Below are positions 1-64,000 of a stretch of 64,000 nt of DNA, in pieces; the stretch's first letter is position 1; each line of letters begins with the position of its first letter. The notes under the pieces were generated by a model. The model ran no database searches. It was given only the letters and a program-made list of their open reading frames with translations, and had not been told where the DNA came from. Where the stretch lies: contig UBPA01000003.1 of the NCBI GenBank assembly GCA_900467185.1, positions 558,001 through 622,000 of the forward strand, in the 5' to 3' direction. A program made the position numbers and the translations under genes. The DNA comes from Hyphomicrobiales bacterium. GTDB taxonomy: Bacteria > Pseudomonadota > Alphaproteobacteria > Rhizobiales > Rhizobiaceae.

Positions 1-10
1 AGAAGCGTGA

Positions 11-1054
11 TCAGGCCGCCTGGATGGCGGAGACCTGCCACTGGGTGCTCGGCCGACGGAAGAAAGTCCAGACTTCGGTGGCTTCGGTCGGGCGATCCGG
101 ATCGCCTTCGACGACCTTGCCGGTGTCGCGGTCGCGGGTGACGTCGATGCTTTCGTAGCGCATGGCGACCGTTGCGAATTCGCCGGCGTCCTCGCGCCAG
201 GATTCGGCCAGGTCACCCTGGAGAAGCTTGACGTCGCGGACTTCGTTGCGAACGCCCTTGGTCGCGTTTTCGCTCAGCTCCTCGGCGAGCCAGGACATGG
301 CTTCCGGTGTCGTCAGGCGGCGCAGAGCACCGTAGTCTTCGGCGCCGTAAGCTGTCTGCACGTCCTTCAGCATGGCTTCGAAGCGCTCCAGATCGGCCGG
401 GCCGATGCCGAGTTCATCCGAAACGGCTGCGGAGCGCGCCGGCTGGGCCTGCGGTGCCGGGCCGCCGCCGATGCGCGGGATGGTGAAGCCCGGGCCGCGC
501 GAAGCTTGCGCATTTGCCTGTGCCGGTTCGTTTGCTGCTTCGCGGGCATAACCATTGTAAGGATTGCCGGCGCTGGCACCGCCGGCTCCGGCGCGACCGG
601 TCGCCGGCTGCTGCTGGCGATTGCGCAGGAAGCGCATCAGCAGCATTGCAGCACCGGCGATCAGCGCGAGCTGAAGCAGCATGCCAAGGAAGCCGGCAGC
701 GCCGCCGAAGCCGTTACCCATCATCATGCCGAGCAGGCCGCCGAGCGCGAGGCCGCCGAGCAGCGAACCGCCAAAGCCGCCAAAGAAACCACCGGGACGG
801 CGCGCGGGCGCGGTCTGGGCGGCACCCGGCTGGTTCTGCGCCGCGTTCGGACGCGTGGACTGCGGGGTCATGGTGCGATCGATCGGCGCCGTGGTGTTCG
901 GGGCCGTGCGCGTGACGGGCGGTGCGGAGAAGGTGCGCGTGCCGCGACTGCCGAAACCACCGCCTGCACGGCGTGCCTCCGCGAAATCCGTCGCCGTGAT
1001 GACAAGCGTCATCGCGACCGCCGACAACACTGCAAATTTCTTCAATCCTGACAT
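11..1054 (-). CDS. Tim44-like domain membrane protein
   Basis: The 347-residue protein begins with a signal-like segment ending near FAEA (residue 27). A Pro/Thr/Ala-rich linker follows, then a Gly- and Met-rich hydrophobic stretch (about residues 88-144) that could form one or two membrane segments. The C-terminal half (about 215-347) has the Tim44-like pattern, with a ...YESIDVTRDRDTG... strand and a final WTFFR...W.V..IQ. Bacterial members of this family are exported or inner-membrane proteins of unclear role, sometimes annotated as import-related only by homology to mitochondrial Tim44. The gene is complete and lies in the same orientation as the glycerophosphodiesterase upstream. The family call is reasonably sure; no function is shown. 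Confidence 0.75.
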   Translation of the reverse strand: MSGLKKFAVLSAVAMTLVITATDFAEARRAGGGFGSRGTRTFSAPPVTRTAPNTTAPIDRTMTPQSTRPNAAQNQPGAAQTAPARRPGGFFGGFGGSLLGGLALGGLLGMMMGNGFGGAAGFLGMLLQLALIAGAAMLLMRFLRNRQQQPATGRAGAGGASAGNPYNGYAREAANEPAQANAQASRGPGFTIPRIGGGPAPQAQPARSAAVSDELGIGPADLERFEAMLKDVQTAYGAEDYGALRRLTTPEAMSWLAEELSENATKGVRNEVRDVKLLQGDLAESWREDAGEFATVAMRYESIDVTRDRDTGKVVEGDPDRPTEATEVWTFFRRPSTQWQVSAIQAA

Positions 1055-1229
1055 GCCTCATCCCCGTTATTGTTCAACCGGGTCACACGGACCCTCGTGC
1101 AGGATATATGGGCATGGATGCCGCGGGTTGAAAGGCTTTTGCGCCGCGTTCACGAAAACGGCATCGTCCGTGACGGAACAGCCGGGCGCCGCTCGCCTGT
1201 CGATATCAGAGGCGGCGCCATCGCATCCG

Positions 1230-2261
1230 TCAGTTCGTCAAGTCGTAGGGAGCACGATAGCCGCTCGTCTCCAGCCAGGCGATCAGAGCCTTGGGCTCGT
1301 CGGTCTGGATGATCGTTGCACCGCGATCGATCCAGAAGCCCCAGCTTTCGAGCGGCTTGCCCTCGACAACGGCGCGTTCGTCCCCGCGGCCGCCGGCCTG
1401 CATGCCGGGTGCGCGGTTGACGATCGTGTAGGTGTTAACCCACTGGTGCCAGTTGCCGCGGATTGCCGCCGCACGGGCTTTTGCGGAAAAGAGCACCCCG
1501 CCATCTTCCGTCTGCGGTGCACCGTCGGCATGCCAGTGGACGAGTTCCGCGGCCGGCGCGCCAAACGGTGCGATCGCCTTCGCCATGAACGCCGGGTCGT
1601 GCACCGCATCGTCGGCGAGGATGGGCAGAAAGGTGACATCGGGACCGATGGCGGTCATCAGCGCCTTGGCGTCGGCGATGCGCCTGTCGTTCCAGAGGTT
1701 TTCCTTGACGAGGATCTGCTCCGCCATCCCGAGGCGACGGGCGAGCGCGGCGACCTCCGGCAGGACGTCCGGCGTCAGCTTGTTGTCGATATTGACGAGG
1801 ATACGTCCGCGCGTCGCGATCAGGGCCTGCTCGAGCGTCGGCACCGTTTCATCCGTCGCATGACCATCGGCCTCCACCACGAGGCGGCAGGTTTTCAGCA
1901 CGGCCAGTGGCGTCGCGCGGGTCTCGCCCCGGCAGGTCGTGGTGCGATCCAGAAAATCGTCATGCATGAGGATCAGCGTGCCGTCGGAGGATTTGCGAAC
2001 GTCGAGTTCGATCATCTCGGCACCGAGCGCGATGGCGTTGCGGATTGCATCGAGCGAATTCTCCGCCCGGATCATGCGGCCGTTTTCCTTCCAGCCGGTC
2101 CGGTGCGCGACGACCATGATGTGGCTGCGCCAGGCATTGGCATTCTTCAACCGGTCGAGAATCTGAGAAGTTCGCGTCGTCTCGATCGCCCGGGCGGGAA
2201 AGGTCGCGGCCACGGCAAGACAGCCAGCGAGTGTGGAAATGAGGAGACCGGTCCAGCGCAT
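1230..2261 (-). CDS. Secreted glycerophosphodiester phosphodiesterase
   Basis: A 343-residue GDPD-family enzyme, expected to hydrolyse glycerophosphodiesters to glycerol 3-phosphate and an alcohol. An N-terminal signal peptide ends near FPARA (residue 25), so it should act in the periplasm. The TIM-barrel active-site pattern is visible: AHRTGW followed by AENSLDAI, then ELDVRKSSDG and MHDD, which supply the catalytic His residues and metal-binding Glu/Asp. The usual HRG is HRT here, a small deviation. AAGGG lies about 9 bases before the ATG. Pho-regulated GDPDs are common in rhizobia, but I see no PHO box here. A short GC-rich inverted repeat (1185-1192/1212-1219) follows the stop codon. Confidence 0.85.
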   Translation of the reverse strand: MRWTGLLISTLAGCLAVAATFPARAIETTRTSQILDRLKNANAWRSHIMVVAHRTGWKENGRMIRAENSLDAIRNAIALGAEMIELDVRKSSDGTLILMHDDFLDRTTTCRGETRATPLAVLKTCRLVVEADGHATDETVPTLEQALIATRGRILVNIDNKLTPDVLPEVAALARRLGMAEQILVKENLWNDRRIADAKALMTAIGPDVTFLPILADDAVHDPAFMAKAIAPFGAPAAELVHWHADGAPQTEDGGVLFSAKARAAAIRGNWHQWVNTYTIVNRAPGMQAGGRGDERAVVEGKPLESWGFWIDRGATIIQTDEPKALIAWLETSGYRAPYDLTN

Positions 2262-2361
2262 CGTGCAAGCCCTTTGGACGGTTGCGGGTCCACTGGGCTT
2301 AGAATCCGGCCGTGACAGCGCCGTGAAGCTGCGATGACGGAAGCATGAAGTGTCGTGGGGC

Positions 2362-2793
2362 TTAGCGGGACGCTTCGTTGGCCCGCATCGGCATGCTGTC
2401 GATCAGGCCGAAGAGCCGATCGGGCGTCACGGGCGCGTCCGCCCGCAGCTTGATACCGCCGTCCTTGCCGACGAGGATCGCCGTGAAAGGACGGTCCGCG
2501 TCAATGCCGGCGTCCGTGCGAAGCTCTTGCGCCGAGACCGAAGCCGCCGTGCCGAAAACCCGGTTCACCCTGTCGCCGAGAACCTTGAGGACGACCATGT
2601 CGCGGTCTGCAAGGGACTTCGTCTCCCCGGCGAGGAGCCGCCTCTGCTCTTGGGCACCGGGATCTCCGGGGCTTGCGAAGACGATGAGCACGCGGTTCTT
2701 CCAGCCGAAGGCATCGAGACCTGCGGCGCTGGCGCCCGATGTGTCGGCGGCGGCGAGAAGGGCAAGGGCGACCGTCTTGAGACTGCGGATCAT
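2362..2793 (-). CDS. DUF4174 domain protein, probably exported
   Basis: A 143-residue protein with an N-terminal hydrophobic segment (about residues 5-23) that looks like a signal peptide. The rest reads as a thioredoxin-fold-like domain with the DUF4174 pattern: FGWKNRVLIVF near the start, VVLKVLGD in the middle and the closing DR.FGLIDSMPMR.NE. A strong ribosome site (AAGGAG, 7 bases before the ATG) supports the start. No CxxC pair is present, so a thiol-redox role is not supported. The function of DUF4174 is not established. Confidence 0.75.
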   Translation of the reverse strand: MIRSLKTVALALLAAADTSGASAAGLDAFGWKNRVLIVFASPGDPGAQEQRRLLAGETKSLADRDMVVLKVLGDRVNRVFGTAASVSAQELRTDAGIDADRPFTAILVGKDGGIKLRADAPVTPDRLFGLIDSMPMRANEASR

Positions 2794-2868
2794 GGGGAAT
2801 CTCCTTCACGCGACAAACGCCGCGCCGAGGCGCGACGTTCCTTCACATCCCCGTCAGCCTCTGTGCGA

Positions 2869-4236
2869 TCAGGCGATGAAGGTGTCGTAGAGCAGCTTGA
2901 CGTTCAGCACGACGATGATCGTGGCGACCAGCCAGGCGAGCACGCCGACCCAGCGGGCAACCACAAAGGTGCCCATCTTCTCCCGATTGGTGACGAAGCT
3001 GACGAGCGGGATGACCGCGAAGGGCAGCTGCATGGAGAGCACGACCTGGCTCAGCACCAGAAGCTCGGCCGTGCCGCGTTCGCCATAGAGATAGGTGATG
3101 ACGACGACCGGCACGATGGCGATGCCGCGGGTGATGAGACGGCGTGCCCAGTTGGGAATCGTCAGCCGCAGAAAGCCTTCCATGACGATCTGGCCGGCAA
3201 GCGTCGCCGTGACGGTGGAGTTGAGGCCGGAGGCGAGCAGCGCGACGGCAAAGAGCGTCGAGGCGATGCCGAGGCCCAGCAACGGCGAGAGAAGCTCGTA
3301 GGCCTGCTCGATTTCCGCCACCTCGGTGCGGCCATTGGCATGGAAGACGGAGGCTGCGACGATGAGGATGGCGGCATTGATGAACAGCGCCAGCATGAGC
3401 GCAATGGTGCTGTCGAGCGTCGCCCACTTGATGGCCTCGCGCTTGCCCGGCTCTGTGCGTTCGAACTTGCGTGTCTGGACGATGGAGGAGTGGAGGTAGA
3501 GATTGTGCGGCATGACGGTGGCGCCGATGATGCCGATGGCGATGTAGAGCATGGCCGGATTGGTGACGACCTCCGTCGAGGGCAGGAAGCCCTGCAGGAC
3601 GGCGGCGACCGGCGGGGCCGCTGCCGCGATCTGCACGATGAAGCAGAGGGCGATAATGCCGAGCAGCGCCATGACGAACGCTTCCAGGAAGCGGAAGCCC
3701 TTCTGCATCAGATAGAGAAGCAGGATGGCGTCGAGCGCGGTGATCAGCGCGCCGGCGATCAGGGGAATGCCGAACAGCAGCTTCAGCGCGATCGCCGTGC
3801 CGATGACCTCCGCCAGGTCGCAGGCGATGATGGCGAGTTCGCAGGCGATCCAGAGGACGAAGCCGACAGGCTTCGGATAGGCATCGCGACAGGCCTGCGC
3901 CAGATCCCGGCCCGTGGCGATGCCGAGACGCGCGGCCAGCGCCTGCAGCAGAATGGCCATGAGGTTGGAGAGGAGAATGACGGTCAGCAGCGTGTAACCG
4001 AACTGGGCGCCGCCGGCGATGTCGGTCGCCCAGTTGCCGGGGTCCATATAGCCGACCGACACCATGTAGCCGGGGCCGACGAAGGCCAGAAACCGCCGGA
4101 ACCATGTGCCGCCGGTGGGCACGGCGACGGTGGAATGGACATCGGCGAGACTCTGACGCCCCTCCTCTTCGGAATGGTTGAACCGCCAGCTGGAGCGGGT
4201 CTCGCGCTGGTTCAAGGAAAGGTCGGGGGTGGCCAT
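2869..4236 (-). CDS. mntH: Nramp-family Mn2+/H+ symporter
   Basis: A 455-residue integral membrane protein with about 11 hydrophobic segments, the usual size for the family. The two metal-site signatures are present: DPGNWATDI in TM1 and MPHNLYLHS in TM6. Nramp proteins import Mn2+ (also Fe2+) with protons across the inner membrane. The gene is divergent from mntR, and a candidate MntR operator lies in the 245-base space between them, which makes manganese the likely physiological substrate. The first 35 or so residues are a polar extension rich in Arg and Glu. Confidence 0.93.
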
Positions 4237-4292
4237 CGGGGCAGTCTCCGGATGCGGAAAGACGTCAATGCCGGAAAGCTAGGGCAGGTCCG

Positions 4293-4316
4293 AACATTAT
4301 GCAATATGCTATATTT
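4293..4316 (-). promoter_or_regulatory. Candidate MntR operator upstream of mntH
   Basis: Read on the mntH strand, this is an imperfect dyad with left half AAATATAGCA and right half TGCATAATGTT around a TAT-centred core. The left half agrees with the enterobacterial MntR box half-site. It sits 57 bases upstream of the mntH start in an AT-rich island and contains CATAAT (4296-4301), which could be the -10 hexamer, so a bound repressor would block polymerase. Rhizobial mntH orthologues can instead be controlled by Mur, which binds a related sequence. Confidence 0.55.
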
Positions 4317-4481
4317 CATCGATCTTGCTTTTTTCTGCAGTGCGGCGGCTTGGCCGCAACGCGGGAATTGTGGCGGTGGAAGAGCGGAGAAAGCCATTCG
4401 GCAAAATCCGGCTTGCATGCTAGACACGCAAAACACGATGCCATGCCCATCCGGCATGCAAGCTGAAAGGATCAGGAATAC

Positions 4482-4931
4482 GTGGCGCGCCGAACCATTC
4501 CCCGCGCGGATCCCCTTCCGGACGCCGACATTCACTCCGAGGGCTTTCGCCAGACACGGGAAGCACGGCGCGGCGCTCTGGTCGAGGACTATGTCGAACT
4601 CATCGCCGACCTGATCGATGACGGCAACGAGGCGCGCCAGGTCGATATCGCCGCGCGTCTCGGCGTGGCGCAACCGACCGTCGCCAAGATGCTCGCACGG
4701 CTGGCGGCGGACGGCCTCGTCTCGCGCAAGCCCTATCGCGGCGTCTTCCTGACGGAGGCCGGACAGAAGATGGCAGCCGAAAGCCGCGAGCGTCATCAAA
4801 CGGTGGAGCAGTTCCTGCGGTGCCTCGGCGTCAGCCCGGAGACGGCGCGCATCGATGCCGAGGGCATCGAGCACCATGTCAGCGACGAGACGCTTGCTGC
4901 CTTCCGCCGCCTGATTGCCGACCGTTCCTGA
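4482..4931 (+). CDS. mntR: Manganese-responsive DtxR-family regulator
   Basis: A 149-residue protein with a winged-helix DNA-binding region (about 27-90; [21 protein letters not shown] is the helix-turn-helix) and a short metal-binding/dimerisation domain. There is no SH3-like third domain, as in MntR. Candidate metal ligands are the His in ERHQ and the Glu/His pair in EGIEHH. The best start is GTG at 4482. The protein should sense Mn2+ and repress mntH, which is divergent from it. It converges with the Ca2+/H+ antiporter gene, with only 18 bases between the stop codons. Confidence 0.9.
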
Positions 4932-4949
4932 CGCAGCCTGCTCTCGGCA

Positions 4950-6044
4950 TCAGAGCCCGAGACACGACAGCATGATGAAGGTGGCGAACAGCACGAAATG
5001 GGTCATGCCTTCGATGGCGTTGGTCTCGCCATCATTGAGGTTGATGGCGGCGACGATCAGCGTGATGGTGATCATGACCGTCTGCACCGGCGTCATCGCC
5101 ATGATGAACGGCTGGCCGGTATATAGCGCAATGGCCTCCATGACCGGCACGGTGAGGATGACCGTCGACAGCGACGCACCCAAAGCGATGTTGACCACCG
5201 ACTGCATGTGATTGGCGAGCGCCGAGCGCATGGCCGTCATGATCTCGGGCGCGGCGGAAATGGCGGCGACGACGATGGCGGCGAGAACCGGCGGCGCGCC
5301 GGTGCCCTCCAGGCCCGTATTCAGCAGCGTCGACATGATTTCCGCGAGAACGCCGATGACGACGATGCCGAACACCAGGATGCCGATCGAGAGCGCCGTG
5401 CTCTGGGGCGCCTCGACAGGGCCGCCGGCGCTCTCGCGGCGCGTCTTGGGGTAGCTGTAGCTGAAGAAATAGCTATGCGCGCCGACCTGCATGCGCAGGA
5501 ACAAGGTGTAAAGCATGATCATGGCGACGATGGTGAAGCCGGAATAGAGGTGCCACTTCGCCTGCGGTACGAATTCCGGCACGATCATGGAAATGCTCAT
5601 AGCCGTGAGAATCATGACGCAATAGGTGCGACTGGAATCGTCGTTATAGGGCTGTTCGCCATGCTTCAGGCCACCCAGAAGGGCGGCGATGCCGAGAATG
5701 CCGTTGATATCCAGCATGACGGCGGAATAGATCGTGTCGCGCACCAGGGTCGGCGAACTCTCGGGCGAGCGCATCATGATTGCGAGAATGACCACCTCGA
5801 CCAGAACGGCCGACAGCGTCAGGATCATCGTGCCATAGGGATCGCCGACCTTGGTGGCGAGGATTTCCGCATGGTGCGCCACCCGCATGGAGGCGAGGAT
5901 GATGGCCGCGATAAGGAACACGGCGCCGGCGAGCGAGGCCACCTGCCCCATGCCGATCAGCGTGTGCTCGGCGGAAAAGCCGGCGATACCCGCCGCAATG
6001 GCAACGAGGATGAGCCGCTCGGAGCGGATGAGGGTGAAGAGCAC
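4950..6044 (-). CDS. Ca2+/H+ antiporter, CaCA family (ChaA-like)
   Basis: I take GTG at 6044 as the start (364 residues) because GAGCGAGG precedes it and the length matches ChaA-type exchangers. The frame stays open upstream to 6275, but that extension is Arg/Ser-rich and unlike the family. There are about 11 membrane segments in two inverted halves, each with an acidic alpha-repeat: SAVLVEVVILA in the first and AISAAPEIMTA...LGASLSTVIL in the second. It would export Ca2+ (possibly Na+ or K+) in exchange for protons. The gene is divergent from the S24-type regulator at 6300, with a 255-base spacer that carries dyads. Confidence 0.85.
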   Translation of the reverse strand: MLFTLIRSERLILVAIAAGIAGFSAEHTLIGMGQVASLAGAVFLIAAIILASMRVAHHAEILATKVGDPYGTMILTLSAVLVEVVILAIMMRSPESSPTLVRDTIYSAVMLDINGILGIAALLGGLKHGEQPYNDDSSRTYCVMILTAMSISMIVPEFVPQAKWHLYSGFTIVAMIMLYTLFLRMQVGAHSYFFSYSYPKTRRESAGGPVEAPQSTALSIGILVFGIVVIGVLAEIMSTLLNTGLEGTGAPPVLAAIVVAAISAAPEIMTAMRSALANHMQSVVNIALGASLSTVILTVPVMEAIALYTGQPFIMAMTPVQTVMITITLIVAAINLNDGETNAIEGMTHFVLFATFIMLSCLGL

Positions 6045-6240
6045 GGCGCCTCGCTCGTCTGGATGCTGGACTGAGGCCCGGTCGGCCTGAAGGGGGTCGG
6101 AAAATGCAAGTATAGGTGCCGGCACACGCAATTCAATAAAAGTGCCGCGCGTGATAAACCAAGGATTATTTTCCTCGCATTCTTTACTTGATGCTGATTT
6201 TTGGCTAGTGTCCTGCCGGATAGAGGAGAGGCTCCGCTTC

Positions 6241-6299
6241 CCCGGACGTGTCATGCGGACACGTGACCGGGACACCGAGATTACCAGGATACCGGGACG
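6241..6299 (+). promoter_or_regulatory. Dyad and direct repeats before the S24 regulator
   Basis: A perfect 7-base inverted repeat, ACGTGTC (6246-6252) and GACACGT (6258-6264), is flanked by CCCGG and CCGGG, giving an imperfect 12-base dyad. ACCGGGAC then occurs twice, at 6266-6273 and 6292-6299, the second copy abutting the start codon. Such clustered symmetry next to a repressor-like gene is a typical autoregulatory arrangement. Whether the regulator binds here is inference. Confidence 0.4.
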
Positions 6300-6959
6300 A
6301 TGCTGTCACATGAGCGTATCTGGCATGCGATAGACGCCTTGGCGGAGCGGCATCAGATGTCGCCGTCGGGACTTGCCCGGCGTGCCGGCCTCGATCCGAC
6401 CTCGTTCAACAAATCCAAGCGCCAGTCCGCCGACGGACGCGAGCGCTGGCCTTCCACCGAATCCATCGCCAAGGTTCTCGACGCGACGGGCTCGACCATC
6501 GGGCAGTTCATGGAATTCCTGCGGCCGGACGGCGGCAAGGGCTCGAACGGCGTAGAGACGCTGGCGTCCTCTAACGCCATTCCGCTTCTCGGCTTTGCCC
6601 AGGCGGGCGCCGGCGGCTTTTTTGACGATGGCGGCTTTCCCGCAGGCCAGGGCTGGGATGTGGTCGATTTTCCCGCGGCTGGCACCAAGGCGGGCGTCTA
6701 TGCGCTGGAGATCCAGGGCGACAGCATGCAGCCGCTTTACCGGGATGGCGATGTGCTCATCGTGGAGCCGGGCGCGCAAGTCCGCCGCGGCGACCGCGTC
6801 GTGGTCAAGACCACCGAAGGCGAGGTCATGGCCAAGGTGCTGATGCGGCAGAGCGCACGCGGCATCGACCTCCACTCCCTCAATCCCGAACATCCGAACC
6901 GCAGCTTCGACCTCTCCGAGGTGGAGTGGATCGCCCGGATCATCTGGGCGAGCCAGTAG
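6300..6959 (+). CDS. XRE-type regulator with LexA-like S24 peptidase domain
   Basis: The 219-residue protein has an N-terminal helix-turn-helix (about 18-60, SPSGLARRAGLDPTSFNK) and a C-terminal S24 domain (about 95-215). The nucleophile is the Ser in IQGDSMQPLY and the general base is the first Lys of VVVKTTEGE. A possible self-cleavage pair sits in the Ala-Gly-rich AQAGAGG at the domain boundary. This architecture is shared by phage CI-type repressors and by stand-alone chromosomal regulators in rhizobia. No other phage gene is nearby, so it is more likely a resident regulator. It may be induced by DNA damage, but that is not shown. Confidence 0.82.
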   Translation: MLSHERIWHAIDALAERHQMSPSGLARRAGLDPTSFNKSKRQSADGRERWPSTESIAKVLDATGSTIGQFMEFLRPDGGKGSNGVETLASSNAIPLLGFAQAGAGGFFDDGGFPAGQGWDVVDFPAAGTKAGVYALEIQGDSMQPLYRDGDVLIVEPGAQVRRGDRVVVKTTEGEVMAKVLMRQSARGIDLHSLNPEHPNRSFDLSEVEWIARIIWASQ

Positions 6960-6972
6960 GACCGTTTTCCTC

Positions 6973-7716
6973 ATGCACCGTTTCCTGCTCCGCATCGGTG
7001 GTCCCGCGCTCTGCGTCGTCCTGACCCTCGGCCTGCTTCTGGCGGGCAAGTCGGCAATCACGGGCGAAGAGAGCACGGCGGCACCGGAAATGACGCTGGA
7101 GACGCCCGATCTCGGCGATGTCCCGACGATCGGCGAAGATCCTGACATCGGCGATATCGTTCCCGCCGATCCCGGGGCGGAGCCGCTGCCGTTTTCGCCC
7201 GAGGTGCCGCAGCCGGGCGGCGTCGTGACGCCGGGCCCCGTTCCAGAGCCGCCGCCGGCAGCCGGCGCGCGCCCCAGCGCCACGCCCGTCGATCCGGCGA
7301 CGCTGGAGGAGACCATTCTCCGGCATCCCGTCGCTCTGTCGGCAGGCTTGGTCGATTTCGAGGGACGAACGATCCAGATCGCGGGCGTCAAGCCGCAGTC
7401 GGCCGAGCGGATCTGCCGTGCGACGACGGGTGACTGGCCGTGCGGCACCATTGCCCGCACCGCCTTCCGCAACTTCATCCGCGCCCGCGCCTTTACCTGC
7501 CAGACGCCGAAAGGCGGGTGGAGCGGGACGGCCACGGCGCGGTGCACGATCGGCACCGATGACCCCGCCCTCTGGCTGGCCCGCAATGGCTGGGCGGAGG
7601 TGGAGGGCGACGATACGGCTCTGACCGCTGCGGTCGCATCCGCAAAGACCACGTCGAAGGGCTTCTACCGCAGCGGCACGGAGCCGTCGGCGCCGTCGGC
7701 CGAGCCTGCGCCTTGA
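6973..7716 (+). CDS. Exported thermonuclease-like protein
   Basis: The 247-residue protein has an N-terminal hydrophobic anchor or signal (about 8-26), then an acidic, Pro-rich low-complexity linker to about residue 115. A staphylococcal-nuclease-like (OB-fold) domain follows: VDFEGRTIQIAGVKPQ, a CGTIARTAF helix and CTIGTDDPALWLARNGWAEV near the end. The family's catalytic Arg/Glu residues are not clearly kept, so nuclease activity is uncertain. It lies 13 bases after the S24 regulator stop codon and may share its transcript. Confidence 0.65.
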   Translation: MHRFLLRIGGPALCVVLTLGLLLAGKSAITGEESTAAPEMTLETPDLGDVPTIGEDPDIGDIVPADPGAEPLPFSPEVPQPGGVVTPGPVPEPPPAAGARPSATPVDPATLEETILRHPVALSAGLVDFEGRTIQIAGVKPQSAERICRATTGDWPCGTIARTAFRNFIRARAFTCQTPKGGWSGTATARCTIGTDDPALWLARNGWAEVEGDDTALTAAVASAKTTSKGFYRSGTEPSAPSAEPAP

Positions 7717-7825
7717 TGTCGTTCGCGACGGACGGCTTGCGGCTGGAACGCCGAAGGATCGGCGGGTGTCTTGCAACGGGGCGGCTGCGACCATACGTCC
7801 GGAGCGGATGAACCCCGGAGATCGC

Positions 7826-8236
7826 ATGTCCCAAACGTTAAACCACCAGGAAGCCCTGATCCACGTCATGGTCATGATGTCGGCGGTGGACAGCGCCATG
7901 AGCGACGAGGAGCTGGAGCGGATCGGCAAGCTCTGCCGCATCCTGCCCGTCTTCGACGACTTCGAGGAAGAGGACCTCTTGCCCGTGGCACAGCGCTGCG
8001 CGACCTTGCTGTCGGCACCGGAGGGGCTCGATATTTTGCTGGAACTGGTGCGCGAGGCGCTGCCGCCGCGTCTGTTCGAGACGGCCTATGCGCTGGCCGT
8101 CGATATCGCGGCCGTCGATCTCACTGTCCGAACCGAAGAGTTGCGGCTCCTCGCCTTGCTGCGCGACCGCCTCGGCCTCGACAAGCTCGTCTGCGCCGCC
8201 ATCGAGCGGGGTGCACAGGCGCGTATGCGCCACTGA
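7826..8236 (+). CDS. TerB-family tellurite resistance protein
   Basis: I choose ATG at 7826 (136 residues) because GGAG lies 5 bases upstream; an earlier in-frame ATG at 7808 has no good ribosome site. The protein is all-helical and acidic, with the TerB pattern: EALIHVMVMMSAVDSAMSDEEL, then a second helix set LRLLALLRDRLGLDKL near the C-terminus. TerB proteins are metal-binding and associated with tellurite or general stress phenotypes, but single TerB-like genes such as this one, without terCDE neighbours, have no defined role. Confidence 0.8.
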   Translation: MSQTLNHQEALIHVMVMMSAVDSAMSDEELERIGKLCRILPVFDDFEEEDLLPVAQRCATLLSAPEGLDILLELVREALPPRLFETAYALAVDIAAVDLTVRTEELRLLALLRDRLGLDKLVCAAIERGAQARMRH

Positions 8237-8257
8237 AAGTGCGCTTCGCACGCGCGA

Positions 8258-9136
8258 TCAGTAGATGCCCGTCGGGAAGTATCGCAGGTAGATTTCGTTC
8301 AAGCGGCCGCTGCGGGACAGCTCCAGAAGCGCGTGATCGAGCGCCTGCGTCAGGGCCGGATCGCCCTTCCGGTTCATGATCGCCAGACCTTCGCCAAGGA
8401 AGTGCTCGGAGACGTAAGCGCCATCGACGAGCCTGCAGCAGGCAGCCGCATCGGGCGAAGCTGCCCAGAAGGACAGCTGCATCCCGTCCGAGAAGACCGC
8501 CTCCACCGTGCCCGTCTTCAGGGCCTGAAGCATGGCCGCGCGATCGGGAAAGGCCTGCGCCGTGGCTGCAGGAAAGAACGCCTTGAACATGGCCTCGTGC
8601 GTCGTGCCCGCGACGACGCCGACCGGCTTTGCCAGGAGCGCCGGCAGGTCGGTCTTGGCGACCGTTCCGGGCGGGGTCCGCGCGGCGAAGCGGGCGGGGA
8701 GACGCAGGAACGGCCGCGTGAAGGCGAAGCGCTGACGAAGCGCGTCCGTCATATCGACGCCGGCAAGCACAGCCTCGCCCTGCCCCTCCTCCAGCGCCGG
8801 CTGAAGCTCCTCGAAGGTCACCGCCTGTATCTGGCACTTCGCCTCGATCTCCAGAACCCGGCAGATCTCGCGCGCGAGATCGACATGGAAGCCGGAGAGC
8901 TTCTGCGACTGGTCGATGAAGTTGAACGGCGGAAAATCGACGGTGGTCAGGAACCGCAGGCGTGCAAGCCCGCTGAGATCGGGCTTTGCGATCCGCTCGC
9001 GGGCATCGAAGGACAGGGGCAATTCGCGCACCGGTTCCGCCGCGTGCACTGCAATATTCCCTATCCAGACCGCCGCAAAGATGATTAAGATTGTCCTAAT
9101 GATCGGCTGAATTGAGACGTTCCGTTTCATTCTCAT
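8258..9136 (-). CDS. Periplasmic amino-acid-type substrate-binding protein
   Basis: About 292 residues from ATG 9136 (9130 and 9190 are alternative starts; the last would overlap the divergent glycosyltransferase). A signal peptide ends near AVHA. The mature protein is a family 3 solute-binding fold (PBPb): FPPFNFIDQSQKLSGFHVDLAREIC is the usual first lobe and GVVAGTTHEAM the hinge region. Such proteins normally deliver polar amino acids to an ABC importer, but no permease or ATPase gene is adjacent, so it is an orphan. It could instead feed a distant transporter or a sensor. Confidence 0.78.
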   Translation of the reverse strand: MRMKRNVSIQPIIRTILIIFAAVWIGNIAVHAAEPVRELPLSFDARERIAKPDLSGLARLRFLTTVDFPPFNFIDQSQKLSGFHVDLAREICRVLEIEAKCQIQAVTFEELQPALEEGQGEAVLAGVDMTDALRQRFAFTRPFLRLPARFAARTPPGTVAKTDLPALLAKPVGVVAGTTHEAMFKAFFPAATAQAFPDRAAMLQALKTGTVEAVFSDGMQLSFWAASPDAAACCRLVDGAYVSEHFLGEGLAIMNRKGDPALTQALDHALLELSRSGRLNEIYLRYFPTGIY

Positions 9137-9188
9137 CAAATTCCGGCTTCCGGTCTTAACGGCCGACGCTGTCTGCGACGAGGTGTTC

Positions 9189-11111
9189 ATGCGTGTCCTA
9201 GACTATCCGCCGCCGCCGGGAATGGCTACTCGAAGAGCGCGTCCCGTTCCGGAAAACACGCCTCTACCGACCTTTTCCGCGGATCTGTTGCGCGAAGGGC
9301 GTCTTCTCCTGAAACTCGGCATCGGCAAGCCGACGATCGCCCGGATGATGCTGCAGGCGCATGAGAACGGCACGACCGCGGAGGACGAACTTCTGGCGTC
9401 CGGCGAAATCGTCGATACGCTCTATTTCGAGGCGCTGGCGGATCTGCTGGGACTTCCGTTCATGGCGGACATCGATGCCGATCAGGTTCATGATGCAGAA
9501 CCGCTGGATGCGCAGCTCGTCTCGCCGGACATGCTGCGTCTCTTTCATTCCAGTCGCCCGGCGATCACCGTCATCGTACCCAAACTCAACCAGATCCACG
9601 ATCTCGCGCTGACGCTCGATCGACGGCCGGCGCTTGTCGATATCCTGGCCGTATCGACACCCCGCGCGGTGCGGACGGCGGCCTGGACGGCGGGCCGGGA
9701 GCGGCGCGTGCGCGACGCGGTGACCCTCCTTTTCGATGCCAGGCCCGTGCAGAGCGCCCGCATCGTGTTCTGGGGCAAGCAAGGCTTCTATGCCGGTCTC
9801 GGGCTTTCGTTTCTCGTCGTCTCCGCCTTTCTCACGCCGCTCGTCTGGCTGCTGGTCACGCATCTCGTGTTGACCACCCTCTATTTCTGCCAGCTTTTCC
9901 TGCGCACACGCGCCCTCCTCCATGTGAAGAAAGCCGTGCTGAAGCCGCCGTCCGCGCCGAGACTCGATACGCGCGCGACGGGCCCCCTTCCGGTCTACTC
10001 GATCTTCGTCGCCCTCTACCGCGAGACGGAGGTCGTGGCACAGCTGGTCGGCGCGCTCGATCGGCTCGACTGGCCCCGGTCGCGCCTCGACATCAAGCTG
10101 ATCTGCGAGGCCGACGACGGCGAAACGCTCGCTGCCCTGGAAGCCCTGCCCCTATCGCCCGAATACGAGATCGTGCGTGTTCCCGCCGCCGCGCCGCGCA
10201 CGAAGCCGAAGGCGCTGAGCTATGCTCTCCCCGGTGCGCGCGGCACGTTCCTGACCATCTACGACGCGGAGGACCGGCCGGACCCGGGCCAGCTGCGCGA
10301 GGCTCACGCCGTCTTTCTCGCGGCGGATCCGCGCATTGCCTGCCTCCAGTCGCCCCTGGTCGTCACGAATGCGAAGGCGGGATGGCTCAGCGCCATGTTC
10401 GCACTCGAATATGCCGCTCTGTTTCGCGGGCTGCTGCCCTTCCTGTCATCGGCCGGCCTTCCCCTGCCGCTCGGCGGCACGTCGAACCATTTTCGCGTGG
10501 ATGCGCTCAAGGCGGTCGGAGGATGGGACCCGTTCAACACGACCGAGGACGCGGATCTCGGAATGCGGCTCTATCGCCTGGGCTACCGCGCGCAGATGAT
10601 CTGTCGCCCGACGCTCGAAGACGCGCCAACGGACACGGCGGCCTGGTTTGCGCAGCGGACGCGGTGGTTCAAGGGCTGGCTGCAGACATGGCTCGTGATG
10701 ATGCGGGACCCCGCCCTCCTCTACCGGCAGATGGGGTGGAGGGCGTTCGCGACCGCACAGATCCTCGTTGCCGGCATGATCCTGTCGGCGCTGGCGCACC
10801 CGCTGACGCTGGCCTTCCTGTTCTATCTCGGCTGGACGCTGCTGGCCGGCCATCTGTCGAGCGGAGACACGATCCTTGCCTCCGGCCTAATGATCCTCGA
10901 CACACTCAACATCATCGGCAGCTACGCCATCATGATCCAGCTCGGTCGCAAGCCGATGGGCGCCGAGGAGTGGCGGGCCGTGGGCGGACGATGGCGGGCC
11001 GTACCTGCCTACTGGCTCATGATTTCCGGCGCGGCCTGGGCTGCCATCATCGAGCTTTATCGCAAGCCGTTCGTCTGGAACAAGACGCCGCACCGCCCGA
11101 CAGGTTCATAG
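9189..11111 (+). CDS. Family 2 glycosyltransferase with N-terminal MshEN-like region
   Basis: ATG 9189 is preferred (GAGG 5 bases upstream; 640 residues). Residues about 35-160 resemble the N-terminal domain of type II secretion ATPases (MshEN): a TTAEDELLASGEIVDTLYFE helix pair followed by ADLLGLPF. Two membrane segments follow (about 200-238). The catalytic domain (about 270-500) has the family 2 signature residues: CEADDGET, YDAEDRPDP, TEDADLG and QRTRW, as in processive cellulose- or chitin-synthase-like enzymes. More membrane helices close the protein. It probably polymerises or transfers a sugar at the inner membrane; the substrate is unknown. It converges with a GGDEF gene. Confidence 0.82.
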   Translation: MRVLDYPPPPGMATRRARPVPENTPLPTFSADLLREGRLLLKLGIGKPTIARMMLQAHENGTTAEDELLASGEIVDTLYFEALADLLGLPFMADIDADQVHDAEPLDAQLVSPDMLRLFHSSRPAITVIVPKLNQIHDLALTLDRRPALVDILAVSTPRAVRTAAWTAGRERRVRDAVTLLFDARPVQSARIVFWGKQGFYAGLGLSFLVVSAFLTPLVWLLVTHLVLTTLYFCQLFLRTRALLHVKKAVLKPPSAPRLDTRATGPLPVYSIFVALYRETEVVAQLVGALDRLDWPRSRLDIKLICEADDGETLAALEALPLSPEYEIVRVPAAAPRTKPKALSYALPGARGTFLTIYDAEDRPDPGQLREAHAVFLAADPRIACLQSPLVVTNAKAGWLSAMFALEYAALFRGLLPFLSSAGLPLPLGGTSNHFRVDALKAVGGWDPFNTTEDADLGMRLYRLGYRAQMICRPTLEDAPTDTAAWFAQRTRWFKGWLQTWLVMMRDPALLYRQMGWRAFATAQILVAGMILSALAHPLTLAFLFYLGWTLLAGHLSSGDTILASGLMILDTLNIIGSYAIMIQLGRKPMGAEEWRAVGGRWRAVPAYWLMISGAAWAAIIELYRKPFVWNKTPHRPTGS

Positions 11112-11190
11112 GACATAGCCCGTGGAAGCGGGCTCGCTTCAGGATCGGACGCGACGGCACGATAAGGACGCCGCCCTGCAAGCCGGCTAC

Positions 11191-12639
11191 TCAGCGCCGC
11201 CGATTGGCCGCGGCTTGGCTGTAATAGACCTGTTTCTGCTTGTACATGTCGATATCGGCGCGCTTGACCAAAGCCTCCAGGCTTTCCGAGACCGCGCTGG
11301 TCGCGCGGCCCATGGAGACGCTGAGTGTTCCCGTGGGATAGAACTGGTTGTTGATCTTCAGGAGATCGTCGATGCTCTCGATCATCGCCGCCACCGCCGC
11401 CTCGTCGGCACCGGGCATGAGCAAGGCGAACTCGTCGCCGCCGATGCGTGCGGCGCGATTGGGGCCGCTGACCGCTTCGTTCAGCACTTCTCCCAGACGC
11501 CGCAACAGCGCATCGCCGGCATCGTGACCGCGCTGATCGTTCGCTTCCTTCAGGCCATTGAGATCGAGAATGACGACGGACACCGGACGCAGGGACTTCC
11601 GCTCGATCCGGTTCAGCTCCTCCATGTAGAAGGCACGGTTGTGCAGCTTGGTCAGGACGTCGTGCTTGCCGAGATATTCGAGATAGGCCTCGGCCTTCTT
11701 GCGGGCGGTGATATCGGTCAGGGCGACCTGGACCAGCGACCAATCGTCTTCGTGTCCGGGCAACACGGAGAACTGCAGCAGCACGAAGCGCTCGGACCCG
11801 TCGAGCGCGTAATTGACGACTTCGCGATGGTGAAGCAGATTGCCGTTCCAAAGCTCGATCAGCTGCTCGCGAAAATGCTGTTGCATGTTGCCGCGGAAGA
11901 TGTCGGCGAGGCGGTGAAGCAGCGTCCGGCGATCGGGCGCCCCGAAAAGATCGAGCGTTGCCTGATTGACGTCGATCACGCGGATCTCGCTCATGCACTG
12001 CGTGACGAATTCGGGATGCACGTCGGTGAACACGCGGAAGTCCATGATGCCCCGCCGGCGCACGTCATCGAGCAGCAGTTTGATCCGGCTGAAATCTTCC
12101 ACCCAGAGCGAGACCGGGGAGTGTTCGAAGATCCCCTCCGCATACTGGCGGCTCTCCCGCTCCGCGCGGGCCGCCGTTTCGCGTGTCGTCACGTCTTCCG
12201 TGGTGAGAAGCACCCGGGCCAGCGTCCTCTCGTGACCCGGAAGCACATTGCCCCTCAGCTGGATATCGAGCCTGCGGCCGCCCAGCGTGTAGTTGATGGC
12301 ATTGCTGGCAAAGACGGACTTGCCGTCGAAGAGCTGGGAGAGCTCGCTGATGTGGCTGGTCAGCATGTCGTCGCGAAAGATGAGGCCAAGGTTTTCGACC
12401 AGATGATCGAGGTCGCGCGCCTCGAACAGCTCCAGCGTCCGCCTGTTGACCTTCAGCACCTTGATACGGCTGGAACAGGCTGCGACACGCGTGGGATCCT
12501 CGGCAAGGAAAGCGGAGATGTTCTCGACGCCTTCGCCACGCCATGTCTCGAACAAGGCCTGGACGCCGCTGAAATCCTCGATCCACATGGCGACCGGCGC
12601 CAGATCGAACGTTTGGGCTACATCGTCTTCCATCGTCAC
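11191..12639 (-). CDS. Diguanylate cyclase with two PAS-like sensor domains
   Basis: The 482-residue soluble protein has two tandem, mutually similar sensor units: WIEDFSGVQ...LKVNRRTLELF at about 18-72, and WVEDFSRIK...IDVNQATLDLF at about 179-232. Each is followed by a PAS-type strand set ending in LPGHE. The GGDEF domain (about 322-475) has an intact active site, RIGGDEFALL, with GGDEF at 400-404, so c-di-GMP synthesis is expected. The allosteric I-site RxxD five residues upstream is replaced by SGPN, so product inhibition through that site is not expected. It converges with the glycosyltransferase gene, 79 bases away. Confidence 0.9.
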   Translation of the reverse strand: MTMEDDVAQTFDLAPVAMWIEDFSGVQALFETWRGEGVENISAFLAEDPTRVAACSSRIKVLKVNRRTLELFEARDLDHLVENLGLIFRDDMLTSHISELSQLFDGKSVFASNAINYTLGGRRLDIQLRGNVLPGHERTLARVLLTTEDVTTRETAARAERESRQYAEGIFEHSPVSLWVEDFSRIKLLLDDVRRRGIMDFRVFTDVHPEFVTQCMSEIRVIDVNQATLDLFGAPDRRTLLHRLADIFRGNMQQHFREQLIELWNGNLLHHREVVNYALDGSERFVLLQFSVLPGHEDDWSLVQVALTDITARKKAEAYLEYLGKHDVLTKLHNRAFYMEELNRIERKSLRPVSVVILDLNGLKEANDQRGHDAGDALLRRLGEVLNEAVSGPNRAARIGGDEFALLMPGADEAAVAAMIESIDDLLKINNQFYPTGTLSVSMGRATSAVSESLEALVKRADIDMYKQKQVYYSQAAANRRR

Positions 12640-12780
12640 GAAATCATGGATCCTTGTTGAACCGATGCGTCATGTTTGACTGACCATGAGAGCCGTAGCC
12701 AAGAAAAGACGATCTTGCAACGCAACCTATGCTGCGCCGCACGCAAAACCCGCCATTTGCAGCATGGCCTCTGGCTCAGC

Positions 12781-12840
12781 GTGACATCGTCACGGCAATG
12801 TCACGCCGATTGACGGGAATATCACACATCCGTATGTTAC
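12781..12840 (+). promoter_or_regulatory. Repeated TGTCAC-type motifs before the FGGY kinase
   Basis: GTGACAT (12781-12787) and ATGTCAC (12798-12804) form a perfect 7-base inverted repeat. ATATCAC (12819-12825) and ATGTTAC (12834-12840) repeat the right half; the first spacing is 21 bases, two helical turns. They end 48 bases before the kinase start. DeoR-family proteins usually bind such repeated half-sites, and the operon encodes one, so this is the likely operator region. Confidence 0.45.
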
Positions 12841-12888
12841 CGCTCGCCGACGGCCATCGCTTTCGGAATCGGGATGGGAGGACGAACG

Positions 12889-14427
12889 ATGGATTGCCTG
12901 CTCGGCATCGACAACGGGCTGACGGTGACGAAGGCCGTCGTTTTCCGGCCGGATGGAACGCCGATCTCCGTGGCACGTCGCCGGGTCGCGCAGTCGCTAC
13001 CGCATCCGCGCTGGGTGGAGCGCGACATGGACGGGCTCTGGGCCGCCACCGCCGAGGCGATCCGCGAAGCGATCACGACGGCCGGCTGCCGTCCCTCCGA
13101 CATCAAGGCCGTCGCTGCGACCGCGCATGGCGATGGCGTCTATGTTCTCGGCCGCGACAGCCGGCCCCTCGGGCCTGGCATCCTGTCGCTCGACAGCCGC
13201 GCCGGCACCTTGTCCGACGCGTGGAATGCGACGGAGATTGCGGCGCGGGCGCTCGAACTCACCGGCCAGTCTCCGCATGCTTCCGCACCCTCGGCCATCC
13301 TTGCCTGGATTCGCGACAACCAGCCGGAACGGTTCGCCGGCATCGGTCATGTGCTGGCCTGCAAGGACTGGCTGCGCTTCTGCCTGACCGGCACGATCGG
13401 CACGGACCGGACGGAGGCGAGCATTTCCTTCACGAATGTCGCGACACAGGCCTTCGACCGCGACGCGCTGGCGCTGTTCGGCCTGGATGCCTTGTGGAAC
13501 GCGCTTCCCGACATGGCACCGTCGGCGGCGATCGTCGGCGGAGTGACGGCCGCGGCTTCCGCGCTGACCGGGCTTGTGGAGGGGACGCCGGTCGCCGCCG
13601 GCCTGCACGACGTCACCGCCTCCGCCCTGGGCATCGGCGGACACGAGGTGGGGCTGCTGTCGATCGTTGCCGGCACCTATTCGATCAACGAGGTGGTGAC
13701 GGACCGGCCGGTCACCGATCCGCGCTGGCACTGCCGAAGCGCCATCGAGCCCGGGCAGTGGAACAACATGGCCGTTTCCCCGGCCTCGACCGCGAATTAT
13801 GACTGGTTCCTCGACCAGTTCTGCCGCGCCGAGCAGAGCGAAGCCGCAACGAGCGGCATCGGCGTGCACGCGCTTCTGAAACCCGAACTCGATGCCGCCT
13901 TCGGTCGTCCGTCCGATATCCTGTTCCACCCCTACCTGTTCGGCTCGCCCTATGGCAGCACGGCCAGCGCGGGGTTTTTCGGCGTTCACGGCTGGCACGA
14001 TCGCGGTGACATGCTGAAGGCCGTGCTCGAAGGCATCGTCTTCAACCACAAGGCCCATGTGGACGACCTGCGGAGCGTCATGCCGATCACGGAGGCGCGG
14101 ATTTCGGGCGGCGGCGCGCGCAACCCGGCGCTGTCGCAGATGTTTGCCGATGCGCTCGACCTGCCGGTCCACGTGACTTCGGCGGATGAGGCCGCCGCCT
14201 GGGGTGCCGCGCTGACGGCGGGCGCCGCGATCGGCCTCTACGAGAGCCCGCAGGCTGGCGCCCGCCAGACGACGACGATCCTGCGCAGCCACACGCCGGA
14301 CCCGGAGCGCCGGGCGGCCCTTGCGGCACGGTATACGCTCTACCGCGAGATGGCGGAGGCGATGCAGCCCCACTGGCGCGCCATCGAGCGGCTTGCGGAA
14401 GGCTCACGACGGGCGATCGCGACATGA
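12889..14427 (+). CDS. FGGY-family carbohydrate kinase
   Basis: ATG 12889 with GGGAGG upstream gives 512 residues, typical for the family. The N-terminal ATPase-fold half carries LLGIDNGLTVTKAVVF and AATAHGDGVYVL. The C-terminal half carries the sugar/ATP elements GLHDVTASALGIGG and GGGARNPALSQMFADAL. It should phosphorylate a sugar or polyol with ATP. Its stop codon overlaps the start of the DeoR regulator (ATGA), and a GlpD-like dehydrogenase follows, so the substrate is probably a polyol or ketose, as in the erythritol-type eryA/eryB arrangement. The exact substrate cannot be read from sequence. Confidence 0.88.
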   Translation: MDCLLGIDNGLTVTKAVVFRPDGTPISVARRRVAQSLPHPRWVERDMDGLWAATAEAIREAITTAGCRPSDIKAVAATAHGDGVYVLGRDSRPLGPGILSLDSRAGTLSDAWNATEIAARALELTGQSPHASAPSAILAWIRDNQPERFAGIGHVLACKDWLRFCLTGTIGTDRTEASISFTNVATQAFDRDALALFGLDALWNALPDMAPSAAIVGGVTAAASALTGLVEGTPVAAGLHDVTASALGIGGHEVGLLSIVAGTYSINEVVTDRPVTDPRWHCRSAIEPGQWNNMAVSPASTANYDWFLDQFCRAEQSEAATSGIGVHALLKPELDAAFGRPSDILFHPYLFGSPYGSTASAGFFGVHGWHDRGDMLKAVLEGIVFNHKAHVDDLRSVMPITEARISGGGARNPALSQMFADALDLPVHVTSADEAAAWGAALTAGAAIGLYESPQAGARQTTTILRSHTPDPERRAALAARYTLYREMAEAMQPHWRAIERLAEGSRRAIAT

Positions 14428-15200
14428 AGGCCGACGCCCGCCGGGAGGAGATCGCCGACTATATCATGCAGGCCGGACAGGCCCGTATCGAGGATCTCGT
14501 CGCGCATTTCGGCGTGTCCCGCATGACGATCCACCGCCATGTCGACCGGCTCGCGCATCAGGGCGTGCTGCGCAAGCTTCACGGCACCGTCACGGTCCAG
14601 CCCTCCGGCCTCTACGAGAGCGCCTTCCGCTATCGCGAGACCGTAGGCAAGGCAGAGAAGGCGGCGCTGGCGCGTGCAGCGCTTGCCCATGTGGAGCCTG
14701 GACAGGCGGTGATGCTCGACGACAGCACCACCGGTGCCGCCCTTGCCGACCTCCTCGCCGGCGTGCGGCCGCTGACGGTGATCACCAACGGGCTCGTCTC
14801 CACCAACCGGCTGATCGACATCGACGACATCGAGGTGCTCTGCCTTGGCGGCACCTACCACCGCACCTTCAACGCCTTCATCGGCCTGACGACGGAACGC
14901 ACCGTCGCAGCGCTCCGGGCCAATGTATTCTTCTGCTCGGCCTCGGCGGTGGATGGCGGCACGGCATTCATCCAGGACGCGCAAGTAACCAAGGTCAAGC
15001 AGGCGATGATGGCCGCGGCCTCTCGCCGTATCCTGCTGCTCGACTCGTCGAAGTTCGGCAAGGTCGCGCTGAACGTCTTTGCCGATCTCACGGCCTTCGA
15101 TGCCGTGCTGGCGACGGACAGGCTGGCCGACACCGTCCGCGCCGATCTTCTGGCACGCGGCGTTCCCCTCAGCATCATCAAGACAGGCAGGACATCATGA
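14424..15200 (+). CDS. DeoR-family transcriptional regulator
   Basis: The 258-residue protein has an N-terminal winged helix (REEIADYIMQAGQARIEDLV then FGVSRMTIHRHVDRL, residues 6-45) and a DeoR C-terminal sensor domain: VMLDDSTTGAALADLL phosphate-binding loop, VITNGLVSTN and ILLLDSSKFGKVAL. These regulators sense a phosphorylated sugar and normally repress their own operon. It is coupled by 4-base overlaps (ATGA) to the kinase before it and the dehydrogenase after it, so the three products are made together. Confidence 0.92.
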   Translation: MKADARREEIADYIMQAGQARIEDLVAHFGVSRMTIHRHVDRLAHQGVLRKLHGTVTVQPSGLYESAFRYRETVGKAEKAALARAALAHVEPGQAVMLDDSTTGAALADLLAGVRPLTVITNGLVSTNRLIDIDDIEVLCLGGTYHRTFNAFIGLTTERTVAALRANVFFCSASAVDGGTAFIQDAQVTKVKQAMMAAASRRILLLDSSKFGKVALNVFADLTAFDAVLATDRLADTVRADLLARGVPLSIIKTGRTS

Positions 15201-16921
15201 GCGAAACCGTCAACGAGACGCGCTGGCCGGGCGGCATGGCCGAGCGCATGGAAACGATCGCGAGAACCGGCACCGCCGATGTCGTCATCATCGGCGCCGG
15301 CGTCAACGGCGCCGGGCTGTTTCGCGATCTCTGCGCGCAGGGGCTGACCTGCCTCATCCTCGACAAGTCGGATTACGGATCCGGCACCAGTGCCGCACCC
15401 TCGCGGCTGATCCATGGGGGCCTGAAATATCTGGAAACGGGCGAGCTGCGGCTGGTGGCGCAATCCACCTACGAGCGCAACCTGCTCCTGCGCAACGCGC
15501 CGCATTATGTGAAGCCGCTCGCGACCGTCATTCCGATCTTTTCCTGGACGAAAGGCGTCTGGTCGGCCGTGCGCACGCTCTTCGGAGCCAAGGGAACGCC
15601 GCGCAGCCGCGGCGCACTTCTGATCAAAACCGGACTGTCGATGTACGACGCCTATGGCGCGCGCCAGCGGGTGATGCCCCGGCACAGCATGGCCGGCAAG
15701 GCCGCATCGCTGCGCAGCCTGCCGGCACTCACGCCCCGCATCGTGGCCACCGGCACCTATTACGACGCGACCGTGACGCATCCCGAGCGGCTGGTGGCCG
15801 AACTGGTGCGCGACGGCCTTGCGGCCAGCCCCACCTCTGCCGCCGTCAATCATGCACGCCTGGAAAGCCGCGCCGGCGATACGCTTGTTATCTCCAGCCT
15901 CCTCAACGGTGCGCAGTTGCGCGTGAAGCCGAAGCTCGTGGTCAATGCCGGCGGGCCCTGGATCGACACGGTCAATGCGACGCTCGGCGAGACCTCTCGC
16001 ATGATCGGCGGCACCAAGGGCTCGCACATCCTGCTGCGCCACGATGCGCTGCTGAAGGAACTCGCCGGCCGGATGATCTACTTCGAGGCCGATGACGGCC
16101 GCATCTGCCTCGTCTTCGACTATCTCGGCCGCGCGATGGTGGGCTCGACCGACATCAAGGCCGACCAGCCCGACAGCGTGCGCTGCGAGGATGACGAGAT
16201 CGAGTATCTTCTGGACAGCCTCGGCAAGCTCCTGCCGAAGATGCAATTCGACCGCAGCCAGATCGTCTACACCTATAGCGGCATCCGTCCTTTGCCGGCT
16301 AATAATGTGAGCGATCCCGGCCTGATCAGCCGCGATCACGTGACGCCGGTGCTGGAGCCGACGGGGGATCGCCCCTTCCCCGTGCTGTCTCTGGTCGGCG
16401 GCAAGTGGACGACGTTTCGCGGTTATGCGGAAGAGGTGGCCGACACTATCTTGCAGCGCCTCGGCCGGTCGCGCACCGTTTCGACGGAGGCGATGCCGAT
16501 CGGCGGCGGGCGCGACTATCCCGACAACGATGCGGCACGCCACCAGTTGGTGGCCGATATCACCGCGACATCAGGCCTTCCCCTTGAGCAGGCGGAAGCG
16601 CTGTTTGCCCGCTATGGAACGACGGCACACGCCGTCGCCCGGCACATCGCCGCGTCGAGTGCTGTCCCCCTTCCCGACGCGCCGGACCATGTCGAAGGCG
16701 AGATCGATTATCTCATACGCCATGAGCAGGTGGGACGGCTCGCCGATATCGTGCTTCGCCGCACGGCGCTCGCCGTTACGGGAACACTGACACGGCGCCT
16801 CCTCCGCCGGATCGCGGAGATTGCCGGACAGGCCCTCGCGTGGGATGCGGCGAGGATGGAGCAGGAGATCGAGAGCGTCAGCGACGAACTCTCGCGGCTG
16901 CATGGCGTGACCCTGGCGTAG
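15197..16921 (+). CDS. FAD-dependent glycerol-3-phosphate dehydrogenase family enzyme
   Basis: The start at ATG 15197 overlaps the DeoR stop codon. The 574-residue protein has an N-terminal Rossmann FAD motif (VVIIGAGVNGAGLFRDL, about residues 30-48), the GlpD-family element SAPSRLIHGGLKYLE, and YSGIRPLPAN before a C-terminal all-helical domain. It would oxidise glycerol 3-phosphate or, given the FGGY kinase partner, another polyol phosphate, passing electrons to quinone at the membrane. EryB of erythritol catabolism belongs to the same family and is a good alternative. An 8-base hairpin (16911-16918/16923-16930) spans the stop codon. Confidence 0.85.
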   Translation: MSETVNETRWPGGMAERMETIARTGTADVVIIGAGVNGAGLFRDLCAQGLTCLILDKSDYGSGTSAAPSRLIHGGLKYLETGELRLVAQSTYERNLLLRNAPHYVKPLATVIPIFSWTKGVWSAVRTLFGAKGTPRSRGALLIKTGLSMYDAYGARQRVMPRHSMAGKAASLRSLPALTPRIVATGTYYDATVTHPERLVAELVRDGLAASPTSAAVNHARLESRAGDTLVISSLLNGAQLRVKPKLVVNAGGPWIDTVNATLGETSRMIGGTKGSHILLRHDALLKELAGRMIYFEADDGRICLVFDYLGRAMVGSTDIKADQPDSVRCEDDEIEYLLDSLGKLLPKMQFDRSQIVYTYSGIRPLPANNVSDPGLISRDHVTPVLEPTGDRPFPVLSLVGGKWTTFRGYAEEVADTILQRLGRSRTVSTEAMPIGGGRDYPDNDAARHQLVADITATSGLPLEQAEALFARYGTTAHAVARHIAASSAVPLPDAPDHVEGEIDYLIRHEQVGRLADIVLRRTALAVTGTLTRRLLRRIAEIAGQALAWDAARMEQEIESVSDELSRLHGVTLA

Positions 16922-16981
16922 TCGCCAGGGTTCATCGCTCAAAATTCGTCAATATTTTTTTGCGACTTCAAGACAATAAAA

Positions 16982-17009
16982 AAGGCCGGGGCGAAACCGC
17001 ACCGACCTT
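16982..17009 (-). terminator. Rho-independent terminator, minus strand
   Basis: Arms AAGGTCGGTGCG and CGCCCCGGCCTT pair with two G-U wobbles around a GTTT loop and run into TTTTTT on the minus strand. It lies 15 bases after the stop codon of the 19-codon frame and 245 bases after tRNA-Gly. Confidence 0.75.
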
Positions 17010-17024
17010 CCTCATTCGCTTTTA

Positions 17025-17084
17025 TCAAGTTGCCAGTACATCCGTGGTCAAATCGACGAAAGCTTGTATCGGACCCGAGAACAT
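17025..17084 (-). CDS. Possible 19-residue microprotein
   Basis: Reads MFSGPIQAFVDLTTDVLAT, ending at TGA. It sits centrally in the candidate short transcript, between a promoter-like pair and a strong terminator. The only ribosome-site-like bases (AAGAG) touch the ATG, which is closer than usual, so translation is uncertain. The peptide is amphipathic with an acidic face (D, T, T, D). I do not recognise it; conservation would decide whether it is coding. Confidence 0.3.
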   Translation of the reverse strand: MFSGPIQAFVDLTTDVLAT

Positions 17085-17253
17085 CTCTTATTTCGAAACG
17101 CTCGACCGGTTGCCGATGAGAGAGATATAGGGGCCGAATGTGACGGCTTCAAGTCAAAGCCGAATTTTCTTTGAGACATCATTCCGGCCGATCGACCGGC
17201 CCCGAGCCGGCTTGGAGCGGTGACGGATGTCTCCGGGTCGCACAGGAAAGGGC

Positions 17254-17327
17254 TGGAGCGGGTGAAGGGAATCGAACCCTCGTATTCAGCTTGGGAAGCT
17301 GCTGCTCTACCATTGAGCTACACCCGC
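17254..17327 (-). tRNA. tRNA-Gly (anticodon CCC)
   Basis: 74 bases ending in encoded CCA. The acceptor stem GCGGGTG pairs with CACCCGC. The D arm has GCTC/GAGC, the T arm GAGGG-TTCGATT-CCCTT. The anticodon loop TTCCCAA gives CCC, which reads GGG glycine codons. It is downstream of dcd on the same strand. Confidence 0.95.
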
Positions 17328-17403
17328 CGATGCGCCAGACATCCAACAGATGCGGCGGCGTGTCAATCCTCAAGCGAGAATACGAGGCTTCGAAACGCGC
17401 TTA

Positions 17404-18498
17404 TCAGCCGCGAAAATGCTTGGAAAGCTTCAAGCCCTGCGCTTGATAGTTCGAGCCGACGCCAAGGCCGTACAGGCCTTTCGGGCGCTCCATCATGTGC
17501 TCATAGACGAGGCGGCCGACGATCTGGCCGTGTTCGAGAATGAAAGGCACCTCGTGGCTGCGCACTTCGAGCACGGCGCGGCTGCCGGTGCCGCCCGCCT
17601 GCGCATGGCCGAAGCCGGGGTCGAAGAAACCGGCATAATGAACGCGGAACTCGCCGACCAGCGGATCGAACGGCGTCATTTCCGCAGCAAAGAGCGGCGG
17701 CACATGCACGGCCTCGCGCGAGACGAGAATGTAGAACTCGTCGGGATCGAGGATGAGCTCGTCGGCGCCGCGGCTGTAGAGCGGCTCCCAGAAATCGTAG
17801 ATCCCGTGCGCACCCTTGCGGTCCACGTCCACCACGGCCGTGTGGTGCTTGCCGCGATAGCCGATCAGCCCGTCGGCCCCGGTTCCCTTCAGATCGATCG
17901 ACAGGGCGATGCCGGCACCGGAGACGTTCGGCGTATCGCTGGCCACCAGCGTCTCCGTGCGGTGAAGGTCGAGAACCTCGCTCTCCGTCAGCAGCGCATG
18001 GCCGACGCGGAAGCGGATCTGCGACAGGCGCGAGCCGCGCCGCACGATGACGGGGAAGGTGCGCGGGCTGATTTCGAGATAGAGCGGACCGCGATAGCCG
18101 GCGGGGATCTTGTCGAACTCCTGCGCGCGATCGGTGATGACGCGGGTGAAGATATCGAGCCGGCCGGTCGAGCTTTTCGGATTGGCCGAGGCCGACATCG
18201 CAGCCGGAAGGTCGAGGCTTTCCATCAGGGGGACGATGTAGACGCAGCCCGTTTCGAGCACGGCGCCTTCGGTCAGGTCGATCACGTGGAGCTTCAGGCG
18301 ATCGAGCTTGTCGGCGACGAGATGGCCCGGACCCGGCATGAAGCTCGCGCGCACGCGGAAGGCCCGGGCGCCGAGCCGCAGGTCGAGGCTCGCCGGCTGG
18401 ATCTGGTCCTCATCCAGCGGTCCTTCGCTGAGAAGGCGGCCATCATCGAACAGCGAAGCGATTGCGCTATCCGCCAGAATGCCCGTTTCGCGCGCCAT
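17404..18498 (-). CDS. dcd: 2'-Deoxycytidine 5'-triphosphate deaminase
   Basis: The start at ATG 18498 has AAGGATG just upstream and gives 364 residues. This is the long alphaproteobacterial form of the dUTPase-fold deaminase, with two related halves: DEDQIQPASLDLRLG begins the first, GTGADGLIGYRGKHHTAVVDV and the closing SHEVPFILEHGQIVGRLVYE belong to the second. It converts dCTP to dUTP, the main route to dTMP in many bacteria. The frame is open further upstream but that part is unlike the family. It is divergent from metZ; the roughly 200 bases between them hold the metZ promoter and riboswitch. Confidence 0.9.
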   Translation of the reverse strand: MARETGILADSAIASLFDDGRLLSEGPLDEDQIQPASLDLRLGARAFRVRASFMPGPGHLVADKLDRLKLHVIDLTEGAVLETGCVYIVPLMESLDLPAAMSASANPKSSTGRLDIFTRVITDRAQEFDKIPAGYRGPLYLEISPRTFPVIVRRGSRLSQIRFRVGHALLTESEVLDLHRTETLVASDTPNVSGAGIALSIDLKGTGADGLIGYRGKHHTAVVDVDRKGAHGIYDFWEPLYSRGADELILDPDEFYILVSREAVHVPPLFAAEMTPFDPLVGEFRVHYAGFFDPGFGHAQAGGTGSRAVLEVRSHEVPFILEHGQIVGRLVYEHMMERPKGLYGLGVGSNYQAQGLKLSKHFRG

Positions 18499-18542
18499 GC
18501 CATCATCCTTTTTTGAAGGCCGACAAAACCAAATACGGCCGA

Positions 18543-18571
18543 TTGACGCAAGCGGGGCGAAGACGTATGGG
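18543..18571 (+). promoter_or_regulatory. Probable metZ promoter
   Basis: TTGACG (18543-18548) and TATGGG (18566-18571) are 17 bases apart. The expected transcription start, near 18578, falls directly before the riboswitch aptamer, which fits a riboswitch-controlled leader. Confidence 0.55.
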
Positions 18572-18580
18572 AACTTATCC

Positions 18581-18638
18581 CGTGGTGATTTGGCCGGTCG
18601 GCTTGCAGCCACGTTAAACAAATGGCTAAAAAGACCGG
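18581..18638 (+). promoter_or_regulatory. SAM-II riboswitch aptamer in the metZ leader
   Basis: The leader matches the SAM-II (SAM-alpha) pattern known upstream of methionine genes in alphaproteobacteria. P1 is formed by CGTGG (18581-18585) and CCACG (18609-18613). The GATTT element follows the first strand, and the 3' part holds AAACAAATGGCTAAAAAG with the signature GCTAAAAAG. Within the first loop CCGGTC (18594-18599) can pair with GACCGG (18633-18638), consistent with the pseudoknot of this class. The ligand would be S-adenosylmethionine. Confidence 0.85.
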
Positions 18639-18674
18639 GCTCGAACCGGTCTGCTTTACGCGACCGGTTTTTTT
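18633..18674 (+). terminator. Attenuator with mutually exclusive hairpins before metZ
   Basis: AACCGGTC (18644-18651) pairs with GACCGGTT (18662-18669), followed by seven T residues: a complete intrinsic terminator. A competing 6-base-pair hairpin uses GACCGG (18633-18638) with CCGGTC (18646-18651). If SAM binding locks 18633-18638 into the aptamer, the terminator is free to form; without SAM the competing hairpin should prevent it. The pairings are visible in the sequence; the switching model is inference. Confidence 0.7.
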
Positions 18675-18695
18675 GTTTCTGGAAGGAGACAAGCG

Positions 18696-19889
18696 ATGAG
18701 CACGGCAAACAACACCTGGCGCCCGGCGACACAGCTCGTTCACGGCGGCACCACCCGCTCCAACCATGGCGAGACGTCCGAGGCGATCTTCCTGACGCAG
18801 GGCTTCGTCTACGACACCTCGGAGGCCGCGGAAGCGCGCTTCAAGGGCGAGACGGACGGCTTCATCTATGCCCGCTACGGCAGCCCGACCAACGACATGT
18901 TCGAAAAGCGCATGTGCCTGCTGGAAGGCGCCGAGGATGCGCGCGCCACGGCCTCGGGCATGGCAGCCGTTTCCGCGGCCATTCTCTGCCAGCTTAAGGC
19001 CGGCGATCATATCGTTGCCGCCCGTGCGCTCTTCGGCTCGTGCCGCTGGGTGGTGGAAACGCTTGCGCCGTCCTACGGCATCGAATGCACGCTGGTCGAT
19101 GGCCGCTTCATCGAGAACTGGGAAAAGGCGATCCGCCCGAACACCAAGGTCTTCTTTCTGGAAAGCCCGACCAACCCGACGCTGGAAGTGGTCGATATCG
19201 CCGCCGTGGCCAAGCTTGCCGATGCTGCGGGTGCCAAGCTCGTCGTGGACAACGTCTTTGCGACGCCGCTCCTGCAGAAGCCGCTCGAACTCGGCGCGCA
19301 TGTGGTCGTCTACTCCGCCACCAAGCATATCGACGGACAGGGCCGCTGCCTCGGCGGTGTCATCCTGTCGTCGAAAGACTGGATCGACGAGCATCTGCAC
19401 GACTACTTCCGCCACACGGGCCCTGCCCTGTCGCCGTTCAATGCCTGGACGCTGCTGAAGGGCATCGAAACCCTGCCGCTGCGCGTGCGCCAGCAGAGCG
19501 AGAATGCGGCGAAGGTCGCCGATTTCCTGGCCGAGCAGAGCCAGGTTGCCCGCGTCATCTATCCCGGCCGGAAGGACCACCCGCAGGCCGACATCATCGC
19601 GCGGCAGATGAAGGGCGGCTCCACGCTGGTCTGCTTCGAGATGAAGGGCGGCAAGGAGGCGGCGTTCGCGCTGCAGAACGCTCTGGAGATCGTCAAGATC
19701 TCCAACAATCTCGGCGATGCCAAGAGCCTGATCACGCATCCCGCGACGACGACGCACAAAAACCTCGCCGAAGACGCCCGCGCCGAACTCGGCATTTCCG
19801 ACGGCACCGTGCGCCTCTCCGCCGGCATCGAGGACAGTGACGACCTGATCGAGGATTTCGCCCGGGCGCTCAAGGCCGTCTCGGCCTGA
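18696..19889 (+). CDS. metZ: O-succinylhomoserine sulfhydrylase
   Basis: A 397-residue PLP enzyme of the Cys/Met metabolism family. It makes homocysteine from O-succinylhomoserine and sulfide in methionine synthesis. The PLP-lysine motif is VVYSATKHIDGQGR (Lys near residue 208), and phosphate-binding ATASGMAAVSA lies near residue 88. The strong ribosome site GGAAGGAG precedes the start. The SAM-II leader and the MetZ-type sequence favour this over cystathionine gamma-synthase or beta-lyase. Expression should fall when SAM is plentiful. A good terminator follows at 19921. Confidence 0.93.
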   Translation: MSTANNTWRPATQLVHGGTTRSNHGETSEAIFLTQGFVYDTSEAAEARFKGETDGFIYARYGSPTNDMFEKRMCLLEGAEDARATASGMAAVSAAILCQLKAGDHIVAARALFGSCRWVVETLAPSYGIECTLVDGRFIENWEKAIRPNTKVFFLESPTNPTLEVVDIAAVAKLADAAGAKLVVDNVFATPLLQKPLELGAHVVVYSATKHIDGQGRCLGGVILSSKDWIDEHLHDYFRHTGPALSPFNAWTLLKGIETLPLRVRQQSENAAKVADFLAEQSQVARVIYPGRKDHPQADIIARQMKGGSTLVCFEMKGGKEAAFALQNALEIVKISNNLGDAKSLITHPATTTHKNLAEDARAELGISDGTVRLSAGIEDSDDLIEDFARALKAVSA

Positions 19890-19920
19890 GCCAACCCGTC
19901 CGCGATCGCTGTAGACCCTG

Positions 19921-19947
19921 AAATCGCGCCGCACCGGCGCGATTTTT
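19921..19947 (+). terminator. Rho-independent terminator after metZ
   Basis: Arms AAATCGCGCC (19921-19930) and GGCGCGATTT (19936-19945) form a perfect 10-base stem with a 5-base loop, ending in a run of five T residues. Confidence 0.85.
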
Positions 19948-20043
19948 CTTTGTCCCGCGCTGCAACACACTTTTCGCGCGCGTTATTCTTCGGGAAACCA
20001 TCTGGCCGTAGACTGAGTTCAGCGACTGGAAAGGTTTTGCATC

Positions 20044-20436
20044 ATGTATCGCGCGCTGACACGGGACATCGAGGTCACCGTAGAGCCCTACTATCTCGAG
20101 GATCAGTCCGATCCCGAAGATGGGCGCTACGTCTGGGGCTACCGGATCCTGATCTCCAACCGCTCCGTCAAGACGGTGCGGCTGATGACGCGCTACTGGC
20201 ATATCACCGACGAGAACGGACAGGTGGACGAGGTGAACGGCCCCGGCGTGATCGGCGAACAGCCCATCCTGAACCCGGGCGATACGTTCGAATACTCCTC
20301 CGGCTGTCCGCTCGACACGCCATCCGGCGTCATGTTCGGCCATTACGCGATGGAGACGCCGGACGGCGAGACCTTCACGGTGGACATTCCCGCCTTCTCG
20401 CTCGACCTGCCGGGCCTGAGCCGCACGCTGAACTGA
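20044..20436 (+). CDS. apaG: ApaG domain protein
   Basis: A 130-residue, single-domain protein with the immunoglobulin-like ApaG fold: [13 protein letters not shown] near the start, [11 protein letters not shown] in the middle and [18 protein letters not shown], the family signature. ApaG mutants in enterobacteria affect Co2+ resistance and Mg2+ efflux; the biochemical role is unsettled. Length is standard. It is convergent with hslO and about 155 bases after metZ, beyond the metZ terminator. Confidence 0.93.
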
Positions 20437-20490
20437 CCCCCGGCGGGAAGAGCCGGGAGCCTGCCTCTCGGCGCGCGTTTCGCGAGCCGA

Positions 20491-21477
20491 CTACTGCGGA
20501 CGGACTTCCGTCGCCTCAAACGTGTAGGTGGTCGAGCAGAACTCGCAGGTCACCGAGATGACACCATCCTCCACCGTGCTGTCGATTTCCTCCTGGCTGA
20601 AGCTGGCGAGGACATCGCGCAGCTTTTCGCGCGAGCAGGCACACTGGTCGTAGACGGCCTGCGGCGGATAGACCCGCACGCCCCGCTCATGGAACAGGCG
20701 AAAGAGGAGCCGTTCCGTGCCGACCATCGGGTCCGTCAGTTCGTCCGCGTCGATCGTTTCCACCATGACGCGGGCCTCGTCCCAGAGGTCGTCCACGCTG
20801 CCATCGAAGCTTTCGGCACCATCGCCGCCATGCAGGTCCGGCTGACGCATCCGGTCCGGCGCTTCCGGCAGGAACTGCGCGACCATGCCCCCGGCCCGCC
20901 AGCGATGACGCGGCTTGCCGTTCTCGTCGCGATCCAGAAGCTCGGCAACGCCGAGGCGCACCTTGGTCGGGATCTGCTCCGACTGGCGGAAGTAGACGCC
21001 GGCGATCTCCTCGAGCGAAGCGCCGTCGAGCGGCACGATGCCCTGATAGCGCTGGGTAAACTCGCCCTGATCGATGGTGAAGGCGAGAACACCTTCGCCA
21101 AGCAGAGCCTGCGGATCGGTTTCACCCTTCTCGATGGCGCTGGCCAAGGCCTCCTCGTCGTAGCGGGCATAGGCGCGCACCCGGTCCGGCGTCGAGAAAT
21201 CGGCGACGACGAGATCAACCGGACCATCGCTCTTTGTCTGGATGATCAGCTTGCCGTCGAACTTCAGCGAGGTGCCGAGCAGAACGGTGAGCACCACCGT
21301 TTCGGCCACGAGACGCGCGACCGGCAGCGGGTAATTGTGACGCTCGAGAATCGCATCCAGCATCGGCCCGAGCTGGACGGCGCGACCGCGCACGTCGAGG
21401 CCCTCCACCTGGAAGGGCACGACGCGGTCGTCGCCCGCATAGCCGAATTCGCCGAGATCTGGTCCCTTGTCCACCAT
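20491..21477 (-). CDS. hslO: Redox-regulated chaperone Hsp33
   Basis: The start at ATG 21477 (GGAGG upstream, 328 residues) is preferred to an open extension reaching 21612. The zinc-binding redox switch is complete in the C-terminus: the CAC pair in QCACSREKL and the CEFC pair in VTCEFCSTTY. Upstream regions match the Hsp33 holdase fold (FSTPDRVRAYARYDEEAL; GGGMVAQFLPEAPDR-like segment). In the cytoplasm it is activated by oxidative unfolding and holds aggregating proteins. It lies downstream of argF in the same orientation, with about 200 bases between them. Confidence 0.93.
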   Translation of the reverse strand: MVDKGPDLGEFGYAGDDRVVPFQVEGLDVRGRAVQLGPMLDAILERHNYPLPVARLVAETVVLTVLLGTSLKFDGKLIIQTKSDGPVDLVVADFSTPDRVRAYARYDEEALASAIEKGETDPQALLGEGVLAFTIDQGEFTQRYQGIVPLDGASLEEIAGVYFRQSEQIPTKVRLGVAELLDRDENGKPRHRWRAGGMVAQFLPEAPDRMRQPDLHGGDGAESFDGSVDDLWDEARVMVETIDADELTDPMVGTERLLFRLFHERGVRVYPPQAVYDQCACSREKLRDVLASFSQEEIDSTVEDGVISVTCEFCSTTYTFEATEVRPQ

Positions 21478-21684
21478 GTCCAACCTCCTGATGCAAGACC
21501 CGCCGCGGCGAGCCCGAACGCAGATGACAGCGCCCCGGACAGGTCCGGGAATCGCACGCCGCAACTCCATTCTATTGGATTGATATGAAATGCCAGCAGA
21601 AAACCGTGGCATCCGCTTGCCCCTAAATCGGGAGCCGGATGCCGCTTTTCAAGGTTTCAACCATGCAAGGCTAAGGGCGTGTGC

Positions 21685-22602
21685 TCAGAGCGCGCCCAGG
21701 CACCAGGCGAGGATCGACTTCTGGGCATGCAGGCGGTTCTCGGCCTCGTCGAAGACGACGGACTGGCGGCCGTCGATCACGTCGTCGGTGACTTCCTCGC
21801 CGCGGTGCGCCGGCAGGCAGTGCATGAACAGCGCGTTCTCATCCGCCCGCGCCATCAGGGCGGCATTGACCTGATACGGCTGAAAGACATTATGGCCGCG
21901 GGCGCGGTGCTCCTGGTTCATCGAGACCCAGGTGTCGGTCACCACGCAGTCGGCACCGGCCACCGTCTTTTCCGGATCGTGCGACAGCACGACATTGCCG
22001 CCATTGTTGCGCGCCCAGTTGAGAATCTTGTCGTCGGGCTCGGAGCCGAGCGGCACGGCCATCTTCATCGTGTAGCCGAAACGCGCCGAGCCCTCGATGA
22101 AGGAGTGCAGCACATTGTTGCCGTCGCCGGTCCAGGCGATCGTCTTGCCCTTCACAGGGCCGTTATGCTCCTCGAAGGTCATGATGTCGGCCATGATCTG
22201 GCAGGGATGCGTCGTATCCGTCAGCGCGTTGATGACGGGCACGGTGGCATGTTCGGCCAGCTCTAGAAGGCGGCTGTGATCCGTGGTGCGGATCATGATC
22301 GCATCGACATAGCGCGAGAGGACCTTGGCGGTATCGCCGATGGTTTCGGCGCGACCGAGCTGCATTTCCGTGCCTGACAGGAACAGCGTCTCGCCGCCGA
22401 GCTGCCGCATACCGACATCGAAGGACACGCGGGTCCGCGTCGAGGGCTTTTCGAAGATCATGGCAAGCATCTTGCCGGCCAGCGGCCTCTCGGCGGTTCC
22501 GGCCTTGGTCGCTGCCTTTCGCACCCGCGCATCATCGATGATGGAGCGCAGGTTCTCCGCCGACATGGCGGAGAGATCGAGGAAGTGCCGGGTATCAGCC
22601 AT
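21685..22602 (-). CDS. argF: Ornithine carbamoyltransferase
   Basis: A 305-residue enzyme making citrulline from ornithine and carbamoyl phosphate in arginine synthesis. It shows the carbamoyl-phosphate motif [12 protein letters not shown] (about 50-61), HPCQIMAD (about 132) and the ornithine-side [13 protein letters not shown] (about 265). It follows argD in the same direction after a 95-base gap and is probably cotranscribed with it from the promoter at 24011-24039. Confidence 0.96.
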
Positions 22603-22697
22603 GGAAATGCGGTGTCCTGTCCTTGTCCCATCGGGGCTTCAGCCTCCGTGTGCGGGCATGGGTGTCGGTAATCCTAGGTTTCGGTTCCGTCTCGGCC

Positions 22698-23897
22698 TTA
22701 AGCCGTGGCGCGCTGTTTGACCGCCGTCAGCGTCTCGCTGGCGCGCTCGATGCGGGCAAGGCCCTCGCGGGCTTCCTCAGCGGTCGTGATCAGCGGCGGC
22801 AGCAGGCGGATGACGTTTTCGCCGGCGGGAACGGCCAGCATCTTTTCCGACCGGATCGCCTTCAGCAAATCCGCCGAGGGAACCGCTGCCTTGATGCCGA
22901 GCATGAGGCCTTCGCCGCGGATCTCCTCGATCACATCGGGGAAACGATCGGCAAGCGAGGCCAAGCCCTGGCGGAAGACGAGCGCAACGTCGCGGACATG
23001 CTCCAGGAAGCCCTCGCCCAGAACCACGTCGAGCACGGCATTGCCGACGGCCATGGCCAGCGGGTTACCGCCATAGGTGGAGCCGTGCGTGCCGGCGACC
23101 ATGCCGGAGGCGGCCTCTTCCGTCGCGAGGCAAGCGCCGAGCGGGAAGCCCCCGCCGATGCCCTTCGCGGCCGCCAGGATGTCCGGCGAAATGCCCGACC
23201 ATTCATAGGCGAAGAGCTTGCCAGTCCGGCCGACGCCGCACTGGACTTCGTCGAAGATCAGCATCAGGCCGTGTTCGTCGCAGAGGTCGCGCAGGGCCTG
23301 CAGGAAGGCCTTGGGCGCCGGGCGGATGCCGCCCTCGCCCTGGATCGGCTCGATCAGGATCGCAGCCGTCTCCTCCGTGATCGCCGCCTTGACGGCATCG
23401 AGATCGCCGAAGGGAACCTGGACGAAGCCCGGCGCCTTCGGGCCGAAGCCCTCGAGATATTTCGCCTGCCCGCCGGCTGCGATAGTCGCAAGCGTGCGGC
23501 CGTGGAAAGCGCCTTCGAAGGTGATGACGTGAAAGCGCTCCGGCCGGCCCTTGGCGAACTGGTAGCGGCGCGCGGTCTTGATCGCGCATTCCAGCGCTTC
23601 CGCGCCGGAGTTGGTGAAGAAGACCTTGTCGGCGAAGGTGTTGTCGGTCAGGCGCTTGGCAAGCTTCTCCTGGCCGGGGATCTCGTAGAGGTTCGACAGA
23701 TGCCAGACCTTTTCAGCCTGATCCTTCAGCGCCGCCACCAGATGCGGATGAGCGTGACCGAGCGAATTGACGGCGACACCGGCGGCAAAATCGAGATAGC
23801 GCGTGCCATCTTCCGCCACCAGCCAGACACCCTCGCCGCGCTCGAAGCGCAGCGGCGCGCGCATGTACGTTTCGTAAAGCGGGGTTGCCTCGGCCAT
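22698..23897 (-). CDS. argD: Acetylornithine aminotransferase
   Basis: A 399-residue class III PLP aminotransferase. It converts N-acetylglutamate semialdehyde to N-acetylornithine with glutamate, and may also serve in lysine synthesis. The PLP-aspartate is in [12 protein letters not shown] and the Schiff-base lysine in [14 protein letters not shown] (about residue 250). The N-terminal [18 protein letters not shown] is typical. GAGGAG-like bases precede the ATG. It is the first gene of the argD-argF unit. Confidence 0.95.
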
Positions 23898-24010
23898 CGT
23901 GCCAATCTCCTCGTCCTGTCCGCGCGGGCTGCGGGAAGGTTCGATCTGTTTTGCAGAGACCGGCAGTGCCGGCCCGAAATTAAAAATACCGCCCTGACGG
24001 CGGCGAGCGC

Positions 24011-24039
24011 ACTATCGGTATTTCAGGTGCCGCTGTCAA
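24011..24039 (-). promoter_or_regulatory. Probable argD-argF promoter
   Basis: On the minus strand a perfect TTGACA (24034-24039) and GATAGT (24011-24016) are 17 bases apart. The predicted leader of about 105 bases contains a small stem, CCGCC/GGCGG, followed by TATTTTT, and a second stem GCCGGC/GCCGGT. An 8-base repeat AAATACCG/CGGTATTT (23984-23991/24016-24023) overlaps the -10, a possible operator. Confidence 0.65.
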
Positions 24040-24154
24040 CAAAAGTCCCGGAATTACAGCCTTGTCGCGCGTTTTTCGAGCGCGATGCTTTCTGGAGAAA
24101 AGGCCTTGCAAATATATCACGCGGTGACAGCAAGTTGGGGAAAACCCAAAAATC

Positions 24155-24301
24155 GATTCGGGTCGATTCCCCGGACTCTTGTCAGGGAGTCACCCCATCT
24201 CTAGGTTAGCAAATAATTGCTAGACGCATGCGGCGGACCTAGTCACCAAAAGAGTCAAGGCGTTGCAGTCTCGGAGTCATTCGGGGCGCGGTGAGGGATT
24301 C
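24155..24301. promoter_or_regulatory. Cluster of seven GANTC methylation sites upstream of gcrA
   Basis: GANTC occurs at 24155, 24165, 24174, 24187, 24252, 24274 and 24297, seven times in 147 bases where about 0.6 would be expected by chance. In alphaproteobacteria GANTC is methylated by CcrM, and GcrA activates promoters carrying the methylated site. One site (24187-24191) lies inside the spacer of the probable gcrA promoter. The rest of the 437-base argD-gcrA gap holds the argD promoter and no visible gene. Confidence 0.8.
24179..24207 (+). promoter_or_regulatory. Probable gcrA promoter with embedded GANTC
   Basis: TTGTCA (24179-24184) and TAGGTT (24202-24207) are separated by 17 bases, with GAGTC at 24187-24191 within the spacer. 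The leader to the ATG at 24335 is about 120 bases. Other promoters in the cluster are possible. Confidence 0.5.
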
Positions 24302-24334
24302 GTCCTTCATGAACGGCCTGGAACGGAGACGACC

Positions 24335-24907
24335 ATGAATTGGACTGACGAGCGGGTTGAGAGACTGAAGAAGCTCTGGGCCGAGGGGTTGAGCGCGAGC
24401 CAGATCGCAGCACAGCTCGGCGGCGTCAGCCGTAACGCCGTTATCGGCAAGGTTCATCGCCTGTCGCTCCCGGGTCGTGCCAAGGCCGGTGGTGCCGCCC
24501 CGAGCGCGAACCGCCCGAAGCGTCCCGTCGTCGCCGCACGCCCGGCAGCCCCGGAAGCCGTCGTCGCCAACGCCGCCCCGCGCGCAGCACCGCTGCGCCC
24601 CATGGCACGCCCGGTCAGCACGATGAACGTGATCGAGGACTCCGAAAGCGCCTTCGCACCGGAAACCGCACTGACGGTGACCGGCAGCGGAGCGAGCGGC
24701 GCCACCGGCAGCAATGTCGTCGTGCCGATGTCGCGCAAGCTCGTTCTGACGCAGCTCACAGACCGCACCTGCAAATGGCCGATCGGCGACCCGATGAAGG
24801 ACGAGTTTCACTTCTGCGGCAACGATTCGCCCGACAGCTCGCCCTACTGCACCTTCCACGCCAAGCTGGCCTACCAGCCCTCGGCCGAGCGTCGCCGCGC
24901 GCGATAG
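24335..24907 (+). CDS. gcrA: Cell-cycle regulator GcrA
   Basis: ATG 24335, with GGAGA 7-8 bases upstream, gives 190 residues. The N-terminal helix-turn-helix is the GcrA hallmark: MNWTDERVERLKKLW, then SASQIAAQLGGVSRNAVIGK (residues 20-40). A disordered Ala/Pro-rich linker follows. The C-terminal sigma-70-binding domain has CKWPIGDP, FCGND and YCTFHAKLAYQP. GcrA is an essential or near-essential alphaproteobacterial co-activator that works with CcrM-methylated GANTC sites to control division and polarity genes. Its own upstream region is dense in such sites. Confidence 0.96.
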   Translation: MNWTDERVERLKKLWAEGLSASQIAAQLGGVSRNAVIGKVHRLSLPGRAKAGGAAPSANRPKRPVVAARPAAPEAVVANAAPRAAPLRPMARPVSTMNVIEDSESAFAPETALTVTGSGASGATGSNVVVPMSRKLVLTQLTDRTCKWPIGDPMKDEFHFCGNDSPDSSPYCTFHAKLAYQPSAERRRAR

Positions 24908-24930
24908 GCGCTCCAGAGATCCACGACGTG

Positions 24931-24966
24931 AAAGGCCTTCTTCGGAGCACGAAGAAGGCCTTTTTT
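24931..24966 (+). terminator. Rho-independent terminator after gcrA
   Basis: A perfect 14-base stem, AAAGGCCTTCTTCG (24931-24944) with its complement (24950-24963), has a GAGCA loop and a run of six T residues. Confidence 0.92.
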
Positions 24967-25068
24967 GCGTTCTGGATGATGGAGTGTTCGCGCATGTCCC
25001 GAAGATGCGGCCGATCGACCGGCCTGACGCCTCCGGGAAACGTTGCGCTTCGGGCGGTCGGCGCGGGC

Positions 25069-25752
25069 TCAGCTTTCCAGCGAGTAACCCGCCCCGCGGA
25101 CCGTACGGATGACATCCTGCATGTTGGAGAAGTTCAGGGCCTTGCGCAGGCGGCCGACATGGACGTCGACGGTGCGTTCGTCCACGTAGATATCGTGCCC
25201 CCAGACGCCGTCGAGAAGCTGCGAGCGCGAGAAGACACGGCCGGGCGAGGCCATGAAGAATTCGAGCAGGCGGAACTCCGTCGGCCCGAGGCGGACTTCG
25301 CGGGTCTTGCGGTGGACGCGGTGGGTTTCGCGATCGAGCTCGATATCGCCGCATTTCAGAAGCGAGGACAGAACCTCCGGGCGCGCGCGGCGCAGCATGG
25401 CTTTCACCCGCGCGATCAGCTCGGGCGTCGAGAACGGCTTGACCACATAATCGTCGGCGCCGGTGGCAAGGCCGCGGACCCGCTCGCTCTCCTCGCCGCG
25501 CGCCGTCAGCATGATGATCGGCAGGCGCTCCGTTTCGCTGCGCTGGCGCAGACGGCGGCAGAGCTCGATGCCGGAAACGCCGGGCAGCATCCAGTCGAGG
25601 ATCAGAAGATCGGGCAGCCGTTCCTGCAGCCGCACCTCCGCCTCGTCGCCCCGGTTGATGGTGTCGACATCGAAGCCCTCGGCCTCGAGATTGTAACGCA
25701 GGAGAACGCTCAGGGCTTCTTCATCTTCCACGACGGCAATTTTCGGCTGCAT
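25069..25752 (-). CDS. phoB: Phosphate-regulon response regulator PhoB
   Basis: ATG 25752 gives 227 residues, the usual rhizobial length; the frame is open further upstream but lacks homology. The receiver domain (1-120) has acidic pocket EDEE, phospho-acceptor Asp in LLILDWMLPG (about residue 53) and the conserved Lys in VVKPFSTPEL. The OmpR-type winged helix follows (RLGPTEFRLLEFFM; DERTVDVHVGRLRKAL). Phosphorylated by PhoR, it binds PHO boxes such as the one before pstS. It is the last gene of the locus; its leader contains a small hairpin, CCTTGTC/GACAAGG (25771-25788). Confidence 0.96.
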   Translation of the reverse strand: MQPKIAVVEDEEALSVLLRYNLEAEGFDVDTINRGDEAEVRLQERLPDLLILDWMLPGVSGIELCRRLRQRSETERLPIIMLTARGEESERVRGLATGADDYVVKPFSTPELIARVKAMLRRARPEVLSSLLKCGDIELDRETHRVHRKTREVRLGPTEFRLLEFFMASPGRVFSRSQLLDGVWGHDIYVDERTVDVHVGRLRKALNFSNMQDVIRTVRGAGYSLES

Positions 25753-25909
25753 TTCTGGACTCCGTAGTGTCCTTGTCACGCGACAAGGCTTTCGCCAGAA
25801 CCCGAGGGCGGCGATCATCGTTGACAGTTTTCATGCGTGGCGGCGAGAGACCGCCGGATGGCTGCATACCTTCAGCCGAACGTCTGCCGGCTCCAAGACC
25901 GGCGGCGAT

Positions 25910-25937
25910 GGCGCGGGAGCGGGCCGGCTCCCGCGCC
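25910..25937 (-). terminator. Stem-loop between phoU and phoB
   Basis: A perfect 11-base stem, GGCGCGGGAGC (25910-25920) and GCTCCCGCGCC (25927-25937), lies 6 bases beyond the phoU stop codon. There is no T run, so it is more likely to stabilise the upstream mRNA or partly slow polymerase than to end transcription fully. Confidence 0.5.
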
Positions 25938-25943
25938 CCGCGC

Positions 25944-26654
25944 TCAGGTGGCGAGTGCGCCGACCGTGTTCGACGAGTCGTCCTTCGGACGTTCGCCGAG
26001 CGGCTGCGCGCCGGTCGTCATGTAGTAGATCGTCTCGGCGATGTTGGTCGCGTGGTCGCCGATGCGCTCGATGTTCTTGGCGCAGAAGAGAAGATGCGTG
26101 CAGGGCGTGATGTTGCGCGGATCTTCCATCATGTAGGTCAGGAGTTCGCGGAACAGCGAGGTGTAGATCGCGTCGATCTCACCGTCGCGCTCGCGAATGG
26201 CCTTTGCCTTTTCGGCCGAGCGGGAAGCGTATACGTCCAGCACTTCCTTCAGCTGCATCAGCGTCAGTTCGGCCAGATGCTCGATGCCGCGGGCCAGCTG
26301 CCGCGGCAGGCTGGCGCTGGAGACGGCGATGACGCGCTTGGCCGTGTTCTTGCCGAGGTCGCCCACGCGCTCGAGATCGGCGGCGATGCGGATCGATCCC
26401 ATGATCTCGCGCAGGTCGGCCGCCATTGGCTGGCGCTTGGCGATCGTCACGATCGCCTTCTCGCCGATCTGCCGCTCGGCATCGTCGAGCACGACGTCGT
26501 CGGAGATGACCTTCTGGGCCAGGCCCAGATCGGCATTGACGAGGGCGCGAACGGATTCGGCCACCATCTGCTCGGCAAGGCCACCCATTTCGGAGATGCG
26601 GCGGCTGAGGTATTTCAGGTCTTCGTCATAGACGGATGCGATATGGGTTGCCAT
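25944..26654 (-). CDS. phoU: Phosphate signalling protein PhoU
   Basis: ATG 26654 gives 236 residues. It is all-helical with two similar three-helix bundles: YDEDLKYLSRRISEMGGLAEQM opens the first, and metal-site motifs are DLGKNTAKR in the first half and ERIGDHATNIAE in the second. PhoU links the Pst transporter to PhoR and keeps the regulon off in high phosphate. It lies 55 bases after pstB. Confidence 0.96.
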   Translation of the reverse strand: MATHIASVYDEDLKYLSRRISEMGGLAEQMVAESVRALVNADLGLAQKVISDDVVLDDAERQIGEKAIVTIAKRQPMAADLREIMGSIRIAADLERVGDLGKNTAKRVIAVSSASLPRQLARGIEHLAELTLMQLKEVLDVYASRSAEKAKAIRERDGEIDAIYTSLFRELLTYMMEDPRNITPCTHLLFCAKNIERIGDHATNIAETIYYMTTGAQPLGERPKDDSSNTVGALAT

Positions 26655-26709
26655 GGATCCTGTCCTTGGAGTTCGGTCACGGGCGCAAGGCTGTCGGTCG
26701 GTCGACCGA

Positions 26710-27525
<816 letters not shown>

Positions 27526-27539
27526 TGTTTTCTACCTCA

Positions 27540-28862
27540 CTACCAGCGTCGTTCAAAGCGGCGCCGCAACAGGATTGCGCCAAGGTTCATGACCACCAGG
27601 AAGATCAGGAGCACGATGATCGCGCCGGAGGTCCGTTCGACAAATGCACGTTCGGCTTCGTTGGCCCACATATAGATCTGGACCGGGAGTGCCGTGGACG
27701 GTTCGAGCGGCGAGCCCGGGAAGTCGACCACGAAGGCCACCATGCCGATGAGAAGCAGCGGCGCGGTTTCACCCAGCGCATGCGCCAGGCCGATGATGGT
27801 GCCCGTGAGGATACCCGGCATGGCGAGCGGCAGGACGTGGTGGAAGATGGTCTGCATCTTCGAGGCGCCGAGGCCGAGGGCCGCGGCCCGGATGGACGGC
27901 GGCACGGCCTTCAGTGCCGCACGCGTGGCGATGATGATGGTGGGCAGCGTCATCAGTGTGAGGACGAGACCGCCGACGAGGGCTGCCGAGCGCGGCATGC
28001 CGGCGAAGTTGATGAAGATCGACAGACCGAGCAGACCGTAGACGATGGAGGGAACGGCCGCGAGATTGTTGATGTTGACCTCGATGAGGTCGGTCAGCTT
28101 GTTCTTCGGCGCGAACTCTTCGAGGTAGATCGAGGCGGAGACCCCGATCGGCAGCGACAGCGCCAGCACGATCAGCATCATGTAGAGCGAGCCGAGCGCG
28201 GCGACGCCGATGCCGGCGGCTTCGGGACGCGAGGAGGCGCCCGAGGTGAAGAGGCCCGTGTTGAACGACTTCGTCATCGCGCCGTCCTGCGACAGCGTCT
28301 GCATCCAGCCGAGCTGCTTGTCCTTCACCTTGCGGTTGGCCTCGTCCACCGTCACGTCGATCTGGCCCTTGTTGGCCGAGTCGATGTTGCCCTCGGCCAG
28401 CAGCGCCACCGGCACCGTCTGGCCGATGATGGCCGGGTTGGCGACGACGACGTCGCGAAGCTGCGTACGGGCGCTTGCCGAAACCATGTCGGTCGCCAGC
28501 TTGACGTCCGCCCGGTTGGCCGGGTCCAGACCCAGCTTCTGCACCAGCGCATCGCGCACCAGCAGCGGATAGTTCGCCGTCATCAGCTTGCCAGGATTGG
28601 TCGCCCGTTCGTTCTTCGGGTCGATGACCTGTTCGCTGAAGGTGATCGGCAGGACGATCTCGGTCTGCAGGAAGGCCGTGTAGCCCTTGGACACGACGGT
28701 CCAGAGCAGAAGGCCGAGGAAGAAGATGCCGATGGAGATCGCGCCGATGCCATAGGCCCGGAAGCGGCGTTCTGCGGCGTAGCGGCGCTTGATGCCGATA
28801 TCGCGACGGGTGGATGCGGGACGCTGCGACGCACCGGCGAGCGATGAGGTCATGTCGGTCAT
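27540..28862 (-). CDS. pstA: Phosphate ABC transporter permease PstA
   Basis: A 440-residue protein, longer than the enterobacterial form (about 296) because of an extra N-terminal part. After a first membrane helix (about 36-58) there is a periplasmic insert of roughly 130 residues before the five-helix permease core. The ABC-coupling EAA loop is visible as ALGLGASKMQTIFHHVLPLAMPG. The start overlaps the pstC stop codon by 4 bases. The long form is common in alphaproteobacteria. Confidence 0.94.
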   Translation of the reverse strand: MTDMTSSLAGASQRPASTRRDIGIKRRYAAERRFRAYGIGAISIGIFFLGLLLWTVVSKGYTAFLQTEIVLPITFSEQVIDPKNERATNPGKLMTANYPLLVRDALVQKLGLDPANRADVKLATDMVSASARTQLRDVVVANPAIIGQTVPVALLAEGNIDSANKGQIDVTVDEANRKVKDKQLGWMQTLSQDGAMTKSFNTGLFTSGASSRPEAAGIGVAALGSLYMMLIVLALSLPIGVSASIYLEEFAPKNKLTDLIEVNINNLAAVPSIVYGLLGLSIFINFAGMPRSAALVGGLVLTLMTLPTIIIATRAALKAVPPSIRAAALGLGASKMQTIFHHVLPLAMPGILTGTIIGLAHALGETAPLLLIGMVAFVVDFPGSPLEPSTALPVQIYMWANEAERAFVERTSGAIIVLLIFLVVMNLGAILLRRRFERRW

Positions 28863-30343
28863 TCGTACTGTTCCCGGTATTTGCGCACGATGTAGAGCGC
28901 GTAAATGTTGAGGCAGAGCGTGATGGCAAAGAGCGTGATGCCGAGCGCGAAGGCGACGAGGGTCTGGGGAGAGGTGAACTCCAGGTCGCCCGTCAGCTGG
29001 TTGACGATCTTCACCGTGACGGTCGTCATCGGCTCGAAGGGGTTGATCTGCATGCGGGCGGCGACACCGGCCGCAAGAACCACGATCATGGTCTCGCCGA
29101 CGGCGCGGGATGCCGTGAGCAGAAGCGCACCGACGATGCCTGGAAGAGCGGCAGGAAGGACGACGCGCTTGATGGTTTCCGACCGCGTGGCACCGAGGCC
29201 GAGCGAACCGTCGCGCAGCGAGCCGGGAACCTGCGTGATGATGTCATCCGACAGGGAGGACACGAAGGGGATCAGCATGATGCCCATGACGATGCCGGCG
29301 GTGAGAACGCTCTGCGCCTGGATGAAGCTGGCATAGTTGCCGGTGACCAGGCCGTTCAGCTGGCCCGAGATATCGCGCAGGAACGGGCCGACCGTGACGA
29401 GGGCGAAGAAGCCGTAGACGATGGTCGGAATGCCGGCGAGGATTTCGAGCAGCGGCTTGGCGATCGAGCGCACCGTGTTGCTGGCATATTCCGCCATGTA
29501 GATGGCGGCGAAGAGGCCGATCGGCACGGCGAAGAGCATGGCGACGAAGGCGATGTAGAGCGTGCCGGCAAGAAGCGGCAGGAGGCCGAACTGCCCGGCC
29601 TGCCCCGCCTGGCCGGCGGCGGCGAAGCGCGGATCCCAGACCGTGCCGAAGAAGAACTCCATCGGCGACACGGAGGCGAAGAAGCGCAGGGCCTCCGACA
29701 GCATGGAACCGATGATGCCGACGGTGGTCAGGATGGCGATGGAGGATGCGAGGATCAGGCCGCCGAGAATGACCTGCTCCACACGGTTGCGGGCCCGGAA
29801 GCGCTGCGAGATGCCGCGGAGCGCCAGGAGCGTTCCGCCGATGGCCAGCAGCAGCACGACCCCGGCCATGGCGAGATGGCTGTTTGCCGTCATCCTGTTG
29901 AAGGTCGTGGCGGACTCGATCATCCAGGGCTCGCCGGCGCCAGCCAGCGGAATACCCTTGGCACCCATGGCGTCGCGAAGATTGATGGAGCCGCTGTCGA
30001 GCGCACTGCGCTCGGCGTCCGAGAGAAGGGCGAGACCGCGGGCAACCGACTTGACCTGGCCGAGCGCAAGCTGGGCAGGAGCGTTGCCCTGGTTCAGGAC
30101 CTCTGTCGGAAGATGGAAGAGCACGCTGCGATCGATCATCGGCGGTGCGGCGACGAGCCAGACGGCGAGCACGACGAGCGACGGAAGCAGGGCCCAGATG
30201 GCAGCGTAGCTGCCGTGGTAGCCGGGCAGAGAATGCAGCGAGGATAGCTTGCCGCCGGCCGTGGCCATGGCCCGCGATCGCCCCATGACGAAGGCGGATG
30301 CGCCGACGAGCAGGACGAGGAGAAAGAGGAGAGAAGCGCTCAT
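28859..30343 (-). CDS. pstC: Phosphate ABC transporter permease PstC
   Basis: The 494-residue protein has an N-terminal extension with two extra membrane regions (about 1-60 and 140-160) before the permease core. The coupling loop reads SLGLGATRSETIKRVVLPAALPG. The FFGTVWDPRF motif before the core is typical of PstC. It pairs with PstA to form the phosphate channel. There are 140 bases between pstS and pstC, containing a strong hairpin. Confidence 0.95.
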   Translation of the reverse strand: MSASLLFLLVLLVGASAFVMGRSRAMATAGGKLSSLHSLPGYHGSYAAIWALLPSLVVLAVWLVAAPPMIDRSVLFHLPTEVLNQGNAPAQLALGQVKSVARGLALLSDAERSALDSGSINLRDAMGAKGIPLAGAGEPWMIESATTFNRMTANSHLAMAGVVLLLAIGGTLLALRGISQRFRARNRVEQVILGGLILASSIAILTTVGIIGSMLSEALRFFASVSPMEFFFGTVWDPRFAAAGQAGQAGQFGLLPLLAGTLYIAFVAMLFAVPIGLFAAIYMAEYASNTVRSIAKPLLEILAGIPTIVYGFFALVTVGPFLRDISGQLNGLVTGNYASFIQAQSVLTAGIVMGIMLIPFVSSLSDDIITQVPGSLRDGSLGLGATRSETIKRVVLPAALPGIVGALLLTASRAVGETMIVVLAAGVAARMQINPFEPMTTVTVKIVNQLTGDLEFTSPQTLVAFALGITLFAITLCLNIYALYIVRKYREQYE

Positions 30344-30417
30344 GGTCTGGGTCCCCCGGTCGTTTCACGACATCGCATGCTGCAAGATCGGACGCCGGCC
30401 ATTCGAACGTTGGGGCT

Positions 30418-30445
30418 CCCGCACGGCGCTCAGGCGCCGTGCGGG
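30418..30445 (-). other. Stem-loop between pstS and pstC
   Basis: A perfect 12-base stem, CCCGCACGGCGC (30418-30429) and its complement (30434-30445), with a 4-base loop and no T run. Its position after the binding-protein gene fits an mRNA-stabilising element that lets PstS be made in excess over the membrane parts. Confidence 0.6.
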
Positions 30446-30483
30446 GTGATCCTTAAGAGACCGGGTCTCCGGATCGGCTCCTA

Positions 30484-31518
30484 TTACAGCAGCGTGCCGT
30501 CGGTAAAGGCCTTGCGGTCGGCTTCGCGCTCTGCGTCCGGTGCGGACACGAGACCATAGGCCGACAGCGGGCTTTCCGGGCCGACCATCTGGTCGTCGAG
30601 GAAGAATTCGACGAATTCCTTCAGGCCGGGGATAACGCCGAGATGCGCCTTCTTGACGTAGAAGAACAGCGGGCGCGAGACCGGGTATTCGCCCGAAGCG
30701 ATCGTTTCCGTGGAGGGAACGACGCCGTTGACGGTCGCAACCTTCAGCTTGTCGGCATTGTTTTCATAGAAAGCGAGACCGAAGACGCCGATGCCGTTCT
30801 TGTTGGCAGCGATGCGGGCCAGGGTTTCCGTGTAGTCGCCATCGATGTCGACAGCCTTGCCATCCTTGCGAACGGCGACGCAGGTGCGGGCCTGTTCCTT
30901 GGCGTCGGCAACGGCCGCCTTGATGACGTCTTCGGCGCCGGAAGCCTTGCAGCCTGCATGAAGGATCTTCTCTTCAAAGACTTCGCGCGTGCCGTGCTTT
31001 TCGCCCGGGATGTAGGCGGCAATGTCGGCGTCCGGCAGGTTCTTGTTGACCTCGGACCACTTCGTGTAGGGGTTCGCGACGAGCTTGCCGTCGACGACGA
31101 CCTGGGCTGCGAGGCCGAGATAGAGGTCCTTCGGCTCGAGCTTCAGGTCGGCATTGCCGCTGTCGGTGGCGAACACGATGCCGTCATAGCCGATCTTGAC
31201 TTCCTGCACTTCGGTCACGCCGGCCGACTTGCATTCCGCCAGTTCGCTGTCCTTGATCTTGCGCGAAGCATTGGCGATATCGATGGTGTCGGGGCCGACG
31301 CCCTTGCAGAATTCCTTGAGGCCGGCGCCCGTGCCGCCGGATTCGACGACCGGCGTCTTGAAGTCGGGGAAGGTCTCGCCGAAGGTTTCGGCAACGATCT
31401 TGGCATAGGGAAGAACGGTGGACGAACCAGCGATCTGGATCTGGTCGCGGGCAGCAGCAGCGCCAGCAAAGGCGACGGAAGCCACCAAGGCTGCAGCAGT
31501 CAGTTTCAGGGCGTTCAT
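30484..31518 (-). CDS. pstS: Periplasmic phosphate-binding protein PstS
   Basis: The 344-residue protein has a signal peptide ending near AGAAAA (residue 22). The mature N-terminus QIQIAGSSTVLPYA holds the phosphate-binding loop, and VESGGTGAGLKEFCKG and NASRKIKDSE are also PstS elements. It captures phosphate in the periplasm for PstCAB. It is the first gene after the PHO box and should be strongly induced by phosphate starvation. Confidence 0.96.
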   Translation of the reverse strand: MNALKLTAAALVASVAFAGAAAARDQIQIAGSSTVLPYAKIVAETFGETFPDFKTPVVESGGTGAGLKEFCKGVGPDTIDIANASRKIKDSELAECKSAGVTEVQEVKIGYDGIVFATDSGNADLKLEPKDLYLGLAAQVVVDGKLVANPYTKWSEVNKNLPDADIAAYIPGEKHGTREVFEEKILHAGCKASGAEDVIKAAVADAKEQARTCVAVRKDGKAVDIDGDYTETLARIAANKNGIGVFGLAFYENNADKLKVATVNGVVPSTETIASGEYPVSRPLFFYVKKAHLGVIPGLKEFVEFFLDDQMVGPESPLSAYGLVSAPDAEREADRKAFTDGTLL

Positions 31519-31584
31519 GGAATTCTCCCGGATGGGCTTGTGTGGGTGCGCTAGAGTGTCAGCGCTCGCTTTCGCCGTTTATTC

Positions 31585-31615
31585 GCATCGGCCGTCATTC
31601 ATTAGCGGCCGATGC
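31585..31615. other. Inverted repeat in the pstS leader
   Basis: GCATCGGCCG (31585-31594) and CGGCCGATGC (31606-31615) are perfect 10-base arms around an 11-base loop that contains TAATGA on the pstS strand. It lies between the PHO box and the pstS start, so it could be a 5' leader hairpin or a second protein site. Confidence 0.5.
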
Positions 31616-31626
31616 CACAAGCTTTT

Positions 31627-31655
31627 ATGTCAAGTTGACGAAAGATTTATGACAG
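31627..31655 (-). promoter_or_regulatory. PHO box with three repeats upstream of pstS
   Basis: On the pstS strand three 7-base units, CTGTCAT, CTTTCGT and TTGACAT, are each separated by 4 bases (AAAT, CAAC). The first agrees perfectly with the PhoB half-site consensus and the 11-base periodicity is exact. It ends 108 bases before the pstS start and should be bound by phosphorylated PhoB to activate pstSCAB-phoUB. Confidence 0.85.
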
Positions 31656-31714
31656 CCCATCTCATTGAATTTTCTTGATTTTTGTTCCGAGAGCCGGATT
31701 CGTACGATATTCCG

Positions 31715-32980
31715 TCAGAAACGGACAGTGAAAACGGTTCCCTCGCCCAGAACCGAACGGACGATCAGCCGTGCGCGATGCCGGGTGAGGATGTGTTTGA
31801 CGATCGCAAGCCCCAGACCAGTGCCTTTCTTCGAGCGGCTGGCCTCCACGTTCACCCGGTAGAAACGTTCGGTGATGCGCGGGACATGCTCGGCAGGAAT
31901 GCCCGGCCCGTGATCACGCACCGAGACCTCGACCGGATCTCCCCCGCCGCCCGACACGGTAACCTCGACGGTCTTGCCGTCCTGCCCGTACTTGCAGGCA
32001 TTTTCCATCAGGTTCTCGAACACCTCGATCAGCTCGTCGCGATCCCCCTGAACCACGACGGGCGATGACGGAATATCGAGCGAGATGGTGATGCCCAAGT
32101 CCTGGGCGAGCGGTCCCAGCGTGTCGCAGACATGGCTGAGCAGCGGTCCGATCGCCACCTCCTGCTCGGGAGCAATGTGGGATTTCAGCTCGAGGCGGGA
32201 AAGCGACAGCAGGTCGTCGACCAGGCGGCTCATCCGCGTCGCCTGCTCCAGCATGATGCCGAGAAACCGCTCATGCGCCTTCACATCGTTGCGCGCCGGC
32301 CCCTGCAGCGTCTCGATGAAGCCGCGCAGGGAGGCGAGCGGCGTGCGCAGTTCGTGGCTGGCATTGGCGACGAAGTCGGAGCGCATGCGATCGATGCGGC
32401 GCGCCTGCGAGATATCGCGATAAGAGACGACATAGACGGTATCGCGGTTTTCCGGCGTGGATGCCGGCCCGGGCTGAGCAGCCGACAGCGCGGCCGGCGC
32501 GACGCGAACGATATAGACGGCTTCTGACGGCAGACGCTCGGAATGTTCGATCTGGTTGATGCGGCCGGTGGCGATGGTTTCGCGCACCATATCGAGGATG
32601 CCCGGCGAGCGAACCCGGCCGGACAAGTCGGAATTGGCAGGAATGACGCCGAAAGCCTTCTCGGCGGCCTGGTTCTGGAAGAGCACGCGCTCATCCGGTC
32701 CGATGACGAGCACCGGCATGTCCAGGGCGTCGAAGCCGGCTTCGAGCGTCACCAGTTCGGCCTCGCCGGTCGAGGGCAGCGGCTCGATGGATGCGGGCGG
32801 TGCGGGTGCTGCAGGTTGCCTCAGGAGAGCGGCGACGAGGATGATCCAGAATGCGCCGGCAAGCACGGCGTGGCCGCTGGTCGCGCTCAGCCCGGCGCAG
32901 CCGGCAAGCGTCAGGCCGATCAGCCATTTCTCCGCCCAGATGCGGGTGGCCATCGTCCGCCAATATGTCGTTTCCTGCAC
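31715..32980 (-). CDS. phoR: Phosphate sensor histidine kinase PhoR
   Basis: I favour GTG 32980 (GGGAGG upstream; 421 residues); ATG 32953 is the alternative. Two short membrane helices lie near the N-terminus, then a PAS domain (about 85-190; MPVLVIGPDERVLFQNQAAE), a HisKA dimerisation helix with the phospho-acceptor His in NASHELRTPLASL, and an HATPase domain with NLMENACKYG, DHGPGIP and KGTGLGLAIV. It phosphorylates PhoB under phosphate limitation. It is upstream of pstS in the same direction and divergent from ppk2. Confidence 0.94.
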   Translation of the reverse strand: MQETTYWRTMATRIWAEKWLIGLTLAGCAGLSATSGHAVLAGAFWIILVAALLRQPAAPAPPASIEPLPSTGEAELVTLEAGFDALDMPVLVIGPDERVLFQNQAAEKAFGVIPANSDLSGRVRSPGILDMVRETIATGRINQIEHSERLPSEAVYIVRVAPAALSAAQPGPASTPENRDTVYVVSYRDISQARRIDRMRSDFVANASHELRTPLASLRGFIETLQGPARNDVKAHERFLGIMLEQATRMSRLVDDLLSLSRLELKSHIAPEQEVAIGPLLSHVCDTLGPLAQDLGITISLDIPSSPVVVQGDRDELIEVFENLMENACKYGQDGKTVEVTVSGGGGDPVEVSVRDHGPGIPAEHVPRITERFYRVNVEASRSKKGTGLGLAIVKHILTRHRARLIVRSVLGEGTVFTVRF

Positions 32981-33203
32981 GCGTCCTCCCGACTGTCGCT
33001 GCCTGCCGGAACGGGCCGGAGCCGACAGGCCCGTCCCATCACACCTGTTGGCCGGTGCGGCGACATGCAGCATGTAACCCGGCTTCATGACATGATTTTC
33101 ACGGTGCGCTTGAAATCGCAATGGACTTATGGCCTGCTCCCCAGCCACGGCGGCGACCGGCCTTTCCGGCTCGGCCCCGCCCGCCACACGGGAGATGAGC
33201 AGC

Positions 33204-34079
33204 ATGGACGACATCAAGCCGGTCGAGATCGTCATCAACGGGAAGACGCGCCTGTTCGACGTCGACACGCCGGAGCTGCCGGACTGGATCACGAAATCCG
33301 CCATGGCCTCCGGCGGCTACCCCTATGACAAGAAGCTGAACAAGGACGTCTTCAAGGCCGAGCTGGAAAAACTGCAGATCGAGCTGGTGAAGGTGCAGAC
33401 CTGGCAGCAGGCGAGCGGCAAGCGCGTCATCGTGCTGTTCGAGGGCCGCGATGCGGCCGGCAAGGGTGGCGCGATCCACGAGACGCGCGCCTATATGAAC
33501 CCGCGCACCGCACGGATCGTCGCGCTGACCAAACCGACCGAGACGGAAAGCGGGCAGTGGTATTTTCAGCGCTACGTCTCGCATTTCCCGACGAAGGGGG
33601 AGTTCGTGCTGTTCGACCGGTCCTGGTACAATCGCGCCGGCGTCGAGCCGGTCATGGGCTTCTGCACGCCGGCGGAGTACGAGCATTTTCTCAAGCAGGT
33701 CCCGCCCTTCGAGAAGCTGATCGTCGACGAGGGCATCGTGCTCTTCAAGATCTGGCTGGAAATCGGGCAGGAAATGCAGCTGATGCAGTTCCACCAGCGC
33801 CGCCACGATCCGCTGAAGGTGTGGAAGCTCTCGCCCATGGACATCGAGGCCCTGTCACGCTGGGACGACTATACCGAGAAGCGCGACCGTATGCTGAAGG
33901 AAACCCACAAGGGCAAGGCGCCGTGGACCGTGATCCTCGGCAATGACCGTCGTCGCGCCCGCCTGAACCTCATCCGCCATATCCTGACCCACCTCGACTA
34001 TACCGGGAAAGACGAGAAGGCGATCGGCGAGATCGACCGCAAGATCCTCAAATCGGAACACCATTTTCTCAAGTCGTGA
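33204..34079 (+). CDS. ppk2: Polyphosphate kinase 2
   Basis: ATG 33204 (291 residues) is chosen because GGAG is 9-10 bases upstream; an ATG at 33195 would be too close. The kinase core carries Walker [14 protein letters not shown], then [12 protein letters not shown] (Walker B and lid), typical of PPK2. These enzymes use polyphosphate to phosphorylate nucleotides, or the reverse. The match is to single-domain PPK2. Its position directly beside phoR links phosphate sensing with polyphosphate turnover, although no clear PHO box was found before it. Confidence 0.93.
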
Positions 34080-34130
34080 TGTGCTGACGTCATCGGAAGG
34101 CGGCGCCGGGATCCGGGGCCGCCGTTCCCG

Positions 34131-35423
34131 TCACTGTCCGGGCAAGAGCCGGATGGCGTAAAGATCGAGGCTGCCGCCATTGGCGGTGACGTCGCTGTTG
34201 ATCAGGATCCGGCCGGGGGCGTTTGGCGACATCGTCCGGTCGAAGCTGATCTTGAAGAGCATGTCGCTCTTCTCGTCGTTGACCGTGAACCGATGACGGC
34301 CGCAATCGCCGAGGGTCGCGAAGTCGCACTCCACGGAAAACTGGGTCGGCTTGCCGTTTGCCGACTGCACGCTGAGGGCAAGGGTCGAGGTCTGTCCCGA
34401 CATGCGCTGCAGCGCCGACGCCGGGACGTCGATGGCGACGTTGCCGCTGACGTCGCCGGTACCCGATGTGATGCGCAACCGGGCTCCGCCCTCGTCGCGC
34501 ACGACCTCGGTCCGGACGCGCGCCCCCGGCGCTACGCCGCTCGTCGCGGTCGGCAGATAGAGATCGATCCAGTCCGCCGTGAAACCCGCCTGGGCGCCGA
34601 GCGTTCGCAGGCCCGCGCCACCATCGAAATCCTCGGCGGCCACGGTCGGCGGCAGCGCCGGCTGGCCCTGCGGCCGCTCGAGCAGACCCGTGCTCATCAC
34701 CCACCAGGTTGCACTGCCGACGGCTGCCACGAGCACGGCCACGACCATGAGAATGGAGGCGATCCGCCCGCCGCGGCCGCGGCGTCTGCGCGGCACCAGC
34801 GGCTCTGCCCCGGGTAGGCCGAGATCGTTGACGGCATCGCGCGCCTGCGCGCCCGGCCGCTTGGCATCGCGCACCGGCGCCACCATCGGCGTCGGCGCTT
34901 CGGTGAACGGCGCATCCTCGCGATCGCGGTGCTGCTCTTCGCGCTGCGACCGGACATCTGCACGCGGCCCATCGACAGACGGGGCATCGAACGAAGGACC
35001 GTCGCTGCGAGACGACGGACGCTCGGGGATCACATCCGCAAATCCGGGCTCCTGGCGCTCCGCCTCGCGCCCGCGCCCACGCGGCTCGGCACGGGAAACG
35101 CCGACAGTCGTCGCGTCGGGCTCGGCGGCAAATGCGGGATCTTGCGAAGCCGCCGGGGCGGGAGAGATCGGGGCCGGAGAGACGGGAGAGGGAACGACCG
35201 AGAGATCGCGAAGCGCCGCCCGCTCCTGCTGTTCGATCGCGTGGATGGTGACTTCCAGCCGATGACGCTGCTGGGCGACGACGGTTTCGTCAAGGACATT
35301 CTGCTTGCGCAAGCCGGCTTCGAGGGCATTCCGCGCCGACTGGTAGATCCGCGCGCGGGTCTCCGCACTTGCCCGGTCGGAGCGCTCCAGCGCCTGCTTG
35401 ATGGCCGTTTCCAGTCCGCTCAC
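34131..35423 (-). CDS. Conserved-type hypothetical protein, one membrane helix
   Basis: The start at GTG 35423 with AAGGGG 5 bases upstream gives 430 residues. Residues 1-70 are helical and probably coiled (ALERSDRASAETRARIYQSA; LEVTIHAIEQQERAALRDL). A long acidic, Pro-rich and Arg-rich linker follows to about 225. A single membrane helix sits near 228-250, preceded by RRRRGRGGR. The C-terminal 170 residues are a beta-rich domain with strands such as RLRITSGTGDVSGNVAIDVP, possibly periplasmic. I do not recognise the family. It is convergent with ppk2. Confidence 0.75.
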   Translation of the reverse strand: MSGLETAIKQALERSDRASAETRARIYQSARNALEAGLRKQNVLDETVVAQQRHRLEVTIHAIEQQERAALRDLSVVPSPVSPAPISPAPAASQDPAFAAEPDATTVGVSRAEPRGRGREAERQEPGFADVIPERPSSRSDGPSFDAPSVDGPRADVRSQREEQHRDREDAPFTEAPTPMVAPVRDAKRPGAQARDAVNDLGLPGAEPLVPRRRRGRGGRIASILMVVAVLVAAVGSATWWVMSTGLLERPQGQPALPPTVAAEDFDGGAGLRTLGAQAGFTADWIDLYLPTATSGVAPGARVRTEVVRDEGGARLRITSGTGDVSGNVAIDVPASALQRMSGQTSTLALSVQSANGKPTQFSVECDFATLGDCGRHRFTVNDEKSDMLFKISFDRTMSPNAPGRILINSDVTANGGSLDLYAIRLLPGQ

Positions 35424-35733
35424 GGTTACCCCTTGCCACCTTGGGCCTGCGTTTCGGGCATCCGTGAAGGTCGGCGCCGATAACAGGAAAGCACGTTCAC
35501 TTTTCGGTAACGATTGCCGTCCCGTTACGCAAGTCCGCGAAAGGCACATAGGCGGGTATGAGCGCCTTTCCAGCATTTTCCACCAGGGTTCGCCGGGCAA
35601 AGCCGGCTTCAACCATCTGAAATGCAACGCATCTGGGGGATCGTGGTACAACCGATGTCGGATGTCGCGCGCGTGGGAAAAGGATGTCCGCAACGCCCCG
35701 GGGCCTTGCCACCGTCTGCCGTGAACATCCCCC

Positions 35734-35782
35734 TTGTCAGACCCGCCATCCCGCGGCTATCTTCCGTTTACGCAAACGTCAA
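35734..35782 (+). promoter_or_regulatory. Promoter and dyad operator of the nitronate monooxygenase gene
   Basis: TTGTCA (35734-35739) and CTATCT (35757-35762) are 17 bases apart. Immediately after lies the dyad CGTTTACGCAAACG (within 35764-35782), placed at the expected transcription start as a repressor site would be. Its reverse complement, TTGACGTTTGCGTAAACGG, resembles the fadD site at 44269. The remainder of the 374-base gap from 35424 shows no gene. Confidence 0.55.
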
Positions 35783-35797
35783 TCAAGAGAGAGCACC

Positions 35798-36757
35798 ATG
35801 GCCCTGCCGCCGATCCTGTCCCGCCTTCGCATTCCCGTCGTGTCGGCGCCATTGTTCATCGTCTCGCATCCCGCGCTGACGATCGCCCAGTGCAAGGCCG
35901 GCGTCGTCGGCTCCTTCCCGGCGCTGAATGCCCGACCGGAAGCGCAGCTCGACGAGTGGCTGGCCATGATCACGGAGGAACTTGCCGCGCATGACAAGGC
36001 GAATCCGGACCGTCCCTCCGCCCCCTTCGCCGTCAACCAGATCGTCCACCGCTCCAACCGCCGGCTGGAGCACGACCTGATGCTCTGTGCGAAGTACAAG
36101 GTGCCGATCGTCATTTCCTCGCTCGGCGCCGTGCCGGAGGTGAACGCGGCCGTTCACGGCTATGGCGGTATTGTCCTGCACGACGTGATCCACGATCGCC
36201 ATGCGCGCTCCGCCATCAACAAGGGTGCGGACGGACTGATCGCCGTCGCGGCCGGCGCCGGCGGCCACACCGGGGCGCTGTCGCCCTTCGCGCTCATCCA
36301 GGAGATTCGCAGCTGGTTTTCCGGCCCGCTCCTGCTGTCCGGCGCGATCGCCAATGGCGGTGCGGTCCTGGCGGCGCAGGCCATGGGCGCGGACCTCGCC
36401 TATATCGGCTCGGCCTTCATCGCGACGGAAGAAGCGCGGGCGAGCGACGGCTACAAGCAGATGATCGTCGACAGCCAGGCGAAAGACATCGTGGAAACGC
36501 CGCACTTCACCGGCGTCAACGGCAATTATCTCCGGCCCTCCATCGCCGCGGCCGGGCTGGACGCCGACAACCTGCCCGTGGCGGACGCTGCCACCATGGA
36601 CCTCGAGGCCGCCGTCGGCACCGGCGCGAAAGCCTGGCGCGACATCTGGGGCTCGGGCCAAGGCATCGGCGCCATCACCGCCGTCACCCCGGTCGCGACA
36701 CTCGTGGAGCGTCTGGAGACGGAATACAACGCAGCCCGCGCCCGCCTCTCGCTGTAA
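35798..36757 (+). CDS. Nitronate monooxygenase (2-nitropropane dioxygenase family)
   Basis: ATG 35798 gives 319 residues. It is an FMN-binding TIM barrel: PVVSAPLFIVSHPAL at the N-terminus, GVVGSFPALNAR next, the glycine-rich VAAGAGGHTGALSPFAL with the likely catalytic His, and LLSGAIANGGAVLAAQAMGADL for phosphate binding. It would oxidise alkyl nitronates, which detoxifies propionate-3-nitronate-like compounds. Some family members are enoyl reductases, so the substrate is not certain. A dyad operator lies just upstream. Confidence 0.87.
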   Translation: MALPPILSRLRIPVVSAPLFIVSHPALTIAQCKAGVVGSFPALNARPEAQLDEWLAMITEELAAHDKANPDRPSAPFAVNQIVHRSNRRLEHDLMLCAKYKVPIVISSLGAVPEVNAAVHGYGGIVLHDVIHDRHARSAINKGADGLIAVAAGAGGHTGALSPFALIQEIRSWFSGPLLLSGAIANGGAVLAAQAMGADLAYIGSAFIATEEARASDGYKQMIVDSQAKDIVETPHFTGVNGNYLRPSIAAAGLDADNLPVADAATMDLEAAVGTGAKAWRDIWGSGQGIGAITAVTPVATLVERLETEYNAARARLSL

Positions 36758-36899
36758 CGGCTCCACCCTCTTCACGCGGGCAGCCACCCTGCCCGCGTCA
36801 GTTTTTCCCTCGACAGACGAAGAGACCGCTTGAATTCCCCGAACTTTGCAGGTATCAGCCCCTCACAACACAGGCTGAACCCTCTGGTTCGCCCGGTGA

Positions 36900-36975
36900 G
36901 CCGCTTTAGCTCAGGTGGTAGAGCACATCATTCGTAATGATGGGGTCGCAGGTTCGAGTCCTGCAAGCGGCACCA
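36900..36975 (+). tRNA. tRNA-Thr (anticodon CGT)
   Basis: 76 bases with encoded CCA. The acceptor GCCGCTT pairs with AAGCGGC. D arm GCTC/GAGC, anticodon stem CATCA/TGATG around loop TTCGTAA (anticodon CGT, reading ACG), T arm GCAGG-TTCGAGT-CCTGC. No integrase or attachment-site repeat is seen beside it. Confidence 0.96.
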
Positions 36976-37114
36976 TTTTTCTTCACCATATCGTAGCAGC
37001 AACTGGCATCTTCGGCTGCGTCTCATCGTGCCGTCGCAGCATGTCTGCGGCCGATCGGCTTATTGACCTATGCAAGCGACCGTCTGTCTGAAACAGGCTG
37101 GCCTTACCCGCTTC

Positions 37115-37156
37115 AAAAACAAAGGCAGAGCCGCGCGGGTGCGGCTCTGCCTTTGT
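37115..37156 (-). terminator. Rho-independent terminator after the host-attachment gene
   Basis: A perfect 16-base stem, ACAAAGGCAGAGCCGC (37119-37134) with its complement (37141-37156), has a 6-base loop. On the minus strand it ends in five T residues. It lies 24 bases beyond the stop codon of the minus-strand gene. Confidence 0.88.
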
Positions 37157-37180
37157 GGGCGGTTTGTCGCTCGGTTGCCG

Positions 37181-37585
37181 TCAGGCCGCGGCGATGGCTT
37201 TTTCGATGTCCTGGACCGAGTGTCCGGTAAGATCCTTGTCCAGTTCTCCGACGAGCGCGTCGGAGAGGGCCTTGTGGTAGCCCTTTCTCAGTTCACCGAG
37301 CGTGCGGGGTGCCGCGATGATCACGAGCTTCTTGATCTTGCCGTCGAGGACGCGCTTGTTGAGGAGATCGACCACGCCGGCCGTGAAACCGTCCTCGTCC
37401 TGCTGACCATCGCTCGGGTTGGCCGCGCTGCTGGAATGGCGACCGCCCGAAGGGATCTTCGAGTCATCGACTTCGGCGTCGGGCAGGGCTTTGAGCTGGA
37501 TGTCGGATGCCTGGCCCTCGTTCTTGAAAAGGACGAGCTTTTTGCCATCGGCAACGGCAACGACGGCATTCTGGGGAAGGTCCAT
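37181..37585 (-). CDS. Host-attachment family protein
   Basis: ATG 37585 with GGAG 6 bases upstream gives 134 residues; the frame runs on upstream but without similarity. The pattern matches the host-attachment family (Host_attach, AtsE-like): AVVAVADGKKLVLFKNEG at the N-terminus, LNKRVLDGKIKKLVIIAAPRTLGELRKGYH in the centre, and LDKDLTGHSVQDIEKAIA at the end. The name comes from Agrobacterium attachment mutants; structurally it resembles release-factor/Pelota-like folds, so a ribosome- or RNA-related role is possible. A strong terminator follows. Confidence 0.82.
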   Translation of the reverse strand: MDLPQNAVVAVADGKKLVLFKNEGQASDIQLKALPDAEVDDSKIPSGGRHSSSAANPSDGQQDEDGFTAGVVDLLNKRVLDGKIKKLVIIAAPRTLGELRKGYHKALSDALVGELDKDLTGHSVQDIEKAIAAA

Positions 37586-37864
37586 GATAAACTCCATTGG
37601 CATGGCGCAGGGGCATGGCGGGTTTGCCGTGTGCTGCGCGTACCCGATAGAAGCACCCCACCCCGCTTTTCGTTCCGCTGCGCGTCGAACGAAACGATCG
37701 TTCGCCTTCCATCTACGCCGTTTCCATACCCGCCAGGAACGGCCGGCAGGCTCTGCTGGAAATCGAGGCCACTTGGCCGTGCGGGTATCCGATCCTGCCT
37801 CGCTCATCGGCAGCCTGGCGGCGCAAAGCGCCAGCATGAAACCTGAAACGCCTTCGCGCCGCGT

Positions 37865-38104
37865 TTAGTCGACCCACTCGTTGCTGAAGGTCAAGCGCGC
37901 CACGGTGATCGTTCGGCCCGTTTCGTCGCGCACGGTCAGTGCGATGGTGCCATTGCGGGTTTCCGGCATCTCGTCGCGGGCGATGTCGCCTAGAATGCGG
38001 GCGACCTCCATGGCGACGGATTCGCGGCTGGCCATTTCCTGGCCGTCTTCGTCCAGCACCGGACCATCTCCATTGTGAAGATCGAAGAAGTAGCGGCTCA
38101 TCAC
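37865..38104 (-). CDS. DUF6894 family small protein
   Basis: A 79-residue protein. It has the characteristic start MSRYFFDLHNGDGPVLDEDG and the RESVAMEVARILGDIARDEMP helix, followed by a beta hairpin (IALTVRDETGRTI). This family is abundant in rhizobia, usually as several paralogues, with no known function. It sits alone between the host-attachment gene and the Crp/Fnr regulator, which is divergent. Confidence 0.85.
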   Translation of the reverse strand: MMSRYFFDLHNGDGPVLDEDGQEMASRESVAMEVARILGDIARDEMPETRNGTIALTVRDETGRTITVARLTFSNEWVD

Positions 38105-38354
38105 ATCTCTCGACGTTCTCTCTGCATTTGCGCCACGCTAAGCCCGGGATGACCCTTTTGTTCCGGCGCGATCGGACGGCCGGCGGTAAAACATGCGTCA
38201 GGCGGTGCCGTCCTGCTTTTTGCGCTTGCCGTCCTTCCGGCGCCGCTGTTTAAAATGCGCCGCGGCCCCGACGTGAAACTTTATCCTGTTTCATCTGTTG
38301 CTTTTTTCGGGTCGCGCGGCTTGTCTCTGCGGGTTCATTCTTGAAGGCCTTATC

Positions 38355-39074
38355 GTGATCGACATTCTCATTCAGAACCTCGCCAACCACGACATCGTGT
38401 CGGAGGATGAACGGAGCCTTCTGAAATCCCTTGCCGCGCGCGAGCGGTCGTACGAGATCGATGAGGACCTGGTGTCGGAGAACACGCGGCCCTCCTACAG
38501 CACGCTGCTGACCGCGGGCTTTGCGGCACGCTACAAGCTGACGCCGGACGGCACGCGGCAGATCACGGCGCTGCACGTCCCCGGCGATTTCGTCGATCTG
38601 CACGCTTTCCTCCTGAAGACGATGGACCACGGGATCATCGCGCTTTCGCCCTGCCGCGTCATGCAGATCGATCATGACGAGCTGGAGACCGTGACGCAGA
38701 AGGCGCCGCACCTGACGCGCCTGCTCTGGCTGAAGACGATCATCGACGGGGCCATTCACCGCGAGTGGATCGTCGCCATGGGGCGCCGGTCAAAGCGCGC
38801 GCATCTGGCCCATCTTCTCTGCGAGCTGCACATGCGCCTGCAGGCGATGGGGCTGACGCAGGATCTGAGCTTCCACTTCCCGCTCTCGCAAGGGGAGATG
38901 GCGGACGTGCTCGGGCTATCGCTCGTCCACATGAACCGCACGATCCAGAACTTGCGCAAGGACGGGCTGATCAGCTGGATCAACCATACGGTGACGATCC
39001 TCGACTGGGACGTCCTCCGGGAGATCGCGGATTTCGATCCGACTTATCTCAGCCTGACCGTGGAGCCGCGCTGA
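38355..39074 (+). CDS. Crp/Fnr-family transcriptional regulator
   Basis: GTG 38355 with GAAGG upstream gives 239 residues. An N-terminal cyclic-nucleotide-binding-like fold (about 15-130; GTRQITALHVPGDFVDLHAF) is followed by a long dimer helix and a Crp winged helix (SQGEMADVLGLSLVHMNRTI, about 180-200). It lacks the N-terminal cysteine cluster of Fnr and FixK-type iron-sulfur sensors, and the cAMP-pocket Arg is not evident, so its signal is unknown. Many such regulators exist in rhizobia. Confidence 0.85.
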   Translation: MIDILIQNLANHDIVSEDERSLLKSLAARERSYEIDEDLVSENTRPSYSTLLTAGFAARYKLTPDGTRQITALHVPGDFVDLHAFLLKTMDHGIIALSPCRVMQIDHDELETVTQKAPHLTRLLWLKTIIDGAIHREWIVAMGRRSKRAHLAHLLCELHMRLQAMGLTQDLSFHFPLSQGEMADVLGLSLVHMNRTIQNLRKDGLISWINHTVTILDWDVLREIADFDPTYLSLTVEPR

Positions 39075-39080
39075 GGCGGA

Positions 39081-39341
39081 TCATACCGGCCAGTAGACAT
39101 CCGAGCGATAATCGTCGGGGATGCCGTCGAGGCTGGACAACGCCAGCGCGATCGCCATGATCTGCAGATGGCGGATATGGACCTCGCGCGGCATGTCGAT
39201 GCCGGTTGCGAGAGACCGCGCGCGATGCTGCTCGTAGCCGAGCACGGACAGGCGCCGGCGCGCCTCCGCCTCGACATCGCGGACACCGACCGGTGCCGCA
39301 CCGCGGTCGGCGTCATCCTTTCCGACAAGTCTCAGTCCCAT
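39081..39341 (-). CDS. Small hypothetical protein
   Basis: An 86-residue reading frame from ATG 39341 (the frame is open to 39446). A helical N-terminal part, DVEAEARRRLSVLGYEQ, is followed by PREVHIRHLQIMAIALALSSL and the end IPDDYRSDVYWPV, which looks like a real conserved terminus. The ribosome site is weak (GGGG 8 bases away). It is convergent with the Crp/Fnr gene (6 bases) and directly downstream of nadE, so it may share the nadE transcript. No function is suggested. Confidence 0.55.
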   Translation of the reverse strand: MGLRLVGKDDADRGAAPVGVRDVEAEARRRLSVLGYEQHRARSLATGIDMPREVHIRHLQIMAIALALSSLDGIPDDYRSDVYWPV

Positions 39342-39446
39342 TCTCTGCCCCAGGAAACGAACGCGTCCCCATGATGGCGGAAACGGTGTCGTTCTCAAGT
39401 CGCAGAAATGAGGAGCGAAACCTTGGATCGGGACGAGTCCCGACAC

Positions 39447-41522
39447 TTAGGCCTGCTCGTTTTCCGGCACGTTGCGCCGCAGCTCGTCCAGCCACAGGCG
39501 GGCATTGCCGTCGGAGGGCGCGCGCCAGTCGCCGCGCGGCGAAAGCGATCCGCCGGAGGTGACCTTCGGGCCATTCGGCGAGGCGGAGCGCTTGAACTGG
39601 CTGGTCGTGAAGAAGCGGAACAGGAACGCTTCCAGCCACTTGCGGATGGTGGCGAGATCGTAGGCGCTGCGGCTTTCCTCGGGAAAGCCCGTGGGCCAGG
39701 CGCCGGCCCTTGCGTCATGCCAGGCATACCAGGCGAGAAACGCGACCTTGGAGGGCTTCAGGCCGAAGCGGGTGATGTAGTAGAGCGCGAAATCATGCAG
39801 CGCATAAGGGCCGATCTTATCCTCCGTGCTCTGGATCGCGCCCGTCTCGTCGGCCGGCACGAGCTCGGGCGAGATGACGGTGTCCAGAACGTCGGCGAGC
39901 GTCGCGTTCGTGTCGGAATCGAAGAGATCCTTGGCGATGATCCAGCGGATAAGGTGCTGGATGAGCGTCTTCGGCACGGAGGCGTTGACGTTGTAATGGC
40001 TCATGTGGTCGCCCACGCCATAGGTGGACCAGCCGAGCGCGATCTCCGAGAGATCGCCGGTGCCGAGCACCAGCGCGTCGTAGCGGTTGGCCGCGCGAAA
40101 CAGGAAATCCGTGCGCAGGCCTGCCTGCACGTTTTCGAAGGTGATGTCGTAGACCGGCTTTCCCTCGGCGTAAGGATGCTTCAGGTCCTTCAACAGCTGT
40201 TCCGCCAGCGGCTTGATGTCGATCTCGTCGGCGGTGATGCCGAGCGACCGCATCAGTTTCCAGGCGTTCATCTTCGTCACGTCGCCGGTGGCAAAGCCCG
40301 GCATGGTGAAGCCGAGAATGCCGGAGCGCGGGAGGCCCAGCTGGTCAAAGGCGCGCGCGGCGACGACGAGGGCATGCGTGCTGTCGAGGCCGCCGGAGAC
40401 GCCGATGCAGATCTTCTTGATGCCGGTGGCCTGCAACCGCTTCATCAGGCCCTGAACCTGGATATTGTAGGTCTCGTAACAATCCTGATCGAGCCGGGCG
40501 GGATCGGCGGGCACGAAGGGATAGCGCGAGATGGCGCGTTCGAGCCCGATATCGCTCCGATCCGGTTCGAATGAAAAATCGACCGTGCGGAAGGTTCGAT
40601 CCGCGCGGTGCTGGTGGTTGGCGGCGTCGTTGAACGTGCCGGTGCGCAGGCGCTCGAGCAGCAGGCGATCGACGTCGATGTCGGCGACGCACATTTGCGG
40701 GCCGCTCGGGAAGCGCTCGGTCTCGGCCAGAAAGTTGCCGAGTTCGTAGATGCAGGCCTGGCCGTCCCAGGCGAGATCGGTGGTGGATTCGCCCGGACCG
40801 GCCGCAGCGTAGACATAGGCGGCAAAGCAGCGGCTGGACTGGGAGCCCGCAAGCTGGCGGCGCGTCTCCGCCTTGCCGACGGTGATGTTGCTGGCCGAGA
40901 GATTGGTGAGGATCAGCGCGCCGGCTAGCGCCCCGAAGTCGCTCGGCGACGCGGCGATCCAGACGTCCTCGCAGATTTCGATGTGGAAGACGAAGCCGCG
41001 CACGTCGCTTGCCGAAAACAGGAGATCCACGCCGAACGGGGCCATCTGCCCGGCCACCGCGATGGTCTCGCCGCGAATGTCGCGGCCGGCCGCGCACCAG
41101 CGCTTCTCGTAGAACTCGCGGTAGTTCGGCAGATAGCTCTTCGGTACGACGCCGAGGATGCGGCCGCGATGGATGGCAAGGGCGCAATTGTAGAGTCGGC
41201 CGTTCTTCGGGATCGGTGCGCCGACGAGGAGGACGGGCGAGAGCGTGCGGCTTTCCTCGACCACGCGGGCGAGCGCCATGTCCACCGCCTCGTGCAGCGC
41301 CGCCTGCCCCAGCAGGTCGTCGAGCGTGTAGCTGGAAATGCAGAGCTCGGGGAACACCATCAGCCCCACGGAGCGGGTATGGCCGTCCCTTGCCAGCGCG
41401 ATCACCTGCTCGGCGTTGAACGCGGGGTCCGCGACCTCGCAATGCGGGGTGCAGGCCGCCACGCGAACGAAACCCTGATCATAGGCTGAAAAGAAATTCA
41501 CCGGCACGCATCCCGTCTTCAT
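39447..41522 (-). CDS. nadE: Glutamine-hydrolysing NAD+ synthase
   Basis: ATG 41522 gives 691 residues; a TTG 15 bases earlier is possible and neither has a strong ribosome site. The N-terminal nitrilase-type amidase domain (about 1-290) has the catalytic triad Glu (FPELCISSY, about 59), Lys (VVPKSYLPN, about 128) and Cys (EICEDVWI, about 184). The C-terminal synthetase domain has the ATP loop GVSGGLDSTHAL. It makes NAD+ from deamido-NAD+, ATP and glutamine, the last step of NAD synthesis. Confidence 0.95.
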   Translation of the reverse strand: MKTGCVPVNFFSAYDQGFVRVAACTPHCEVADPAFNAEQVIALARDGHTRSVGLMVFPELCISSYTLDDLLGQAALHEAVDMALARVVEESRTLSPVLLVGAPIPKNGRLYNCALAIHRGRILGVVPKSYLPNYREFYEKRWCAAGRDIRGETIAVAGQMAPFGVDLLFSASDVRGFVFHIEICEDVWIAASPSDFGALAGALILTNLSASNITVGKAETRRQLAGSQSSRCFAAYVYAAAGPGESTTDLAWDGQACIYELGNFLAETERFPSGPQMCVADIDVDRLLLERLRTGTFNDAANHQHRADRTFRTVDFSFEPDRSDIGLERAISRYPFVPADPARLDQDCYETYNIQVQGLMKRLQATGIKKICIGVSGGLDSTHALVVAARAFDQLGLPRSGILGFTMPGFATGDVTKMNAWKLMRSLGITADEIDIKPLAEQLLKDLKHPYAEGKPVYDITFENVQAGLRTDFLFRAANRYDALVLGTGDLSEIALGWSTYGVGDHMSHYNVNASVPKTLIQHLIRWIIAKDLFDSDTNATLADVLDTVISPELVPADETGAIQSTEDKIGPYALHDFALYYITRFGLKPSKVAFLAWYAWHDARAGAWPTGFPEESRSAYDLATIRKWLEAFLFRFFTTSQFKRSASPNGPKVTSGGSLSPRGDWRAPSDGNARLWLDELRRNVPENEQA

Positions 41523-41592
41523 CGCTGTCGCCGCCAACCTTACGGCAGGCGGCGGCCCGGGAAAAGGCTCTGCGCCCTGCTTTGCAGACCTA

Positions 41593-42750
41593 TCAGACCT
41601 GCTTGATCAGCTTGGCGGTCTGCTCGGGTGCAGGCGTCGTCACCTCGTGCAGCCATTCGCGCCAGATGGCGACGATCAGGGCCATCAGCACGGGACCGAC
41701 GAAGAGGCCGAGAAATCCCATCGTCTTCACGCCACCGACGAGACCGAAGAAGGTCGGTAGAAACGGCAGCTTGATCGGCCCGCCGACAAGGCGCGGACGA
41801 AGCGTCTTGTCGACGATGAAGAGCTCGATCGTGCCCCAGGCAAAGAGGGCGAAACCGGCAACCGGCGCACCGCTTGCGAGGAGATAGACGGAGACGAGCG
41901 TGAAGCAGAGCGGCGCGCCGCCGGGGATGAGTGCCATGAAGCCGGTGATGATGCCGAGGGTGACCGGCGACGGCACGCCGGCGATCCAGTAGGCGACGCC
42001 GAGCACGAGACCCTCGCCGATGGCGATGAGGCCCATGCCGGTGACGGTGGAGGAGATGGTGAGCGGCACGATGCGCGACACGCGCTCCCAGCGCATGGGG
42101 AGAATGCGCTCGCCGAGCTTGTCGAGTTGCGCCACGAACTTTTCGCCATCGCGATAGACGAAGAAGAGGGTGATGAGCATGAACAGCAGCGTCAGCAGCG
42201 AGCGGGCAGCGCCCGCCCCGACCACGAGCGCACCGCGATAGATGCTGCCGATGTTGGAGCCGCTGACCAGCTGCACGAGTTCACCAAGCGCGCCGGGATG
42301 CCCGACATATTTGGCCCATTGCACACCCAGCCAGGCACCGCCGAACGGCAGTTGCAGCACCCAGGCGGGCACGTCGGCACCGACGGAATTGGCCTCGACG
42401 GCCCACCCGACCCAGCCGCGGAACTCGTCGACCGCGTAGATGGCGGCGAAGGTCACGGGCGTCACGATGAAAGCGACGACGAGAATGATGGCAATCGTGG
42501 CGCCGACGGTGCGATTGCCGTTCACCGCCACCAGTAGGCGGCGATAGAGCGGCCAGCTGGCAAAGCCGATGACGACGGCCGCCAGAACTGGCACGAGAAA
42601 ACCGTGAAAGAAATAGGCGCCGGCAAGAAGAATGAACACAAGCAGCCAGCGTGCCGCCGATGCGGGACCGACCAGGGCCGAACGATCATAGGCTGGACGC
42701 CCGAACAGCCGCGGCTCTGCAGGCTGGTTTTCCAATTCGCGATGGCGCAC
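41593..42750 (-). CDS. AI-2E family transporter
   Basis: A 385-residue membrane protein with about eight hydrophobic segments and a central region GWAVEANSVGADVPAWVLQ. The AI-2E (PerM/TqsA-like) pattern is seen in LITLFFVYRDGEKFVAQLD and IPGGAPLCFTLVSVYLL. Family members are exporters of uncertain or varied substrates; export of autoinducer-2 applies only to a few and should not be assumed here. It lies about 70 bases upstream of nadE on the same strand, so cotranscription is possible. Confidence 0.85.
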   Translation of the reverse strand: MRHRELENQPAEPRLFGRPAYDRSALVGPASAARWLLVFILLAGAYFFHGFLVPVLAAVVIGFASWPLYRRLLVAVNGNRTVGATIAIILVVAFIVTPVTFAAIYAVDEFRGWVGWAVEANSVGADVPAWVLQLPFGGAWLGVQWAKYVGHPGALGELVQLVSGSNIGSIYRGALVVGAGAARSLLTLLFMLITLFFVYRDGEKFVAQLDKLGERILPMRWERVSRIVPLTISSTVTGMGLIAIGEGLVLGVAYWIAGVPSPVTLGIITGFMALIPGGAPLCFTLVSVYLLASGAPVAGFALFAWGTIELFIVDKTLRPRLVGGPIKLPFLPTFFGLVGGVKTMGFLGLFVGPVLMALIVAIWREWLHEVTTPAPEQTAKLIKQV

Positions 42751-42888
42751 CCGGTACCTCCGTCAGGCTTTCGCCTGCAATTGCCTCGTCCACTCTCTAT
42801 AACAGCCGAATGGCAAGCGCGGGATGACAATTCCACAAACAGAGCCAAAATATGGCGACGCCGGGAATGGGCGTCCGCGCGACAGGGC

Positions 42889-44088
42889 TCAGATGCGGCG
42901 CGATCCGCGCTCGACGGCGACGGAAACCGCGAAGATACCGATGCCGAACACGGCCATGACGGCGCCCACGAGGCCGGTGGAGGTCCAACCGTAGCCGGCG
43001 GCAATCGCCACGCCGCCGAGCCAGGCGCCGAGCGCGTTGGCAAGGTTGAAGGCCGAATGCATCAGGGCTGCGGCAAGTGTCTGCGCGTCGCCGGCAACAT
43101 CCATCAGGCGGGTCTGCATGGCCGGCACCATCAGGAAGCCGAAGCCGATCGAGAGGATGTTGAACATCGCCATCGCGGGCGACTGCATCGTGGCGTAGAA
43201 CAGCAGCAATGCTGCGAGATTGAAGACGAGGCCGATGCCGATCGCCTTGAGGAGCGACCAGTCGGCGAGCCGCGCGCCGATGATGTTGCCGAGGATCATG
43301 CCGGCACCGAAGACGGACAGCATCAGCGGCACGCTGGACAGCGACAGGCCCGCCACCTCCGTCAGGGCCGGCGTGATGTAGCTGAAGGTCGCGAACATGC
43401 CGCCACAGCCGATTGCGCAGATGCCGAGCGTCAGCCAGACCTGCAGCTTCTTCAGCGCGCCGAGCTCACGCAGCGGCGAGGATGCGGCATTGCCCCGGTC
43501 TTTGGGCACGAAGCCCATGACGAGCCCGATGGTCAGCAGGCTGATGCCGCCGACGATGGCGAAGGCCGCGCGCCAGCCAAGCGCCTGTCCGAACCACGCG
43601 GCGAGCGGGGTGCCGAGCAGCGTGGCGATGGTGAGGCCCATCATCACGCGGCCGATGGCGCGAGCCCGCTGGTGCGGCGCCACCATGCCGGCGGCCACGA
43701 GGGCGGCAACGCCGAAATAGGCGCCGTGCGGCAGGCCGGCGAGGAACCGGGCCGTGACCAGCAGGCCGAAGGACGGCACGAGCGCGCTGGCGATGTTGCC
43801 GAGTGCAAACAGCGCCATGAGCGTCAGGAGCACGGTGTGGCGGGCGTATCGCGCCGCGACGACGGCGATGAGCGGCGCACCGACGACGACGCCGAGCGCA
43901 TAGGCGCTGATGACGATGCCGGCCCGCGGCACGGATACGCCGAGATCCTGGGCGACCTGCGGCAGCAGCCCCATGATGGCGAACTCGCCCGTGCCGATGC
44001 CGAAACCGCCCACCGCCAGGGCGACCTCCGCCATGGAGACGCCGCCGAAGCGGGCGACAGGGTGAGACGGAAGCGCGGTATCGGACAT
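42889..44088 (-). CDS. MFS sugar or drug efflux transporter
   Basis: ATG 44088 gives 399 residues; AAGGT lies 8-9 bases upstream. Twelve hydrophobic segments are seen. N-terminal GTGEFAIMGLLPQVAQDLGVS, RFLAGLPHGAYFGVA (motif C-like) and the cytoplasmic ARYARH loop place it in the DHA1 group related to AraJ/YdhP arabinose-efflux or drug exporters. Substrate unknown. It is divergent from fadD. Confidence 0.87.
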   Translation of the reverse strand: MSDTALPSHPVARFGGVSMAEVALAVGGFGIGTGEFAIMGLLPQVAQDLGVSVPRAGIVISAYALGVVVGAPLIAVVAARYARHTVLLTLMALFALGNIASALVPSFGLLVTARFLAGLPHGAYFGVAALVAAGMVAPHQRARAIGRVMMGLTIATLLGTPLAAWFGQALGWRAAFAIVGGISLLTIGLVMGFVPKDRGNAASSPLRELGALKKLQVWLTLGICAIGCGGMFATFSYITPALTEVAGLSLSSVPLMLSVFGAGMILGNIIGARLADWSLLKAIGIGLVFNLAALLLFYATMQSPAMAMFNILSIGFGFLMVPAMQTRLMDVAGDAQTLAAALMHSAFNLANALGAWLGGVAIAAGYGWTSTGLVGAVMAVFGIGIFAVSVAVERGSRRI

Positions 44089-44268
44089 AGTGTTGACCTT
44101 GCGTCGAGACCGCAGCGGGTCCCAGGGAAGAGGGCGGCAGCCGGCGCGGGGACGCAGCCGGGCATATGCCGTCGTGACTGGCGTAAACCTTATCCGCCGC
44201 CGCCGCAAAGACTTGGTGCTTAGCCATGCGCTTACCGAAAGGGACCTATGCTTTTCCGACATGACTTA

Positions 44269-44295
44269 TTGACGCTTACGTGTAGGTCATATAAT
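44269..44295 (+). promoter_or_regulatory. Probable fadD promoter with TTGACG-type operator
   Basis: TTGACG (44269-44274) and a perfect TATAAT (44290-44295) are separated by 15 bases, shorter than usual. The space holds CTTACGTGTAGGTCA, giving TGAC...GTCA symmetry across 44270-44289. This resembles the dyad near the nitronate monooxygenase promoter and sites known for acyl-CoA catabolism regulators. The rest of the 327-base gap between the MFS and fadD genes shows nothing else. Confidence 0.5.
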
Positions 44296-44415
44296 TCTGA
44301 AGGCACTTGAAGACGCTGCTGAAGAGCATAGACTTCGAAAACCGGCCCACTCGGGAGAAGTGGGGCATCTGGAGGATTGCCGCGCGACACGAACGCCGGC
44401 GCAGGGAGGACGAAC

Positions 44416-46116
44416 ATGCCCGATACGGCCAGCCGGACACAATCGATGTTGCCTGACAGGCCCTGGCTTGCGTCCTATCCCGTCGGCATGCCGACGGAAA
44501 TCGCGGCCAGCCCCTACACATCCCTCGGCCATATGTTCGAGACGTCCTGCGCGAAACATGCGGATCGACCCGCCTATACCTGTATGGGCACGACGATCAC
44601 GTTCGGTGCCCTGGCCCGAACCGTCGACGCCTTCGCCGCCTATCTGCAATCGACGGGACTGAAACAGGGCGACCGCGTCGCAGTGATGATGCCGAACGTG
44701 TTGCAGAACCCGGTGACGATCTTTGCGATCCTGCGGGCAGGTCTCGTGGTCGTCAACGTCAACCCGCTTTACACGCCGCGCGAACTGGAGCACCAGCTGA
44801 AGGACAGCGGCGCGAAGGCGATCGTTGTGCTCGAAAACTTCGCCCACACCGTGGAACAGGTCGCCTCCAAGACCGCACTCCAGCACATCGTCGTCGCGTC
44901 GATGGGCGACCTGCTCGGCGCCAAGGGACTTCTCGTCAACGTCATCGTCCGCCGGGTGAAGAAGCTGGTGCCGGCCTGGTCGCTGCGCGGCCATGTGAGG
45001 TTCAACACGGCCATCGCCAAGGGCAAGCGGCTGACGCTCGCCAAACCCGAGGTCAAGGCCGCCGACATCGCGTTCCTGCAATATACCGGCGGCACGACGG
45101 GCGTTTCCAAGGGCGCCGTGCTGACGCATGCCAACCTTCTGGCGAATGCGGCGCAGATGAGCCTCTGGATCGAGACGGCGTTTGCCAACAAACCGAAGCC
45201 TAAAACTCTCGTTTTCCTCTGTGCGCTGCCGCTCTATCACATCTTCGCGCTGACGGTGAACGGGCTGATGGGGCTGGTGCTGGGCGGCCACAACATCCTC
45301 ATTCCCAATCCGCGCGACATCCCGTCGCTGGTCAAGGAATTCGGCAGCCACAAGATCACGATCTTCCCCGGCCTCAATACGCTGTTCAATGCGCTGCTGA
45401 ACAATGGTCCGTTCCGCGCGCTCGACTTCTCGTCGCTGGTGCTCACCTTCGGCGGCGGCATGGCCGTCCAGCGGCCGGTGGCGGAGCGCTGGGAAAAGGT
45501 GACGGGCTGCCCGATCAAGGAAGGCTACGGCCTGTCGGAAACCTCGCCGGTCGCCACCGCCAACCGTCTCGACCTGCCGGACTTTACCGGAACGATCGGC
45601 CTGCCATTGCCCTCGACCGAGATCGAGATCCGCAACGAGGCCGACGAGAACGTGCCGATCGGCGAGGTCGGCGAGATCTGCATCCGCGGACCGCAGGTCA
45701 TGCCGGGCTACTGGAACAAGCCGGAGGAAACCGCGCAGGCGATTTCCCGAGACGGCTTCTTCCGCACCGGCGATATCGGCCGTATGAGCGCCGACGGGCT
45801 GGTCAAGATCGTGGACCGCAAGAAGGACATGATTCTCGTCTCCGGCTTCAACGTCTTCCCGAACGAGATCGAGGAAGTGGTGATGTCCTATCCCGGCGTT
45901 CTGGAATGTGCGGCGATCGGCATTCCCGATGCGCATTCCGGCGAAGCGGTGAAGCTGTTCGTCGTCCGTCGCAACCCCGACGTGACCGAGGCCGAGATCC
46001 GCGCGCATTGCAACGACAGCCTGACCAACTACAAACGCCCGCGCATCATCGAATTCCGCGACGACCTGCCGAAGTCCAATGTCGGCAAGATCCTGCGCAA
46101 GGAATTGCGCAGCTGA
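44416..46116 (+). CDS. fadD: Long-chain fatty acid-CoA ligase
   Basis: ATG 44416 with GGGAGG upstream gives 566 residues. The adenylate-forming enzyme signatures are present: ATP loop YTGGTTGVSKGAVL (about 215), EGYGLSETSP (about 370), GWFRTGDIG-like DGFFRTGDIG, the hinge DRKKDMILVSGFNVFPNEIE, and catalytic Lys in SNVGKILRKELR near the end. It activates fatty acids to acyl-CoA for beta-oxidation or lipid recycling at the inner membrane. Only one gene of the pathway is here. Confidence 0.93.
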   Translation: MPDTASRTQSMLPDRPWLASYPVGMPTEIAASPYTSLGHMFETSCAKHADRPAYTCMGTTITFGALARTVDAFAAYLQSTGLKQGDRVAVMMPNVLQNPVTIFAILRAGLVVVNVNPLYTPRELEHQLKDSGAKAIVVLENFAHTVEQVASKTALQHIVVASMGDLLGAKGLLVNVIVRRVKKLVPAWSLRGHVRFNTAIAKGKRLTLAKPEVKAADIAFLQYTGGTTGVSKGAVLTHANLLANAAQMSLWIETAFANKPKPKTLVFLCALPLYHIFALTVNGLMGLVLGGHNILIPNPRDIPSLVKEFGSHKITIFPGLNTLFNALLNNGPFRALDFSSLVLTFGGGMAVQRPVAERWEKVTGCPIKEGYGLSETSPVATANRLDLPDFTGTIGLPLPSTEIEIRNEADENVPIGEVGEICIRGPQVMPGYWNKPEETAQAISRDGFFRTGDIGRMSADGLVKIVDRKKDMILVSGFNVFPNEIEEVVMSYPGVLECAAIGIPDAHSGEAVKLFVVRRNPDVTEAEIRAHCNDSLTNYKRPRIIEFRDDLPKSNVGKILRKELRS

Positions 46117-46139
46117 AGACGGCAGAGGGTGCAAGACGC

Positions 46140-46182
46140 CCTCGACGAATATCCCGGCGCCCGCGAAAATCGGGCGTCGAGG
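46140..46182 (+). terminator. Inverted repeat after fadD
   Basis: CCTCGACG (46140-46147) and CGTCGAGG (46175-46182) enclose a second small stem (CCCG/CGGG). The T stretch after it is weak (CTTGATTT). It is a possible terminator in the 174-base fadD-pgi gap. Confidence 0.4.
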
Positions 46183-46290
46183 CTTGATTTGCGGTGACCA
46201 AACGCACTAGCTATCGCGGCTGATAAAAACCATTGAAAGCATGTCCGGACGGACGGCCCGAGGGCTCTGCCGGAACTGCCCGAGGAGCCG

Positions 46291-47919
46291 ATGATGAAAG
46301 CGCTGGTCGAAGAGCTGAAGAGCACCGCCACCGAAACAGACGCCACCGATATCCGTGCAGCTTTTGCTGCCGATCCGCAGCGCTTCCAGCGCTTCTCCGT
46401 CACGCTCGACGACATCCTGTTCGACTATTCGAAATGCGCCGTAAACGCGCGGGTGCTCGATGGCCTCGAGGCCATCGCCAAGGCCGCACGCGTGGCTGAA
46501 AAGCGCGACGAGATGTTTGCCGGCAAACCGATCAACTTCACGGAAGGCCGCGCCGTTCTTCATCCGGCGCTGCGCAACCGTTCGAACACGCCGGTTCTGG
46601 TCGATGGCCGCGACGTGATGCCGGACGTCAATGCCGTGCTCGATGCCATGGGCGCGTTCTCCGACAAGGTCCGCAGCGGCGAACTGACAGGGGCGACCGG
46701 CAAGAAGATCACCGACATCGTCAATATCGGCATTGGCGGCTCGGATCTCGGCCCGGTCATGGCGACGCTGGCGCTGGCGCCGGAACATGACGGCCCGCGC
46801 ACCCATTTCGTCTCCAATATCGACGGCGCCCATATCGCCGACACGCTGAAGCTGCTCGATCCGGAAACCTCCCTGTTCATCGTCGCATCGAAGACCTTCA
46901 CGACGATCGAGACGATGACCAATGCCCAGACGGCGCGCGCCTTCATTGCCAAGGCGCTCGGCGAAGACGCCGTCGGTCACCACTTCTGCGCCGTCTCCAC
47001 GGCTCTCGACAAGGTCGCCGCCTTCGGCATTTCCAGCGACCGTATCTTCGGCTTCTGGGACTGGGTCGGCGGACGCTACTCCATCTGGTCGGCCATCGGC
47101 CTGCCGCTGATGATCGCCATCGGCAAGGAGAAGTTCGGGGAGTTCCTGGCCGGCGCACATGCGATCGACGAGCATTTCAGAACCGCGCCGCTGCGTCAAA
47201 ACCTGCCCATGCTGCTCGGCCTCATCGGCTACTACCACCGCAATGTGCTCGGCTATCCCTCGCGCGCCACCCTGCCTTACGATCAGCGCCTGTCGCGCTT
47301 CCCCGCCTATCTGCAGCAGCTCGACATGGAATCGAACGGCAAGGGCGTGACGCTTGACGGCACGCCGGTCGAGGGCAATTCCGGGCCGGTCGTCTGGGGC
47401 GAACCGGGCACCAACGGGCAGCACGCGTTCTACCAGCTGATCCACCAGGGCACGACAGTCATTCCGGCCGAATTCATGATCGCGGCCAATGCGCATGAGA
47501 CGACGCTGCGCCATCAGCACGACCTGCTGATCGCCAATTGCCTCGCCCAGTCGGAAGCCCTGATGAAGGGCCGCACGCTGGAAGAGGCAAAGGCCCAGCT
47601 GACGGACAAGGGCATGGACGACGCCAAGGCCGACCATATCGCGCCGCACCGCGTCTTCACTGGCAATCGCCCGTCGCTGACCATCGTCTACGACAAGCTG
47701 ACGCCGTTTGCGCTCGGCCGGCTGATCGCGCTCTACGAACATCGCGTCTTCGTCGAAGGTGCCCTGTTCAACATCAACTCCTTCGACCAGTGGGGCGTGG
47801 AGCTGGGCAAAGAGCTGGCGACGGGCCTGCTTCCCGTGGTGGAGGGCAAGGAAAGCGCCGAAGGCCATGACTCGTCGACCGTCGGCCTCGTGAAGGCGCT
47901 GCTGGCAGCCAAGGCGTAA
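46291..47919 (+). CDS. pgi: Glucose-6-phosphate isomerase
   Basis: A 542-residue enzyme interconverting glucose 6-phosphate and fructose 6-phosphate. Signatures: [32 protein letters not shown] (phosphate loop), [13 protein letters not shown] and the C-terminal [18 protein letters not shown]. Two ATGs are adjacent at 46291 and 46294; GAGGAG precedes them. In rhizobia Pgi feeds the Entner-Doudoroff pathway in reverse from fructose, fitting the nearby frc and fructokinase-like genes. Confidence 0.97.
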
Positions 47920-47955
47920 ACGCCGTCCCGTCTTCAGATCGGCCCATCCGATATG

Positions 47956-47979
47956 GATCTTCCCCTGCAGGGGAAGATC
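47956..47979. repeat. Perfect 24-base palindrome after pgi
   Basis: Twelve-base arms meet without a loop: GATCTTCCCCTG and its exact complement, with a central CTGCAG. It lies 37 bases beyond the pgi stop codon. There is no T run. It may be a transcription-ending hairpin (with a few unpaired central bases), a protein-binding dyad, or both. Confidence 0.6.
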
Positions 47980-48144
47980 TCCCTACTGAAAAACGACGCC
48001 CTTCGAACAGGCAAAACTGTTGCCGCTCGGCGACACCGGCGGGGTTTCCGCTGACTTACCATTGTTTCCGGGAAACGTGATCGAATCACGCCTTGTGCCT
48101 GTACGGGCGGGGGATAGAGATCAGGTCTCACCGGGGCACTGCTT

Positions 48145-48855
48145 ATGACACCGACCGATATCGCCGATCCATTCTCGCGCCGCACCCTCCTGCTCGGCGC
48201 GCTGTCCGCGGCCGCCACGGTGGCGGGTTGCACGACCTCGACGGGCGTGCGCAGCCCGCCGGTCCCGCCCGTGATCAGCCGCCCGATCCTGCCGCCGACG
48301 GAGGAAGAGCTCGCGGTGATGTATGGCGCGGTGGAGGATGACGGCATTCTCATCCCGGCCATCCCCTATCGCGAGATCGATCCGCGCTTCTACCGCCAGC
48401 GTGTCGCCAACACGACCGGCGAGCCGGATAACACTGTCGTCGTGGATACGCCCGGCCGGTTCCTCTACATCACCGAGCCCGGCGGCACGGCCATGCGCTA
48501 TGGCGTCGGCATCGGGCGCGAAGGTTTCGCGTGGCAGGGCGAAGGCACTATCCACTGGCGCCAGCACTGGCCGCGCTGGAAGCCGCCGAACGAGATGGTC
48601 GCCCGCCAGCCGGAGCTCGCCCGCTTCTCGATCGAGAACGGCGGCATGGAGCCGGGTCTGAAGAACCCGCTCGGCGCGCGCGCCCTCTATATCTTTCAGA
48701 ACGGACAGGACACGCTCTACCGGCTGCATGGCAGCCCGGAATGGCGCTCGATCGGCAAGGCCGTGTCCTCCGGCTGCGTGCGCCTGATGAACCAGGACAT
48801 CATCGATCTCTATACGCGCGTTCCCTATCACGCACGTATCGTCGTTCATCAGTAA
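48145..48855 (+). CDS. L,D-transpeptidase (YkuD family) lipoprotein
   Basis: A 236-residue protein. The N-terminus has SRRTLLLGALSAAATVAGC, a twin-arginine-like start with a lipobox (TVAGC, Cys about 30), so it is probably a lipid-anchored periplasmic protein. The YkuD catalytic site is HGSPEWRSIGKAVSSGCVRL, with the Cys nucleophile and His/Arg partners. It would make 3-3 cross-links or attach proteins to peptidoglycan, which is prominent in polar-growing Rhizobiales. A GC-rich hairpin follows. Confidence 0.9.
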   Translation: MTPTDIADPFSRRTLLLGALSAAATVAGCTTSTGVRSPPVPPVISRPILPPTEEELAVMYGAVEDDGILIPAIPYREIDPRFYRQRVANTTGEPDNTVVVDTPGRFLYITEPGGTAMRYGVGIGREGFAWQGEGTIHWRQHWPRWKPPNEMVARQPELARFSIENGGMEPGLKNPLGARALYIFQNGQDTLYRLHGSPEWRSIGKAVSSGCVRLMNQDIIDLYTRVPYHARIVVHQ

Positions 48856-48863
48856 GATCATCG

Positions 48864-48891
48864 GCCGCGCGCCGGAGAATCGGCGCGCGGC
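48864..48891. terminator. Bidirectional hairpin between convergent genes
   Basis: GCCGCGCGCCG (48864-48874) and its perfect complement (48881-48891) with a 6-base loop, followed by ATCTTT. It separates the L,D-transpeptidase gene from the convergent kinase gene. Confidence 0.65.
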
Positions 48892-48902
48892 ATCTTTAAA
48901 CG

Positions 48903-49829
48903 TTACAGGCCGATTTCGTAGGCCCAAGGCGGATTGGCGCCGGCACGCGAGACCGTGACGGACGCCGTCTTCGCGCCGAGTGCCAGGGCCGCCTGAATGG
49001 CGTCGTCGCTGAGAGTCGCGATGGCGTCCTTCGTGAGCAGGTTGTTCATCTTCAGCGACGCGAGGACGCCGGCGTCGAACGTGTCGCCGGCGCCGACCGT
49101 ATCGACCACCGTCACCTTTTCGCCGGGCACGGACACCTTGCCGCGAACCGTATAGGCATCGGCGCCGTCGGCACCCTTGGTGATGACGACGAGCTTCGGG
49201 CCGCGGGCGAGCCAATGCCCGACCAGCGTTTCATGATCCCCCTCCTCGCCGAACCAGTCGAGATCCTCGTCCGAAAACTTGACGATGTCCGACATGGCGG
49301 CCATGCGCAGCATGCGCGCCTTATGCGCCTCGGCATCCTTGATGAAGCCGGGGCGGATGTTCGGATCGAAGGAGATCACGCGCTTGGTGTGCTCGCGCGT
49401 CATCAGCGCCTCGTAGGTCGAGCCGCAGGGCTCTGGAATGAGGCTGATGGCACCGAAATGCAGGGCCTCGCAGAAATCGCCAAGCGCCGGCAGATCCGCT
49501 TCCGTGATCATGCGGCCGGCGCTGTTTTCGTCGAAGAAGGCGTAGGTGGCCGAGCCGTTGACGAGCTTGACCACCGCGAGCGTCGTGTGCAGATCGGACG
49601 TCGCCGACGGGGCGAAATCCACATTGCTGCTCTTCAGCGTGTCGCGCAGGATATCGCCGAACATATCGCTCGACAGACCCGTAAAAAAGCCTGTGGGAAT
49701 GCCGAGGCGCCCAAGCGCGATCGCGGTGTTGAAGATCGCGCCGCCGGCATAGGGCGCAAAAGCGGGTTCGCCGAGCGTGGATTCGCGCGGGAGCATATCG
49801 ATCAGGGCTTCGCCGCAGCAGATGATCAT
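48903..49829 (-). CDS. PfkB-family carbohydrate kinase, fructokinase-like
   Basis: ATG 49829 gives 308 residues (a 12-codon upstream extension is open). PfkB signatures: GGAIFNTAIALGRLG near the N-terminus, ISFDPNIRPGF in the centre and DTVGAGDTFDAGVLASL with the catalytic Asp near the C-terminus. It resembles rhizobial fructokinases that phosphorylate cytosolic fructose. The frc import genes about 3-7 kb away and pgi just beyond support this, but substrate is inferred. Confidence 0.85.
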   Translation of the reverse strand: MIICCGEALIDMLPRESTLGEPAFAPYAGGAIFNTAIALGRLGIPTGFFTGLSSDMFGDILRDTLKSSNVDFAPSATSDLHTTLAVVKLVNGSATYAFFDENSAGRMITEADLPALGDFCEALHFGAISLIPEPCGSTYEALMTREHTKRVISFDPNIRPGFIKDAEAHKARMLRMAAMSDIVKFSDEDLDWFGEEGDHETLVGHWLARGPKLVVITKGADGADAYTVRGKVSVPGEKVTVVDTVGAGDTFDAGVLASLKMNNLLTKDAIATLSDDAIQAALALGAKTASVTVSRAGANPPWAYEIGL

Positions 49830-49898
49830 GGGCTTTCCTCTTGGGGCATTAAGCGTTGCGGTCAATGGACGTGTCGGGCGGTCGGCCTTGCGACGGGC

Positions 49899-50594
49899 TC
49901 AGCCCGCCAGGGCGGAGATGCCGCCGTGACGGCCCGACCATTCGAGCGGCGCATCGAGGAAGGCCTCGACGCTCGCCAGCGTTTCCGGATCAAACAGCTT
50001 GTCGTCACGGGCGACGGCAAGCACATTGCGCCATGTGGCGATGTTGTGGAGCGTGATGCCCTTCTTGGCCATGTTGGCGCGGCCTTCGGGAAAGATATCG
50101 TAGTAAAACAGCGCCATGCCATGATCGACCACGCCGCCTGCCGCACGGATGGCGTCGATGAAGGTGAACATGGAGACACCGGCCGTCGTCAGATCCTCGA
50201 TCACGAGGACGCGGGCACCTTCGGGCATGTGGCCCTCGATCTGGTTCGTGCGGCCATGGCCCTTCGGCGCCTTGCGCACGTAGATCATCGGCAGCGCCAG
50301 GCGCTCAGCCAGCATCGCCGCGAAGGGAATGCCCGCCGTCTCGCCGCCGGCGATCACATCGAATTTCTCGAAGCCCGCCTCGCGCATGACGGTGACGGCC
50401 GCGAAATCCATGACGGCGGAACGGATGCGCGGGTAGGAGATCAGCTTGCGGCAGTCGATATAGACCGGGCTCGCCATGCCGGAAGCCAGCTTGTAGGGCT
50501 GGTCGGCCCGGAAGTGCACCGCCTTGATCTCCCACAGCATTTTCGCCAGCAGCTCGGCCATCACGGCCTTGTCGGGGAAGGAAGTGGGGATCAT
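49899..50594 (-). CDS. pyrE: Orotate phosphoribosyltransferase
   Basis: A 231-residue type I phosphoribosyltransferase. It joins orotate to PRPP to make OMP in pyrimidine synthesis. The PRPP loop is [26 protein letters not shown], and [18 protein letters not shown] is the flexible catalytic loop. It lies downstream of pyrC with a glyoxalase-family gene in between, all on the same strand, with a 60-base gap to that gene. Confidence 0.94.
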
Positions 50595-50654
50595 GGTGCG
50601 GTTCCTCTTGATCGAAGGCTCAAAGCGTGGCGGCAGGCGGCGGCGGTTCCCGCG

Positions 50655-51038
50655 TCAGGACCTCTGCTCGCAGAAGGTGATACGGTTGGCGAAGGGATCG
50701 GTGACGGTGACCTCCAGCCCCCAGGGCACGGTGTCGAGACCCGGCTTCATATAGGCATAGTTGCGGCCGGAAAGCTCGGCCTGCAGCGCCGTCGCATCCC
50801 CAACGGGCACGAAGATGCGGGTGCCCGGCGTCGTGTCGCCGGCATGTTCGCTCAGATGCAGCCTCAGCGCATCCCGCGAGATCTGTGCATAGAGCGGCAT
50901 GTTTTCGCCGAAGCGATGCTCCCAATCCAGCGTGAAGCCGAGAAAGCCGATATAGAACTCCATCGCCTTCTCCACCGAGAAGATGCGGAAGATCGGTATC
51001 GCCGGCTTGATCCCGGCCTCAGCGCGTGCGTCAGTCAT
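50655..51038 (-). CDS. Glyoxalase/bleomycin-resistance family protein
   Basis: A 127-residue VOC-fold protein with two beta-alpha-beta modules: [22 protein letters not shown] and, at the end, [17 protein letters not shown]. It keeps GxE/TDPxxN elements typical of the bleomycin-resistance branch. Such proteins bind metals or sequester small molecules; the function here is unknown. It overlaps the 3' end of pyrC by 8 bases and precedes pyrE, so it is part of the pyr transcript. Confidence 0.82.
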
Positions 51039-52095
51039 GTGCTTGCTCCACGGCCCAGTGCAGCTGGAACATCGGGTCGAAGACGGTCACGGGGCCGGCG
51101 CCCGTCTCGATCTTTGCGGGATATTCCACCGGCGTGCTGCGGCGGGTGAGCGTGATCGTCTCGTCATTGACCGGCAGACCGTACCAGGTCGGGCCGTTGC
51201 GGGAGGCGAAGGCTTCGAGATTGTGAAGCGCGCCTTCCTGCTCGAACACATGGGCAAGGCAGCTCATCGTGTTGATCGAGGTATAGATGCCCGCACAGCC
51301 GCAGGCGCATTCCTTCAGCGGATCGACATGCGGAGCGCTGTCGGTACCGAGGAAGAACCGCGCGTCCCCGGAGGTCGCGGCCTTGCGCAGCGCCTGCCGG
51401 TGGACCTCGCGCTTGGCGACGGGCAGGCAGTAATAATGCGGGCGGATGCCGCCGACGAGGAGCGCATTGCGGTTGATGATCAGATGGTGCGTGGTGATCG
51501 AGCCGGCGAGGTTCGTCGCGGCACCCTTGATGTAGTCGACACCGTCCTGCGTCGTCACGTGCTCCATCGTCACCTTCAGCTCCGGCAGGCGGCGGCGCAG
51601 CGGATCGAGGACGGTCTCGATGAAGACGGCCTCCCGGTCGAAGATATCGACCTCGGGCGTGGTCACCTCGCCATGGACGCAGAGCGGCAGGCCGATCTCG
51701 GCCATGGTCTCAAGCACCGGCATGACCTTTTCGAGATCGCGAACGCCGCCATGCGAGTTGGTCGTGGCACCTGCGGGGTAGAGCTTGACCGCATGGATGA
51801 GCCCGCTGGCCTTTCCCTTGGCGACATCCGCCGCGTCCGTGTGCTCCGTGAGATAGAGCGTCATCAGGGGCGCGAAGCGGTCGCCGGCCGGTAGTGCGGC
51901 GAGAATGCGCGCGCGATAGGCCTCGGCATCTGCGGTGGTTACCACGGGCGGCACCAGATTGGGCATGATGATGGCGCGGGCGAAGTGGCGGCTGGTGTCG
52001 GGCAACACGCCCTTCATCATGTCGCCGTCGCGCAGGTGCAGGTGCCAATCGTCGGGCCGGCGGATGGTGAGGGTGGTCGTCTTGTTGTCGCTCAT
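51031..52095 (-). CDS. pyrC: Dihydroorotase
   Basis: A 354-residue, E. coli-type (class II) dihydroorotase. It closes carbamoyl aspartate to dihydroorotate. Zinc ligands are in [12 protein letters not shown], the carbamylated Lys in [17 protein letters not shown], and His in CVHGEVT and MEHVTTQDG; the catalytic Asp lies in FLGTDSAPH. First gene of the pyrC-glyoxalase-pyrE run. Confidence 0.95.
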
Positions 52096-52256
52096 CGTCT
52101 GCCTTTCCTCTTGCGGACATCACCGGACCCGGAGAGGTCCAAGAGCATCCGCATCGATCGCTTGCCAGGTCGCGTGCCCTGCCCTAGAGCCCGGGGCCGT
52201 GCGTTCCCGTTTGCCTCATCGGGCCACGGATGACAATGGCCTGATAGCGTTCGCGA

Positions 52257-52892
52257 TCACGGCTGCTCGAAAACCTCCAGCGTGACATCGGCCGGCCGGG
52301 AGCCGTTGCAGATGCGCTCGCCGTTCGGCAGGTCGTTGCCGTAGAGTTTCCAGCGGATGGCCTCCTCGTCGAGCCCGTAATGGATCCAGCGCTGGCGCAG
52401 GCGTTCCTCAAGCACGGCATAGGCCGGTCCGACGAAGATCGTGAGGTCGAAGAGCGGCGCGAGCCGGGTCCACGGGGCCTCGTCGAGCAGCAGGTAATTG
52501 CCCTCGGCCAGGATGAAGCGCGTCTCCGGCGCAATGGGACGGGCGGAGGCGATGGCGATCTCGCGGGAGCGGTCGAAGACCGGCACCAGCACCTCCTCGT
52601 CGCCGCGGCGCACCGCCGTGACGATATCGAGGAAACCGCGCACGTCGAAGGTTTCCGGCGCGCCCTTGCGCTTCAGAAGGCCGCGTTCCTCCAGTATGCC
52701 GTTGTCCATGTGGAAGCCATCCATGGGCAGCACCCCGGACGTCTCGCCGCGGGCGGAAAGCTCGGCATGCAACGCATCGGCCAGCGTCGATTTGCCGGCG
52801 CCTGGCGGACCGGCGATGGCGACGATGAAACGGGCGGCACCGGCCGCCCGGTCGAGAACGAGATCGGCGATCTCGCCAATGGTCCGTGTCAT
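52257..52892 (-). CDS. frcK: Uridine-kinase-like P-loop kinase of the fructose operon
   Basis: A 211-residue P-loop kinase with Walker A AGPPGAGKSTLAD, a DGFHMDN base-binding element, and lid-type RSREIAIASARP. It resembles nucleoside/uridine or phosphoribulokinase-like enzymes. In Sinorhizobium meliloti the last gene of frcBCAK is a kinase of this type and its role in fructose use is unclear. It overlaps frcA by 4 bases (ATGA), so it is coupled to the transporter. Confidence 0.85.
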   Translation of the reverse strand: MTRTIGEIADLVLDRAAGAARFIVAIAGPPGAGKSTLADALHAELSARGETSGVLPMDGFHMDNGILEERGLLKRKGAPETFDVRGFLDIVTAVRRGDEEVLVPVFDRSREIAIASARPIAPETRFILAEGNYLLLDEAPWTRLAPLFDLTIFVGPAYAVLEERLRQRWIHYGLDEEAIRWKLYGNDLPNGERICNGSRPADVTLEVFEQP

Positions 52893-53686
52893 GCCGCCAG
52901 CGCCTCGCGCGGGGGCTCCTTGGCGCCGGTCATGAAGGCCACGGCGTCCGACATCGTGTAGTCCTTCGGATTGATGACGCAGAGACGCTTGCCGAGGCGA
53001 TGAATGTGGATGCGGTCGGCCACTTCGAAGACATGCGGCATGTTGTGCGAGATGAGCACGATCGGCATGCCGCGCGAGCGCACGTCGAGGATCAGCTCCA
53101 GCACGCGCCGGCTTTCCTTGACGCCGAGAGCCGCGGTCGGCTCATCGAGAATGACGAGCTTGGAGCCGAAGGCCGCGGCGCGGGCCACGGCCACGCCCTG
53201 ACGCTGGCCGCCGGAGAGCGTTTCCACCGCCTGGTTGATGTTCTGGATGGTCATCAGGCCGAGCTCGGACAGCTTGTCGCGGGCAAACTTTTCCATGGCG
53301 CTCTTGTCGAGCATGCGGAACACGGAGCCGAGGACACCGGGTTTGCGGATCTCGCGGCCGAGGAACATGTTGTCGGCGATCGACAGCGCCGGAGACACCG
53401 CGAGGTTCTGGTAGACGGTCTCGATGCCGGCCTTCTGCGCCTCGATCGGCGATTTGAAGCTGATCAGCTGTCCGTCGAGGCGGATCTCGCCTTCGTCGGG
53501 CCTGATCGCGCCGGAGATCGCCTTGATCAGCGAGGACTTGCCGGCACCGTTGTCGCCGATGACGGCGAGGATTTCGCCCTTGTGCAGATCGAAATCCGCG
53601 TGATCGAGGGCGGTGACGCGGCCATAGCGCTTGACGAGGCCGCGGCCGGTGAGGATGGGAGCTTCGGAATAGGAGGGCGCGTTCAT
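52889..53686 (-). CDS. frcA: Fructose ABC transporter ATP-binding protein
   Basis: ATG 53686 overlaps the frcC stop (TGATG) and gives 265 residues. Walker A GDNGAGKSSLIKAI, signature TLSGGQRQGVAVARA and Walker B VILDEPTAALGVKE are present. It is a single-cassette sugar ATPase, unlike the double-cassette RbsA/XylG type, as in the Frc system. It pairs with FrcC to drive fructose, ribose or mannose import. Confidence 0.93.
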   Translation of the reverse strand: MNAPSYSEAPILTGRGLVKRYGRVTALDHADFDLHKGEILAVIGDNGAGKSSLIKAISGAIRPDEGEIRLDGQLISFKSPIEAQKAGIETVYQNLAVSPALSIADNMFLGREIRKPGVLGSVFRMLDKSAMEKFARDKLSELGLMTIQNINQAVETLSGGQRQGVAVARAAAFGSKLVILDEPTAALGVKESRRVLELILDVRSRGMPIVLISHNMPHVFEVADRIHIHRLGKRLCVINPKDYTMSDAVAFMTGAKEPPREALAA

Positions 53687-54771
53687 CAGCCGGCTACCTT
53701 TCTGATCCACTGGTCAATTGCGACGGCGGCGATGATGAGAACGCCGATCATGAGATAGGTCCACTGCGGATCCGTGCCGACGAGGCGCAGGCCGAGCTGG
53801 AAGACGCCGACGATGAGGGCGCCGAACAGCATGCCCATGATGGAGCCGCGTCCGCCGAAGAGCGAGATGCCGCCGATCACGACCGCGGTGATGGATTCGA
53901 TGTTGGCGAACTGGCCGGCGGTGGGCGAGACGGAGCCGATGCGGCCGATGAGCGCCCAGCCACCGAGCGCACAGATGACGCCGGAGATCGTGTAGACCGA
54001 AAGCAGCATGCGCTTGACGTTGACACCCGCGAGTTCGGCGGCCACCGGATCGTCGCCGACGGCGTAGAGATGCCGGCCCCAGGCGGTCTTGTTCAGCACG
54101 TACCAGAGCAGCATGACGAGCAGGATCATGGCGAAAACGCCATAGGTAAAGACGGCGCCGCCGAGACGGACGGGTTCGGCGAAGAACTTCAGAAGCGGAG
54201 CGGTCGCCTCGATGTCCTGGCTGCGGATGGTCTCGTTGGCCGAATAGAGGAAGTTGGAGGCCAGAATGATCTGCCACATGCCGAGCGTGACGATGAAGGG
54301 CGGCAGCTTCATGCGCGCGACCAGCCAGCCGTTGATCGCGCCGCAGGCGGCACCGACGGCGAAACCGCAGAGAATGGCGAGTTCCGCCGGAAGACCGTAG
54401 CGGAACACGAACTGCCCCATGACGACGGACGACAGAACCATGATGGCGCCGACCGAGAGGTCGATACCGGCCGTCATGATGATCAGCGTCTGGGCCGCAC
54501 CGATGATGCCGGTGATGGCGACCTGCTGCAGGATCAGCGTCAGGGAGAAGGCGGAAAAGAACTTGGATCCGAGGATCGAGCCGAAGACCACCAGCGACAG
54601 CACCAGCACGATCAACGGTACGGCCGAGGGCCGCGAGTGCAGGAAATGCTGGAAGTGCTGGACGGGTGTCTTGCGATCGGTGTCGAACGACGCGACCGTC
54701 TTGGAACTGCCGGACAGGACGGACTCGAAGTCCTGCGAGGGCCGCGCAGCGGCTGTTGGCTCGCTCATCAA
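53686..54771 (-). CDS. frcC: Fructose ABC transporter permease
   Basis: A 361-residue permease of the RbsC/XylH type with about ten helices. The motif EQAGVNVKRMLL-like AELAGVNVKRMLLSVYTISG and the end GGRGSIMGMLFGALIVGVFQLGL are characteristic. The first 50 residues are a polar cytoplasmic extension. It forms the inner-membrane channel for the Frc importer. A terminator-like hairpin stands between frcB and this gene. Confidence 0.93.
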   Translation of the reverse strand: MMSEPTAAARPSQDFESVLSGSSKTVASFDTDRKTPVQHFQHFLHSRPSAVPLIVLVLSLVVFGSILGSKFFSAFSLTLILQQVAITGIIGAAQTLIIMTAGIDLSVGAIMVLSSVVMGQFVFRYGLPAELAILCGFAVGAACGAINGWLVARMKLPPFIVTLGMWQIILASNFLYSANETIRSQDIEATAPLLKFFAEPVRLGGAVFTYGVFAMILLVMLLWYVLNKTAWGRHLYAVGDDPVAAELAGVNVKRMLLSVYTISGVICALGGWALIGRIGSVSPTAGQFANIESITAVVIGGISLFGGRGSIMGMLFGALIVGVFQLGLRLVGTDPQWTYLMIGVLIIAAVAIDQWIRKVAG

Positions 54772-54871
54772 TATATCCTCCGCTTGGCGGCCTGTGCAGA
54801 TGACCTCGAAGAGGAGGTCACGCCGGGCCGGGCGCTTCGTCGGGATGACGGGTCAAGATGGACTTATTTTG

Positions 54872-54895
54872 AAAAAAGGGCGGCCGAAGCCGCCC
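54872..54895 (-). terminator. Attenuating terminator between frcB and frcC
   Basis: On the operon strand, GGGCGGC-TTCG-GCCGCCC is followed by TTTTTT, a textbook intrinsic terminator with a stable TTCG loop. It lies 28 bases after the frcB stop codon. Leaky termination here would give more binding protein than transporter. Confidence 0.88.
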
Positions 54896-54922
54896 CTCGC
54901 ATGTCGCAGCGAAATGCGCGGC

Positions 54923-55945
54923 TCAGCCCCAGCACTTGTCCGTGCCGGCCTTGACGTCGATCGATTCGACGCCGGCTGCAGGCTTGCCGGTGACGAGCGA
55001 GACGCCCGTGTCGAAGAAGGCCTTGCCGGGGGTCGGCTGCGGCTTTTCGCCGGTGTCGGCGAACTTCTTGATGGCCTCAACGCCCAGCGCCGCCATCTGC
55101 AGCGGATACTGCTGCGAGGTCGCGCCGATGACGCCGTCCGCGACGTTCTTGATACCCGGGCAACCGCCGTCGACGGAGACGATCAGCACGTCCTTCTCGC
55201 GGCCGACGGCCTTGAGCGCTTCGTAGGCACCAGCTGCGGCCGGCTCGTTGATCGTGTGGACGACGTTGATGGTCGGATCCTTCTGGAGAAGGTTTTCCAT
55301 GGCGGTACGGCCGCCTTCTTCATTGCCGTTGGTGATGTCGTGTCCGACGATGCGGGCGTCGTCCTCGTCACCGATCTTGTTCGGGTCCTTCGGGTCGATG
55401 CCGAAGCCCATCATGAAGCCCTGGTCGCGCATGACGTCGACGGAAGGCTGCGAGGGGGTGAGATCGAGGAAGGCGACCTTGGCATCCTTGGCGGCATCGC
55501 CCAAGGTGGCCGCGGCCCACTGGCCGATCAGCTTGCCGGCGAGAAGGTTGTCGGTCGCAAACGTCGCATCGGCGCTGTCGGCCGGTTCCAGCGGGGTATC
55601 GAGCGCGATGACGAGAAGGCCGGCGTCGCGGGCCTGCTTGACCGTGGGCACGATGCCCTTGGTGTCGGACGCGGCGATCAGGATACCCTTGGCACCATCG
55701 GCGATGCAGGTTTCGATGGCGGCAACCTGGCTTTCGCTATCGCCGTCGATCTTGCCGGCATAGGCCTTGAGCGTCACGCCCAGTTCCTTGGCCTTGGCTT
55801 CGGCGCCTTCCTTCATCTTGACGAAGAAGGGGTTCGTATCCGTCTTGGTGATGAGGCAGGCGGTCACGTCGGCAGCCTGTGCCGAGCCCGCGAAAACGAC
55901 GCCAAGCGCCAGCGCGCCGAGACCGGCGGTTACGAGATTCTTCAT
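54923..55945 (-). CDS. frcB: Fructose-binding periplasmic protein
   Basis: ATG 55945 gives 340 residues with a signal peptide ending near SAQA. The mature protein is a type I (ribose-binding-like) two-lobe fold: [42 protein letters not shown] and LVIALDTPL. It keeps FrcB-like length, and the gene order frcB-C-A-K matches the S. meliloti fructose system that also carries ribose and mannose. Confidence 0.93.
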
Positions 55946-56076
55946 GGATATCCTCCCAAGGATCAAATGGTGAGCCGGGTTCCCGGCCCGTCAGGCTTCG
56001 CGATCGTTACGTCCTCCGCAATGAAACCGCGCTTCCGTTAGCGAGGAAACACTAAACGATTTTGCCTGTCAATAAC

Positions 56077-56093
56077 TAAATCAAATTGATTTA
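56077..56093. promoter_or_regulatory. Candidate FrcR operator between frcB and frcR
   Basis: TAAATCAAATTGATTTA: perfect 8-base arms around one central base, in an AT-rich island. On the frcB strand a TTGACA (-35) begins just beyond it (complement at 56066-56071). On the frcR strand it lies about 110 bases before the ATG and TTGATT can serve as a -35. The position suits a repressor controlling both directions. Confidence 0.6.
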
Positions 56094-56203
56094 TTAAAAA
56101 CCTGTGGCATTCTCTGCCTGTCGATTGTGCAGCCGCATGTCTCGCATGCAGAGAAAAAGCACAGGGACGGTTCCGGCATCGCGCCGGAACGGGAGGACTT
56201 GGA

Positions 56204-57436
56204 ATGACGGACTTTACCGAACAGGAGACGCTGCCTGTCATGCCCGACGTCGTGGATCCCGCGGGCGGGGCAAACCAGACGCGCGTGCGCGCGCACAACG
56301 AGCGCCTCGTCATGTCGCTCGTTCGCCGCCACGACGGCCTGTCGAAGGCGGATATCGCGCGCCGGTCGGGTCTTTCGGCGCAGACCGTGTCGGTGATCAT
56401 GCGCGCGCTAGAGAAGGACGGCCTTCTCGTTCGCGGTGCGCCGACGCGCGGGCGCGTTGGCCAGCCATCGGTGCCGATGCATCTCAATCCGTCGGCCGTC
56501 TACTCCTTCGGCGTGAAGATCGGCCGCCGCAGCGCCGACCTCATCCTGATGGACTTCGTCGGCACGATCCGCCTCAATCTGCATCAGCCCTACCCCTACC
56601 CCATGCCAGACGACATTCTCGCCTTCATCACCGAGGGTGTGGCGAAGCTGGAGCGGATGCTCAGCGCCGACGAGCGCTCGCGCATCGCCGGCATCGGCAT
56701 CGCCACGCCGTTCGAGCTGTGGAACTGGGCGCCCGAGGTCGGCGCGCCGAGCGAGGCCATGGAACACTGGCGGCATTTCGACCTGCAGGCCGCAGTCTCG
56801 GCGCGCACGTCCTACCCGGTCTATCTGCAGAACGACGCGACGAGCGCCTGCGGCGCGGAGCTCGTGTTCGGCGTCGGGGCGAACTATCCGGATTTCATTT
56901 ATTTCTACATCGGCTCCTTCATCGGCGGCGGCATCGTGCTGAATTCCGCGCTTTTTTCCGGCCGCACGGGAACCGCGGGCGCGCTCGGCCCCCTGCAGGT
57001 GCCGGGACCGGACGGGCGCACGCAGCCGCTTCTCAAGGTGGCCTCGATCTTCGTGCTGGAAAACATGCTGCGGGACCGCGGCATCGATGCGCGGCCGCTC
57101 TGGTACACCGCCGAGGAGTGGATCGATTTCGGCGCAGCCCTGGAGGACTGGATCGTGCAGACGGCCGAGGCGCTTGCCCGCGCCATCATCTCCGCCGCCT
57201 CGATCATCGATTTTGCCGCGGCCGTCATCGATGGCGGCTTTCCCGGCTGGGTGCGCGCGCGCATCGTCGCCGCCACGCGCACGGCCGTGCAGGATCTCGA
57301 CCTGCAGGGCGTCATCGTGCCCGATATTATCGAGGGCGCCGTCGGCTCGGAGGCGCGGGCCATCGGCGGGGCGAGCCTGCCGCTCTTCTCGCGCTATCTT
57401 CTCGACACCAATGTCCTCTTCAAGGAACCTACCTGA
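56204..57436 (+). CDS. frcR: ROK-family transcriptional regulator of fructose uptake
   Basis: A 410-residue regulator with an N-terminal winged helix (about 28-85; SKADIARRSGLSAQTVSVIM) and a ROK sugar-binding fold: SFGVKIGRRSADLILMDF, GIGIATPFELWNW and YIGSFIGGGIVL. It lacks the usual ROK zinc motif CxCGxxGC: in its place stands ASIFVLENML, so the sensor part has diverged from sugar kinases. It is divergent from frcBCAK and should repress it without sugar. Its stop overlaps the next gene (TGATG). Confidence 0.9.
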   Translation: MTDFTEQETLPVMPDVVDPAGGANQTRVRAHNERLVMSLVRRHDGLSKADIARRSGLSAQTVSVIMRALEKDGLLVRGAPTRGRVGQPSVPMHLNPSAVYSFGVKIGRRSADLILMDFVGTIRLNLHQPYPYPMPDDILAFITEGVAKLERMLSADERSRIAGIGIATPFELWNWAPEVGAPSEAMEHWRHFDLQAAVSARTSYPVYLQNDATSACGAELVFGVGANYPDFIYFYIGSFIGGGIVLNSALFSGRTGTAGALGPLQVPGPDGRTQPLLKVASIFVLENMLRDRGIDARPLWYTAEEWIDFGAALEDWIVQTAEALARAIISAASIIDFAAAVIDGGFPGWVRARIVAATRTAVQDLDLQGVIVPDIIEGAVGSEARAIGGASLPLFSRYLLDTNVLFKEPT

Positions 57437-57870
57437 TGCTGAAAGGTCTTTCACCCCTCCTGAGCCCCGACCTGCTCGCAACGCTCCGTGCCATGGGCCA
57501 TGGCGACGAGATCGCCATCGTCGATGGCAATTATCCGGCGCTCGAACATGCGCGCCGCCTGATCCGTCTCGATGGCCATGGCGTGGTGCCGGTGGTCGAT
57601 GCCATCCTCAGCGTCATGCCGATCGACGATTTCGTGGAGGAGGCGATCTTTCGCGCGACGGTGAAGCAGGACAAGGATCTTCTCGACCCCGTCCACGCGG
57701 AGCTGATCGCCTGCTGCGCCCGGCACGAGCCGGACAGAGCCGTGGTGCCGCTGCTCGGGCCCGATTTCTATCCGCGCGTGAAGGCGGCGCATACGGTGGT
57801 GCAGACCAGCGAGCCGCGCCTTTACGGCAACATGATCCTGCGCAAGGGGGTCATCTACCCCGCAGCGTGA
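57436..57870 (+). CDS. RbsD/FucU-family sugar mutarotase
   Basis: A 144-residue protein with the RbsD/FucU fold: LLATLRAMGHGDEIAIVDGNYPA holds the catalytic His (about residue 22) and Asp, and RLYGNMILRKGV is the C-terminal Tyr/Asn site. Such enzymes equilibrate anomers or pyranose/furanose forms of ribose, fucose or related sugars. It is translationally coupled to frcR, so it probably prepares the imported sugar. The sequence is closer to FucU in pattern. Confidence 0.88.
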   Translation: MLKGLSPLLSPDLLATLRAMGHGDEIAIVDGNYPALEHARRLIRLDGHGVVPVVDAILSVMPIDDFVEEAIFRATVKQDKDLLDPVHAELIACCARHEPDRAVVPLLGPDFYPRVKAAHTVVQTSEPRLYGNMILRKGVIYPAA

Positions 57871-57890
57871 CGCACCATCCGAGAAACGCG

Positions 57891-57922
57891 AAACCCGCCG
57901 GATGTCGATCCGGCGGGTTTTT
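57891..57922. terminator. Terminator between the mutarotase and doxX genes
   Basis: AAACCCGCCGGAT (57891-57903) pairs perfectly with its complement ending at 57920 around a GTCG loop, followed by T residues on the + strand. It can also end the minus-strand doxX transcript (A run upstream of the stem). Confidence 0.88.
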
Positions 57923-57943
57923 CATTGGGCGAAAGAGACGCGA

Positions 57944-58327
57944 TCAGGCGCGGCGTGCGTCCACAGAAAGGGCGCCGGGGCCGAAGGCTGCGAGCACGAG
58001 GAAGCCGCCCGCCATCGCGAAGTTCTTCTGGAAATTGATCATCTGGTTCATGTCGGCAAAGTTGAAATGCGCGATGAACGCCGTGGCGATGCAGAAGGCG
58101 GCGAGAACATAGGCCGTCGGGCGCGTGAAGAAGCCGACGAGAATGAAGATGCCGCCGACGAGTTCGACCAGCGATACGACGACCGCGGTGACCATCGGCA
58201 CCGGCAGGCCCGTGCCGGCGAAGTAGCCGGCGGTGCCGGAGAGGTTGGTGATCTTGCCGTAACCGGCGAGGATGAAGATGACGGAGAGAAGAATGCGTCC
58301 GACGAGGACGATGGCACTGGTGGACAT
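57944..58327 (-). CDS. DoxX family membrane protein
   Basis: A 127-residue protein with four hydrophobic helices. RILLSVIFILAGYGKITNLSGTAGYFAGTGLP near the N-terminus and the closing AFGPGALSVDARRA are the DoxX pattern of Rhizobiales. Family members are linked to membrane redox stress, but roles are diverse. It is a single gene, convergent with the mutarotase gene. Confidence 0.88.
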   Translation of the reverse strand: MSTSAIVLVGRILLSVIFILAGYGKITNLSGTAGYFAGTGLPVPMVTAVVVSLVELVGGIFILVGFFTRPTAYVLAAFCIATAFIAHFNFADMNQMINFQKNFAMAGGFLVLAAFGPGALSVDARRA

Positions 58328-58480
58328 GGGGCAGGCTCCGTTGAGGACGACGATGGTACAGCTTTAGCAGCCCTGCATAACGAATATAGCCCGTTGCACG
58401 ACGACACATCGTTCACAACAGCTGAACAATCCTGGCGGATCGTCAACGCCCATATCGGCCTGCACCGGAGATCAATCGGC

Positions 58481-59515
58481 CTACCGGATCTCGCCCGCCT
58501 GCGGACCCCAGGTATCGGTCAGCGCGAAGCCGTCGGCCAGCGGGTCGAACGGATCGAGGGCGACCTGATGGAGGCCGAACGTCCAGCCTCGGCCGGAGAT
58601 GGTGGGAATGATGGCCGGGCGACCGGCGACCTCGGTGACGCTTTCGAGCCCGACCTCGAACTCCGAACCGATGATCGAGCGGGACTTGAACACATCGCCG
58701 GGTTTGGCGAGACCGCGGGCATGCAGCGTGGCCAGGTTGGCGGAACTGCCTGTGCCGCAGGGAGAGCGATCGACCCGGCCGGGCCACATGGTTGTGCAGG
58801 TGCGCACCGTGCCGTCGGCCTCCGTGCTGCGGAACATGACATAGGCGACGCCGGAGATTTCCGGGATCTCGGGATGGACCGTCGGGATCGTGCGATTGAC
58901 GATATCCTTGATGATCATGCCGGCCTCCACGATCGCGCGGGCGTTGGCCTTCTCGATCGTCGTGCCGATCTGGTGCACGTCCACCAACGCATAGAAGATG
59001 CCGCCATAGCAGAGATCGACCTTGATCGTGCCCCATTGCGGCGTTTCCACCTCCACATCCAGCGCCTGGACGAAGGATGGGGTCATCGTCAGCTTGACGC
59101 GCTCGCAGCGGCCGTCGCGGCAGGTCGCCGTCGCCTTGACGAGACCGGCGGCGGTGTCGAGCATGACGACCGTTTCCGGCTCCTTCATCTCGACGATGCC
59201 GGATTCGAGCAGCGCTGTGGTAACGCAGATGGAATTGGAGCCGGACATGGCATGCGCCTGATCGGCCTGGAGGATGATGAAGCCGGCATCGGCTTCCGGG
59301 CGCTTGGCCGGCACCAGCAGATTGACCGAGCCGATGGAGGCCGCGCGCGGCTCCAGGCAGAGGAACCGGCGGAGACTGTCATCCACCGTATTGATGTGGT
59401 GAAGCTGCTCGGCAATCGTGTTGCCCGGAATCTTCGGCACACCGCCGATGGCGACCTTGCCGATTTCGCCTTCGCAATGAACATCCAGCAGCTGAATCGT
59501 GCGCTTCCATCTCAT
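58481..59515 (-). CDS. Hydroxyproline 2-epimerase, proline racemase family
   Basis: ATG 59515 (AGAGGAG upstream) gives 344 residues. The first catalytic position is Ser91 in AMSGSNSICV rather than the Cys of MCGHG; the second is Cys253 in RSPCGTGSSAN. A Ser-Cys pair is known in one branch of this superfamily that epimerises 4- and 3-hydroxyproline, so activity is expected. It would convert trans-4-hydroxy-L-proline to the D-isomer. No other hydroxyproline genes are adjacent, but putA is near. Confidence is high for the family and moderate for the substrate. Confidence 0.85.
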   Translation of the reverse strand: MRWKRTIQLLDVHCEGEIGKVAIGGVPKIPGNTIAEQLHHINTVDDSLRRFLCLEPRAASIGSVNLLVPAKRPEADAGFIILQADQAHAMSGSNSICVTTALLESGIVEMKEPETVVMLDTAAGLVKATATCRDGRCERVKLTMTPSFVQALDVEVETPQWGTIKVDLCYGGIFYALVDVHQIGTTIEKANARAIVEAGMIIKDIVNRTIPTVHPEIPEISGVAYVMFRSTEADGTVRTCTTMWPGRVDRSPCGTGSSANLATLHARGLAKPGDVFKSRSIIGSEFEVGLESVTEVAGRPAIIPTISGRGWTFGLHQVALDPFDPLADGFALTDTWGPQAGEIR

Positions 59516-59563
59516 CGGTCGAACTCCTCTTATGCCGTCGCGCCGCACAGGTTGGCGACAAAA

Positions 59564-59572
59564 TGTGTACAA
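59564..59572. promoter_or_regulatory. TTGTACACA motif before the epimerase gene
   Basis: On the epimerase strand TTGTACACA contains the palindrome TGTACA (59566-59571), about 50 bases before the start codon. GntR (FadR-type) regulators, which often control hydroxyproline genes, bind sites of this style. No GntR gene is present in the window. Confidence 0.3.
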
Positions 59573-59687
59573 TGGCATTTACGCCTGTTCGCAGCTTTTG
59601 CCTAGGGACCTCGTTCGATCCTTCTGGTGTTTGCGACACCCGCGACCGGCATGGCGCGACATGGCTTTGCGTGGTAGGTTTCGCCTC

Positions 59688-60002
59688 ATGATGCCTGCCG
59701 TCCCGACAGATGATTTCGATTGCCAGAGCTGCGGCGCCTGCTGCGCCTATTCCGCCGACTGGCCGCGCTTTTCGATGGAGAGCGAGGAGGACCTGGCCCG
59801 GATTCCGGAAGCGATGGTGTCCGCCGATCTGGGTGGTATGCGATGCGAGAACGACCGGTGCGTGGCATTGTCCGGTGTGCTGGGGCAGCATGTCGGCTGC
59901 GGCATCTACGCTGTCAGGCCGATCGTCTGTCGCACCTGCATGCCGGGCGACGACGAGTGCCTGACGGCCCGGCAGGCCTTGTCGGCACACGTACTCCTCT
60001 AG
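59688..60002 (+). CDS. YkgJ-type cysteine-cluster protein
   Basis: ATG 59688 (or 59691) gives about 104 residues. The cysteine pattern CQSCGACCAYSADWPRFS, then MRCENDRCVAL, GCGIYAVRPIVCRTC and DDEC fits the Fe-S/zinc cluster family YkgJ (CxxxCxxCC). Function is unknown; members may bind zinc or iron. It runs toward putA, with 179 bases between, which contain an inverted repeat GGATGCGC/GCGCATCC (60024-60059). Confidence 0.8.
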   Translation: MMPAVPTDDFDCQSCGACCAYSADWPRFSMESEEDLARIPEAMVSADLGGMRCENDRCVALSGVLGQHVGCGIYAVRPIVCRTCMPGDDECLTARQALSAHVLL

Positions 60003-60181
60003 CCGATCCGACGGGGCATCGTCGGATGCGCCGCATGAAACGCGGCATCGAGCGCATCCAAGCGTGAATCGTAAGGCATCTCGCCATTTTTTCCGGATGG
60101 AGATGCGGCGCGCTCGGCCGTATCCTGCGCATCGTGTCCGACACGAAGCATCCCCCTTTGCGCACCTGAAAAGGCCTCCCG

Positions 60182-63100
60182 ATGAGCCAGACGTCGCTGA
60201 AGTCCACCCCCGACACGATGCCGCTGCCCTTCGAGGCCTTTGCCCCGCCGCTCGCCGCCCCGACACCGCTTCGGGCTGCAGTCACGCGCGCTTATCGCCA
60301 GCCGGAGGCAGCCTGCGTTGCCGCCCTTCTCGAACAGGCGACGCTGCCGGAGGACGTGCGGATACAGGCGGCGGCGACGGCGCGCGGGCTCATCACCGCG
60401 CTGCGCGCCAAGCATAAGGGCTCGGGCGTCGAGGGGCTGGTGCACGAGTACTCGCTGTCGAGCCAGGAGGGCGTGGCGCTGATGTGCCTTGCCGAGGCCC
60501 TGCTGCGCATTCCCGATACCGCGACGCGCGACGCGCTGATCCGCGACAAGATCGCCACCGGCGACTGGCGCTCGCATGTCGGCGGCGGACGCTCTCTTTT
60601 CGTCAACGCCGCCACCTGGGGCCTCGTCGTCACCGGCAAGCTGACCGCGACCGTCAATGACCGCGGGCTTTCGGCAGCGCTCACACGCCTCATCGCACGG
60701 GCCGGCGAGCCGGTCATCCGCCGCGGCGTCGACATGGCCATGCGGATGATGGGCGAGCAGTTCGTCACCGGCGAAACCATCGAGGAAGCGCTGAAGCGTG
60801 CCCGCCCGCTGGAAGCCCGCGGCTTTCGCTATTCCTACGATATGCTCGGCGAGGCCGCCACGACGGCCGCCGATGCGACGCGCTATTCTGCCGACTACGA
60901 GAACGCCATTCATGCCATCGGCAAGGCCGCAGCCGGCCGGGGGATCTATGAGGGTCCGGGCATTTCCATCAAGCTCTCGGCGCTGCATCCCCGCTACGTC
61001 AGGGCACAGGCGGCGCGCGTCATGCGCGAGCTTCTGCCGCGCGTGAAGGCGCTGGCATTGATCGCCAAGGGCTACGATATCGGGCTCAATATCGACGCCG
61101 AGGAGGCCGACCGGCTGGAACTGTCGCTCGATCTCCTCGAGGCCCTGCGGCTCGATCCGGATCTGGCCGGCTGGCACGGCGTCGGCTTCGTCGTCCAGGC
61201 CTATGGCAAGCGCTGCCCCATGGTGCTCGATGTCGTCATCGATCTTGCCCGCCGCTCCGGACACCGCATGATGGTGCGCCTCGTCAAAGGCGCCTACTGG
61301 GACGCCGAGATCAAGCGGGCGCAGGTGGACGGGCTCGAAGACTTCCCGGTCTTCACGCGCAAGATCCACACCGACGTGTCCTACATCGCGTGCGCGCGCA
61401 AGCTGCTGGCGGCCAAGGATGTCATCTTCCCGCAGTTCGCCACGCACAACGCGCAAAGTCTCGCCACCATCCACGCGATGGCCGGCCCGGATTTCACCGT
61501 CGGCGACTATGAATTCCAGTGCCTGCACGGCATGGGCGAGCCGCTATACGACGAGGTCGTCGGTGCGGACAAACTGAACCGGCCCTGCCGCATCTATGCG
61601 CCTGTAGGTACGCATGAGACGCTGCTTGCCTATCTCGTGCGCCGTCTGCTGGAGAATGGCGCCAACTCGTCCTTCGTCAACCGCATCGCCGATCCCACCG
61701 TGTCCGTGGACGACCTGATCGCCGACCCGGTGGCGACCGTTCGCGGCATGCCCTCCCCCGGCGCGCCCCATGACAAGATCCGCCTGCCCGCAGCGCTCTA
61801 TCCCGGCCGCAGCAATTCGGCAGGCCTCGACCTCTCCTCGGAAACGACGCTGTCGATGCTGTCGGAAAGCTTTTCCAAGGGGGCGACCGCCGACTGGACC
61901 GCTGCCCCCATGCTCGCGGGCGACCTGCCGGCCGGCCCCTCGCGGCCTGTCGAGAACCCCGGCGACCGGCGCGACCGCGTCGGCACCGTGAGCGAGGCGT
62001 CGGACGCCGATGCCGTGCGGGCCGTGGCGCTCGCCGCCGAGGCCAGCGCCCGGTGGAGCGCGACGGCACCGGCCGAGCGTGCCGCCTGCCTGTCGCGGGC
62101 CGCCGACCTGATGCAGGCGCGCATGCCCGACCTGCTCGGGCTCATCATCCGCGAGGCCGGCAAATCGGTGGCCAACGCGATTGCCGAAGTGCGCGAGGCG
62201 ATCGACTTCCTGCGCTATTATGCGGAGCAGGCCGGCCGGACACTTGGGCCCGCGCATGGGGCCCTCGGGCCGATCGTCTGCATCAGCCCGTGGAACTTTC
62301 CGCTCGCCATCTTCACCGGGCAGATCGCCGCCGCGCTTGTCGCGGGTAATCCGGTGCTCGCCAAACCGGCCGAGGAAACGCCGCTGATCGCCGCCGAAGG
62401 CGTGCGCCTGCTGCATGAGGCCGGCATCCCCCGGGACGTCCTGCAATTCCTGCCCGGCGACGGGCGCGTGGGTGCGGCTCTCGTCGGGGCGGACGGCGTT
62501 GCCGGCGTGATGTTCACCGGTTCGACCGACGTGGCGCGGCTCATCCAGGCCCAGCTTGCCGGACGGCTCTCGCCCGAGGGCAAGCCGATCCCGCTGATTG
62601 CCGAGACGGGCGGGCAGAACGCCATGATCGTCGACAGCTCGGCGCTCGCCGAACAGGTGGTGGCCGACGTCATCGCATCCGCCTTCGACAGCGCAGGACA
62701 GCGCTGCTCGGCGCTGCGCGTCCTCTGCCTGCAGACGGATGTGGCCGACCGCGTGCTGACCATGCTGAAGGGCGCCCTGCACGAACTCGACATCGGGCGC
62801 ACCGACCGGCTGTCTGTCGATGTCGGGCCGGTGATTTCGGCCGAGGCGAAGGATACGATCGATCGCCACATCGCCGCCATGCGCGGCATCGGCGCGCGCG
62901 TCGAGCAGATCGCCATGCCGGATGCCACCGCCCACGGCACCTTCGTCGCGCCGACGATCATCGAGATCGCAAAACTGTCGGACCTCGCCCGCGAGGTGTT
63001 CGGGCCCGTGCTGCATGTGCTGCGCTACGAGCGGGACGATCTCGACCGGCTGATCGATGACGTCAATGCGACCGGCTACGGCCTGACCTTCGGCCTGCAC

Positions 63101-63877
63101 ACGCGCCTCGACGAGACCATCGCGCATGTGACCAGCCGGGTGAAGGCCGGCAATCTCTACGTCAACCGCAACATCATCGGCGCGGTCGTCGGCGTGCAGC
63201 CCTTTGGCGGGCGCGGGCTTTCGGGCACGGGGCCGAAGGCCGGCGGTCCGCTCTATCTCGGCCGGCTCGTCCGTGTCGCCCCGGTTCCGCCGCAGGTCAG
63301 CTCCGTCCACACCGATCCGGCGCTGCACGATTTCGCCAAATGGCTCGATGGCCGCGGCCTGAAGATGCAGGCATCTGCGACCCGCGACACCGGCAGCCAG
63401 TCGCCGCTCGGCCTCGTCAGCGAGATGCCGGGGCCCGTCGGCGAGCGCAATCTTTACGCGCTGCATCCGCGCGGCCAGATCCTTCTGGTGCCGCAAACGA
63501 TGGAGGGCCTGATCCGGCAGATTGCCGCCGTGCTCGCGACCGGCAACACGGGCGTTATCGATGCCGCCTCAGGGCTCGAGAGGGAGCTCGCCGCGCTGCC
63601 GACCAGCGTTGCGGCGCGCCTGTCCTTTGCCCGCGACTGGGCGTCCAGCGGCCCGTTCTCCGGCGCTTTGATCGAAGGCGATGCAGACCGGGTGAAGGCG
63701 GCCAGCCAGTCCATCGCCGGCCTGCCGGGCCCGCTCGTGCTGGTGCAGGCGGCAACGACCGAAGACCTTGCGACCAACCCGGACGCCTACGGCCTCAACT
63801 GGCTGCTGGAGGAGGTTTCGACCAGCGTCAACACGGCTGCAGCCGGCGGCAATGCGAGCCTGATGTCGATCGGCTGA
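60182..63877 (+). CDS. putA: Bifunctional proline dehydrogenase / glutamate-semialdehyde dehydrogenase
   Basis: A 1231-residue PutA. An FAD-linked proline dehydrogenase barrel (about 160-500) has GPGISIKLSALHPRY, VRLVKGAYWDAEIKRAQ and FPQFATHNAQS. The aldehyde dehydrogenase domain (about 590-1050) has AETGGQNAMIVDSSAL with the acid/base Glu, the nucleophile Cys in SAGQRCSALRVL, and GGRGLSGTGPKAGGP. A C-terminal tail of about 180 residues completes the enzyme. Proline is oxidised to glutamate with channelling between domains. There is no ribbon-helix-helix at the N-terminus, so this PutA is not a self-repressor as in E. coli. Confidence 0.96.
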   Translation: MSQTSLKSTPDTMPLPFEAFAPPLAAPTPLRAAVTRAYRQPEAACVAALLEQATLPEDVRIQAAATARGLITALRAKHKGSGVEGLVHEYSLSSQEGVALMCLAEALLRIPDTATRDALIRDKIATGDWRSHVGGGRSLFVNAATWGLVVTGKLTATVNDRGLSAALTRLIARAGEPVIRRGVDMAMRMMGEQFVTGETIEEALKRARPLEARGFRYSYDMLGEAATTAADATRYSADYENAIHAIGKAAAGRGIYEGPGISIKLSALHPRYVRAQAARVMRELLPRVKALALIAKGYDIGLNIDAEEADRLELSLDLLEALRLDPDLAGWHGVGFVVQAYGKRCPMVLDVVIDLARRSGHRMMVRLVKGAYWDAEIKRAQVDGLEDFPVFTRKIHTDVSYIACARKLLAAKDVIFPQFATHNAQSLATIHAMAGPDFTVGDYEFQCLHGMGEPLYDEVVGADKLNRPCRIYAPVGTHETLLAYLVRRLLENGANSSFVNRIADPTVSVDDLIADPVATVRGMPSPGAPHDKIRLPAALYPGRSNSAGLDLSSETTLSMLSESFSKGATADWTAAPMLAGDLPAGPSRPVENPGDRRDRVGTVSEASDADAVRAVALAAEASARWSATAPAERAACLSRAADLMQARMPDLLGLIIREAGKSVANAIAEVREAIDFLRYYAEQAGRTLGPAHGALGPIVCISPWNFPLAIFTGQIAAALVAGNPVLAKPAEETPLIAAEGVRLLHEAGIPRDVLQFLPGDGRVGAALVGADGVAGVMFTGSTDVARLIQAQLAGRLSPEGKPIPLIAETGGQNAMIVDSSALAEQVVADVIASAFDSAGQRCSALRVLCLQTDVADRVLTMLKGALHELDIGRTDRLSVDVGPVISAEAKDTIDRHIAAMRGIGARVEQIAMPDATAHGTFVAPTIIEIAKLSDLAREVFGPVLHVLRYERDDLDRLIDDVNATGYGLTFGLHTRLDETIAHVTSRVKAGNLYVNRNIIGAVVGVQPFGGRGLSGTGPKAGGPLYLGRLVRVAPVPPQVSSVHTDPALHDFAKWLDGRGLKMQASATRDTGSQSPLGLVSEMPGPVGERNLYALHPRGQILLVPQTMEGLIRQIAAVLATGNTGVIDAASGLERELAALPTSVAARLSFARDWASSGPFSGALIEGDADRVKAASQSIAGLPGPLVLVQAATTEDLATNPDAYGLNWLLEEVSTSVNTAAAGGNASLMSIG

Positions 63878-63888
63878 CGCCTGGCGTC

Positions 63889-63929
63889 TTCGAGAGCCGG
63901 GGCCACTTCGCGTCGTTCCGGCTCTCGAA
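63889..63929 (+). terminator. Inverted repeat after putA
   Basis: TTCGAGAGCCGG (63889-63900) and its perfect complement (63918-63929) are separated by 17 bases, 11 bases beyond the stop codon. It has no clear T run. The remaining 71 bases of the window show nothing recognisable. Confidence 0.5.
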
Positions 63930-64000
63930 ACGCGCCTCGATGCGGATTTCAACGCTCCTGAATTTGCCGTATGAGACGGCATGCTCACGCTTGCCCGCCC

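Follow-up and report, generated by a model that had tools for sequence, protein, structure and literature searches.

GcrA and CcrM pace the cell cycle in many alphaproteobacteria, and the locus described here raises the question of how gcrA is itself controlled. In the stretch of DNA analysed (64 kb, hereafter the window) the gene is preceded by seven GANTC sites, the target of CcrM, within a span of 147 bp, all of them exactly where the original prediction had placed them (Table 1). Across the window (1-64000) GANTC is about six-fold under-represented, with 60 sites found against the 353 +/- 15 expected from 100 dinucleotide shuffles, and this avoidance makes the cluster more remarkable than the "twelve times random" first claimed for it. 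That figure holds against the naive rate of 4/1024. A further 320,769 bases of the genome were sampled, 6.4% of it and not at random: 12 stretches came from one contig, and eight other contigs contributed their starts or their full length. Together with the window (384,769 bases in all) they give a density of 1.13 GANTC per kb, which the cluster exceeds about 42-fold. With this sampled density as background, the Poisson probability of at least seven GANTC in a given 147 bp is 5.9e-10, and the best 147-bp stretch outside the cluster in the 384,769 bases holds four. A gentler control, in which the intergenic region itself (23898-24334) was shuffled, gave 2.2 +/- 1.4 GANTC and reached at least seven in 10 of 2000 shuffles, so local composition accounts for part of the cluster. 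These 10 shuffles are what can be said for chance clustering in a composition-biased intergenic region, an explanation that is scarcely credible for the cluster as a whole and is refuted for five of the seven sites by their positional conservation (see below); the sites at 24252 and 24274 could be chance. The observation of a cluster is confirmed and is stronger than originally claimed.

Table 1. Features of the gcrA upstream region, with positions numbered from the first letter of the window.
Feature	Position	Strand	Basis or conservation
Aminotransferase gene, divergent from gcrA	22698-23897		PF00202
AAGTTGGGGAAAAC box, core TTGGGGAAAA at 24135-24144; presumed activator operator	24132-24145	+	Column conservation, distance to -35
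GANTC site 1	24155-24159		Intact in 72/85 aligned sequences, shifts of at most 2 nt allowed
GANTC site 2	24165-24169		Intact in 54/85; absent in Mesorhizobium- and Phyllobacterium-like sequences
GANTC site 3 (p), immediately upstream of the -35 box	24174-24178		Intact in 80/85 (alignment)
-35 hexamer TTGTCA	24179-24184	+	Strongly conserved columns; 17-nt spacer to -10; fits the S. meliloti start site
GANTC site 4 (q), in the spacer, 2 nt after the -35 box	24187-24191		Intact in 83/85 (alignment)
-10 hexamer TAGGTT	24202-24207	+	Moderately conserved columns; position relative to -35
Transcription start, by homology	24213-24216	+	S. meliloti start site carried through the alignment
Conserved 5' UTR block GCATGCGGCGGACCTAG	24226-24242	+	Column conservation; equivalent of the S. 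meliloti EcpR1 small-RNA target
GANTC site 5, seen only in this genus	24252-24256		Intact in 5/85 (the window and four genus loci); also in L084 and L085
GANTC site 6, observed in the window alone	24274-24278		Intact in 1/85; absent in the other six genus loci
GANTC site 7, inferred 5' UTR, 38 bp before the ATG	24297-24301		GGATTC; intact in 83/85, N = T in all 83
gcrA	24335-24907	+	PF07750, E 1.1e-57

When the sites are placed on the promoter, a regular layout becomes apparent. The four upstream sites are spaced 10, 9 and 13 bp apart, and the last two, p and q, flank the -35 box in the arrangement GACTC-TTGTCA-NN-GAGTC. With 24213 taken as +1, the top-strand adenines of the seven sites fall at -57, -47, -38, -25, +41, +63 and +86, and GANTC is present in the -10/-35 region of a start site placed by homology to S. 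meliloti, where transcription begins at -122 from the AUG (PMC4414408). The original prediction had put one site within the spacer of a likely promoter; this agrees with the GAGTC at 24187 in the TTGTCA/TAGGTT spacer, a hexamer pair that rests on homology and was not listed by a simple promoter consensus scan, which on the gcrA strand listed a weak promoter-like GTGACA/AAAAAT (24124-24153). An RNA hairpin formed by the p/q dyad was dropped as a reading, since the inferred start leaves both sites outside the transcript. The leader resembles that of S. meliloti, in which the start at about -122 is followed by a GC-rich 5' UTR block with a site for EcpR1, the pairing lying 13 nt after the start (PMC4414408), and site 7 perhaps acts at the RNA level. 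A search for RNA families returned three sub-threshold matches, all downstream of gcrA and none in the leader. A likely intrinsic terminator, an inverted repeat followed by a T run, was seen by eye just after gcrA (24930-24966) and was not among the features that the scan listed. The divergent aminotransferase gene can be called argD from the S. meliloti arrangement, and in that species a CtrA motif overlies the gcrA start (PMC3616915); a CtrA site of this type was not found over the start here at a threshold of at least 6/8 for TTAA-N7-TTAA.

The near comparison comprised 80 named gcrA loci. GANTC averages 4.9 (median 5) over the 300 bp upstream of gcrA in these loci, whereas the remainder of each locus carries 1.04 per kb on average. 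The gcrA upstream region is the densest 150-bp window in 74 of the 80, and a single locus, L038, has no GANTC in the 300 bp. The alignment of 85 rows is without L084 and L085; counts anchored on the -35 box cover 86 sequences with these two included, and L051, which was assigned no -35, has p and q intact by eye. Site p is intact in 81 of the 86 anchored sequences, and L072, which keeps q as GATTC, looks mis-assigned in that count. Five of the seven keep their positions across the alignment and can be counted as old, whereas those at 24252 and 24274 are local and therefore young. Near relatives show almost no variation in the N of q, nor in those of p and of the site 38 bp before the ATG, and for the latter two this hints at a constraint beyond methylation. 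Six of the seven genus genomes contain the pattern GACTCTTGTCA a single time and G004 contains it twice, and the reversed control matched once in each of two genomes. As a separate observation, the gcrA upstream region of Martelella mediterranea (L054) has lost p and q, and a short AACC...GGTT inverted repeat frames its -35 box.

Further away, the order set consists of 30 loci, namely the best 29 of 118 matching genomes plus L141; it leans to good matches and includes three loci of the window's own family (L099, L100 and L102). A -35 box was assigned in 27 of the 30, with none in L111, L113 and L121, and the assignments in L122 and L125 look mistaken, as by eye these loci read TTGCGCCG-GAGTC and GACTC-TTGCCGCT-GAGTC, respectively. 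GANTC flanks the -35 box in other families too, p being intact in 16 and q in 21 of the 27, and the N of the spacer site is free: it is G in 11 loci, T in six, C in three and A in one, while GA-TC is kept. Because all four bases occur across families in this way, the methylation target itself seems to be selected; given the near-fixed N in the near set, this argument rests on the between-family comparison. The same variation bears on a reading in which GANTC arises as a by-product of the core promoter and of a GACTC-N8-GAGTC dyad that another transcription factor uses as operator, with methylation incidental. Sites p and q do form a perfect inverted repeat around the -35 box, with N nearly fixed among near relatives, but a q with G, T, C or A disturbs the dyad and spares the methylation target, sites 1, 2 and 7 lie outside it, and in the Pseudochrobactrum group the -35, the -10 region and the upstream box are kept with GANTC mostly gone. 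We therefore regard an operator of this kind as decidedly improbable.

The Pseudochrobactrum group (the genus of L038, Pseudochrobactrum asaccharolyticum) provides a natural control for site loss. Five of its seven genomes have no GANTC in the 300 bp and the other two keep q alone; the q position with its preceding base reads GGAGTC, GGCGTC, AGCGTC, GGTGTC or GGAGTT, which implies at least three different single-base changes behind the loss of q. The group retains TTGGGGAAAACC and the -35 and -10 region, and the GANTC sites are thus separable from the core promoter. Since six of the seven genomes have a CcrM candidate, the group can do without the control. The box is likewise kept, with p and q missing, in all three loci examined from family f41. 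Loss of CcrM is not supported as the cause of site loss, as RAMA matches were found in 35 of 36 genomes, including the three of f41, and in all five others, including that of L038; the lone genome without a match (G248) is a 2.6-Mb record from the Pseudochrobactrum group. The window's own genome has a CcrM whose RAMA domain scores over the cut-off (E 7.6e-19), in an ORF containing DPPY and FGSGTTG, which we take to be CcrM methyltransferase-type motifs. The literature searched gave no account of site loss in the Pseudochrobactrum group despite mostly retained CcrM.

Outside the order, the class set held the best 29 loci besides our own, from 72 of 115 genomes with a match; it leans to good matches, L141 belongs to the same order, and L139 and L145 are incomplete loci. 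These 29 loci average 1.24 GANTC per 320 bp upstream of gcrA against a background of 1.37 per kb, so that a mild excess exists outside Hyphomicrobiales as well. The 13-bp GANTC pair occurs in three of the 29, one of which is the same-order L141, and the TGGGGAAA box in none. On the present sample the design is a Hyphomicrobiales feature. The conservation that the original prediction proposed to look for in Rhizobiales was found, and the cluster is mostly absent from the loci examined beyond the order. In the literature searched, we found no printed account of a layout common to Hyphomicrobiales families.

RNA polymerase contacts the -35 box, the spacer and the upstream alpha-CTD zone of a promoter. 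The CcrM sites here would cover this landing region, two lying in the alpha-CTD zone, one abutting the -35 box and one inside the spacer, and we consider it probable that the gcrA promoter is a sigma-70 promoter built as a methylation-repressed switch. In G1 cells, full methylation would place N6-methyl groups that weaken recruitment of the polymerase, keeping gcrA low; passage of the replication fork would leave the sites hemi-methylated and open the promoter, giving a burst of GcrA in S phase, until CcrM re-methylated the sites and closed the promoter again. We infer that this promoter behaves like its A. tumefaciens orthologue, with the pair flanking the -35 box as the carrier of the methylation effect and hemi-methylation as the trigger. 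Methyl marks placed on either side of the -35 box would let a promoter sense a passing fork without a dedicated protein reader.

The core of this finding, methylation control of the gcrA promoter, is already published for a related genus. In A. tumefaciens there are six GANTC in the 250 bp upstream of gcrA, methylation lowers the activity of a promoter reporter, in A. tumefaciens as well as in E. coli cells with active CcrM, and over-expression of CcrM lowers gcrA mRNA; in the model drawn from this, hemi-methylation after fork passage activates gcrA and then, through GcrA, repC and ori2 (PMC11514494). The promoter here resembles the A. tumefaciens gcrA promoter PG in that the same gene carries over-represented GANTC (seven in 180 bp here) and that CcrM and GANTC-bearing RepABC modules are encoded in the same genome; it differs in two additional sites peculiar to this genus or genome, and in that repression by methylation, measured there, is a prediction here. 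The parts of that account covered here mention neither a wider conservation of the cluster, nor the -35-flanking layout, nor the TTGGGGAAAA box, and report no single mutated site (PMC11514494). The conserved layout and the box are what remains worth following. No other work on methylation of the gcrA promoter in rhizobia was found in the literature searched.

The original prediction had gcrA under its own methylation-sensitive control, with GcrA activating its methylated promoter. The A. tumefaciens reporter and the conserved sites support the methylation control; self-activation by GcrA is unlikely given that methylation represses, also in E. coli with CcrM, and the sign of the effect is most likely the opposite of that proposed, whereas timing by fork passage is plausible and is also the model of the A. 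tumefaciens paper (PMC11514494). A broader form of autoregulation would have GcrA bind its own methylated promoter and either activate or repress it, the cluster serving as a GcrA platform. GcrA does prefer methylated GANTC, as do orthologues from other Alphaproteobacteria (PMC3667746), GcrA ChIP-seq peaks in B. abortus are 4.4- and 4.7-fold enriched in GANTC (PMC6813329), and an oriented protein contact could explain why N hardly varies at several sites. We nonetheless think this unlikely, because methylation still represses the A. tumefaciens promoter in E. coli, where alphaproteobacterial regulators are lacking (PMC11514494), and because the literature passages covered contain no report of GcrA bound at its own promoter. 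In the control list, the GcrA profile had no match in E. coli.

The switch that we favour has partial parallels in Caulobacter. The ctrA P1 promoter is described as needing a hemi-methylated GANTC, so that the fork must pass first, but in that account it has one upstream site rather than four, and it is activated by GcrA and serves another gene (PMC8116508). Promoters of the mipZ, podJ and ftsZ type also carry GANTC; CcrM reads these sites, and so does GcrA at mipZ and podJ. In the accounts covered here they lose activity without the sites or peak when fully methylated, whereas in A. tumefaciens methylation makes the gcrA promoter weaker.

A narrower reading, after the A. tumefaciens model, makes the cluster a timer for ori2 that is specific to bacteria possessing RepABC secondary replicons. 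The window's own genome has three RepC genes, and each module (L201, L202 and L203) carries four or five GANTC ahead of repA and two more in the interval from repB to repC, where repA and repB are named by position, a layout resembling that in A. tumefaciens (PMC11514494). These three modules favour the ori2 timer, but the p and q pair is also present in four single-contig genomes without a RepC match (G050, G090, G029 and G060), which argues that the promoter design is not tied to ori2; a fifth single-contig genome with the pair, G054, does have a RepC match. We find the timer improbable, marginally more so than the dyad operator. Because the layout also occurs where no RepC match was found, the switch can be uncoupled from the ori2 model; the literature searched gave no account of this occurrence.

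Chromosomal position bears on when such a switch would fire. We took hemE as a stand-in for the chromosomal origin, and the distance from hemE to gcrA is 0.53 Mb in G005, 0.64 Mb in G004, about 0.58 Mb in the genome of L005 and about 1.11 Mb in that of L078, with contig C1 taken as the named chromosome record for the last two; in the window's own draft genome hemE and gcrA are split between two contigs. For A. tumefaciens the distance between gcrA and ori1 is about 0.43 Mb (PMC11514494). Rhizobiales gcrA genes are reported to lie mostly midway between origin and terminus (PMC8116508), and a very early burst of GcrA is therefore not favoured.

The TTGGGGAAAA box upstream of the sites points to a further regulator of gcrA. 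Nine of the ten columns of its core are invariant in the alignment, while the remaining one, the first, has T in 81 of 85 sequences, a near-invariance for which the literature searched offered no account. Its distance to the -35 box is 34-35 nt in 84 of the 86 near sequences and 24 nt in L038. In the order set TGGGGAAA is present in 19 of 29 loci, and among the 20 loci with a box before the assigned -35 the distance is 34-36 nt in ten, 23-25 nt in nine (the 25 nt of L122 resting on its mis-assigned -35) and 13 nt in one. The two main distance classes differ by about one helical turn, as would be expected for an activator site, and the box, two or three turns upstream of the -35, is presumably an operator for an activator. 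The 14-base AAGTTGGGGAAAAC form has a single match in the window's own genome at one mismatch or fewer, against two for the reversed control pattern, so there is no sign of a regulon with the exact box. The DnaA box consensus is TTATCCACA, and DnaA is unlikely to be the factor, given the two mismatches of TTTTCCCCA to that consensus. Neither TTATCCACA nor TTTTCCACA occurs on either strand in the 300 bp upstream of gcrA in any of the 30 order loci. NtrX acts on the S. meliloti gcrA promoter through a CAA-N2-5-TTG motif (PMC9223101), which the CAAGTTG at the box does not quite match.

A wider reading takes in the box, the conserved layout and its losses. Tentatively, and at somewhat less than even confidence, we suggest that the promoter is an ancestral, RepABC-independent sensor of fork passage in Hyphomicrobiales, in which CcrM marks framing the -35 box would gate the polymerase and a dedicated activator at TTGGGGAAAA, phased by helical turns to the -35, would drive transcription; A. 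tumefaciens would later have wired it to ori2, and the Pseudochrobactrum group would have lost the gate and kept the box.

Extra GcrA-like genes, possibly mobile, occur in two genomes of the same genus (L088, L089 and L091, on G001:C37 and G003:C4), with 47-48% identity over the N-terminal part; two of these copies share one contig in G001.
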